From positions 1-40,854 of the forward strand of contig JACDHV010000004.1 of assembly GCA_013820855.1 (NCBI GenBank): a DNA stretch of 40,854 bases, given 5' to 3'. Origin of the DNA: Gemmatimonadales bacterium (GTDB lineage Bacteria; Gemmatimonadota; Gemmatimonadetes; Gemmatimonadales; GWC2-71-9). Made by a program: the position numbers and the translations under genes. Below are positions 1-40,854 of the stretch, in pieces. Positions within the stretch are counted from its first letter, which is position 1, and the number at the start of each line of letters is the position of its first letter. The notes under the pieces were generated by a model. It saw only the letters and a program-made list of their open reading frames with translations, did not search any database and was not told the origin of the DNA.

Positions 1-534
1 GGCGTGCTCCAGGATGCCGAAGCTTGAACGAGCCTCCTCACGCGAGACGGTGTCCGGGAGCGTGTCTCGGTAGTGCCCGAGCGGGATGACCGCGTGCGGC
101 CGCGCGGCCAGCCCGGGAAACCTGGCTTCCACCGCCCGCTGCCCGGACTCGCTCGGATGGATCACCGCATCCACCCGCCGCACGACCGCCGACCAGAACC
201 ACTCCTCCAGCTTCGGGTGTCGGGACTCGTGAGGCCGAGCGTTGTGGGCGGTCCAGACGACGGTCGCGCCGTGAAGGTGGGCCGCGTCGAGGATGGCGAG
301 CGCCGCGGCGGCGCCGGCGACCCTCAGGGCCAGGGGCCCCGCGTTGAGCGCCTTCTCCGGCCAGTGGACGTGCAGCACGTCGTACCCGCCTCGGAAGGCG
401 CGTGCCGGTGTGAAGTCGCGCACGCGCACGCCGAGGGCATCCAGATGGGAACAGAGCAGCCAGGTGTAGGGATTCTTCGCGCGCGCGCCCAGGCCAGGCC
501 AGGCCAGCACCCGAAGCGGGCGGCTATCGGGCAC
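1..534 (-). CDS. Glycosyltransferase, GT4-like (partial, C-terminus beyond window)
   Basis: The first 178 codons of a minus-strand gene run off the left edge, so it is missing from the ORF track. I read it by hand: after a GTG start it gives VPDSRPLRVLAWPG, then an HVHWPE stretch, TVVWTAHNARPHE and VIPLGHYRDTLPD. The HVHWPE, WTAHN and GHY motifs are typical of the N-terminal half of bacterial family-4 glycosyltransferases of exopolysaccharide clusters. The GTG overlaps the end of the upstream methyltransferase by 11 bases, implying translational coupling in the epimerase-methyltransferase-transferase operon. The predicted role is transfer of a sugar to a lipid-linked oligosaccharide at the cytoplasmic membrane. 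The C-terminal donor-binding half is not visible, so donor and linkage are unknown. Confidence 0.75.
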   Translation of the reverse strand, partial: MPDSRPLRVLAWPGLGARAKNPYTWLLCSHLDALGVRVRDFTPARAFRGGYDVLHVHWPEKALNAGPLALRVAGAAAALAILDAAHLHGATVVWTAHNARPHESRHPKLEEWFWSAVVRRVDAVIHPSESGQRAVEARFPGLAARPHAVIPLGHYRDTLPDTVSREEARSSFGILEHA

Positions 535-1279
535 CGGGTTGAAGCCGGCGGTCGGCCCGGACGATCACCGGCGACCCCAGCAGACCAGTGAGCGCGAGAG
601 ACCGGGCGAGCCCTTCGGCGGTGCGGGCCAGACGCACCGACCCCGCCATTCGGTACAGGGCCATCGGGAGCAGGAACTGCGGGCGCGTCGAGACCACCGA
701 GAACGACGCGTCGGAGAACGCCCGCGCCACTTCGCCCCGTCCGTAGAGCGCGAAGGGACGGGTGGTCCCCCGCTCGATCGAGTGCTTGATCCTGAAGAGT
801 GCGTTGGACGCGACGTTCACGCTGCGGCGCGCGGGATAGTCCACGATCACCCGGTGCCGGGCAACCCGGCAGAGCCCGCCGATCAGGCGCCGCCAGTCCA
901 CACTGTGCGCGATCAGCCGGTAGCAGATCACGGCATCGAAGCTCTGGGCGCCGTAGGGAAGGGCCTGGAGGTCGCCGGCGTCGAAGCGGCAGCGGCCGGC
1001 GGAGACGAGCGGCCGGAGGCGTGCCCCACAGGACGGATCGCTGCCCACCACCGTCACCTCATAGCCGGCCTCCACCAGGGGTGGGGCCACCTGCGCATGC
1101 CCGCCTCCCACGTCGAGCACCGTGGCTCCCGGCGGCAGCCCCGCCAGACAGTCGAGCGTGATCCGCGTCTGGGAATCCACGAACCACCGGCCGACCGGGC
1201 CCGCGAAGCGCCGAGCGTACGTCTCCGACGAGGACTCGATGTCGGCATCCTCGCGCGGCCTGATGTCCGCCGCCGTCAC
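524..1279 (-). CDS. Class I SAM-dependent methyltransferase
   Basis: A 251-residue protein with the Rossmann methyltransferase signature: motif I ATVLDVGGGHAQVAPPLVEAG near residue 40, an acidic strand (VVGSD), the post-I segment FDAGDLQALPYGAQSFDAV and a later YR(L)IAHS region, as in Methyltransf_11-type enzymes. The start is taken as the GTG at 1277-1279, which overlaps the TGA of the epimerase as GTGA. The longer 440-residue track ORF only reads antisense-type sequence through the epimerase gene. Lying between a sugar epimerase and a glycosyltransferase, it most likely methylates a sugar or polysaccharide intermediate in the cytoplasm, but the substrate cannot be read from sequence. Confidence 0.85.
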   Translation of the reverse strand: MTAADIRPREDADIESSSETYARRFAGPVGRWFVDSQTRITLDCLAGLPPGATVLDVGGGHAQVAPPLVEAGYEVTVVGSDPSCGARLRPLVSAGRCRFDAGDLQALPYGAQSFDAVICYRLIAHSVDWRRLIGGLCRVARHRVIVDYPARRSVNVASNALFRIKHSIERGTTRPFALYGRGEVARAFSDASFSVVSTRPQFLLPMALYRMAGSVRLARTAEGLARSLALTGLLGSPVIVRADRRLQPGAR

Positions 1280-2286
1280 TGCTGGTACGCGGCTTCGATG
1301 TACCCGTTGGCGACGTACCAGTCGAACGTCTCCCGGATGCCGTCGTTGAGCCTGACCCTGGGCTGGTAGCCGAGGAGGCGCTTGGCCTTCTCGATGCTGA
1401 AGGCCCGGCTCTTGGTGTAGAAGTCCACCCGCCGGCGGTGGATGGGCGGCTCGATGCCGAACGGGATGCAGAGCTTCTCGACCAGCGACCCGACCAGCTG
1501 GAAAGGCCGGACCGGCAGCCGAAGCCGGGGCGGCGGCACCCGCGCCGCCTCGGCGATCAAGGCGGCGAGTTCCGACAGCTTCAGATAATGCTCCCCGCCG
1601 AGAATGAAGATCTCCCCAACCGCATTCGGGTGGGTGGCGAGCAGGCGCAGCCCCTGCACCAGGTCGTTCACGTGCACCGCGTGATAGTAGTTCTCGCCCC
1701 CGCCGATCAGCGGAAAGCGCTGCTTGGCGACCATGCGGAACATCTTGAGCAGCCGGGTATCGCCCGGTCCGTAAATGGCCGTCGGCCTGGCGACGGCCAG
1801 GGGAATCCGGTTCCGATAGGTGAGGGCCAGCTGCTCGGCCTCGCACTTCGTCTCCTGGTAGATGTCACCCGGCCCGTAGGCGGTCCGCTCGTCGGCCGGG
1901 GGCGACGTGATGTTCCCATGCACGCCGACGGTGCTGCAGTGGAGATACCGGCGAACGCCGGCCGCGACCGCGGCGTCGAGCAGCCGCCTGGACGCATCGA
2001 CGTTGACTTCGCGATAGCGCGAATCCGGGTGCTTGGCTTCCCGGTAGACCGCCGCGAGATGATACACCGTGGCCACGTCCGCCATGGCCCGTTCCACCAC
2101 TCCGGGGGCGGCGAGATCGCCCTCGACGATGTCCACCTCCCTCGGAAGTATCTCGCGGGCTCGGGCCGCCGACCGGGCGATGACCCGAACCCGCTCGCCG
2201 TCGTGCACGAGCGCGCGCACCAGATGGCTGCCGGTGAATCCGGTGGCGCCGGTGACCAGCGTGAGACCTGGGGACGGCTCCATCAT
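1276..2286 (-). CDS. NAD-dependent sugar epimerase/dehydratase (extended SDR)
   Basis: A 336-residue extended short-chain dehydrogenase/reductase. It starts MMEPSPGLTLVTGATGFTGSHLV, so the nucleotide-binding GxxGxxG lies near residue 14. DIVEGDL and YHLAAVYRE follow, the catalytic Ser/Thr region is HCSTVGVHG, and YQETK supplies the active-site Tyr and Lys. ARPTAIYGPGD is the usual substrate-loop motif. The family interconverts or dehydrates nucleotide-linked sugars; the overall look also resembles HpnA-like or dihydroflavonol-reductase-like members, so the substrate is open. The track ORF extends far upstream only because the opposite strand is open. ATG at 2284-2286 is the natural start; a second ATG follows directly. 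First gene of a three-gene minus-strand operon. Confidence 0.88.
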   Translation of the reverse strand: MMEPSPGLTLVTGATGFTGSHLVRALVHDGERVRVIARSAARAREILPREVDIVEGDLAAPGVVERAMADVATVYHLAAVYREAKHPDSRYREVNVDASRRLLDAAVAAGVRRYLHCSTVGVHGNITSPPADERTAYGPGDIYQETKCEAEQLALTYRNRIPLAVARPTAIYGPGDTRLLKMFRMVAKQRFPLIGGGENYYHAVHVNDLVQGLRLLATHPNAVGEIFILGGEHYLKLSELAALIAEAARVPPPRLRLPVRPFQLVGSLVEKLCIPFGIEPPIHRRRVDFYTKSRAFSIEKAKRLLGYQPRVRLNDGIRETFDWYVANGYIEAAYQQ

Positions 2287-2336
2287 CCGGCGTCGGAACC
2301 CTCTATGTTTGTGGAGCCGGACCCCCAGGACCGAGT

Positions 2337-2352
2337 TGTGACGACAATCACG
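2337..2352. promoter_or_regulatory. CRP/FNR-like inverted repeat in divergent promoter region
   Basis: TGTGA-CGACAA-TCACG has the TGTGA-N6-TCACA layout of a CRP/FNR-family operator with one mismatch. It sits 50 bases upstream of the epimerase ATG and about 140 bases upstream of the GT4 ATG, inside the only divergent spacer of the polysaccharide locus. A regulator bound here could control both arms. This is a single site recognised by eye and no regulator gene is in the window. Confidence 0.3.
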
Positions 2353-2493
2353 ACCCCTGGAGGCCGACTGCTGTAAGTAGAAGGTGCGAGAATGGGCGGC
2401 GAAACTGCGGGTCTCGACATGCAGGATTACTACACTTCGAAAGTCGATCATGTCAACGGCCTGCGTCACACCAGCACGCGAGGGTGCAACACC

Positions 2494-3750
2494 ATGACGA
2501 TTGCCCCGACCCGCCCTCTGACGACCGTTGACCGGATCGCCCCGCCCGCGGAGCGCCTCCGGATCGGGCTCATGCTTCGGGCCATCGACGACGTGGACGG
2601 CCAGGGCATCTATATCCGGAAGCTCTGCGACGCGCTGTTCGAGATGGATACTCACAACGAGTATGTGGCCCTCTACAGCCATGCCGCGCAGGCCGGGCGC
2701 TATCGGCACCGTCCCAACGTTCGCGAGGTGGTGGTACCCGGGAGGAACAAGCTGGTGTGGGACCAGGTGCGGGTCCCGCTGGCCGCCCGCCGCGAGCGGC
2801 TCGACGTGCTCTTCCACCACAAGTTCAGCATTCCGCTGGTATCCCCCTGCCCCACGGTCGTGCAGCAGCGCGGCACCGAGTACTGGAGTCATCCCGAGTT
2901 TTACGTGGGGTGGTCCGGGTGCCTCGACCGGCTCTACAACCGGATGATGATTCCGCTCTACTGTCGCCGGGCAGCGCGGGTGCTCACCAACTCCAATACG
3001 CTGGGCGAGGAGCTGGTGCGTTACGTGGGGGTGCCCCGCTCGAAGCTCCGCACGGTCTATGCGTCGGCCGACAGGAGCTTCCGCTCGGTCACCGACCAGA
3101 AGGTGCTCGCCGACGTGCGGGAGCGCTACCGGCTTCCCCGCGAACCCTTCCTGCTGATGGTCGCCAAGGGGCACCAGATCGTGGGGCAGGCCTCGGGAAA
3201 GGCCCTCACGCCGAGGAAGAACGTCGCGACGGCCCTGGAGGCCTACGGCCGCATGCGAAAGCGGGTAGCCCAGCGGGGCGAGCTGGCGCCGCGGCTGGTG
3301 ATCCTGGGAGTCGGCATCGCGGAGCGGCTGACGCGCGAGACGATCGCCGAGCACACGGACCCCTCCTCTGTGCACACGCCGGGCTTCGTCGAGTTCGGCG
3401 ACATGCCGGCGCTCTACAGCATGGCGCGGGCGCTGATCTTTCCGTCGCGCTACGAGAGCTTCGGCATTCCGATCGTAGAGGCCATGGCATGCGGCTGCCC
3501 GGTGGTGACCGCGACGACGTCGGCCTGCCCCGAGGTGGCGGGCGGCGCCGCCCTGCTGGTGCACCCGGACGACGTGGCCGGCCTCGCGACCGCGCTGGAG
3601 CGCGTCAGTCTGGACGACCGGCTGACGAGGGAGCTGCGGAGCCGGGGAATCCGGCGGGCGGCGGACTTTTCCTGGAGCCGGAGCGCGCTCATGCTGCTCT
3701 CGGAGCTCCGGACGGCGGCCGCCTTCCGATCGGCCGCAGTGGCGCGCTAG
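2494..3750 (+). CDS. Glycosyltransferase family 4 (GT-B fold)
   Basis: A 418-residue protein with a clear GT4 C-terminal half. It has the donor-domain entry KALTPRKNVATALEAYGRM, a VHTPGFVEFGDMPALYSMA segment and the diagnostic E-x7-E region SRYESFGIPIVEAMACGCPVV, followed by CPEVAGGAALLVHPDD. The N-terminal half contains GIYIRKLCDALF and TVVQQRGTEYW, typical of the acceptor side. It should transfer a nucleotide-sugar-derived residue during polysaccharide assembly on the cytoplasmic face. I take ATG 2494 (MTIAPTRP); an in-frame ATG at 2392 with an AAGGTG upstream would add 34 residues that do not look like protein of this family. It leads a plus-strand operon with the GT25 gene 6 bases downstream. 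Confidence 0.87.
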   Translation: MTIAPTRPLTTVDRIAPPAERLRIGLMLRAIDDVDGQGIYIRKLCDALFEMDTHNEYVALYSHAAQAGRYRHRPNVREVVVPGRNKLVWDQVRVPLAARRERLDVLFHHKFSIPLVSPCPTVVQQRGTEYWSHPEFYVGWSGCLDRLYNRMMIPLYCRRAARVLTNSNTLGEELVRYVGVPRSKLRTVYASADRSFRSVTDQKVLADVRERYRLPREPFLLMVAKGHQIVGQASGKALTPRKNVATALEAYGRMRKRVAQRGELAPRLVILGVGIAERLTRETIAEHTDPSSVHTPGFVEFGDMPALYSMARALIFPSRYESFGIPIVEAMACGCPVVTATTSACPEVAGGAALLVHPDDVAGLATALERVSLDDRLTRELRSRGIRRAADFSWSRSALMLLSELRTAAAFRSAAVAR

Positions 3751-3756
3751 CCAGCC

Positions 3757-4593
3757 GTGTCGGGTGAGACAAAGGTGGTGGTGATCAGTCTGCCCGACGC
3801 GGCGGACCGCCGGGCCGCGTTCGCGGACCGGGCGCGCGTGACGTCCATCCCCTGGACCTGGTTCGATGCCCATCGAGTGCTGGCCCCCGGACTGACCCAC
3901 GAGCCCGACGAGGCGATCGTCGCCAAGGGGCGGCCGATGTATCCTGGCGAGCTGGGGTGCTACTCCAGCCACTACGCCGCCTGGTCCATGTTCCTGGAAT
4001 CGGGAGCGAGCCGGATGCTCGTGCTCGAGGACGACACGATCGTGGACTGGGGCTTCCTCGAGACGCTGGTGACGGTCGACCTCCAGGCGGCCGGCGTTCA
4101 CTACCTGAAACTCTATGCCGAGCGGCCGTGCGCCCTTCGGGAAGTGCTGCGCCACGCCATCGAGCAGCAGCGCACCCTTGTGGAATTCCTGGACCGGCCC
4201 CTCGGCACCCAGGGGTACGTCGTCACGCGCGAGGGCGCCGAGCGATTCGTGCGCCACTGCCGGCGGGTCCTGCGGCCGCTCGACGACGAGCTCGACCGGT
4301 CGTGGGAGCACGGGGTACCCTGCCTCGGCATCCTGCGGCCGCTCGACGACGAGCTCGACCGGTCGTGGGAGCACGGGGTACCCTGCCTCGGCATCTTTCC
4401 GTTCCCTCTGCTCGAGCAGTCCACGTCCTCCACGATCGGCCCGGCGAGATTCGGGCGCTTCACGATACCGGGCCGGCTGCTCGCGCGGCGCCAGGCGATG
4501 AAGATGCGGGACCGCGCCCTCCGTCTGCGGCAGCGCCTCCGTCTGCTCACCGCTGGACGGCCGGCGGCGCTGCAGTCGCTGGTGGCCAGTTGA
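3757..4593 (+). CDS. Glycosyltransferase family 25 (LPS-type) with internal duplication
   Basis: A 278-residue protein starting at GTG. It begins VVVISLPDAADRRAAF, the usual start of family 25 (LPS glycosyltransferase / PF01755), and continues with PGELGCYSSHYAAW and MLVLEDDTIV, whose acidic motif is the expected metal- or nucleotide-binding site. LGTQGYVVTREGAERF is also characteristic. These enzymes add a hexose to lipopolysaccharide or a related glycan. Near residues 171-213 a 21-residue block containing PLDDELDRSWEHG is present twice in exact tandem; normal members have it once. The reading frame is kept, but folding around the C-terminal acceptor region may be affected. Its stop overlaps the flippase TTG start. 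Confidence 0.82.
   Translation: MSGETKVVVISLPDAADRRAAFADRARVTSIPWTWFDAHRVLAPGLTHEPDEAIVAKGRPMYPGELGCYSSHYAAWSMFLESGASRMLVLEDDTIVDWGFLETLVTVDLQAAGVHYLKLYAERPCALREVLRHAIEQQRTLVEFLDRPLGTQGYVVTREGAERFVRHCRRVLRPLDDELDRSWEHGVPCLGILRPLDDELDRSWEHGVPCLGIFPFPLLEQSTSSTIGPARFGRFTIPGRLLARRQAMKMRDRALRLRQRLRLLTAGRPAALQSLVAS
4268..4395 (+). repeat. Exact 63-bp tandem duplication inside the GT25 gene
   Basis: Bases 4268-4332 match 4331-4395 without a mismatch, giving two full copies with period 63 (21 codons). Third codon positions are identical too, so the event is very recent or an assembly artefact. Both copies contain GAGCTCGACCGGTCGTGGG and a GGTACC site. It is in frame and introduces no stop. Confidence 0.95.
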
Positions 4594-6164
4594 CCGGCCG
4601 CGGCGACAACGAGCTCGACGACCCCCTGGACGGGGCTTCCGCCCCCGAGATCGAATCCGCGGCGCCCGAGCCTCCCCGACCGCCGCTCGACCTGAAGGAA
4701 AAGACCGCCCGATCGATCATCTGGACCATCGTCCGCACCGGCTCCGATTACATCCTCTCGTTCGCGGTCTTCGCCGTCCTCGCGCGCACCCTCGGCCCCG
4801 AGGCCTTCGGCATCTTCGCGCTGGCCGTGGCCTTCGCCGAGTTCGGAAGGATCCTCCCCTCGGCAGGACTCACGACCGCCATTCAGCGCGCCAGGGAGGT
4901 GCCGCCGGTCATGGCGGATACCGTGTTCTGGACCTCGCTGGCCATCGCGGTCCTGGCCGCCGGCGCGATGGCCGTTCTCGCCGGCCCGATCGCCAACGCC
5001 TTCGGCGAGCCGGCGGTGGCTCCGCTGCTCGTGGCGCTCGGTGCCGTTCTGGTGGTGTCCGTCGCGGGCGGAACTCACATCGCCCTCATGCTCCGGGAGT
5101 TCGGGCATCGGGCCATGGCGACGCGGTCGGTCGTGAGCAATCTGGCGGGGGGCGCGGCCGCGCTGGCGGCGGCGAGCGCCGGCTGGGGCGCCTGGAGCCT
5201 GGTGGTGCAGCGCGGCGTCACCGAGGTGGCAGGCACGGCGATGGCGTGGCACGCGTACCGCTGGATGCCCGGCCGACTGTTCTCGCTCGAGGTGCTCCGA
5301 AGCCTGGCCGGTTTCAGCGCCAGCATGACGATCACCCAGATTCTCTTCGTCGCCCTGGTGCGGGTGCAGGACGTCATCATCGGGCGCACCATCGGCATCG
5401 CGGCGGTCGGCGTGTACCGAACCGCGTGGCGAACCGTCGAGCTCATCGCGCAGGGCGTGATCATGCCGTTCTCCCAGGTCGCCCTGCCGACGCTTGGCCG
5501 GCTGCAGGACGACCTCCCGGCGTTCCGGAAGGCCTACCTGCGCATCATCGGCGTGAGCGCGGCGCTGGCGTTCCCTGCGATCATCGGATTCGCCGTGCTC
5601 GCGCCGGTGGCCATTCCGCTCATCTTCGGGCCCCAGTGGGAGGAGAGCGCCGGCATCGCCCGGCTGCTCGGGCTCATGGCGGTGCCCTTCATCGTGAACC
5701 GCTTCGCCGGCCCGGCGCTCGCGACGCTGGGACGCTCCGGCCTGCTGGCGAAGATCGCGGGCCTCCAACTCGCCCTGACGGTCGTGCTGACCCTCGCCGC
5801 TGCCCCGTACGGCCTCCTCGCCATTGCGGCGGCGTACGTGGCGCGCGCCTACCTAGTTCTCCCGATCCAGATGTGGGCGTTCCGGAAGTACAGCGGCCTC
5901 GGCTACGGTGAGCTGCTGCGAACGCTCGCACCGCCCCTGCTCACCTCCCTGGTCATGGCGGGAGCGCTTCTCGGGCTGGAGTCTCTCGTGGGCGCGCGCT
6001 TCGACAGCCGTGCCGTCTACCTGCTCTTCATGATCTCGGCCGGCTGCGCGATGTACACGGCCGCCATGCTCCTGTTCGCCCGGGCCTTCGTCGCCCGGCA
6101 AGTGCGGGATTTCAGACGGCTGCTCCCCGGCGCCGCGGCGAAGCTCTCGAGGGCCGGGGCATGA
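4590..6164 (+). CDS. Wzx-type oligosaccharide flippase (MOP superfamily)
   Basis: About 524 residues with a hydrophilic N-terminus, then EKTARSIIWTIVRTGSDYILSFAVFAVLARTLGPEAFGIFALAVAF, the classic opening of polysaccharide-biosynthesis flippases (PF13440/PF01943). Roughly 12-14 hydrophobic helices follow to the end. The conserved VGVYRTAWRTVELI and PTLGRLQDD region is visible near residues 275-310. It should flip lipid-linked repeat units across the inner membrane. Start choice: TTG at 4590 overlaps the GT25 stop as TTGA and is in frame; there is no ATG before the first membrane segments, so TTG is preferred but unproven. The stop overlaps an ATG as ATGA at 6161. Confidence 0.88.
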   Translation: MTGRGDNELDDPLDGASAPEIESAAPEPPRPPLDLKEKTARSIIWTIVRTGSDYILSFAVFAVLARTLGPEAFGIFALAVAFAEFGRILPSAGLTTAIQRAREVPPVMADTVFWTSLAIAVLAAGAMAVLAGPIANAFGEPAVAPLLVALGAVLVVSVAGGTHIALMLREFGHRAMATRSVVSNLAGGAAALAAASAGWGAWSLVVQRGVTEVAGTAMAWHAYRWMPGRLFSLEVLRSLAGFSASMTITQILFVALVRVQDVIIGRTIGIAAVGVYRTAWRTVELIAQGVIMPFSQVALPTLGRLQDDLPAFRKAYLRIIGVSAALAFPAIIGFAVLAPVAIPLIFGPQWEESAGIARLLGLMAVPFIVNRFAGPALATLGRSGLLAKIAGLQLALTVVLTLAAAPYGLLAIAAAYVARAYLVLPIQMWAFRKYSGLGYGELLRTLAPPLLTSLVMAGALLGLESLVGARFDSRAVYLLFMISAGCAMYTAAMLLFARAFVARQVRDFRRLLPGAAAKLSRAGA

Positions 6165-6213
6165 GCGCCAGAGGCGTGATGGCCCCCGGCGGCCAGGCGG
6201 AGTCGGGCAGCCG

Positions 6214-7068
6214 ATGTACTTCCGGCACCGCCGAGGGTTGGGGCCGCGCTACGTCGCCTCCGGCGAGGCCTTCTCCGAGGCCGCCCTCCGGCGCTCGTTG
6301 CCGGGTGGGCCGATCTTCATCCATGGAGGCGGGAACTTCGGCGACCTCTGGCCGCGCCACCCGGAGTTCCGGGAGCATCTGCTGGAGCGGTTTCGGGATC
6401 GAGAGATCGTTCAACTGCCGCAGTCGATCCATTTCGACGACCCTGCCCGGATCGCCAGGACGGCGCGGGCCGTCGCGCGACACGGCAACTTCAAGCTCTT
6501 CGTGCGGGACCGACCCTCGTACGACTTCGCGGCCGCCCACTTCGACTGCGAGACCACCCTCTGTCCCGACATGGCGCTGTTCCTCGGACCGCTCGTGCGG
6601 GCGAGCCCCGAGGTGGACGTGCTCCACCTCCGCCGGACCGACAAGGAGCGCGCGCTGGGACAGGCCACGCCGGGATCGGGATACACCTTCCGGGTGGCCG
6701 ACTGGCTGGGGGAAAGCAGGATCTCCCTCGAAGCCGCCAAGCTGCTCCGGGTCCTGCGCGAGCTGGCGGGAGGGCGGCGGGACCGCCTGGCGCTGCGCTC
6801 CGCGCGCTACGACACGGCCGCGGGCGCGCGGGTGCGGCGCGGGTGCGGGCTGCTGTCTTCGGGCCGCGTCGTCGTCACCGACCGGCTTCACGCTCACATT
6901 CTCTGCCTGCTGCTCGGCATTCCGCACGCGGTGCTCGACAACAGCTACGGCAAGCTGGCCCGGTTCCTGGACGCATGGACCGGCGACATCGCCGGCGTGC
7001 ATCGGGCGCATTCGGTCGAGGACGCCGAGCAATGGGCCGCGGCCATGGTGGAAAGGGCCGGCCGGTGA
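6214..7068 (+). CDS. Polysaccharide pyruvyltransferase, N-terminally truncated
   Basis: A 284-residue ORF of the polysaccharide pyruvyltransferase family (PF04230). It shows IFIHGGGNFGDLWPRHPEFRE, VQLPQSIHFDD, LFVRDRPSYDF and the C-terminal VTDRLHAHILCLLLGIPHAVLDNSYGK. The family adds ketal pyruvate to exopolysaccharide sugars. Intact members begin some 50 residues earlier with a hydrophobic strand and an N-x-GD segment; here the protein opens at MYFRHRRGLGPRYVASGEAF. The flippase stop is overlapped by an ATG (ATGA at 6161) that would be the expected start, but it is in another frame. This suggests a deletion or indel between 6164 and 6214, so the gene may be non-functional. Confidence 0.75.
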   Translation: MYFRHRRGLGPRYVASGEAFSEAALRRSLPGGPIFIHGGGNFGDLWPRHPEFREHLLERFRDREIVQLPQSIHFDDPARIARTARAVARHGNFKLFVRDRPSYDFAAAHFDCETTLCPDMALFLGPLVRASPEVDVLHLRRTDKERALGQATPGSGYTFRVADWLGESRISLEAAKLLRVLRELAGGRRDRLALRSARYDTAAGARVRRGCGLLSSGRVVVTDRLHAHILCLLLGIPHAVLDNSYGKLARFLDAWTGDIAGVHRAHSVEDAEQWAAAMVERAGR

Positions 7069-7295
7069 GACCGCCATCGTTCCTCACGGTCATCGTGGCC
7101 GTCAATCCGCCGTGCTCGTGCTCTCCGCCGTGGCGCCAAGCTGGCTCGGCGACACGACCCCGTGTATCCTCTCCCCATGCACCATCCTTCCGCGCGGCCC
7201 CTCCGATTTCCGTCCGTCACGCACCCTGCCGATTTCCGCCGGCGACCCGGAGCGTCTCACCAGGGCTCGCGCGCCGCCGCCGGAACGGGAGCGGC

Positions 7296-7490
7296 ATGAC
7301 CGAGCGCAAGGGAGACGTTCGCCCGGCCGACCCGCCGCCACAGGACATGGTGGTTCACAAGAGCACCCGCGAATGCCCCATGATCGAGCCGCACCCGCGG
7401 ACCTCGTGCGGGATCGTGCGCGAGCGCGAAGCGAACCGCGAGCGCGCCGACGAGGAGCGCCGAAAGGCACGGCGTCAGGGGGGCGGCTGA
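7296..7490 (+). CDS. Small hypothetical protein (64 aa)
   Basis: Sixty-four residues, highly charged: MTERKGDVRPADPPPQDMVV, then a central part with two cysteines (RECPMIEPHP and TSCGIVRERE) and a basic Arg/Glu-rich tail. A GGGAG six bases before the ATG supports translation. No family recognised; no signal peptide or membrane segment. It is preceded by 227 bases in which I see nothing firm. Its 3' end overlaps the end of the minus-strand DUF5985-like gene by 16 bases, which weakens the case slightly. Confidence 0.42.
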   Translation: MTERKGDVRPADPPPQDMVVHKSTRECPMIEPHPRTSCGIVREREANRERADEERRKARRQGGG

Positions 7491-7765
7491 GGGGTGGAGC
7501 GGTTCTTGTCCACGATGGCCCCGAGGATGAGGAGGAAGGCGAACAGCCGCACGAGGTAGAGCGCCGTCTGGTCCTCGGCCATGTCCCGGCTGAAGACGAG
7601 CGCGAGCCGCTGAACGCCGAGCACCCCGAAGGCCGCGGCGAAGATGGCGAACAGCCGGTCGCCGGTCCCCCGCCAGTAGCGCAGGAAGAACAGCGAGGTG
7701 ACGGCGTAGCCCATCACGATCGCGCCAGAGACGAGGTGGGCGATGACGGCCCGGACGCCCGTCAT
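7475..7765 (-). CDS. Small membrane protein, DUF5985-like (second of a pair)
   Basis: Ninety-six residues with three predicted hydrophobic helices (LVSGAIVMGYAVTSLFFLRYW, LFAIFAAAFGVLGVQRLALV, YLVRLFAFLLILGAIV) and an ending in DKNR plus a Pro tail. The FFLRYWRxTGDRLF and FLLILxAIxDKNR motifs are those I associate with DUF5985-type proteins of unknown function. The ATG overlaps the stop of the neighbouring small membrane gene (ATGA), so the two are translationally coupled. Function unknown; coupling to a winged-helix gene and two histidine kinases suggests a membrane component of a signalling module. Confidence 0.75.
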   Translation of the reverse strand: MTGVRAVIAHLVSGAIVMGYAVTSLFFLRYWRGTGDRLFAIFAAAFGVLGVQRLALVFSRDMAEDQTALYLVRLFAFLLILGAIVDKNRSTPQPPP

Positions 7766-8022
7766 CCGGCGTCCCAGACCATGCCGTAGATCAGCACGCC
7801 CAGGCCGGCGAGTACCGGCAGGCTCCGCCAGATCGCCAGGTCCATCCGGGGGCCGATCACCACCAGGTCCACCACCAGCATGACGTTGCCGAGCGTGAAC
7901 CCGACGAACGCGAGCCCGCTCCACAGGAGCAGGCGAACGTTCCGCCGGCGGTACCCACGCAGCAGCAGGATCGCGCACGCGAGGCTCGTGAGGGCGCAGA
8001 GCACGTACACGGCGGACGCCAT
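7762..8022 (-). CDS. Small membrane protein, DUF5985-like (first of a pair)
   Basis: Eighty-six residues from MASAVYVLCALTSLACAILL to the C-terminus, with three hydrophobic segments and the loop RGYRRRNVRLLLWSGLAFVGF. The last helix is LAGLGVLIYGMVW. I recognise the general form of DUF5985 proteins. The start follows a strong AGGAGG-type ribosome site seven bases upstream, so the longer track ORF start is rejected. It lies one base after the winged-helix gene and overlaps its paralogue-like partner, forming a tight three-gene cassette. No catalytic residues are evident, and a heterodimer with the partner is only a guess. Confidence 0.78.
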   Translation of the reverse strand: MASAVYVLCALTSLACAILLLRGYRRRNVRLLLWSGLAFVGFTLGNVMLVVDLVVIGPRMDLAIWRSLPVLAGLGVLIYGMVWDAG

Positions 8023-8023
8023 C

Positions 8024-8407
8024 TCACTCCTCCTTCTTTCGGCGAATGCGGAACGCATCCGAGAAGGCCCGGACGTTCTCGATGGGCTTGGACGCGATGA
8101 GCGTGACCACCGCGACGCGGCGCTCCCGATAGGTATGGTCGAGCCGGGTGACCGTGTCGTGGAGATCGGCCGTGCGGGGCGCGTACTGGTAGCAGCCGGG
8201 CTCGCGCTCGCGGAGCAAACCCTGGCCCAGCAGCATCGCCAGCCGCCGCACCACCGAGGAGGGGTGGCTGTACACGGCGGTGGCGACCTCCTCGGAAGTC
8301 CAGCCCCGCTCGGGGGCGCGCCAGAGGAGAAGCAGCACCTCGAGCTGCTCGACCGAGTCGACGTGCTGGTGCAGGAAGGTGCGGACGTCCTCGGGAAGCC
8401 CGTTCAC
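8024..8407 (-). CDS. Winged-helix DNA-binding-like protein
   Basis: A 127-residue protein starting at GTG. Residues 15-75 (DSVEQLEVLLLLWRAPERGWTSEEVA, then HPSSVVRRLAMLLGQGLL and REREPGCYQYAP) read as a MarR/Rrf2-like winged helix with a recognition helix and wing. The C-terminus has YRERRVAVVTLIASKP and a terminal basic FRIRRKKEE, a tail I associate with small regulators placed beside DUF5985 pairs. It begins 13 bases after the REC-kinase stop and ends one base before the first small membrane gene. Likely a transcription factor or a winged-helix adaptor; no ligand-binding domain is present. Confidence 0.7.
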   Translation of the reverse strand: MNGLPEDVRTFLHQHVDSVEQLEVLLLLWRAPERGWTSEEVATAVYSHPSSVVRRLAMLLGQGLLREREPGCYQYAPRTADLHDTVTRLDHTYRERRVAVVTLIASKPIENVRAFSDAFRIRRKKEE

Positions 8408-8420
8408 CGGCCGGACGCCC

Positions 8421-9649
8421 TCACGCGCGGGCCCGACCCAGCGTAAAGGAGAACGTGGCGCCCTGCCCCACCAGGCCTTCGGCCCAGACCCGCCCCCCGA
8501 GGCGGTGGATGATCCGCTGCACCGTGGCGAGGCCGATGCCCGTGCCGGGGAACTCGCTCGCCAGATGCAGCCGCTGAAACGGCCCGAAGAGGCGGTCCGC
8601 GTAGGCCATGTCGAAGCCAGCCCCGTTGTCTCTCACGTAGTAGGTAGGGTCACCGCCGACCACGGCCATCCCGAATTCGATGCGGGTGGCGGGGACCCGG
8701 GCGGTGAACTTCCAGGCGTTCTCCAGCAGGTTCGTGAGCGCGACGCGGAGCAGCCGCCCGTCACCCACCGCCGTGACGCCGGGCCGCACCCGAGCCTCGA
8801 CCACGCGCGCGGGCTCGCTCTCGCGCAGCCGGTCCAGGATGGCGGTGGCCAGCGCGCTCAGGTCCACGTCCTGCTGGCGCAGCTCGGCCCGGCTCACCTT
8901 CGACAGGTGGAGGACGTCGTCGATCAGCTGCAGCATCAGCCGGCTCGCCTCCTGAATGCGATCCACGAACCGCCGCCCGTCGGCATCCATGCGCTCTCCC
9001 TGGCTCTCGAGCAGCGCCCGGCCGAAGGCCTCGATCCGCCGGAGCGGCGCCCGCAGGTCGTGGGAGACGGCGTAGCTGAAGCTCTCCAGCTCCTTGTTCT
9101 TGTGCTCGAGGTCCCGGACCAGCTCGGCGCGAGTCTCCGCCAGCTCGCGGGCCGCCTGCTCGCCCTCGCGAAGCTGCTCCGCCTGCCGCCGCAGCAGCTC
9201 GCTCTTCTTCGCCAGCTCGACGAAGACCGAGACCTTCGACCGGACGAACTCCGGCACCACCGGCTTGACCAGGTAGTCCACCGCCCCGACCGCGTAGCCC
9301 CGGACGGCCTCGGTATGGGTCTTGTCCGCGGCCGTCAGGAAGATGATCGGCGTGTCGCGGCTCTTGTCGCGGTCCCGGATCAGCGCCGCGGTCTCGAAGC
9401 CGTCCATGTCGGGCATCTTCACGTCCAGCAGGATCACGGCGAAGTCGTCGGTGAGCAGCCGCTTCAACGCCTCCCGGCCGGACTCCGCCCTGACGAGGTT
9501 CTGGTCCAGTCCCTGGAGCATGGCCTCGAGCGCCAGCAGGTTTGCGGGCTGGTCGTCCACCAGCAGGACGTTGACCCGCTCCGGCGGCGCCTCGCCGTCA
9601 GGGCCAAGGCGGGCCCCGCCGCGGGGCAGTGGAAGGTCCACCGGGCCGG

Positions 9650-9665
<16 letters not shown>
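8421..9665 (-). CDS. Response-regulator/histidine-kinase fusion (REC-HisKA-HATPase)
   Basis: A 414-residue protein. The N-terminal receiver domain (about residues 30-150) has [14 protein letters not shown], phospho-acceptor Asp in [14 protein letters not shown] and VDYLVKPV with the conserved Lys. A coiled coil ([17 protein letters not shown] onward) leads to HisKA with [18 protein letters not shown], then the ATPase domain with N box [18 protein letters not shown] and [10 protein letters not shown]. No membrane helix is present, so it is cytoplasmic and receives phosphate or signals from another protein. The ATG at 9665 overlaps the end of the poly-HAMP kinase gene by 16 bases, making that kinase the obvious partner. 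An upstream in-frame extension is rejected because it runs deep into the kinase gene. Confidence 0.88.
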
Positions 9666-15502
<5,837 letters not shown>

Positions 15503-15628
15503 GGGGGCTCCGGAAGTTCGGGACTGCTGGTACGGGTGGATAACCTGCAACAGTGGGTGGGCCGGGCGCCCGGCCTCCGTGACCACGGTCACATGCCTCT
15601 GGCAGGGCAGGTGCCGCCGGGCTACTGC

Positions 15629-15650
15629 TTGACTTCGAATATATTGGTGG
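15629..15650. promoter_or_regulatory. AT-rich divergent promoter candidate
   Basis: In a very GC-rich background, TTGACTTCGAATATATTGG stands out between the poly-HAMP kinase and the divergent PAS hybrid kinase. AATATATT is self-complementary and offers a TATATT -10-like hexamer on both strands, suggesting that the two kinase arms share a promoter region. No good -35 pairs at 17 bases on either strand, so the call is tentative. Confidence 0.33.
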
Positions 15651-15661
15651 CACACTACGGC

Positions 15662-18058
15662 GTGCTACCAACCGGACATACTCAGGTGCGGGAGGCGCCG
15701 CTGGGCGCCTCCGACGGGGCCGGCCCGCGTGCCGAAGCCGAACGCCTCCGTATCCTCATCCTCGAGGATGTCCCGATGGATGCGGAGCTCGTGGAGTACG
15801 AGCTCCAGCGGGCTCGAATTCCCTTCGTCGCCCGCCGGGTGGACACCCGCGAATCCTTCCTCCGCGAGCTCGTCGAGTTCGCCCCCGACCTGATTCTCTC
15901 GGACTACACGCTTCCCCGCTTCGACGGCATGACCGCGCTCGCGCTCGCACGGCAGGTCGCACCAGCGGTGCCGTTCCTGATCGTCACCGGCTCGGTGAAC
16001 GAGGAGACCGCGGTGGGCTGCATGAAGGCGGGCGCCGCCGACTATCTGCTCAAGAGCAACCTCGCGCGGATCGGCCCCGCGATCGAGGGGGCGCTGGCGC
16101 GGATCCGCGCGCGGGAGGAGAAGGCCAGAGCGCAGGAGGCGCTCCGTCGCTCCGAGGCGAACCTGCGCGCCATCTTCAACAACAGCCTCCAGGCGTTCGT
16201 CCTGATCGACCCCGACGGCACCATCCAGGCGCTCAACCCCACCGCGGTCGAGTGGAGCACCCGGCTGCTGGCCCGCCCGCTCCAGGAGGGCGCGCAGGTG
16301 GCCGACTTCGTCCCCGAGGCGGCGGAAGCGTTCCGGGCGGCACTGTCCGGCGAGGCGCGCAACGTCGAGCGCCACCTCCAGGATGTGGACGGCGCCGAGC
16401 TCTGGTTCGAGACCACCCATGCGCCGGTGGTGGACGACGAAGGATCGGTCATCGGGGTCTGCCTGAACGCCCGCGACATCAGCACGCGGAAACAGGCCGA
16501 GCGGGCGCTGCGGGAGAGCGAGGAGCGCTACCGCGACCTCTTCGACAACGCGAGCGACCTGGTCTGTGCCACCGATCCCGAGGGGCGCTTCCACTACGTG
16601 AACAGCGCCTGGCATCACGCGATCGGACTGTCGGATGTAGAGCTGTCGCGCCGCGGGTTCCTCGACGTGGTCCACCCCGACAGCCGGGCCCGCTACCGGG
16701 AGGTGGTGCAGCAGGCCCTCGCGGGCGAGACGCTCACCCGCGTGGAGCTGGTCCTGGTCACCAGCACCGACGCGACGATCACGGTGGAGGGGAATCTCAG
16801 CTGCACCTTCCGGAACGGCGGACCGCTGATCCTGCGGGGAATCTACCGCGATGTCACCGAGCGGAAGCGGGTCGAGGACCAGCTCCGGCGCGCGGAGCGG
16901 ATGCAGGCGGCCGGCCGCCTCGCCGGCGGCATGGCGCACGAGGTCAACAACATGATGACCGGGGTGATCGGCTTCAGCGAGTTTCTGCTGCGCAGCTTCG
17001 CGGAGGAGGACCCCCGCCGGGGCGAGGTCGAGGAGATCATGCGCGCGGGCACCCGGGCGTCCGACGTGACCCGGCAGCTTCTGGCGTTCACCCGCCAGCA
17101 GCTGCTCCATCCCGAGGTGCTCGACGTCAACGGCGTGGTGGGCGGACTCGAGAAGATGCTGCGCCGCTCCCTCGGCGAGGATCACGTGCTCGAGCTCGCG
17201 CTCTCCGCGGACGCGGGGGAGATCCGCGCCGACCGCGGACAGCTCGAGCAGGTGCTCATCAACCTCATCCTGAACGCGCGCGACGCCATGCGCCCGCACG
17301 GCCGGGTCACGGTCGCCACCGGCCGCGCCATGCTCGACGAGGTCTATGCCCAGTCCCACGCCGGCATCGGGATTCCCCCCGGCGAGTACGTGCTCCTCTC
17401 GGTCTCCGACACGGGGATCGGGATGGCGCGGGAGACCCAGGCCCGCATCTTCGAGCCGTTCTTCACCACCAAGCCGGTCGGCCAGGGCACGGGACTCGGA
17501 CTGTCCACCGTGTACGGCATCGTGAAGCAGAGCGACGGCTTCGTCTGGTGCTACACCGAGCCGGGGCACGGGAGCACCTTCAAGATCTATCTGCCCCGGT
17601 CGCTCGACGGGGCCGCGCCGGTCGTGCCTGCCGGCCCGGCGGGCGAGCTCCGCGGCGGCACGGAGACCATTCTCGTCGTCGAGGACGAAGACGTGGTCCG
17701 GGCGCTCGCGTGCCGCGGGCTGCGAGAGCGGGGCTATACCGTGCTCGAGGCGCGGCACGGCCGCGAGGCGCTGGACCGACTGGCGGAGTGCCGCCACCCC
17801 ATCGGCCTCGTCATCTCCGACGTGGTGATGCCAGAGCTGGGTGGCCGCGAGCTGGGATCGCAACTGGCGGTGCTCCAGCCGGAGCTGCCGATCCTGTTCA
17901 TGTCGGGGTATACGGGAGAGGACGTGATCCAGCGGGGGCTGCTCGACCCGGGGGTACCCTACCAGCAGAAGCCGTTTACGCCCGAAGGACTGGCGCGCAA
18001 GGTCCGCGAGATGCTCGACGGCAGACCCGCGCCCGGCCGCCGCGCCGAGCCCGCCTAG
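15662..18058 (+). CDS. Hybrid histidine kinase REC-PAS-PAS-HisKA-HATPase-REC
   Basis: About 798 residues. An N-terminal receiver ([20 protein letters not shown]; Asp in [19 protein letters not shown]) is followed by two PAS domains ([21 protein letters not shown] and [19 protein letters not shown]), each ending in a PAC-like RDI/RDVTERK. HisKA has [19 protein letters not shown], the ATPase has [10 protein letters not shown] and [13 protein letters not shown], and a C-terminal receiver has [13 protein letters not shown] and [10 protein letters not shown]. No membrane helix, so cytoplasmic. Start uncertain: GTG 15662 or GTG 15686, neither with a clear ribosome site. The 2809-residue track ORF is this gene preceded by antisense of the poly-HAMP gene. 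Confidence 0.9.
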
Positions 18059-18303
18059 GCGATCGCCTCCGTATCCGGCTCGGCCGCGACCTCGTCGCGC
18101 GCGGGACGGAACTCGAGGTGCTCGGCTCGCAGAATCACGAACCCGCGCGTGGTGCCGAGCCGGGTCAGGCGCTCGCCCGCCATGTTGACCATCCGCTGCG
18201 TGACTCCCGGGAAAATCGGCGCCACCTCGTACCACCTGGAGGGGCTGAGCTCGGGATACTTCCGCTGGTGCTCCGACCGCAGACGCGCCTGCACTCCTGG
18301 CAT
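18055..18303 (-). CDS. Small hypothetical protein (82 aa)
   Basis: Eighty-two residues starting MPGVQARLRSEHQRKYPELS, with a central YEVAPIFPGVTQRMVNMAGER and an acidic tail. GAGGAGAG upstream of the ATG supports this start over the longer track ORF. No recognised domain; predicted small, soluble and mainly helical. Its TAG and the TAG of the convergent hybrid kinase share the palindrome CTAG, so the two reading frames overlap by four bases. It lies between the hybrid kinase and the HD-GYP regulator, but on the opposite strand, so a functional link is speculative. Confidence 0.6.
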   Translation of the reverse strand: MPGVQARLRSEHQRKYPELSPSRWYEVAPIFPGVTQRMVNMAGERLTRLGTTRGFVILRAEHLEFRPARDEVAAEPDTEAIA

Positions 18304-18527
18304 CGTCTCTCCTCGCCGGCGAGACGCCGACCGACCGGGGGGATGAATGGCCCATGCGAGTCGGACCAATTTAACGGAAAGATCCCCGTTGCACATGATC
18401 GGCCGCCCCACCGTGCCCCCGACCCCCACGGGCAGACCGGCAGTGGACATTTCCCGTGAAATCGTTTACAGTGCAAGCGATTGGATGTTCGTGGCATCCA
18501 TCGCCCACCTCAAGTACATCGTGAACC

Positions 18528-19586
18528 ATGCCGACAAGTCATCCCGCGCAGCCGGTCGTGGCCGGCTCCGCCAAGTGCCTCGTCGTGGACGACGAGCCCG
18601 GAGTCCGGGGATTCCTCATCCGGATGCTTCAGACCCAGGGCTTCCAGTGCTTCGAGGCGAGTTCCGGCCAGGAGGCGCTCCGGGTCCTCGAACGCATCGG
18701 CGAGCCCCCGCTCATCGTGACCGACATGCGGATGCCGGAGATGGACGGCATCAGCTTCCTCGAGGTCGTCCGGGTCCGCTATCCCGACACCTCGGTGATC
18801 ATGTTGAGCGGCGTGAGCGAGACGACCACCGCGGTGGACTGCCTCCATCGCGGTGCCGCGGATTTCCTGCTGAAGCCGGTGTCGATGAGCGAGCTGCAGG
18901 CCCGGGTCAGCCGCGCCCTGGAAAAGCGGGCCCTGGTGCTCCAGAACCGGGGCTACCAGGAGACGCTGGAGCGGCAGGTACACGAGCAGGCGGTGCGGAT
19001 CCAGGAGCTGTTCCTCCAGGGTGTACAGATGCTGGCCCGGGCGCTCGAGGCCAAGGACGCCTACACCCGCGGACACTCGATCCGGGTGAGCCAGTACGCC
19101 GTGGCCACCGCGTCGCGCCTGGGGTTCTCGGGTGTGTCGCTGGACGGGATCAGGCTGGGCGGGGAGCTGCACGACATCGGCAAGATCGGCACTCGTGAGG
19201 CCGTGCTGCACAAGCCCGGCACGCTCACAGAGGAGGAATTCAGGCAGATCACCGAGCACCCGCTGCTCGGGGAGCGCATGCTGTCGCCGCTGGCGCAGGA
19301 GTCGCCGGACGTCCTCCGCATCGTGCGCTCGCACCACGAGCGGCTCGACGGCCGGGGATTTCCCGACGGGCTGCGCGGGGAAAAAATCCCGATCGAGGCC
19401 CGGATCGTGGCGGTGGCCGACGCATTCGACGCCATGACCACGCGGCGGCCCTATCGTGAGTCTCGGCCCCCGACGGACGCCCTGACGGAGCTTCGTCGGG
19501 TCGCGGGCTCCCAGCTCGATCCCGATGCGGTCGAGGCTTTCGTCGAGGTGTATCCGATCCCGCAGCCCGCCGAGGTCTGCGTGTAG
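18528..19586 (+). CDS. HD-GYP response regulator, RpfG-like c-di-GMP phosphodiesterase
   Basis: A 352-residue protein. The receiver domain (residues 15-135) has KCLVVDDEPGVRGF, Asp in LIVTDMRMPEMDG and FLLKPVSM. A helical linker (LQNRGYQETLERQVHEQAVRIQEL) leads to the HD-GYP domain with KDAYTRGHSIRVSQYA, the metal-binding GELHDIGKIG, EHPLLGERML, HHERLDGRGFPDGL and VADAFDAMTT. The GYP tripeptide is GFP here, a known conservative variant. It likely hydrolyses cyclic di-GMP when phosphorylated. No dedicated kinase follows, so input may come from the neighbouring hybrid kinases. Its stop lies five bases before the end of the convergent DUF58 gene. Confidence 0.88.
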   Translation: MPTSHPAQPVVAGSAKCLVVDDEPGVRGFLIRMLQTQGFQCFEASSGQEALRVLERIGEPPLIVTDMRMPEMDGISFLEVVRVRYPDTSVIMLSGVSETTTAVDCLHRGAADFLLKPVSMSELQARVSRALEKRALVLQNRGYQETLERQVHEQAVRIQELFLQGVQMLARALEAKDAYTRGHSIRVSQYAVATASRLGFSGVSLDGIRLGGELHDIGKIGTREAVLHKPGTLTEEEFRQITEHPLLGERMLSPLAQESPDVLRIVRSHHERLDGRGFPDGLRGEKIPIEARIVAVADAFDAMTTRRPYRESRPPTDALTELRRVAGSQLDPDAVEAFVEVYPIPQPAEVCV

Positions 19587-19591
19587 GGCGG

Positions 19592-20911
19592 CTACAGCAT
19601 GCCCTTGCGCTTCAGCAGATAATATCGCTCTACCAGGGCCGCGCTCGCGCCCGCGGGCAGCACGTCGAGCACCACCACCCCCCGCGAGCGCATCTCACCG
19701 AGCGCCGCCTCGCGCGCGCCGAGCAGCTCCTCCGCGGCGGCGCGCTGGAAGGCCTGCGCCGGCGTGGCCGGGCGCGCCGATGCAAGCGCTTCCATCGCCG
19801 GATCGCGCAGCGTGACCGCGAGCGGGAGATGCCTGGGGCGCAGCGTGGCCGCGTGCGCCACCAGCGCCTCGCTCGCGGTCCGGTCGATCACGTCGGTGAA
19901 CAGCACGGTGAGCGCCCGCTTTCGGCTCCGGGTGGCCAGGTAGCGAAACGCCGCCCGGTAATCCGATTCGATCAGGCGCCCTTCGGCCGCGGCGAGCCCC
20001 TCGAGCACCGCGCGCAGCGAGCGGCGGCCGCGGCCGGGCGGCACATAGCGCTGAATGGTGTCGGCGAACACGAGCAGGCCCACGTTGTCGTCGTGCTCGA
20101 CCGCCGCGTGAGCCAGGTGGAGCGCCGCGGCGACCACCGATTCCAGGCGAGGCACCCCCTCCACCTCCGCGGTGAGCAGCCGTCCAGCGTCCACCACCAG
20201 CATGACGTGCTGTCGCCGCTCGTCCTCGTACTGCCGCGCGATCGGCTTGCCCCGGCGCGCGGTCGCCTTCCAGTCGATCGTCCGGGTGTCGTCGCCGGGT
20301 ACCCATTCGCGCAGCCCCTCGAAGAGCTGCCCCTCGCCGCGGTGGCGCACGCTGCGGAGCCCGGCCTCCCGGCGCCGGATGGCCTGGATCGGCAGCGCGC
20401 GAAGCCATGCGCCGCGGAGGCCGGGGTATACCGTCGCGGTCCACGGGGCCTCGATCCGGCTCTGTCGCCAGGCGAGGCCGAGCGGGCCCAGAATCCGGAT
20501 GTCGAGCGTGCCCCCGACCCCGATGCCCCGTCGCACCGGCTGGAGCTCGAGCTGCTCCTCGACCGCCACCTGGGCCGGCAGCACCAGCCGGCGGAGCGGC
20601 GTGGCGGCGCCGCCGAGCGGCTCGGGCAGGTGCTCCTTCACCTGCAGACGAAGCGGCTGGCGTCCGGCGTGCCGCCAGCGATAGCGGATGACGAAGCGGC
20701 GGCCGAGCGAAAAGGCGACCGGCGCCTCGCGCGTCACCTCGAGCCGGCGGGCGTCGGGTGCGGTGAGCGCGTCGAGCAGGAACGCCGCGAGCCAGGCGGC
20801 ATCGAGCGCCAGCAGAAGGGTGAGCGCCCCCGGCCACCACAGGCCGGCCGGCGCGACCAGCGCCAGCGCCGCGGCCCCCAGCAGCCAGCGACGCGACGGG
20901 ACGACCTTCAC
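19592..20911 (-). CDS. DUF58 / von Willebrand A-like membrane-associated protein
   Basis: A 439-residue protein starting at a GTG that overlaps the MoxR stop (GTGA). Two N-terminal hydrophobic segments (WLLGAAALALVAPAGLWWPG and LTLLLALDAAWLAAFLL) precede a beta-rich region and the DUF58 signature LREWVPGDDTRTIDWKATAR near residue 215. A vWA-like fold follows (HVMLVVDAGRLL). The MIDAS-type DxSxS is replaced by DAGRL, so metal binding may be altered. In MoxR clusters the DUF58 protein is thought to work with the ATPase in complex assembly at the membrane. Last gene of the five-gene operon. Confidence 0.87.
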   Translation of the reverse strand: MKVVPSRRWLLGAAALALVAPAGLWWPGALTLLLALDAAWLAAFLLDALTAPDARRLEVTREAPVAFSLGRRFVIRYRWRHAGRQPLRLQVKEHLPEPLGGAATPLRRLVLPAQVAVEEQLELQPVRRGIGVGGTLDIRILGPLGLAWRQSRIEAPWTATVYPGLRGAWLRALPIQAIRRREAGLRSVRHRGEGQLFEGLREWVPGDDTRTIDWKATARRGKPIARQYEDERRQHVMLVVDAGRLLTAEVEGVPRLESVVAAALHLAHAAVEHDDNVGLLVFADTIQRYVPPGRGRRSLRAVLEGLAAAEGRLIESDYRAAFRYLATRSRKRALTVLFTDVIDRTASEALVAHAATLRPRHLPLAVTLRDPAMEALASARPATPAQAFQRAAAEELLGAREAALGEMRSRGVVVLDVLPAGASAALVERYYLLKRKGML

Positions 20912-21891
20912 CGGGGCGCCTCGATCTTCTCGATGATGCCGCGCAGCGCCGCGTCGGGCGCCACACCCTCGAGCTCCAGCTCCGGCGCGACCGTGACCCG
21001 GTGGCGCAGCACCGCCGGCGCCAGGCTCTTCACGTCGTCCGGAATCGCGTAGGCCCGCCCCTCGAGCAGCGCCGAGGCCTGCGACATCTTGAGCAGCGCG
21101 ACGCTGCCCCGCGGCGAGGCGCCGAGCGTGAGGACAGGCGCGGTGCGGGTCGCCCGGACGATCGCGGCGATGTAGGCCACCAGACTGGGCTCGACCCGCA
21201 CCCGCCGGCACGCGTCACGCAGGCGCGCCACGCCGGCCGCGTCGGCCACCCGGTCCACCCCATAGCTCGCCGGCGCGTCCGCCTCGAACCCGTCCAGCAC
21301 CCGGTTCAGGATACCTTGCTCCACCGGCTCCTCGGGATAGCCCACGATCACCTTCACCAGGAACCGGTCGAGCTCGGCCTCGGGCAGCGGGTAGGTACCC
21401 TCGAACTCGATCGGATTCTGGGTGGCGAACACCGTGAAGCTTTCCGGCAGCTCGTGTGAGACGCCGTCCACCGTGACCCGCCGCTCCTGCATCGCCTCGA
21501 GCAGCGCGGCCTGCGTCTTCGCCGGCGCGCGGTTGATCTCGTCACCCAGCACCAGGTCGCCGAAGATCGGCCCCTGACGGAAGGTGAACGTCCCCGGCCC
21601 CGCGAGCAGGTTGACCCCGGTGATGTCCGACGGCATGAGGTCGGGGGTGAACTGGATCCGCCGAAAGTCGAGGCTCAGCACCTGACTGAGGGCGCGGACG
21701 AGCAGCGTCTTCGCCGTGCCCGGCACTCCCTCGAGCAGGACATGGCCGCGGGCGATCAGGGCGGCCACCGCGTCGCGGACCGCCTCCTCCTGTCCCAGCA
21801 CCACGCGGCCGAGCTGCTCCACGATCGCGCCGGCCTCCTCCGCCGCAAGCACCGCTTCGTCGGCGCCGAGCGGCGCGATCGTGCTGGTCAT
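20908..21891 (-). CDS. MoxR-family AAA+ ATPase
   Basis: A 327-residue ATPase. VVLGQEEAVRDAVAALIARGHVL precedes Walker A GVPGTAKT (about residue 57), followed by RIQFTPDLMPSDITG, Walker B with LVLGDEINRAPAKTQAALLEAM, sensor 1 VFATQNPIEFEGTYPLPEA, and the C-terminal lid GASPRGSVALLKMSQA. This is the canonical MoxR (AAA_3) pattern. These ATPases act as chaperones that mature protein complexes together with DUF58/vWA partners. The start overlaps the DUF4350 stop as ATGA, and the stop is overlapped by the DUF58 GTG, so all three are coupled. Confidence 0.93.
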   Translation of the reverse strand: MTSTIAPLGADEAVLAAEEAGAIVEQLGRVVLGQEEAVRDAVAALIARGHVLLEGVPGTAKTLLVRALSQVLSLDFRRIQFTPDLMPSDITGVNLLAGPGTFTFRQGPIFGDLVLGDEINRAPAKTQAALLEAMQERRVTVDGVSHELPESFTVFATQNPIEFEGTYPLPEAELDRFLVKVIVGYPEEPVEQGILNRVLDGFEADAPASYGVDRVADAAGVARLRDACRRVRVEPSLVAYIAAIVRATRTAPVLTLGASPRGSVALLKMSQASALLEGRAYAIPDDVKSLAPAVLRHRVTVAPELELEGVAPDAALRGIIEKIEAPR

Positions 21892-23096
21892 GATGGCTTC
21901 AGCTCCTCCCAGAGGGTCTCGACGGCGTTGGCGGCCACCAGGACGCTATCGGCGTCCGGTGGCGTACTGGTGATGCGGGTGAGCGACTCGAGCGCCTCTC
22001 GTCCTCGCGCCGTCCGGACCGAGGAGGACAGCCCGTGCAGCCAGGTCTCGAGGTCCGCAGGCGCCGCCCGCCCGGTGCGCGACAGCCGCCGCCGCAGGCC
22101 CTGGATCATCAGACGCACCGCCACGTCGTGTCCCCGCGCGGCCGCGAGCGCCGTGGCGAGGGCCCGCACGTGCTCCATCGGCGATCGGCGGCGGCGCTCG
22201 ATGGCGCTCCGCACCGGACCGAAGCGGACCCCCGACGCGACGAGCGCGAGCACGCCCACCGCGGCGAGCTGCCAGACGAACCATCCCCATGGCGAGCGGG
22301 TGGTCCAGTCGAGCGCCGCACCCGCGAGTGAACCGGCGGCCCGGTAGCCGTGGTGAAACTCGTCCACCACGAGGCGGCGATAGCGCGGCACCACGAGGCC
22401 GATCACGAACCCCCCGGCCGAGGTGTTTCGGAGCGTGCGATTCTGGAAGAGCCGGTCGTCGGCCACGATGGTCACCATCCGCCCATCCGGGTACGTGAGA
22501 CGGAGGGCGACGGGCCGCTCGCGCAGCGTCCGGAGCAGGGTGTCCACCCGGGCGGGCCGCGGCACGTCGCAGGCGACCCTGCGCCCCTCGGAGCCGGCGG
22601 AATCCACGATCCGCGGCGCGGAATGGGCGGTCAGTACGGCCCAGACTCGCGGCGCGGGCAGGTTCTCGGCCTCAGCCGGTGCCTTGGTGGCGGCCCCCTC
22701 GTTCCACTGCCGCAGCGACACTCGATAGCCCAGACAGCGGATCGCGCGGGCCGAGTTGTCTCCCGCGAGCAGGAGATCCACCGGCAATCCGAGCAGATGT
22801 CTGGCTTCCACCGCGCTGAGTGGCGCCGTCGGCCCCAGCACCGCGATCACCTGGTCGCCCGGTGACGTGTCCGGCACCTCGAGCGCGGCCGTGGGCCGCC
22901 GAAAGCGCTCCACCTCGACGCCGAGCCGAGCGAGCGCCTCGGCAAAGGCGCTGGCCCCGCCGGGGCTGGTGAGATAGGTCGAGCGCGGTGACTCGTTCGG
23001 CGCCGCCCGCGTCTGCCTGCTCCCCACGGCGACCACCGCGACGCCGAGCACGAGCAGCAATCCGGCCGCCAGGCCGAGCTCAGCGCGCGGGCGCAT
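21888..23096 (-). CDS. DUF4350-domain membrane protein
   Basis: A 402-residue protein with an N-terminal membrane anchor (LGLAAGLLLVLGVAVVAVGS), then RSTYLTSPGGASAFAEALARLG, the start of a DUF4350 domain, and VIAVLGPTAPLSAVEARHL. A second membrane segment (WFVWQLAAVGVLALVASGVRFG) sits near residue 275, followed by a cytoplasmic helical tail. The product is the expected DUF4350 partner of MoxR/DUF58/DUF4129 clusters and has no known enzymatic activity. It overlaps the upstream DUF4129 gene by 17 bases and the MoxR gene by 4. Confidence 0.82.
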   Translation of the reverse strand: MRPRAELGLAAGLLLVLGVAVVAVGSRQTRAAPNESPRSTYLTSPGGASAFAEALARLGVEVERFRRPTAALEVPDTSPGDQVIAVLGPTAPLSAVEARHLLGLPVDLLLAGDNSARAIRCLGYRVSLRQWNEGAATKAPAEAENLPAPRVWAVLTAHSAPRIVDSAGSEGRRVACDVPRPARVDTLLRTLRERPVALRLTYPDGRMVTIVADDRLFQNRTLRNTSAGGFVIGLVVPRYRRLVVDEFHHGYRAAGSLAGAALDWTTRSPWGWFVWQLAAVGVLALVASGVRFGPVRSAIERRRRSPMEHVRALATALAAARGHDVAVRLMIQGLRRRLSRTGRAAPADLETWLHGLSSSVRTARGREALESLTRITSTPPDADSVLVAANAVETLWEELKPS

Positions 23097-23700
23097 GCCA
23101 CGGCCCCGCGCCGGTCTCCCGCCAACGCCGATAGTCGTCGAGGCCGAGGGAGCGGCCGCCGAACGCGTAGGAGTACAGACTTCCGACCAGTCCCTTCATC
23201 CGCTCACGGTCGGACCCGGCGAGCCGGGCCTCCCGGGCGCATTCCGCCGGCGTCTTGCTGGGGTGGTATTGCAGCAGGCCCTGACTCTCCAGCGTCAGGG
23301 CGAGCGCCACGAAGGCGAGCTGCAACGCCTCGGCGAGACGGCCCTCGGCCGCGGCGCGATCGGCGGCGCGGGCATACCACTCGGCACCCTGACGCTCTCC
23401 CGCCACGGGGAGCGCGACCGGGCGCTCGGCCCGTGCCGCCCCCTTCACCGTAAGCCAGACCAGCCAGGCGGCATGCAGGAAGATGCCGATCCAGGCGAGC
23501 AGGAGGATGACGAGGAAGACGCGAAAGAGGAGCGGATTCTCGACCCGGAGTCCGTCGAGCCAGACGGTGAGCCAGTCCCACCACTCCGAGAGCAGGCGAA
23601 GCGCCGCCGACGGTGGCGACCAGCGGTAGGGATCCGTCGCGAAGACCGAGTCCAGCACCGCCCGGTACAGCTCGGGGCCGGCCTCACTCTGTTGCGGCAC
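23080..23700 (-). CDS. DUF4129-domain membrane protein
   Basis: A 206-residue protein beginning at GTG. It has one clear membrane helix (LLFRVFLVILLLAWIGIFLHAAWLVW, about residues 57-82) and a C-terminal cytoplasmic helical domain with WYARAADRAAAEGRLAEALQLAFVALALTLESQ and KTPAECAREARLAG, the DUF4129 hallmark. N-terminal ELYRAVLDSVFATDPYRW would be periplasmic. It is the usual partner of DUF58, MoxR and DUF4350 and probably a scaffold. The start is five bases after the stop of the upstream membrane gene. Confidence 0.83.
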   Translation of the reverse strand: MPQQSEAGPELYRAVLDSVFATDPYRWSPPSAALRLLSEWWDWLTVWLDGLRVENPLLFRVFLVILLLAWIGIFLHAAWLVWLTVKGAARAERPVALPVAGERQGAEWYARAADRAAAEGRLAEALQLAFVALALTLESQGLLQYHPSKTPAECAREARLAGSDRERMKGLVGSLYSYAFGGRSLGLDDYRRWRETGAGPWHAPAR

Positions 23701-23705
23701 GGCGC

Positions 23706-24473
23706 TCAGGCCGGTTGAAGGGTCGAGGCGAGCACCTCGAGATCGAATCCTTCCTTGCGGACTCGGAGGTCGTAGTAGGCGACAGTGAGCACACAGTAGA
23801 GCAACGGGTAAAGCAGCATCTGCATGACACCCACCACGGCCAGCGCGACGAGCCCCGGATTCAGAGGCCCGCCCCCGCCGCCCGTGGGCAGCACCATCGC
23901 CGCCATGGCGCCGATGGCGACGATGGGGACGTAGAGCAGGATGACCAGGGTGACGACGAGACCCAGCATCCGCCAGCGCGATCCGCGCGTGAGCGACCAG
24001 GATCGCGAGAGGGCCGAGGTCGGCGAGATGCCCGGCTCCAGCACCAGCGAGGGAAACGCCAGCACCAGCCCGCAGAGCAGCACGATTCCGGGAATGAGGA
24101 AGAGCACCAGCCCGAAGCCCACCACGATGGCGAGGAGCAGCGAGCAGACGATGAGCCGGCCGATGAGTGGCGTCGCCCGCCGGAGCGCGGCGAGGGCGGG
24201 AAGCGGACGGCCCAGGTAGCTCTCCGAGACGACGAAGACGGTCGCGGCGGTGGCGATGGAGCTCAGCACGGTGAACGCCATGTAGTACACCAGCGTCAGC
24301 GGCAGATTCTGCAGTACGCCGCCGGAGGCCTCGATATAGAGGCTGAGGAGAACCGGCAGGCCCGAGCAGAGGACGGCGACCGTGCCCAGCGTGGCGAAAT
24401 GGCGCCGGTAGAGCGTGAACGACACATCGAGGATTTCACCGACCGACAGCGGTCGCAGAATTGTGGACGCCAT
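23706..24473 (-). CDS. Polytopic membrane protein (GlpM/YciC-like)
   Basis: A 255-residue protein beginning MASTILRPLSVGEILDVSFTLYRRHFATL, a typical opening for membrane proteins of the YciC / glycerophosphodiesterase-membrane-domain type, where the LSVGEILD-type segment precedes the first helix. It has about six hydrophobic segments, including GRLIVCSLLLAIVVGFGLVLFLIPGIVLL, and a central SALSRSWSLTRGSRWRMLGL motif. ATG 24473 is preferred over the track start 24641, which would add a basic non-membrane leader. It leads the MoxR-cluster operon and diverges from the RDD-SpoIIM gene with 102 bases between them. Specific function unknown. Confidence 0.75.
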   Translation of the reverse strand: MASTILRPLSVGEILDVSFTLYRRHFATLGTVAVLCSGLPVLLSLYIEASGGVLQNLPLTLVYYMAFTVLSSIATAATVFVVSESYLGRPLPALAALRRATPLIGRLIVCSLLLAIVVGFGLVLFLIPGIVLLCGLVLAFPSLVLEPGISPTSALSRSWSLTRGSRWRMLGLVVTLVILLYVPIVAIGAMAAMVLPTGGGGGPLNPGLVALAVVGVMQMLLYPLLYCVLTVAYYDLRVRKEGFDLEVLASTLQPA

Positions 24474-24563
24474 GGAGCGGCTCCGCCAGCGTGACGAGGG
24501 CACCGAGACAATCGGGAAAGATGCCTTGCCGGTGCGACAGATGCGAGGCCTTGCCCAGGAGGT

Positions 24564-24569
24564 TAGAAT
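24564..24569 (+). promoter_or_regulatory. -10 element, possible leaderless start of RDD-SpoIIM gene
   Basis: TAGAAT lies six bases before the ATG at 24576, where the +1 of a sigma-70-type promoter would coincide with the start codon. The TANNNT pattern at this distance matches leaderless promoters described in Deinococcus and some other phyla. An AGGAGG at 24557 is too far (13 bases) for normal initiation, so either mode is possible. Confidence 0.4.
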
Positions 24570-24575
24570 CGCGCC

Positions 24576-26330
24576 ATGACCAAGCGGCGCATGTCGCTCC
24601 CCGACTACCGGCAGCGACTTCAGGTCGAGACCCCGGAGCACGTGATGCTCGACCTCGAGATCGCGGGGGTCGGCTCGCGCGCGCTGGCGGCGCTCATCGA
24701 CCTGCTCGTCCTGGTGGGCTCGGCGCTCGGGGTGTTCATCCTGCTCGTCGTCTTCGCGGGTTTCGGCGTCACCATCGGCTCGATCGGCGGTGCGCTCCTG
24801 CTGCTGCTCGGCTTCGCGGTCTGGACGGGATACTTCATCCTGTTCGAAGGGCTGTGGCGCGGGCAGACCCCCGGCAAGCGGCTGGTCGGTATTCGGGTGG
24901 TCAGCGATACGGGCAACGCGGTGAGCCTAGGCGCGGCCACGGCGCGCAATCTCCTGCGCGTCGCCGATTTCCTGCCCCCGCCCTACCTGATCGGCACCCT
25001 GCTGGTGGCCCTGCACCCCAGGGGCAAGCGGCTGGGCGACATGGTGGCGGGGACCGTGGTCGCGCGCGACCGGCCTTCCGAGCTGGTCGTATCCTCCCGG
25101 GCCCCGAGCCGGCCGGCACAGCCGCTCTCGCTGATTCCCGAGCTCACCGACGCGGAGTTCCGACTGCTGGCTCGATTCGAGACCCGGCAGGCGCAGCTCA
25201 CCCAGCCGGCCCGGGTCCGGCTCGCGGCCTCGATCGCGAGACAGCTGGCCGACCACCCGACCCCCGCGGGCGTCGGCGCCCTGGAGCACCTCCTGGAGCT
25301 GCACCGCCGGGAGCGCGAGCGGCGTGAGGGGACCGTCGCCTGGGGCGGCTCGGCGGCGGCCGCATCCTTCGCCGACCGGAAGCGGCCCCGCTGGGCCGAG
25401 TTCCAGCACCTTGCCGAGCGGGCGGCCCGCCACGGCCTCGACAGCTTCGCGTCCCACGAGCTGCCCGAATTCGCCGCCCGATACCGGGAGGTGGCCGCGG
25501 ATCTGGCACGGGCGCGCACCTACGGGGTGGACGAGGCCACCCTCAACCACCTCGAGCGCCTGGCGGCGGCCGGGCACAACGCCCTCTACCGGGACGAGCG
25601 AGGCACCTGGCGCCGGGTCTGGGAGGTGCTGGCCCGGGAGTGCCCCGCGGCCATCCGGCAGGCCCGCGGCTATATCGCCCTCGCATGTCTCGCCTTCGTG
25701 CTGCCCGCCGGAGCCGGCTACCTGCTTATGCGGGAGCAGCCGGCGCTGGCCATCGACCTCCTTCCGGAGGTCATCATCGAGCGCGCGGATGCCGGTGCCG
25801 AACGGATGGCGGCGGGCGGGCGGTACGTCGATGTCTCCCTCAGCGACCGCCCGCTCGTGGCGTCGAGCCTCATCACCAACAACGTCCGGGTGGCGATCGC
25901 CTGCTTCGCCGGGGGCATCTTTCTCGGAGTCGGCTCACTCGTGCTGCTGGGATTCAACGGCCTCATGATCGGCGCCACGGCCGGCCACTTCGCCAACCTG
26001 GGCTTGCTCCGCTACCTGCTCGAGTTCATTCTGGGGCACGGCCTGCTGGAGCTGTTCGCCATCTGGGTGGCGGGGGCGGCGGGGTTCCTGCTGGGGCGCT
26101 CGGTGGTGGCGCCGGGCGAGCTGAGCCGGAGCGACGCCCTCGTCCTGAGCGGGCGGACCGCGGTCCGCATGGTCGGGGGCGCGGCGGTCCTGCTGGTGGT
26201 GGCGGGGCTCATCGAGGGGTTCGTGTCCGCCGGGGGCGGCGACGTGACGTTCCGCGCCACCGCAAGCGTCGGGAGCCTGGCCTTCCTGGCGGCTTACCTG
26301 GCGAACGGCGGCGTCCGGGCGGCTCCCTGA
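24576..26330 (+). CDS. RDD-SpoIIM fusion membrane protein
   Basis: A 584-residue protein in two parts. Residues 1-165 are an RDD domain: ETPEHVMLDLEIAGVGSRALAALIDLLVLVG (with the R/D of RDD), three membrane helices, and the classic GQTPGKRLVGIRVVSD and HPRGKRLGDMVAGTVV. A helical linker follows. From about residue 260 it is a SpoIIM (stage II sporulation M / DUF95) protein: RPRWAEFQHLAERAA, AARYREVAADLARARTYG, HNALYRD, then membrane helices with NNVRVAIACFAGGIFLGVGS and ILGHGLLELFAIWVAGAAGF. In many bacteria these are two adjacent genes in MoxR clusters; here no stop separates them. It likely forms a membrane channel or scaffold with the DUF proteins encoded divergently. Confidence 0.88.
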   Translation: MTKRRMSLPDYRQRLQVETPEHVMLDLEIAGVGSRALAALIDLLVLVGSALGVFILLVVFAGFGVTIGSIGGALLLLLGFAVWTGYFILFEGLWRGQTPGKRLVGIRVVSDTGNAVSLGAATARNLLRVADFLPPPYLIGTLLVALHPRGKRLGDMVAGTVVARDRPSELVVSSRAPSRPAQPLSLIPELTDAEFRLLARFETRQAQLTQPARVRLAASIARQLADHPTPAGVGALEHLLELHRRERERREGTVAWGGSAAAASFADRKRPRWAEFQHLAERAARHGLDSFASHELPEFAARYREVAADLARARTYGVDEATLNHLERLAAAGHNALYRDERGTWRRVWEVLARECPAAIRQARGYIALACLAFVLPAGAGYLLMREQPALAIDLLPEVIIERADAGAERMAAGGRYVDVSLSDRPLVASSLITNNVRVAIACFAGGIFLGVGSLVLLGFNGLMIGATAGHFANLGLLRYLLEFILGHGLLELFAIWVAGAAGFLLGRSVVAPGELSRSDALVLSGRTAVRMVGGAAVLLVVAGLIEGFVSAGGGDVTFRATASVGSLAFLAAYLANGGVRAAP

Positions 26331-26335
26331 GCCGC

Positions 26336-26518
26336 TCAGATGTCCCGGAGCACAGCCCGCATCCGGATGGCCAGTGCCTCGATCTCCCGGAGACTGGTCA
26401 AGGTCTCCGGATCGAACTGCGACTCGTTGAGCAACAGGAGCTGGATCTCGGCCAGGAGCGCCGACAGGGGATTGGAAAGATCGTGACGGAGCTTGCCCAG
26501 ACGGTCTGGTTCGGTCAT
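26336..26518 (-). CDS. Stand-alone histidine-kinase dimerisation (DHp) domain protein (60 aa)
   Basis: The 60-residue ORF contains KLRHDLSNPLSALLAEIQLL followed by a second helix (SLREIEALAIRMRAVLRDI). H-D-L-S-N-P-L-S matches the phosphorylatable H box of HisKA domains, and the two-helix length is that of a full DHp hairpin. There is no ATPase, sensor or receiver domain and no room for one before the SpoIIM gene end 5 bases away. A GGAG nine bases before the ATG supports translation. It could act as a phosphotransfer shuttle, a dominant-negative dimerisation partner of kinases, or be a remnant; the last is less likely given the clean ORF and ribosome site. Confidence 0.68.
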   Translation of the reverse strand: MTEPDRLGKLRHDLSNPLSALLAEIQLLLLNESQFDPETLTSLREIEALAIRMRAVLRDI

Positions 26519-26592
26519 GTCCGCTCCGACTCGGATTCACCTGCGGGGGTGAGCCAAAATCGTGCGTCTTCGAGACTTCTGCAAGCGGGCTC

Positions 26593-26621
26593 TTGACTGG
26601 GCCCCGGGACCGATCTAAGTT
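26593..26621 (+). promoter_or_regulatory. Probable rho promoter
   Basis: TTGACT, 17 bases, TAAGTT: a good -35 and a fair -10 at ideal spacing, pointing towards rho and predicting a leader of about 160 bases. Long leaders are known in rho genes for autoregulation by premature termination. The leader is relatively C-rich and G-poor in places (CCGTCACAACCCGTACCGCC, then ATATACCCCAGGCCAACCTC), as expected for a rut-like region. Inference from sequence only. Confidence 0.45.
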
Positions 26622-26785
26622 GAATCGCTTCTTGGATTCGGCCGGACCACTCCCCGTCACAACCCGTACCGCCGTTCCGCCATCGGGCCGACATATACCC
26701 CAGGCCAACCTCGCCGGCATCTCTCGATTCCTTCGTCCATCACCCGCCCGACGCCGGCAGGGCTCGTCCGTTTGGAGTTTCGTCC

Positions 26786-28033
26786 GTGGATATCGCTGAA
26801 CTGAAGCAGAAGTCGGTCGCCGAGCTGCACACCCTCGCCGAGCAGCTGAACATCACCAACTACTCCGGGCTGCGGAAGCAGGATCTCATCTTCCGCATCG
26901 AGCAATCGCTGCTCGACTCCGATACCGTCATCCGGGGCGAGGGGGTGCTGGAAATCCTGCCCGAGGGGTACGGCTTCCTCCGAAGTCAGGACTGGAACTA
27001 CCTCTACGGCCCGGACGACATCTACGTCAGTCCCAGTCAGATCAAGCGATTCGACCTCCGCACCGGCGACACGGTCATGGGCCAGGTGCGCCCGCCCAAG
27101 GAGGGGGAGCGCTACCTCGCCCTGCTCAAGGTCGAGCAGGTCAACTTCGAGGAGCCGGAGAAGACCAAGCACCGGATCGCGTTCGACAACCTGCGGCCGC
27201 GGTATCCCGACTCCCGCATCAGGCTGGAGCGCAAGAACGGCGATCTCTCCATGCGGGTCGTGGACCTGCTCGCCCCGCTCGGCAAGGGCCAGCGGGCGCT
27301 GATCGTCGCGCCGCCGAAGGCGGGCAAGACGATCCTCATGCAGAAGCTCGCCAACGCCATCAGTGAGAACCACCCGGAGATCGTCCTCATCGTGCTGCTG
27401 ATCGACGAGCGGCCCGAGGAGGTCACCGACATGGAGGAGAACGTGAAGGCGGAGGTGATCTCCTCCACCTTCGACGAGCCGGCCGACCGCCACGTCCAGG
27501 TGGCCGACATGGTGATCGAGAAGTCCAAGCGCCTGGTGGAGCACGGGCGCGACGTCGTCATCCTGCTCGACTCGATCACCCGACTGGCGCGCGCGCACAA
27601 CGTAGTCGTGCCGCACTCGGGCAAGATTCTCTCAGGCGGCGTAGACGCCAACGCGCTGCAGAAGCCCAAGCGGTTCTTCGGCGCCGCCCGGAACATCGAC
27701 AAGGGCGGGAGCCTCAGCATCATCGCCACGGCCCTGGTGGACACCGGCAGCCGGATGGACGAGGTGATCTTCGAGGAGTTCAAGGGCACCGGCAACTCGG
27801 AGCTGGTGCTCGACCGCCGCCTGGCCGACCGCCGGATCTATCCCGCCATCGACATCCAGCGCACCTCGACCCGCAAGGAAGAGCTCCTGATGGACAAGGA
27901 CGAGCTCAACCGGGTGTACCTGCTCCGCAACTTCCTCGCGGACATGCCCCCGGTCGAGGCCCTCGAGTTCCTCCTCGAGCGGATGAAGCGCACCAAGAAC
28001 AACAAGGAGTTCTTCGCGACGATGGCGCAGTAG
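26786..28033 (+). CDS. rho: Transcription termination factor Rho
   Basis: A 415-residue hexameric RNA helicase that ends transcription at rut-containing RNA. The Rho N-domain is [21 protein letters not shown]; the cold-shock-like RNA-binding domain shows [15 protein letters not shown] and [18 protein letters not shown]. Walker A is APPKAGKT, Walker [15 protein letters not shown], the Q-loop/R-loop segment [27 protein letters not shown], and the C-terminus has [19 protein letters not shown]. Length and domain order are normal, with no insertion. It begins with GTG at 26786, preceded by GGAG. ruvX follows 23 bases later. Confidence 0.97.
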
Positions 28034-28056
28034 AAGCTTCACGCTTTATTCCTCCC

Positions 28057-28500
28057 ATGTCGCTTCCCGACAAGGGTCGGCTGTTGGCGGTTGACTGGGG
28101 CGAGGTCCGGATCGGCCTGGCGCTCAGCGACGAGACCCAGACGCTGGCCACCCCGCTGGAGACGCTGGTGCGCCGCCGAGGCAAGCGCTTTCCCATGACG
28201 CGATTTCTCGAGCTGGTCGCGGGGCATCGGCCGTCTGGAGTGGTGGTCGGCCTTCCGCTCACCGGCGAGGGCCATGAACTCGAGAGCGCCCGCGCCGCCC
28301 GCGAAATGGCCGACGGTCTGGCCGCCCGCAGCGGCCTTCCGGTCGAGTTCTGGGACGAGCGCATGAGCACCGCGAGAGCGCTGGCCACCATCCGGGAGCA
28401 GGGGGGCAGCACCCGGGGCCGGAAGGCTGACGTGGACGCGCTGGCGGCGGCGGTGCTGCTGCAGCACTTCCTGGATGCGAGACGGGCGCGTGCCCGGTAG
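28057..28500 (+). CDS. ruvX: RuvX/YqgF-family nuclease (pre-16S rRNA processing)
   Basis: A 147-residue YqgF-family protein with the RNase H-like fold: LLAVDWGEVRIGLALSDE supplies the first acidic motif, VVVGLPLTGEGHELESARA the second, and VEFWDERMSTARA and KADVDALAAAVLLQHFLD the last. This family is implicated in 16S rRNA 5'-end maturation or Holliday-junction cleavage. ATG 28057 lacks an obvious Shine-Dalgarno; TTTATT lies six bases upstream (see findings), but co-transcription with rho is more likely. Its last 26 bases overlap the mltG reading frame. Confidence 0.92.
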   Translation: MSLPDKGRLLAVDWGEVRIGLALSDETQTLATPLETLVRRRGKRFPMTRFLELVAGHRPSGVVVGLPLTGEGHELESARAAREMADGLAARSGLPVEFWDERMSTARALATIREQGGSTRGRKADVDALAAAVLLQHFLDARRARAR

Positions 28501-29476
28501 CGCGCACCGGCGGGCCGGCGCCCGGTCGCTCGCCCTCGCCCTGACGCTCACGGCCTGCGGCACCACCGCCTCCCCCGAGCGCGTCACGCTTCCGCCCGGC
28601 GCGTCGTTCGCCGCCGTGACCGACACGCTCGCCGCCCATGGCATCATCGGCAGCCGGTTCTGGTTCACGCTGCTGGCCCGGGCGCGGGGCGCCGATCGCT
28701 CGGTGCGGGCCGGCATCTATGAGTTCGCCCCCGGCCTTTCGCCCTGGAAGGTGCTGGACATCCTCGAGGCGGGCGACGAGGTCGCCACCCGCTTCACCGT
28801 GCCCGAGGGCCTCACCATTCCCGAGGTGGCGGCGCTGGCGGAGCAGAAGTTGGGCATGCCCGCCGACTCGGTGGAGGCCGCCGCCCGCGACAGCGTCGCC
28901 GCCACCGAGACCCTGGGCTTTCCGGTCCGCTCGTTCGAAGGGTTCCTTCGGCCGGAGACGTACTCGCTACGGCTGGGAACGAAGGCGCCGGAGCTGGTCC
29001 GGGTCATGGCCGAGGGATTCAAGTCGGCGTGGAAGCCCGCGTGGGACCCGCGTCTCGAGTCGCTCGGCTGGACCAAGGCGCAACTGGTCACCTTCGCCTC
29101 GATCGTCGAAGGCGAGGCGCGCGTCGACGACGAGCGCGAGACCATCGCCGGCGTCTACCACAACCGGCTCCGCATCGGGATGGCTCTCCAGGCCGACCCG
29201 ACGGTGCAGTACGCGATCTTCCTGGCCACCGGGAAGCGGAAGCCGCGGCTCTTCACGAAGGACTATCAGTTCCCCTCGCCGTACAACACCTACCTGAACC
29301 CGGGCCTTCCTCCGGGCCCCGTCAATTCACCGGGCCTCAGGAGCATCGAGGCGTCGCTGTATCCCGCCAAGGTGCCGTACCTGTACTTCGTGGCGGGGCC
29401 CGACGGACGGCATGTGTTCTCCAGGACCTACGACGAGCACCTGCGGGCCATCGCGAGGGTGAGGCAGCGCCGGTAG
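28475..29476 (+). CDS. mltG: Endolytic murein transglycosylase MltG, lipoprotein-like N-terminus
   Basis: Up to 333 residues of the YceG/MltG family. VTLPPGASFAAVTDTLAAHGII is the LysM-like part, FTVPEGLTIPEVAALA follows, and the catalytic glutamate lies in FASIVEGEARVDDERETIAGVYHNRL. Then come PLQADPTVQYAI-like MALQADPTVQYAI and YNTYLNPGLPPGPVNSPGL. The enzyme cleaves nascent glycan strands in the periplasm and limits their length. Instead of the usual long transmembrane helix, the N-terminus has RSLALALTLTACG, which fits a lipobox (LTAC). Start uncertain: ATG 28475 or GTG 28490, both inside ruvX. The gene order ruvX-mltG is common. Confidence 0.92.
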   Translation: MRDGRVPGSAHRRAGARSLALALTLTACGTTASPERVTLPPGASFAAVTDTLAAHGIIGSRFWFTLLARARGADRSVRAGIYEFAPGLSPWKVLDILEAGDEVATRFTVPEGLTIPEVAALAEQKLGMPADSVEAAARDSVAATETLGFPVRSFEGFLRPETYSLRLGTKAPELVRVMAEGFKSAWKPAWDPRLESLGWTKAQLVTFASIVEGEARVDDERETIAGVYHNRLRIGMALQADPTVQYAIFLATGKRKPRLFTKDYQFPSPYNTYLNPGLPPGPVNSPGLRSIEASLYPAKVPYLYFVAGPDGRHVFSRTYDEHLRAIARVRQRR

Positions 29477-29498
29477 ACCGAGCCCGGCGGCGCCGCCC

Positions 29499-30125
29499 TC
29501 AGACCGCGCGCCACCGCTCGGCGTACCGGCGCGTCGCCTGCTCCACCTCGCGCTCTCCCAGAATACCGGACACCACCGCCACGCCGGCCCCGCCGGCCGC
29601 GAGCACCTGCCGCAGGTCGTCGGGCCGCACCCCTCCGATGGCGATGCACGGCGTACCCGCGGCGACGTCCACAAGTTGCCGGAATCCCTCCGGCCCGAGC
29701 GCCTCCCCGGCGTCCGCCTTCGTTCCGCTCGCGCGCCAGGGCCCGACCCCCCAGTAATCCGCCTCGCGCGCCGCGCCGGCCTCGCTCACGCTTCCGGCCG
29801 AGGCGCCGATGACGAACCCGGGTGGGGCGATCCGGCGCGCCAGGGTGACCGGGAGGTCGTCCGGTCCGAGGTGCACGCCGGCGGCGCCGGCCGCGAGGGC
29901 GACGTCGGGCCGATCGTTCACCAGCACGGGAATCCGGAGCGCGGCGACCAGCACGCGGGCACGCTCGACCTGCTCGCGGGGCGTGGCCCGCTTGAGCCGG
30001 AGCTGGACCGAGGTCGCTCCCCCGCGCTCGGCCGCCAGGGCCAGGGCCACGAGATCGCGGCCCTCGACCAGACGGTCGTCGGTGACGAGCATCAGCCGAA
30101 CCAGAGCCGCTACATTATCTGCCAT
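29499..30125 (-). CDS. thiE: Thiamine-phosphate synthase
   Basis: A 208-residue (beta/alpha)8 enzyme joining HMP-pyrophosphate and THZ-phosphate to make thiamine phosphate. It has LMLVTDDRL, GATSVQLRLKR, IPVLVNDRPDVALAAGAAGVHLGPDDLPV, DYWGVGPWRASGTKADAG (phosphate and substrate loops) and IAIGGVRPDDL. The ATG at 30125 has GGGAGG four bases upstream, which supports it and places its ribosome site inside aroH on the other strand. A second ATG at 30092 is possible. No other thiamine gene is in the window. The ORF-track version starting at 30365 only extends through antisense of aroH. Confidence 0.9.
   Translation of the reverse strand: MADNVAALVRLMLVTDDRLVEGRDLVALALAAERGGATSVQLRLKRATPREQVERARVLVAALRIPVLVNDRPDVALAAGAAGVHLGPDDLPVTLARRIAPPGFVIGASAGSVSEAGAAREADYWGVGPWRASGTKADAGEALGPEGFRQLVDVAAGTPCIAIGGVRPDDLRQVLAAGGAGVAVVSGILGEREVEQATRRYAERWRAV
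30111..30116 (+). promoter_or_regulatory. -10 element, possible leaderless start of aroH
   Basis: TACATT lies seven bases before the aroH ATG within the first codons of thiE. No Shine-Dalgarno is present between it and the ATG. If it is used, transcription would begin at the A of the start codon, giving a leaderless mRNA as in TANNNT-type promoters. Confidence 0.38.
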
Positions 30126-30498
30126 GACGCCTCCCGCCCCCCGTCTGCACGGTATCCGTGGCGCCACCACCGTCGAGCGGAACGACGCCGTCGAGATTCT
30201 GGCCGCCACCGACGAGCTGCTGCGGACCGTGATCGAGACCAACGAGCTCCAGCCCGACGACATCGTGAGTGCGCTGTTCACCGTCACCCGAGACCTCGAC
30301 GCGGCATTCCCCGCCCGGGCGGCCGAGGACTTCGGGTGGAACATCGTGGCGTTGCTGCACGCCACGGAGATTCCGGTGCCCGACTCTCTGCCTCGCTGTA
30401 TCCGGCTACTGGTGCACGCCTACACCGGCCGCAGCCGCGGCGAAATCAAGCATTGCTATCTCCGGGGGGCCACGGCCCTCCGCCCCGACCGGGCGTGA
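30124..30498 (+). CDS. aroH: Chorismate mutase, AroH class
   Basis: A 124-residue protein of the trimeric AroH family, which converts chorismate to prephenate for Phe/Tyr synthesis. It matches the Bacillus pattern throughout: LHGIRGATTVERNDAVEI (active-site Arg), QPDDIVSALFTVTRDLDAAFPARAA, LPRCIRLLVHAYT (second Arg) and EIKHCYLRGATALRPD. Its ATG overlaps the thiE ATG on the other strand in a shared CATG, so it has no 5' intergenic DNA. Its stop is overlapped by the GTG of the methyltransferase gene (GTGA). Confidence 0.92.
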   Translation: MTPPAPRLHGIRGATTVERNDAVEILAATDELLRTVIETNELQPDDIVSALFTVTRDLDAAFPARAAEDFGWNIVALLHATEIPVPDSLPRCIRLLVHAYTGRSRGEIKHCYLRGATALRPDRA

Positions 30499-31649
30499 GC
30501 CATGCCCGCGTGACGGCGCGCGGCGCCGAACGCTGGGTGCGCGGACATCCCTGGATCTACCGGAGCGACGTCGAGCGCCACCCTGCCGAGCCGGGCCTGG
30601 TCCAGGTTCAGGATCCACGCGGCCGCTTCATCGGCCAGGGACTGCTCTCCCCCACCTCCGAGATCCGCCTTCGCCTTCTGGAGCGCACCGACCGCCCGGT
30701 GGACGCCGCCTGGTGGCGTGCGCGCCTCGAAACCGCCGCGTCGCGCCGAGCGGGCATCGACGCCACCGCCTGCCGGCTGGTGCACGGAGAAGGCGACGGG
30801 CTGCCGTCCCTGGTGGTGGATCGCTACGATCGCTGGATCGTGGCTCAGCTCCTTTCCGCCGGTTTGGAGACGATGAGGCAGCCGATCCTCGACGCGATCG
30901 TCTCCCTGTTCGACCCCGCGGGCATCCTGCTCCGGCACGACGTGCCCGCCCGGCGCCGCGAAGGGCTCCCGACCGACATCGAGCAGGTGCTCGGTGCGGT
31001 GCCGCGGGAGATCGAGGTGCGCGAAGGCCGCATACGCTACCTCGCCGCGCCGTGGGACGGACAGAAGACCGGCGCCTTTCTCGACCAACGACCGAACCGC
31101 CTCCTGGCCGGCGAGGTCGTCCGGCCGGGCGCGCGCGCGCTCGACTGCTTCACCTATCACGGCTCGTTCGCCCTGCACCTGGCGGCCCGGGCGGCGAGCG
31201 TGGTGGCGCTCGACTCCAGCGCGGAAGCCCTTCAGCGCGCCGGAACGAACGCGGCGCTGAACGGCTTCACCAACCTCGAGCTCCGCGAGACCGACGTCTT
31301 CGAGGCGGTCCGCGCGATGGCGCGGGCTCGTGAGCGGTTCGACGTGATCGTGCTCGACCCGCCCGCGTTCGCCAAGTCCCGCGCCACCGTCCCCGACGCG
31401 ATCCGCGGATATCGGGAGATCAACCTGCGCGCCATGCGCTGCCTCGCGCCCGGCGGCACGCTGCTCACCGCGTCCTGCTCGTTTCATGTCCGGCTGCCCG
31501 AGTTCCTCGCCATGCTCGCTGAGGCCGCGGGAGACAGCGGACGCCGCATCCGCCTCGCTCGCGTGCTGGGTCAAGGCGAGGACCATCCCGAAGTGCTCAC
31601 CATCCCCGAAACGGGGTACCTCAAGGGAGCGCTGCTGGAGGCGGAATAG
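30495..31649 (+). CDS. RlmI-like class I rRNA methyltransferase (PUA + SAM domain)
   Basis: A 384-residue protein. An N-terminal PUA domain (RWVRGHPWIYRSDVERHPAEPG and GQGLLSPTSEIRLRLL) is followed by the linker GLPSLVVDRYDRWIVAQLLSAG and a Rossmann methyltransferase domain with FLDQRPNRLLAG, motif I DCFTYHGSFALHLAA, VVALDSSAEAL and catalytic motif DPPAFAKS. This is the COG1092 family; E. coli RlmI makes m5C1962 in 23S rRNA. The exact target base is inferred. GTG 30495 overlaps the aroH stop; GTG 30510 is an alternative. Confidence 0.87.
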   Translation: MSHARVTARGAERWVRGHPWIYRSDVERHPAEPGLVQVQDPRGRFIGQGLLSPTSEIRLRLLERTDRPVDAAWWRARLETAASRRAGIDATACRLVHGEGDGLPSLVVDRYDRWIVAQLLSAGLETMRQPILDAIVSLFDPAGILLRHDVPARRREGLPTDIEQVLGAVPREIEVREGRIRYLAAPWDGQKTGAFLDQRPNRLLAGEVVRPGARALDCFTYHGSFALHLAARAASVVALDSSAEALQRAGTNAALNGFTNLELRETDVFEAVRAMARARERFDVIVLDPPAFAKSRATVPDAIRGYREINLRAMRCLAPGGTLLTASCSFHVRLPEFLAMLAEAAGDSGRRIRLARVLGQGEDHPEVLTIPETGYLKGALLEAE

Positions 31650-31815
31650 GTCGGCGACTTGACCCGACTCGCCCGATGTACGAATTTGCACCATTGTCCA
31701 TTGCGGCGGCTTTCGTGGAGCCGTCGTCCGTCCGGAGCCCATTCCATACAGCGCACGCGGTGAATCTCGTCACCGGCCGCCCGGTCGCGCGCGGCCTCCT
31801 GCCGATCAAGGTGCC

Positions 31816-32697
31816 ATGCTGAGCGCCACCGAGACGCGCGGTGCTCAGCGCCGGCGGCGCTCGCCCTATTCCGACAAGCAGCACTATCACGAGTACATCC
31901 TTCAGCGCATCGAAGGCTTCAAGAACTCGATCGGCCGCGACGAACTGATGCGGCTGGGCGACGAGGCCGCCTCGGAGCTCCAGGCGACGGCCGAAGGGCA
32001 GTTTGTCCTCACCGAAGTGCTCATGCTCGAGACCGTGGACCGGCTCATCATGAAGCGACTCGCGCTCAGACCCTACCGCCGCTGGCGCGAGCAGTTCCGC
32101 CGGCTTCGCGAGGCGCAGCGCACGCCGGTGCACTGGGGACTCGACGGTGGCTGCGCGCTGGCCCGCCTGCTGCCCCGCGTCGAGGCGCACGACACCGCGC
32201 TCGTGATCGGAGCCGGAGCGGAGCCGGCCACCTACCTCCTCGCCGCCCACGACGCCGCGGTCACCTTCGTGGCCTGCGACGTCGGGTGCGTCGAGCGGGT
32301 CGAGTCGCGCATGGCCGCGGAGGCGCTGGCCAGCTTGTTCGAGGGCTTCGTCGCACCGCTGGGCGCCGCCCTGCCCGCCTTCCTCGAGGCGCTCGACGGC
32401 GTGGACATCGTCGTGCTCGATCCCAGCACGTTGGCCGGGTTCAAGCCGGCCACCCGCGCGGCCCTGCTCGCCGACCTGCAGCGCCGGAGCCGGCCGGGTG
32501 GAGCGCACGTCGTGCTCGGCGGCCACCGCGCACTGTCGGCGGATGCGATCCGCGCGCTGTACGATGGCTGGAGGGTCGAGGAGGAGCCGCTCCGCCGCAA
32601 GCGGTCGCCCGGCATCCGGCGCCCCGACGGCCTCCTGCTCATCAAGTCCTCGTGTCCACCGGACGCGGCGGCTTCCCCGTTGGCCGCGTCCATCTGA
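31816..32697 (+). CDS. Hypothetical protein with SAM-methyltransferase-like fold
   Basis: A 293-residue protein. The N-terminus is basic (RRRRSPYSDKQHYHEYILQR) with a helical region, then ALVIGAGAEPATYLLAAHDA resembles a glycine-rich motif I, FVACDVG an acidic strand II, and VDIVVLDPSTLAGF motif IV. The end GGAHVVLGGHRAL and RPDGLLLIKS also fit a Rossmann strand order. It may be a degenerate or divergent methyltransferase; I cannot name a family. The 166-base upstream region holds TTGACC at 31659 with a weak partner GAATTT, and AAGGTG before the ATG. Confidence 0.65.
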   Translation: MLSATETRGAQRRRRSPYSDKQHYHEYILQRIEGFKNSIGRDELMRLGDEAASELQATAEGQFVLTEVLMLETVDRLIMKRLALRPYRRWREQFRRLREAQRTPVHWGLDGGCALARLLPRVEAHDTALVIGAGAEPATYLLAAHDAAVTFVACDVGCVERVESRMAAEALASLFEGFVAPLGAALPAFLEALDGVDIVVLDPSTLAGFKPATRAALLADLQRRSRPGGAHVVLGGHRALSADAIRALYDGWRVEEEPLRRKRSPGIRRPDGLLLIKSSCPPDAAASPLAASI

Positions 32698-32832
32698 CAC
32701 TTTGCCGGACCCGGTGTCGACGTTCAAGTCGTGGCGTTAGAAAGGGTTATCAGGAAGCACCGCAGGGGCATGAGGGGTGCCTTCCTCGCCGGGAGATGCA
32801 GTCGTAATTCTCTCGTCAGCGAGGACCGTCCC

Positions 32833-33000
32833 GTGACCACCCTTCCCGCCGCCATTCCATCGACGCCGCTCGGCATCGTGATCAAGAACGGTGGCCCCGC
32901 CCCCAAGCCGGTGCGATTCTGGGCCTACATGTGGGCCGCGGATGAAGAGAGCGCCGCCGAGCACTGGCATCAGCGGGTGCCCACGGAACACGCCGCCTAA
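32833..33000 (+). CDS. Small hypothetical protein (55 aa)
   Basis: Fifty-five residues starting at GTG with GAGG nine bases upstream: VTTLPAAIPSTPLGIVIKNG, then KPVRFWAYMWAADEESAAEHW. No known family, signal peptide or membrane segment. The Trp/Tyr/His-rich C-terminal half looks like folded protein rather than random translation, and a terminator-like hairpin follows 41 bases later, which supports a real monocistronic transcript. The longer 89-residue track frame is less convincing upstream. Confidence 0.5.
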   Translation: MTTLPAAIPSTPLGIVIKNGGPAPKPVRFWAYMWAADEESAAEHWHQRVPTEHAA

Positions 33001-33041
33001 CAGCACCGAGAGGCCGAGGTTCCGCGCCCACGGTCATCCCG

Positions 33042-33070
33042 CACCCCCGAAGCCACGTCGGGGGGTGTTT
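33042..33070 (+). terminator. Terminator-like hairpin before the fdh-like gene
   Basis: CACCCCCGA and TCGGGGGGTG form a nine-base-pair stem with one bulged G and a seven-base loop, followed by TTT. It would end transcription of the 55-residue gene. The T-run is short, so efficiency is uncertain. Confidence 0.55.
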
Positions 33071-33088
33071 CGCGTTCGCCCGAGGACC

Positions 33089-33125
33089 TTGCTCCTCCCA
33101 TCTCTCGGGTCTAAACTCACTTAGA
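33089..33125 (+). promoter_or_regulatory. Promoter with overlapping inverted repeat upstream of molybdoenzyme
   Basis: TTGCTC, 17 bases, TAAACT makes a plausible promoter. The -10 overlaps TCTAA-ACTCAC-TTAGA, a perfect 5+5 inverted repeat at 33110-33125. An operator overlapping a -10 usually means repression. It ends 32 bases before the start codon. Confidence 0.42.
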
Positions 33126-33157
33126 TCACTTCCCTCCCCGCCCGATATCGGTGTGCA

Positions 33158-36136
33158 ATGGCCAAGATCATCGTCAACGGCAGTGAGATTTCCTTCGAGC
33201 CCGGAGCCACGATCCTGGAGGCCGCGCGGGTCTCGGGTATCGACATCCCGACGCTCTGCTGGTACCCCAAGCTGCCCATCGTGGGGAACTGCCGGATCTG
33301 CCTGGTGTCGGTCCAGGGTCAGGGCAAGCTCCTGCCCGCCTGTGCCATGCCGGCCACGGAGGGCATGATAGTGGAGACGGAGTCGCCCGCGGCGGTGGAC
33401 AATCGCCGGGGCGTCCTCGGCCTTCTCCTCGAGCGCTATCCGGGCGAGCACCTCCAGAACGGGGGGCGGGCCCAGCCCCGCAACGAGTTCGAGCGCTACG
33501 TCACCCGCTACGATGTTCCGGTCCGCGATTTCCACGAGCTGCCGCTCCGCTCCGGCGACGAGCGTCCCGGCGACGTGATGATCCAGCACGACATGAGCAC
33601 CTGCATCCTCTGCACCCGCTGCGTGCGGGCCTGCGAGGACATTCAGGAAGTCGGCGTCCTCGACGTCGGGATGCGGGGCGAGCACGCGCAGATCATCGTC
33701 GGCGGCGACGGCGACCCCGACCACGCGGGATGTACTTGGTGCGGCGAGTGCGTGCGGGTCTGCCCCACCGGCGCCATCTTCGAGTTCATCCCCAAGCAGC
33801 GGTTCGGGTCCGAGGCCGTCCGCACTCCCGACAAGGTGGCGCGCTCGGTCTGTCCCTACTGTGGCGTGGGCTGCCAGATCGATCTCCAGATCAAAGGCGA
33901 CCAGATCATGCGGGTCACCTCGCCCAGCATCGAGGAGACCACGCCGAATCAGGGCTCGACCTGCGTCAAGGGCCGCTTCGGCTACGACTTCCCGATGCAT
34001 CGGGACCGGCTGGTGACGCCCCTCATCCGCAAGGGGTGGATGCACGACGGCGAGCGATGGGTGTGGACCGGCGAGTGGCCCCGGCACCGCGAGGGGCCCT
34101 GGCAGACCATCGAGGAGATGGGCACCCGGCGCAAGCCGCGGCCGCCCAGCCGCAGCGTCGGCAAGCCGCCGATGACAGGGATGCCCAACCTGGAGCAGGA
34201 GGACGTGCGCGACCGCGTCGCCACGCCGCCGGCGTGGTACAGCGCCTTTCGGGAGGCCACCTGGGACGAGGCGCTCAGCCTCTCCGCCCAGGAGCTGAAG
34301 CGAATCCGCGACACCAGCGGCCCCAACGCCCTGGCGGCGCTCTCCTCGGCGAAGTGCAGCAACGAGGACAACTACGCCTTCATGCGAATGGTGCGGGCCG
34401 GGTTCGGCACCAACAGCGTGGACCACTGCACGCGGCTCTGTCACTCGAGCTCGGTGGCCGCGATGAGCCGCGCGCTGTCCACCTCGGCCGCATCGGGCTC
34501 GATGCGCGAGATCGAGGAGGCGTGCGACGTCATCTTCATCTCCGGCGCCAACACCACGGAGACCCACCCGGTCTTCGGCGCGCTGATCAAGCGGGCGGTG
34601 GCCAAGGGCGCGCGGCTCATCGTCGCCGACGTGCGCCGCACCGAGCTCGCCGATCTGGCCGACGTGCATCTCCAGATGGTGCCGGGCACCGATGTGGCGC
34701 TCTACAACGCGATGGTGAACCACATCATCGCCGCCGGGCTTTCCGACCGGGAGTTCGTCGAGAAGCGGACCCACGACTTCGAGAAGGTGAAGGAGTCGGT
34801 GGCGGGCTACACGCCGGAGAACGCGGCCAAGATCACCGGCATTCCGGCGGCGACGATCCGCGCCGCCGCGGAGATGTATGCCCGGGGCCCGCGCACCTCC
34901 ACCCTGTGGGCCATGGGGCTCACCCAGCACAACACCGGCACCGACATCGTGGCGAGCCTGCTCAACCTCATGCTCGCCTGCGGGATGATCGGGAAGTGGG
35001 GCGCCGCGATGCTCCCCATCCGGGGGCAGAACAACGTGCAGGGCGCCAGCGACATGGGCGCGATCCCCTTCGCGTACACCGATTACCGGCCCGTCACCGA
35101 TCCGGCCAACCGGGCCGAATACGCGCGAGCCTGGCGGGTGCCGGAAGCGTCGCTCTCGCTCAAGCACGGGCTCATGGTCACCGAGATGGTGCAGGACGGA
35201 AGCCCGGTTCACGGTCTGTACATCATGGGCGAGAACCCGGTGCTCTCCGACCCCAACATCTCCCACGCCGAGCACTGGGTTCGGGGGCTCGAGTTCCTCG
35301 CGGTGCAGGATCTCTTCCTCACCGAGACCGCCCGCTGGGCCGACGTGGTTCTGCCAGGCTCCTCCTTCGCGGAGAAATCGGGCACGTTCGTCAACACCGA
35401 CCGGCATATCCAGCTCACCGAGGCGGGCCTGGACCCGCCGGGTCAGGCCCGCCCCGATCTCGACATCCTGATCGAGCTGAGCAACCGGCTGGGCCTCGTC
35501 ACCGACTGGCGCTCGCCCGGCGACGTGATGCGCGAGATCGCGAGCGTCACGCCCTCCTGGCGCGGCGTGAGCTACGAGATGCTGGAGCGGCGCCGCTCGA
35601 TCCAATACCCGGTCCTCACGCCCGATTCGACCGGCACGCCCTTTCTCTTCCAGGACAGGTTTCCCACCCCCGACGGGAAGGCCCGCTTCGTGCCCGTCGA
35701 GTTCCTCGAGCCCGACGAGCTGCCGAACGAGGAGTTCCCCTACATCCTCAACACCGGCCGCCAGATGTACCATTGGCACACCGGGACCATGTCACGCCGT
35801 TCCGAGGGGCTCGACTCCCGGGAGCCGACGCCGGTCATCGAGATGCACCCCGGCGATGCCATCGACCTCGGCGTGGGCGAGGGGGACAGCGTCCGGGTCA
35901 CGTCCCGTCGCGGCACCGTGCTCGTCGGCGTCCGCATCTCCGACCGCCAGGCGCCCGGGCAGGTCTTCATGCCGATGCATTTCCGCGAGGCCGCGGCGAA
36001 CCTGCTGACCAATCCGCAGCTCGACCCCTATGCCCGCATCGCCTCGTTCAAGATCAGCGCGGTGCGGATCGAGCCGACGGCGGCACGGTCGTTCGCGACG
36101 GCGGCGCCCGCGGCGGCGATCGCAGCCAAAGCCTGA
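33158..36136 (+). CDS. Formate-dehydrogenase-like molybdopterin oxidoreductase, alpha subunit
   Basis: A 992-residue FdhA/FdsA-like enzyme. The N-terminal [2Fe-2S] domain has CWYPKLPIVGNCRICLVSV and LPAC. Two ferredoxin motifs follow (CILCTRCVRAC and CTWCGECVRVCPTGA), then the Mo-domain [4Fe-4S] (CPYCGVGC...TCVKGRFGYDF). The active-site loop is DHCTRLCHSSSV with Cys rather than Sec; PIRGQNNVQGASDMG carries the expected active-site Arg. The molybdopterin-binding C-terminus has NTGRQMYHWHTGTMSRRS. The usual CxxCxxxxxC motif after the 2Fe-2S domain is absent (GEHLQNGGRAQPRNEFE there), and about 60 extra residues precede FREATWDEAL. No beta/gamma subunit or fdhD is adjacent, so the electron partner is unknown. 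The substrate is probably formate, not proven. Confidence 0.9.
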   Translation: MAKIIVNGSEISFEPGATILEAARVSGIDIPTLCWYPKLPIVGNCRICLVSVQGQGKLLPACAMPATEGMIVETESPAAVDNRRGVLGLLLERYPGEHLQNGGRAQPRNEFERYVTRYDVPVRDFHELPLRSGDERPGDVMIQHDMSTCILCTRCVRACEDIQEVGVLDVGMRGEHAQIIVGGDGDPDHAGCTWCGECVRVCPTGAIFEFIPKQRFGSEAVRTPDKVARSVCPYCGVGCQIDLQIKGDQIMRVTSPSIEETTPNQGSTCVKGRFGYDFPMHRDRLVTPLIRKGWMHDGERWVWTGEWPRHREGPWQTIEEMGTRRKPRPPSRSVGKPPMTGMPNLEQEDVRDRVATPPAWYSAFREATWDEALSLSAQELKRIRDTSGPNALAALSSAKCSNEDNYAFMRMVRAGFGTNSVDHCTRLCHSSSVAAMSRALSTSAASGSMREIEEACDVIFISGANTTETHPVFGALIKRAVAKGARLIVADVRRTELADLADVHLQMVPGTDVALYNAMVNHIIAAGLSDREFVEKRTHDFEKVKESVAGYTPENAAKITGIPAATIRAAAEMYARGPRTSTLWAMGLTQHNTGTDIVASLLNLMLACGMIGKWGAAMLPIRGQNNVQGASDMGAIPFAYTDYRPVTDPANRAEYARAWRVPEASLSLKHGLMVTEMVQDGSPVHGLYIMGENPVLSDPNISHAEHWVRGLEFLAVQDLFLTETARWADVVLPGSSFAEKSGTFVNTDRHIQLTEAGLDPPGQARPDLDILIELSNRLGLVTDWRSPGDVMREIASVTPSWRGVSYEMLERRRSIQYPVLTPDSTGTPFLFQDRFPTPDGKARFVPVEFLEPDELPNEEFPYILNTGRQMYHWHTGTMSRRSEGLDSREPTPVIEMHPGDAIDLGVGEGDSVRVTSRRGTVLVGVRISDRQAPGQVFMPMHFREAAANLLTNPQLDPYARIASFKISAVRIEPTAARSFATAAPAAAIAAKA

Positions 36137-36195
36137 ACAACGTAGCGCGGCGTTCGGGACCTTCCATTCCGATGGCCGGCGGCTATTGGCCGTCC

Positions 36196-36201
36196 TATAT
36201 T
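36196..36201 (+). promoter_or_regulatory. -10-like hexamer before tdh
   Basis: TATATT in the 90-base spacer between the molybdoenzyme and tdh, 25 bases before the ATG. There is no convincing -35 at 16-18 bases. It may give tdh-kbl an independent promoter. Confidence 0.28.
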
Positions 36202-36226
36202 CCGCCCGACTTCTTCCTGGACCTCC

Positions 36227-37267
36227 ATGCGCGCTCTGGTGAAGGCGGGACCCGGACCCGGAATGGTCTTGCGCGAGGTCGCCAAGCCCGCCTGCGGCAC
36301 CACCGAGGTCCTGATCCGCGTCCGGCATGCCGGCGTCTGTGGTACCGATCTCCACATCTGGGAGTGGGACAGCTGGGCGAGCCGGCGGCTCAAGCCGCCG
36401 GTGATCGTGGGCCACGAGTTCGCCGGCGAGATCGTGTCGCTCGGCCAGGAGGCCGAGGCCGCCGGCCTGCTCGCCGTGGGCGACCTGGTGACGGCCGAGG
36501 GACACCTCGTCTGCGGGCACTGCCTTCAGTGCCGCCTGGGTGACGCGCATCTGTGCCGGCGCACCCAGATCATCGGCGTGGACCGTGACGGCGCCTTCGC
36601 CGACTTCATCGCGATGCCGGCTTCCAACGTCATCAGGCTCGACGGCATCCCCACCGAAGTCGGCGCCATCATGGACCCCATGGGCAACGCGGTGCACACG
36701 GTTCTGGAGGGGCGGGTGCCCGGCAGCATCGTCTTCGTGCTCGGCTGCGGGCCGATCGGCTGCTTCGCCGTCGGCGTCGCCCGCGCGGCGGGCGCCTCGC
36801 TGGTGATCGCCAGCGACTTCAACCCTCGCCGGCTGGAGCTGGCGCGCGCGATGGGCGCGCAGGTGACGCTCGATCCGGCGCACGACGACGTGCTGGCCCG
36901 GATCCGCGAGCTCACCGGCGGCGACGGCGTGGATCTGGTCTGCGAGATGAGCGGCCACCCCGACGGGCACGCCACGGCGTTCGCCGCGGCGCGGCTCGGC
37001 GGCCGGGTGAACCTGCTGGGCACGCCGAGCCGGACCACCGAGACCGACTTCGCGCGAGACGTCATCTTCAAGGGGCTCACGCTCTACGGCGTCACCGGCC
37101 GCAAGATGTACGAGACCTGGGATCAGATGCGGCGGTTTCTCCACGCCGGACAGCTCGATCCCCGGCCGGTGATCACCCACCGCTTTCCGCTGGAGTGCAT
37201 CGGCGACGCCATCCAGGTCATCAAGGCCGGCCAGGCGGGCAAGGTCATCCTGGAGGTCGAGGCGTGA
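36227..37267 (+). CDS. tdh: L-threonine 3-dehydrogenase
   Basis: A 346-residue zinc-dependent medium-chain dehydrogenase that oxidises L-threonine to 2-amino-3-oxobutyrate with NAD. It follows E. coli Tdh closely: HAGVCGTDLHIWEWDSWA (catalytic zinc Cys), VIVGHEFAGEIV, the structural zinc loop GHLVCGHCLQCRLGDAHLC, MDPMGNAVHTVLEG, the NAD motif VLGCGPIGCFAVGVARAAG, VIFKGLTLYGVTGRKMYETW and PVITHRFPL. All expected Cys are present. The stop is overlapped by the kbl GTG (GTGA), so both are made together. Confidence 0.93.
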   Translation: MRALVKAGPGPGMVLREVAKPACGTTEVLIRVRHAGVCGTDLHIWEWDSWASRRLKPPVIVGHEFAGEIVSLGQEAEAAGLLAVGDLVTAEGHLVCGHCLQCRLGDAHLCRRTQIIGVDRDGAFADFIAMPASNVIRLDGIPTEVGAIMDPMGNAVHTVLEGRVPGSIVFVLGCGPIGCFAVGVARAAGASLVIASDFNPRRLELARAMGAQVTLDPAHDDVLARIRELTGGDGVDLVCEMSGHPDGHATAFAAARLGGRVNLLGTPSRTTETDFARDVIFKGLTLYGVTGRKMYETWDQMRRFLHAGQLDPRPVITHRFPLECIGDAIQVIKAGQAGKVILEVEA

Positions 37268-38463
37268 GGAAGCCCCTGGAGCGCCGGCTGGAAGGCGAGC
37301 TGGAGCAGTTCATCCGCGATGGGGTGTACAAGCGGCCCAACTTCCTCGACAGCCCGCAGGGGCCGCGGGTGCGGATGGAGGGCCGCGGCGAAGTCATCAT
37401 CCTCTCCTCCAACAACTATCTCGGCCTGAGCGATCAGCCCGAGGTCATCGCCGCGGGGAAGGCGGCCCTCGACCGGTGGGGGGCGGGCACCGCCTCGGTG
37501 CGGTTCATCTGCGGGACCTTCACGGTGCACCGATCCTTGGAGGCCGCCTGTGCGCGGCTGGTCGGCACCCCGGCCGCACTCAGCTTCGGGAGCTGCTGGA
37601 ACGCCAACGAGGCCGTGCCGGGCACGCTGCTCGGCGAGGACGACATCGTCATCAGCGACCAGTTGAATCACGCCTCGATCATCGACGGCGTCCGGCTGGC
37701 CAAGGCGATCACCAAGTGCCAGACGGCCGTCTACAAGCACGCCGATCTCGCCGACCTGGAGCGGAAGCTGGCGGCGGCCCACGACCGGCGGGTGCGTCTG
37801 GTGATCACCGACGGCGTCTTCTCGATGGAAGGCGCGATCGCGCCGCTGCCCGACCTTCTCGATCTCTGCCGCAAGCACCAGGCGGTGCTGATGGTGGATG
37901 ACTCCCACGCGACCGGCGTGCTCGGCGCGGGCGGCCGGGGAACCGCCGAGCACTTCGGGCTGGTGGGCGAGGTGGACATCATCACCTCGACGCTGGGCAA
38001 GGCGCTCGGCGGCGCCGCCGGCGGGTTCGTCGCGGCCTCGGCCGCCACCTGCGACTACCTGACCCAACGCGCCCGCCCGCAGCTCTTCTCCAACGCGCTG
38101 CCACCGACGGTCGCGGCGAGCTCGCTCGCGAGCATCGAGTATCTCGAAGCCCACCCCGAGCGGGTCACCCGCCTGGGCGAGCAGTCCCGCTACTTCCGCG
38201 AGCGGCTGCGGGAGCTCGGCTTCAGTCCGCTGCCCGGCGAGACCCCGATCATCCCGGTGATCCTCGGGGAGACCTCGGCCGCGATCCGCATGAGCGACCT
38301 CCTCCTGGGCGAAGGGGTGTTCGTCACCGGCTTCGGCTACCCCGTCGTGCCGCAGGGACAGGCCCGGGTCCGCTGCCAGATCTCCGCGGCGCACACCAGG
38401 GAGGACCTGGACCAGGCGCTGGCCGCCTTCTCCAAGGTGGGACGACAGCTCGGCCTCATCTGA
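37264..38463 (+). CDS. kbl: Glycine C-acetyltransferase (2-amino-3-ketobutyrate CoA ligase)
   Basis: A 399-residue PLP enzyme of the alpha-oxoamine synthase family, converting 2-amino-3-oxobutyrate and CoA to glycine and acetyl-CoA. Visible motifs are ILSSNNYLGLSDQPEV, GAGTASVRFICGTFTVHRSLE, DQLNHASIIDGVRLA, VDDSHATGVLGAGGRGT and the PLP Lys in STLGKALGGAAGGF. The context beside tdh decides Kbl over related BioF or serine palmitoyltransferase. GTG at 37264 overlaps the tdh stop; the track ORF starting at 37195 lies inside tdh. Confidence 0.92.
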   Translation: MRKPLERRLEGELEQFIRDGVYKRPNFLDSPQGPRVRMEGRGEVIILSSNNYLGLSDQPEVIAAGKAALDRWGAGTASVRFICGTFTVHRSLEAACARLVGTPAALSFGSCWNANEAVPGTLLGEDDIVISDQLNHASIIDGVRLAKAITKCQTAVYKHADLADLERKLAAAHDRRVRLVITDGVFSMEGAIAPLPDLLDLCRKHQAVLMVDDSHATGVLGAGGRGTAEHFGLVGEVDIITSTLGKALGGAAGGFVAASAATCDYLTQRARPQLFSNALPPTVAASSLASIEYLEAHPERVTRLGEQSRYFRERLRELGFSPLPGETPIIPVILGETSAAIRMSDLLLGEGVFVTGFGYPVVPQGQARVRCQISAAHTREDLDQALAAFSKVGRQLGLI

Positions 38464-38470
38464 AGGATTC

Positions 38471-38494
38471 GGTAGGGGGCTGTGGCCCCCCACC
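38471..38494 (+). terminator. Strong GC hairpin after kbl
   Basis: GGTAGGGGGC and GCCCCCCACC pair over ten positions with one A-C mismatch around a TGTG loop, seven bases after the kbl stop. There is no following T-run, so it is either a weak intrinsic terminator or a 3'-end stabilising hairpin. The remaining 220 bases to the next ORF hold TTGACG at 38641 but no good -10. Confidence 0.45.
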
Positions 38495-38715
38495 CCAGTC
38501 GGCCCGCCTCTTGCACCCGCAGCCCTTCCGACGGGTTGGAGAGTCCCGGCAGGGGTATCTGCAAGCTCATGATTGACAAGCAGATCACCTGGCCAACGTT
38601 CCCCCTCCCCTCCCGCGCTTTCCAGCACATTCCCCGCATTTTGACGTACCGCCACTGGGGACGCGGTAGGCGCCAGGGCCCGCCTGGTGCGGACACCTTA
38701 CGGAGGCAGTCTGTG

Positions 38716-39396
38716 ATGCGCATGCTCTCTCGCAGCATTCCGGTCGCGGCGCTGGCGCTGTCCCTGAGCGCGCTTCCTGCAGCCGCCCAGGAGCCCGGCA
38801 ACGGCAACTTCCAGTGGTACGTGGGTGGCCAGGGTGGGGTCATGTTCTTCGATACCCCGACTCAGGACCGTACCGGCATCCCGACCTTCGGCGGTCAGAC
38901 CCTGATCGTCGCCCGGCGGACCGGCCTGCTCCTCTCGGTCGAGGAGGGCGTGGGCTCGGACGAGACCAGCTCCTACAGCGACCTCAGCGGCACGCAGACG
39001 GTGACCTTCAACGATATCCGGAGATACTCCGCGGTGCTCATGGCCTTCCCGATCCGCGCCGCCGCGCAACCCTATCTCGGCGTGGGCTACGGAATCATGC
39101 ACGTGGTGAACCCGACCCCCACGAGTTTGGCGGCCTTCCAGAGCGATGCCGAAGAGCTCGGCAGCACCGGGTTCGGCACCTTCCTGGCCGGCATCACGTT
39201 CCAGCTCGGGCGATTCATGGCCTTCGGCCAGTACCAGATCACGACGAGCCCGAGCAACTCGGTCGTCGCCGACGCCGACGGCAACGCGGTCGCCTTCGGA
39301 CGGCTCCTCACCGGGCCGACGCACACCTTCAGCGGCGGTCTCCGCTTCGGTCTCGGGAGCGCCCGCGAGTCGGTGAAGACCGGCGGTTACAAGTAA
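38716..39396 (+). CDS. Outer-membrane beta-barrel protein (exported)
   Basis: A 226-residue protein with a standard signal peptide MRMLSRSIPVAALALSLSAL and cleavage expected at AAA-QEPG. The mature part alternates short amphipathic strands (WYVGGQGGVMFFD, AQPYLGVGYGIMHVV, GTFLAGITFQLGRFMAFGQYQI, HTFSGGLRFGLG), as in small OmpA-like or OmpW-like barrels. It ends KTGGYK without a C-terminal Phe. GGAGG nine bases upstream fixes ATG 38716 (GTG 38713 possible). Role unknown, perhaps a porin-like or structural surface protein. Confidence 0.78.
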   Translation: MRMLSRSIPVAALALSLSALPAAAQEPGNGNFQWYVGGQGGVMFFDTPTQDRTGIPTFGGQTLIVARRTGLLLSVEEGVGSDETSSYSDLSGTQTVTFNDIRRYSAVLMAFPIRAAAQPYLGVGYGIMHVVNPTPTSLAAFQSDAEELGSTGFGTFLAGITFQLGRFMAFGQYQITTSPSNSVVADADGNAVAFGRLLTGPTHTFSGGLRFGLGSARESVKTGGYK

Positions 39397-39409
39397 GCTT
39401 CGGAGTACA

Positions 39410-39459
39410 CACCGAAACACGACGGGCAGCGTGACAACGCTGCCCGTCGTGTTTCGGTG
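39410..39459. terminator. Bidirectional terminator hairpin, 22-bp perfect stem
   Basis: CACCGAAACACGACGGGCAG plus CG pairs perfectly with its complement around a six-base TGACAA loop. It lies 13 bases after the outer-membrane gene stop and 12 bases past the mpg stop on the other strand, so it can serve both convergent genes. Its inner CGACGGGCAGC is shared with the hairpin at 40065. Confidence 0.85.
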
Positions 39460-39471
39460 AGGTGCACTCGG

Positions 39472-40101
39472 CTAAACGCTCGCCCTCGCCCACCCTCCGG
39501 CACGACGTCTCGACACGTGCGGGTTGCCCTCGACCAGGAACCGGAGCGGCCAGTCGGCCGCCTTGGTGATGCCGATGCGGGGGGTGGTGGCGACCTCGAA
39601 AGGCGGAGACACCGTGGGCGGCAGCACGACGACCTCGGCGCCCGGCATCAGGCGGCCGTCGAGCTCGCGGGTGATGCCCAGGGCCTGACAGAGCTTCCCG
39701 GGCCCCGAGCAGAGATCCCGGTCGTCAACCCGGCCCCGGCGCGCCCGCATCGTCTCAATGCCTTCGACCGGCTCGAGCGCTCGCAGCAGGACCGCGCTCG
39801 CCGTGCCCCGGGCCTCGCACACGAGATTGGCGCACCAATGGATGCCGTACGACAAATAGACGTACCACGATGCCGGCGGGCCGAAGAGCGCGGCATTGCG
39901 CTCGTTCCGCCGGTGGAGATACCCGTGGGAGGCCGGGTCGCGATGGCCCAGGTAGGCCTCGGTCTCGACCACTCGCGCAGTGGTCGGCACCCCGCCGACG
40001 TGCGACACCACGAGAGCACCCAGCAGATCGCGCGCGACCACTTCGGCCGGTCGGTCGAAAAAAGCGACGGGCAGCGTGGCTGCCCGTCGGTGCGCCCTCA
40101 C
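39472..40101 (-). CDS. mpg: DNA-3-methyladenine glycosylase (AAG/MPG family)
   Basis: A 209-residue alkylbase DNA glycosylase of the Mpg fold (PF02245), which excises alkylated purines. It has LPVAFFDRPAEVVARDLLGALVV, catalytic Glu in VVETEAYLGHRDPASHG, RNAALFGPPASWYVYLSYGIHWCANLV, GPGKLCQALGIT and a C-terminal PRIGITKAADWPLRF. GTG at 40101 overlaps the upstream TGA (GTGA). Its codons for LPVAFFDR coincide with the hairpin and T6 of a terminator-like signal, so expression of mpg from the upstream gene may be attenuated. Confidence 0.92.
   Translation of the reverse strand: MRAHRRAATLPVAFFDRPAEVVARDLLGALVVSHVGGVPTTARVVETEAYLGHRDPASHGYLHRRNERNAALFGPPASWYVYLSYGIHWCANLVCEARGTASAVLLRALEPVEGIETMRARRGRVDDRDLCSGPGKLCQALGITRELDGRLMPGAEVVVLPPTVSPPFEVATTPRIGITKAADWPLRFLVEGNPHVSRRRAGGWARASV
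40058..40089 (-). terminator. Intrinsic-terminator-like hairpin inside the mpg start region
   Basis: On the minus strand CGACGGGCAGC pairs with GCTGCCCGTCG (11 bp, CAC loop), then one base and TTTTTT. It lies 9 bases past the stop of the upstream gene and within mpg codons 5-15. This is the best-formed terminator in the window, but it overlaps protein-coding sequence. Confidence 0.7.
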
Positions 40102-40854
40102 TCGGCCTTCTTCTTCGCCCGTGACCGGCCGCGCTTGACCGGCGCGGCGGGAGCGGGATCGGCATCGCTCCCGGCGGCCTCGGCTTTCGCCGCCTTGTCG
40201 GCCTTGGCAGCGGTGGTGGCCGCCGCCTTCTTCTTCCGGGGCGAGCGCTTCGGCTTGGCGGGCGTGGGCTCGCTCTCCTCGGCGGGCCCCTCCGTCTCGA
40301 GCACGACCGCCTCGACCGGCAGAGTCTCCGCGGGCGATGCCTCGATCTGCACCACGCCGATGAGCGGAATGTCGCCGGCGCGGATCGATCCCCGCGAGCC
40401 CCGGCGGAACCGCACACCGAAGCGCTGGCCGTTCTCCCGGGCTCCCGCCGGCGCCTCGGGGGCCGGCTCCGCCACCTCGGGAGTCTCAGCCGGGTCCGAC
40501 GTCGATCCGCCGGCAGGCGCGGATGCCGCCGAGACCGAAGGCGCCGGCGTTGTCGGGCCCGCGGAGCGGCTGCCCGTGATCTCGTAGTCGTCATCGCCCA
40601 CCTTCCGCACGTCGGCGATCTCCGCGTCGTTGGCCTGGCGGAGCAGCCGGGGAAATCGCGCCGGATCGAGCAGTGCGTCTTCCCGGCCGTGCAGAGCGGC
40701 CATGCGCAGTCGCAGCGCTTCCTGGGTCACCGGCCCGCGCAGCTCGCTCAGGGCCTGCGACATCAACTGGAACGCGCGGGCCAGCGAGAGCGCGCCGTCG
40801 GTGGGGCGCGGCCGGCTCGCCGCGTGCTCGCGGGTGGCCGGCTCGCGGCCCGGC
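40098..40854 (-). CDS. C-terminal part of a protein with basic tail (partial; possible NYN/OST-HTH type)
   Basis: The frame is open to the right edge, so the start at 40766 in the track is probably internal. The first visible part (ALSLARAFQLMSQALSEL, then DPARFPRLLRQANDAEIADV and VGDDDYEI) resembles a small winged-helix of the OST-HTH/LOTUS type found behind NYN nuclease domains, but this is weak. A Pro/Ala-rich spacer and a segment GVRFRRGSRGSIRAGDIPLIGVVQI follow. The end is a long Ala/Lys-rich tail (KRSPRKKKAAATTAAKADK and KRGRSRAKKKAE) typical of nucleic-acid-binding extensions. Translationally coupled to mpg. Confidence 0.6.
   Translation of the reverse strand, partial: PGREPATREHAASRPRPTDGALSLARAFQLMSQALSELRGPVTQEALRLRMAALHGREDALLDPARFPRLLRQANDAEIADVRKVGDDDYEITGSRSAGPTTPAPSVSAASAPAGGSTSDPAETPEVAEPAPEAPAGARENGQRFGVRFRRGSRGSIRAGDIPLIGVVQIEASPAETLPVEAVVLETEGPAEESEPTPAKPKRSPRKKKAAATTAAKADKAAKAEAAGSDADPAPAAPVKRGRSRAKKKAE

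Follow-up and report, generated by a model that had tools for sequence, protein, structure and literature searches.

HisKA proteins that lack a HATPase domain have been described. They made up 3.66% of the HisKA proteins in SMART in a 2013 count, 711 of them have HE/DxxN/T, and the HisKA and HATPase parts of EnvZ keep activity as two separate polypeptides (PMC3591291). The isolated DHp domain of HK853 is a phosphatase, its activity is diminished by H260A, and the E/DxxT/N motif includes its H+4 residue, T264 (PMC5727384). In the autophosphorylation of histidine kinases, the acid at H+1 is the general base (PMC7005713). In this study, we analysed a gene for a DHp protein of 60 residues in a stretch of 40,854 nucleotides from a Gemmatimonadales bacterium, which is referred to as the window. 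An earlier note on this DNA had called such a protein rare; this stands in part, qualified by the SMART share given above.

The DHp gene and its predicted product

The open reading frame lies on the minus strand, with its ATG at 26518 and its stop at 26336, and encodes MTEPDRLGKLRHDLSNPLSALLAEIQLLLLNESQFDPETLTSLREIEALAIRMRAVLRDI. The gene and its surroundings are as follows.

26336 to 26518, minus strand: stand-alone DHp (HisKA) protein, 60 aa (open reading frame, Pfam HisKA, AlphaFold2, conservation, dN/dS)
26524 to 26527, minus strand: Shine-Dalgarno-like GGAG, 5 nt before the DHp ATG (sequence)
26483 to 26485, minus strand: codon of His12 in the H-box, candidate phospho-acceptor, invariant (H in 76/76 distinct family orthologues)
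26471 to 26473, minus strand: codon of Asn16 (H+4), invariant (N in 76/76), the residue of the HisKA phosphatase motif E/DxxT/N (role of H+4 from PMC5727384)
26786 to 28033, plus strand: rho, divergent gene kept next to the DHp gene across the family (Pfam Rho domains, synteny)
24576 to 26330, plus strand: gene for an RDD and SpoIIM membrane protein, convergent neighbour, 5 bp between the stop codons (Pfam, synteny)
26519 to 26785, no strand: intergenic region between the DHp gene and divergent rho, where many relatives carry an M50 protease gene and/or a gene for a partner of about 95 aa (locus comparison)

Translation bore out the frame, coordinates and length that had been reported earlier, and the ribosome site was found as the GGAG upstream of the ATG. 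The H-box motif of the protein is HDLSN. Pfam HisKA (PF00512) matched residues 9-60 with E=2.9e-5 and 24.5 bits, which is just below the curated cut-off of 26.9. The AlphaFold2 model, for which an alignment of orthologues from the protein's own family was the input, is a single-chain hairpin of helices 3-30 and 37-59 with a mean pLDDT of 94.1. Since the DHp alignment matched no PDB sequence at E<=0.01, fold matching was used. The first 16 Foldseek matches of the model in the PDB were all DHp parts of histidine-kinase or receptor structures, and the top match was the RetS-bound GacS DHp in 7n0e (prob 0.99, TM 0.77). The very short query accounts for Foldseek E-values of only about 0.3-1.9. The catalytic HATPase_c (CA) domain is absent: the chain stops 6 residues past R54, with nothing beyond helix 2. 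The HisKA match, the AlphaFold2 hairpin and the Foldseek matches agree with the earlier description of a complete H-box helix pair without a catalytic domain. These results indicate that the window protein is a bare HisKA/DHp helix hairpin without an ATPase domain.

Conservation and neighbourhood in the window's family

With the family profile, strong orthologues (E<1e-19) that stand clearly apart from full kinases were found in 81 of the 102 genomes of the window's family (f1). Matches at this threshold were also obtained in six genomes of another family of the same order (f3). An initial protein search had given matches in 89 of the 102 genomes, some of them with full kinases only. GTDB records with a name were Gemmatimonadota or bacterial MAGs, a search of plasmid records gave no match, and nothing on this DHp-only family turned up in literature searches. 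Alignment A1 was gathered with a regular expression requiring H..NP. Because this biased it toward H..NP, conservation was recounted on an unbiased tblastn set of 76 distinct orthologues. His12, Asn16, Pro17, Glu24, Gln26 and Glu47 were invariant in this set, and Asp13, the acid at H+1, was present in 71/76. The HisKA phosphatase motif E/DxxT/N, defined by an acid at H+1 and T or N at H+4, is present both in the window copy, as HDLSN, and in the family (D in 71/76, N in 76/76). A Pfam scan of 67 aligned orthologues found HisKA in all 67 (best E 6.9e-11) and HPt (PF01627) in none.

The orthologues are mostly 58-77 aa long and end just past helix 2. All 76 distinct orthologues terminate 5-23 residues beyond the R54 position and are too short for a CA domain. 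Homologues of similar length thus exist and are not mere pieces of kinases, contrary to the outcome that would have refuted the earlier note. Kinases of the window genome with a clear H-box extend at least 159 residues past the DHp. Between congeners, dN/dS was 0.02-0.27, with differences mainly at codon position 3. A decaying histidine-kinase remnant or a non-coding ORF would fit the window copy in that its HisKA score falls just under the Pfam cut-off. However, these dN/dS values, the presence in 81/102 genomes and the constant length and C-terminus speak against it, and a kinase remnant has no room because the SpoIIM/RDD gene ends 5 bp away. We consider this explanation extremely improbable, and the readings as chance ORF, kinase fragment or remnant were ruled out by the genome count, the dN/dS and the constant C-terminus. 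The DHp-only gene is real, is under strong purifying selection, and is neither a chance ORF nor a kinase fragment.

The DHp gene is divergent from rho across f1, and the neighbours kept in this family are rho, the M50 protease gene, the gene for the partner of about 95 aa and the SpoIIM/RDD gene. No receiver or kinase gene was a conserved neighbour of the f1 copies. The earlier note had tentatively connected the protein with kinases 8 kb away (the window has kinase domains at 8436-8765, 10991-11359 and 17231-17599); the neighbours conserved in f1 do not support a special link of this kind. The island that it had assumed left no sign, and the DHp gene lies beside housekeeping rho-ruvX-mltG.

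In many f1 relatives, the gene of an M50 site-2 protease (PF02163) lies between the DHp gene and rho. Of 77 distinct loci, 55 have the partner and 22 lack it; in some of the latter, the M50 gene immediately precedes the DHp gene. Where the partner gene is present, its stop codon in most cases overlaps or adjoins the start codon of the DHp gene (mostly -4 to 0 nt), which suggests that the two genes are translationally coupled in most of these relatives. Within the window's genus, the partner is kept in 3 of 10 members and gone in 7. Both the M50 gene and the partner are missing at the window site, and no partner was found in the whole window genome (best E 0.38). The upstream ORF at 26515-26694 (minus strand) was considered as a remnant of the partner and was rejected, as it did not match the partner profile. 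Since the DHp gene persists where the partner, the M50 gene or both are gone, neither is an obligate partner, and the DHp protein has a role independent of both.

The partner itself has invariant R39, D42, R46, W75, HH84-85 and RDLYR in an alignment of 34 sequences (A2; example L058:5701-5982), and its AlphaFold2 model is beta4-alpha2 (pLDDT 79). Searches for its identity gave one sub-threshold PAS hit in Pfam, no PDB sequence match and no confident PDB fold match. We also observed that DHp genes recur beside rho genes in two arrangements, divergent from ordinary rho in f1 and f3 and upstream of a rho paralogue in a further family, f2.

Homologues in other families and two-component genes of the window genome

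Weaker homologues (profile E 1e-7 to 1e-17), mostly also without a CA domain, were found across the class Gemmatimonadetes. The counts for families f2 to f9 derive from hits of a profile built on A1. On the basis of these E-values over 60 residues and the common CA-less layout, the proteins of f2, f4, f5 and f9 are putative orthologues of the window protein. In f2, short or N-terminally extended DHp forms occur at the same locus, which suggests that either the short form lost the extension or the long form gained it. The f2 gene lies upstream of a same-strand rho paralogue in at least 31 of the 35 loci examined; of the remaining loci, two are on short contigs and two have a different, kinase-like protein. 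This rho paralogue directly follows the DHp gene and has a long low-complexity N-terminus (loci L150-L164 and L218-L237). A divergent TPR-like gene lies upstream of the f2 DHp gene, and a same-strand gene for a single-domain receiver precedes most copies by about 1-3.5 kb. In f5, extended forms of about 200 aa are immediately followed by genes for a PilS-like kinase and an NtrC-type regulator (11/11). In f9, forms of about 200 aa are immediately followed by a receiver gene (4/4; REC-HD-GYP by Pfam in the two scanned). Forms of about 70 aa lie before a gcvH gene in f4 (4/4).

The His and the Asn at H+4 are among the most constant features of f1, f2 and f5. In f2, the His was kept in 33/33 homologues and the Asn in 32/33, and the acid at H+1 remained in only 5/33 (lost in 28/33); this acid is kept in f1, f4, f5 and f9. 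Of the four f9 homologues, two have Q or R in place of the His, and Ser occupies H+4 in three. The f9 DHps (L165, L166, L177 and L179) have an N-terminal domain of about 130 aa with marginal receiver similarity (receivers E 0.02-0.3; FleQ 0.015). Another frame of about 490 aa, L183:3842-5323 (plus strand), has apparent PAS repeats followed by a DHp and likewise ends without a catalytic domain.

We then surveyed two-component parts in the window genome. Among its full kinases with an H-box found by profile, 14 of 15 have an acid at H+1. With the family profile, no other DHp of the genome scored above 10.6 bits, and therefore there is no obvious sister kinase with which the DHp protein could pair. 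The genome gave 43 HATPase matches; no cognate CA-only partner was recognised among the shorter HATPase frames, one of which, of 154 aa, may be an RsbW-type anti-sigma factor. No free HPt was found in the genome, where HPt domains were found only within frames of at least 574 aa. Within the window, a 2001-aa frame at 9650-15655 (minus strand) encodes a hybrid histidine kinase with a long HAMP array, GAF, HisKA, HATPase and three receiver domains. The gene of a REC-HD-GYP response regulator, at 18528-19586 (plus strand), lies between the DHp gene and the kinases of the window; f9 DHps also adjoin a REC-HD-GYP gene. The three-receiver hybrid kinase and the lack of a free HPt leave room for a possible phosphorelay role.

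Possible functions and comparison with known systems

Since the HxxxN core is conserved and the isolated HK853 DHp provides a precedent, we favour a function as receiver phosphatase or phosphotransferase. In this reading, to which we give about an even chance, a dimeric DHp module would act in trans on receivers in one or both of these capacities, as in a split kinase. By homology, the protein would form a homodimeric four-helix bundle, and the dimer would dock receiver (REC) domains. As it has no ATPase domain, it cannot make its own phospho-His from ATP. In one option, (a), His12 and Asn16 would remove phosphate from a phospho-Asp receiver. In the other, (b), His12 would take phosphate from a receiver or from the catalytic domain of another kinase and pass it to another receiver, and the protein would make up half of a split kinase or of a phosphorelay. 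The CA-less homologues in two-component operons of other Gemmatimonadota count for phosphate handling. The f2 pattern, in which His and Asn are kept and the H+1 acid, present in most kinases of the window genome, is mostly lost, fits a module that is past the need for autophosphorylation and still handles phosphate. Against this stand the f1 copies without receiver or kinase neighbours and the f9 homologues that lack the His or have Ser at H+4. A further weak point is that the proteins of f2, f4, f5 and f9 are putative orthologues. The invariance of Glu24 and Glu47 is not explained by this function.

Two other functions were weighed. A free DHp could heterodimerise with the DHp of a full kinase, or dock on it, and block that kinase. 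By analogy with RetS-bound GacS, the top Foldseek match, and with the action of the Sda hairpin on KinA, such an inhibitor or modulator is conceivable; the size and hairpin shape are suitable, and the f5 homologues lie directly before a PilS-like kinase. However, a pure inhibitor needs neither an invariant His nor an invariant Asn at H+4, and a sister kinase to act on is not obvious in the window genome, so that we regard this function as quite improbable. The protein could instead be a small DHp-fold dimer that is not phosphorylated and serves as an adaptor binding the partner of about 95 aa, the M50 protease or Rho. The partner gene (present in 55/77 loci and contiguous with the DHp gene in most relatives that have it), the M50 gene upstream in many relatives and the adjoining rho genes in f1, f3 and f2, in different arrangements, are in keeping with an adaptor. 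Functions other than phosphate handling are also suggested by the invariant Glu24, Gln26 and Glu47 and by the two f9 homologues without the His. An adaptor would be hard to reconcile with the invariance of His and Asn, and the DHp gene outlasts the partner (in 7/10 members of the genus), the M50 gene or both, including in the window genome. We therefore consider an adaptor rather unlikely.

Extending the phosphatase or phosphotransferase reading to the class, we tentatively picture the DHp-only family of Gemmatimonadota as free-standing enzymes of this kind, with a window lineage that was pared to 60 residues and was once tied to the coupled partner and the site-2 protease; this wider picture is possible rather than probable. 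It is easy to discard a DHp-only protein as a fragment. A minimal family that is conserved, and whose HxxxN core is fixed while its genomic partners vary, would show the DHp hairpin alone to be a selectable signalling unit. It would also permit a direct test in cells of the receiver phosphatase or phosphotransferase activity of a bare DHp, hitherto seen with laboratory fragments. This work further exposes a new family of coupled proteins of about 95 aa and an unexplained recurrence beside rho genes.

Several known systems resemble the window protein in part. The HPt domain (PF01627) may share with it the role of a phospho-His carrier without ATPase, and is not homologous by the Pfam scan. Sda, the antikinase of KinA, is a small helical hairpin that acts on the KinA DHp and is not a DHp homologue. 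In the RetS/GacS complex (7n0e), a DHp acts on the DHp of another kinase, and the window protein resembles it in fold. The phosphotransferases Spo0B, ChpT and PhyT are of the DHp four-helix-bundle type, which is predicted for the window protein by homology, and have no autokinase activity. Spo0B has HDxxN. These three proteins keep a degenerate CA-like domain (ChpT: PMC3433190), whereas the window protein has none. The isolated HK853 DHp is the same module with the same His and H+4 residue, but is an artificial fragment (PMC5727384), whereas the window protein is the product of a natural gene. Split kinases, namely CheA3/CheA4 of R. sphaeroides, the EnvZ halves and the HATPase-less HisKA proteins (PMC3591291), also have the acceptor apart from the ATPase; the HDxxN motif is present in the window protein. 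They differ in that the CheA3 acceptor is a P1 (HPt-type) domain and the window protein is a DHp. No cognate ATPase-only partner was recognised for the window protein among the short HATPase frames. The HATPase-less HisKA cases are scattered, whereas the window protein belongs to a conserved 60-aa family. Thus, HisKA without HATPase was already known, and the novelty lies in a DHp-only family that is minimal, conserved throughout a clade and associated with a coupled partner.

Follow-up and report, generated by a model that had tools for sequence, protein, structure and literature searches.

Within codons 1-15 of mpg, the gene for a methylpurine-DNA glycosylase, lies a hairpin that together with a run of six T residues forms a strong intrinsic-terminator structure. 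It stands just beyond the point at which mpg overlaps the stop codon of a co-oriented gene encoding an NYN-LOTUS protein. The element is conserved beyond the needs of the encoded peptide, is specific to mpg and recurs with the same pair of genes. We think it probable that this intrinsic terminator of the NYN gene, because it overlaps the first codons of mpg, attenuates mpg, and that full mRNA is obtained through ribosome re-initiation or through leak.

A terminator-like hairpin within the first codons of mpg

The window, that is, the whole stretch of 40,854 nucleotides that was analysed, belongs to the 3.49-Mb draft genome of an uncultured organism. Among relatives that bear a name, the nearest to this genome are MAGs of the Gemmatimonadales, a group of soil bacteria. 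The features of its right-hand end that concern us are the following.

38715-39396, plus strand: convergent gene, a short outer-membrane/secreted-protein-like ORF with a signal-like N-terminus and no Pfam match
39410-39459, no strand given: left hairpin, a perfect 23-bp stem with a 4-nt loop, terminator-like, with a weak T-run
39472-40101, minus strand: mpg, methylpurine-DNA glycosylase of the AAG/MPG family, 209 aa (PF02245, E = 8.5e-65)
40058-40063, minus strand: T6 run 3' of the right hairpin, encoding Phe-Phe (FF)
40065-40089, minus strand: right hairpin, an 11-bp stem with a 3-nt loop, mpg nt 13-37, encoding RRAATLPV(A)
40098-40101, minus strand: GTGA overlap of the NYN-LOTUS stop and the mpg start, seen in the sequence, with the stop TGA at 40098-40100
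40098-40854, minus strand: 3' part of the NYN-LOTUS gene, an ORF that runs off the window and has a Lys/Ala/Arg-rich tail

On the mpg strand the right hairpin reads CGACGGGCAGC-CAC-GCTGCCCGTCG, with CTTTTTT next. Codons for RRAA and LPV make up its arms, and those for FF the T-run. The stem is G+C-rich and present in the minimum-energy structure predicted by folding, and the T-run stands directly 3' of it on the same strand, as the sequence definition of an intrinsic terminator asks, along with a short loop and at least about 5 bp of stem. The hairpin follows the NYN gene and precedes the bulk of mpg, where a terminator would be expected, and the mpg frame traverses both of its arms, as expected of a translated frame over the stem of a ribosome-gated attenuator. 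When a stringent terminator definition was applied to the whole window in a control scan, the right hairpin was the sole match. Since the window's mpg has no other ATG, GTG or TTG between its start GTG and Phe14, the hairpin lies inside the coding sequence, which confirms the initial annotation in placing hairpin and T6 within the coding start. An Rfam search returned sub-threshold matches only, none of them at the right hairpin.

The gene upstream of mpg was characterized through its full-length orthologue L003, which matches NYN (PF01936, E = 2e-24) and, below threshold, OST-HTH/LOTUS (PF12872). The protein thus has three parts: an NYN domain (PIN-like RNase), an OST-HTH/LOTUS domain with a weak score, and a basic tail. 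Wherever a locus had enough sequence to tell, an NYN gene is found 5' of mpg (66/66 and 41/41, or 107/107 over the two families, f1 and f2), and the low-complexity basic tail was observed on this constant upstream gene of the 107 loci. With mpg itself present in 89/101 family genomes and 124/150 phylum genomes, mpg is a stable operon member and not a mobile gene. We know of no function that would tie an RNase to a DNA glycosylase. Elsewhere in the window, positions 33158-38463 hold genes of an ordinary kind: one for a formate-dehydrogenase-like large subunit (assigned by reading) and two, for a class I/II aminotransferase and a zinc alcohol dehydrogenase, that perhaps form a threonine-degradation pair.

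Conservation of the right hairpin

For the comparison of junctions, mpg orthologues were anchored on Phe14. A hairpin in the same place was detected in 18 distinct mpg genes including that of the window, the others having 54-72% Mpg identity. All 18 have an ATG or GTG exactly 39 nt 5' of Phe14, and in all of them it overlaps the stop of the preceding gene, in the form ATGA, GTGA or TAATG; in L012 and L128 a possible ATG or TTG also occurs within the hairpin loop. The T-run is interrupted in a few members (L011, L110 and L128). The pattern of stem plus T-run (T5) matched 14 of the 102 family genomes, every time at the coordinates of the mpg start, and neither this pattern away from mpg nor its reversed control was found in the 102 genomes. 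In the window and 20 related loci, stringent terminator-like structures comprised the right hairpin and a few situated just downstream of mpg.

In an Mpg tree from which the hairpin region was left out, the genes with the hairpin fall into a supported 30-row clade, in which they occur from the deepest branches on. Inside the same clade, the hairpin is absent from L009, L010, L014-L018 and their neighbours. This distribution fits one origin of the hairpin with several losses. As L009, L010 and L014-L018 have lost the hairpin yet keep the operon, the hairpin is not indispensable.

Selection at the level of the nucleic acid

When codons were redrawn synonymously according to each gene's own codon usage, 14 of the 15 genes with a T-run reached the observed stem and T-run in no more than 0.1% of the draws, the exception being L013 (0.85%). 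The codon for Phe14 is TTT in 15/18 hairpin genes versus 6/38 Phe codons elsewhere in the same genes (Fisher p = 1.7e-6, relatedness not corrected). In L011 and L013, the same ACGGGCAGC arm is read in another frame and encodes ATGS, not RRAA; the next outer pair is changed on both sides, from G-C to C-G, and the loop is one base shorter. L095 has an unrelated stem followed by T7 in the corresponding place, shortly after the mpg start. The first-family stem has a 9-bp core, ACGGGCAGC/GCTGCCCGT, that hardly varies, and 7 of its 11 pairs never do. Two-sided changes are limited to two outer pairs, a number that 345 of 500 shuffles also reach; strict covariation in the first family is therefore limited, because the core hardly varies. 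The redraws, the TTT bias, the arm read in two frames and the replaced stem indicate that the right hairpin and its T-run are kept by selection beyond the needs of the peptide, as nucleic acid.

A second family and another clade

In the second family (f2), in which named relatives, L019 and L024 among them, carry no label finer than Gemmatimonadetes, an ATGA or TTGA overlap opens many of the mpg genes and AACGCCGCGC-loop-GCGCGGCGTT follows at once. This hairpin encodes NAAPxARRS, well before LP..FY, and synonymous redraws gave it P values of 0-2%. Two-sided changes occur at four of its pairs, and none of the shuffles yielded as many such cells, a better outcome for covariation than in the first family. 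Its stem was present at mpg in 9/9 genomes tested, two of which had one further copy. The T-run is weaker (2-4 T), so that terminator function is less sure in this family. In L195, L203, L197 and L201, mpg starts farther on and the hairpin occupies the space between the NYN stop and this start, which reads as the plain form of the arrangement.

Another conserved hairpin, of 8-9 bp, was observed in 11 mpg genes of a different clade (L123, L125, L131, L133, L136, L138, L139, L148, L149, L151 and L154). It has the form GCGCGACAC-n-GTGTCGCGC, spans nt +9 to +29, counted from the codon of Phe14, and lies over FYARDTxxVAR. In the 11 genes the codon before Val ends in T (AGT, CGT or GGT); elsewhere in the genes, T is in the minority in such codons (88/325). 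No T-run follows this hairpin in the 11 genes.

The left hairpin

The left hairpin sits where mpg and the plus-strand gene converge, between their 3' ends, about 605 bases from the right hairpin, and has a fold z of about -10. Its T-run, TGTTT, is weak and is paired inside the stem. The initial annotation had called it a 22-bp bidirectional terminator: the perfect stem, which measures 23 bp, is indeed terminator-like and bidirectional action is plausible, but the weak T-run does not sustain the strong form of that claim. We regard the left hairpin as probably a separate, predicted 3'-end terminator. Sub-threshold Rfam matches to miRNAs on this hairpin were dismissed as chance. Long perfect hairpins (11-18 bp) with unrelated stems also follow mpg in L004, L007, L009, L017, L091 and L099; the varied stems look as if the 3'-end terminator had often been replaced.

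A search of the 3.49-Mb genome for the palindrome ACGGGCAGC-N3-20-GCTGCCCGT returned exactly two sites, the left and right hairpins, and the reversed-pattern control in the same genome returned 0 matches; two inverted repeats with a common stem do bracket mpg, as had been annotated, and the genome search that the annotation had proposed yielded no further site. The right hairpin is the left one minus 5 loop bases, and 14 consecutive nt on the mpg strand, CACGCTGCCCGTCG, are common to both. The sequence of the left stem was not found in the relatives; beyond the end of mpg, some have long hairpins of a different kind and others have none. Where comparable, these downstream hairpins have at most 6 nt in common with the right hairpins of their own loci, and a conserved left/right pair with a common stem was rejected on this ground. 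As far as sampled, the 14-nt identity thus appears private to this lineage. The chance of such a match within a 23-bp stem is about 1e-6 to 1e-5 per pair (a rough estimate from base composition only), which is so low that local copying is the likelier cause, and the left stem is probably a local copy made within this lineage. Despite the common stem, the sequence evidence makes the right and left hairpins different things. In one member of the genus, L113, a second ACGGGCAGC palindrome without a T-run occurs away from mpg (G061:C14:2198-2223) and precedes a gene whose product starts like a response regulator.

Proposed mechanism

RNA polymerase leaving the NYN gene would make the hairpin and would mostly stop in the U-tract, inside the mpg frame. 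Full mpg mRNA would arise when a ribosome that is done with the NYN gene re-initiates at the overlapping GTG or ATG and covers the 5' arm before the hairpin closes; a plain leak would be the alternative route. By the usual size of ribosome footprints, a ribosome at the NYN stop codon would extend over no more than the outer 2-3 nt of the stem, and one advancing along the first mpg codons would open it. Because the footprint differs in this way between the stop and the first mpg codons, mpg output would track coupling at the junction. Termination in the T-run, the gating by ribosomes, and which signal, if any, is read are all points that we infer from the sequence.

Attenuation of mpg had been suggested in the initial annotation, which had also named absence of the hairpin from orthologues of identical protein sequence, joined to a lack of termination, as evidence against it. 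This check did not refute the suggestion, which holds as regards anatomy and evolution, the hairpin and T-run at the stop/start overlap being conserved in diverged orthologues and beyond the needs of the peptide; its functional part is a prediction, and damage induction of mpg, also suggested, is unsupported. An attenuator of the trp type was considered and rejected, as there is neither a leader peptide with sensing codons nor a conserved competing structure: no competing anti-terminator was conserved, and the terminator fold won in 18/18 junction foldings.

More tentatively, and with the odds somewhat against it, the arrangement of NYN gene and mpg could be order-wide in the Gemmatimonadales. 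A terminator would stand in the first codons of mpg, and only transcripts that carry a re-initiating ribosome, or that are spared by the NYN-LOTUS RNase, would be completed; the sequence of the hairpin would turn over and its place would stay.

Alternative explanations

The peptide RRAATLPVAFF, when written in G+C-rich codons, might yield a palindrome and a T-run by itself, and because LP..FF is the conserved start of the Mpg domain, the protein does partly fix the 3' arm. Such a by-product of coding or chance is nevertheless highly improbable in view of the synonymous redraws, the arm read in two frames, the replaced stem of L095, the TTT bias and the restriction of the pattern to mpg starts, and it was rejected by the synonymous-codon null together with the control scan. 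We give just as little credence to the alternative in the initial annotation, by which a dispersed terminator repeat gave rise to both hairpins, having arrived with a mobile mpg. The two stems of this genome do have 14 nt in common and differ by a 5-nt loop insertion, as copies of a repeat might. Two sites in 3.49 Mb do not make a dispersed family, however; stem plus T-run occurs only at mpg in 14/14 positive genomes, and the relatives keep the right hairpin but not the left stem. A mobile cassette was likewise rejected, as mpg and its upstream neighbour are conserved: the presence of the gene is not patchy, and the neighbour is constant.

The hairpin might instead be a plain leaky terminator of the NYN-LOTUS transcript, with mpg expressed from constant read-through and with an overlap that reflects tight packing and no control by translation. 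The several second-family genomes in which it forms an ordinary intergenic terminator are in line with this explanation, as is the fruitless search for a conserved competing anti-terminator. In many genera, however, the hairpin is held in frame right after the overlapping start, where translation must affect it, which makes mere leakage rather unlikely. Recognition by a protein of the hairpin RNA or of the DNA palindrome would be another solution, for example if the NYN-LOTUS RNase cleaved or bound the mRNA of its own operon and so set the level of mpg. The nearly invariant core of the stem would suit such a sequence-specific element, as would the occurrence of a single type of stem in each family, once in each genome, the RNase-like neighbour in every locus of the two families and the cleavage of mRNA by eukaryotic NYN-LOTUS proteins (MARF1, PMC6294520). 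It is hard to reconcile with a strand-asymmetric T-run under selection, with a loop that differs by one base in L011 and L013 and is longer in the left copy, and with the wholly replaced stem of L095, and we judge it to be improbable.

Comparison with known systems

If our reading of translation-gated attenuation is true, nature would provide in the NYN-mpg junction a clean example of intrinsic termination that is gated by translation where two genes meet, an example that rests on a full terminator kept in coding sequence, an arm read in two frames and stems that differ among lineages. On this reading, how much of an alkylation-repair enzyme is made should depend on the coupling of ribosome and polymerase, for which the junction would offer one short test site. 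Terminator finders that leave out coding sequence would miss this class. ORF-internal termination and ribosome-gated termination are already known from the literature. A search of open-access literature, with most subscription journals outside its scope, found nothing on mpg attenuation or on Gemmatimonadetes terminators, and novelty is to that extent not certain.

In E. coli, the frd terminator is the ampC attenuator, so that the terminator of one gene attenuates the next; ampC is served by a promoter of its own, located in frdD, and starts only beyond the attenuator. The terminator of the NYN gene would similarly double as attenuator of the following gene, but unlike in frd/ampC the mpg hairpin is inside the coding sequence.

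In the pil1 leader of Streptococcus gallolyticus, an ORF extends into an intrinsic terminator, and its translation stops the hairpin from forming and so prevents termination, as shown by mutants (PMC3894217). A translated frame runs into an intrinsic terminator at mpg as well, by prediction; whereas pil1 has a leader peptide with phase-varying repeats, mpg carries the hairpin itself and has no leader peptide. Translation of an upstream gene can affect Rho-independent termination, according to a review of translational coupling between overlapping genes (PMC12548453). The 4-nt stop/start overlap (NTGA), a place of re-initiation in the review, would be one at mpg as well; the intrinsic terminator in the first codons after the overlap goes beyond that review, the main text of which does not contain the word 'terminator'. 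In E. coli, 3' ends inside ORFs and in 5'-UTRs have been attributed to premature termination, in some cases intrinsic, with regulatory effects (PMC7815308). The predicted termination in mpg would also take place in coding sequence, but unlike those 3' ends, which were mapped in one species, it has a single position conserved across genera with a stem that turns over. Finally, the upstream gene has NYN nuclease and LOTUS-like domains like those of MARF1, the NYN-LOTUS endoribonuclease of eukaryotes that cleaves mRNA (PMC6294520); unlike MARF1 it is bacterial.
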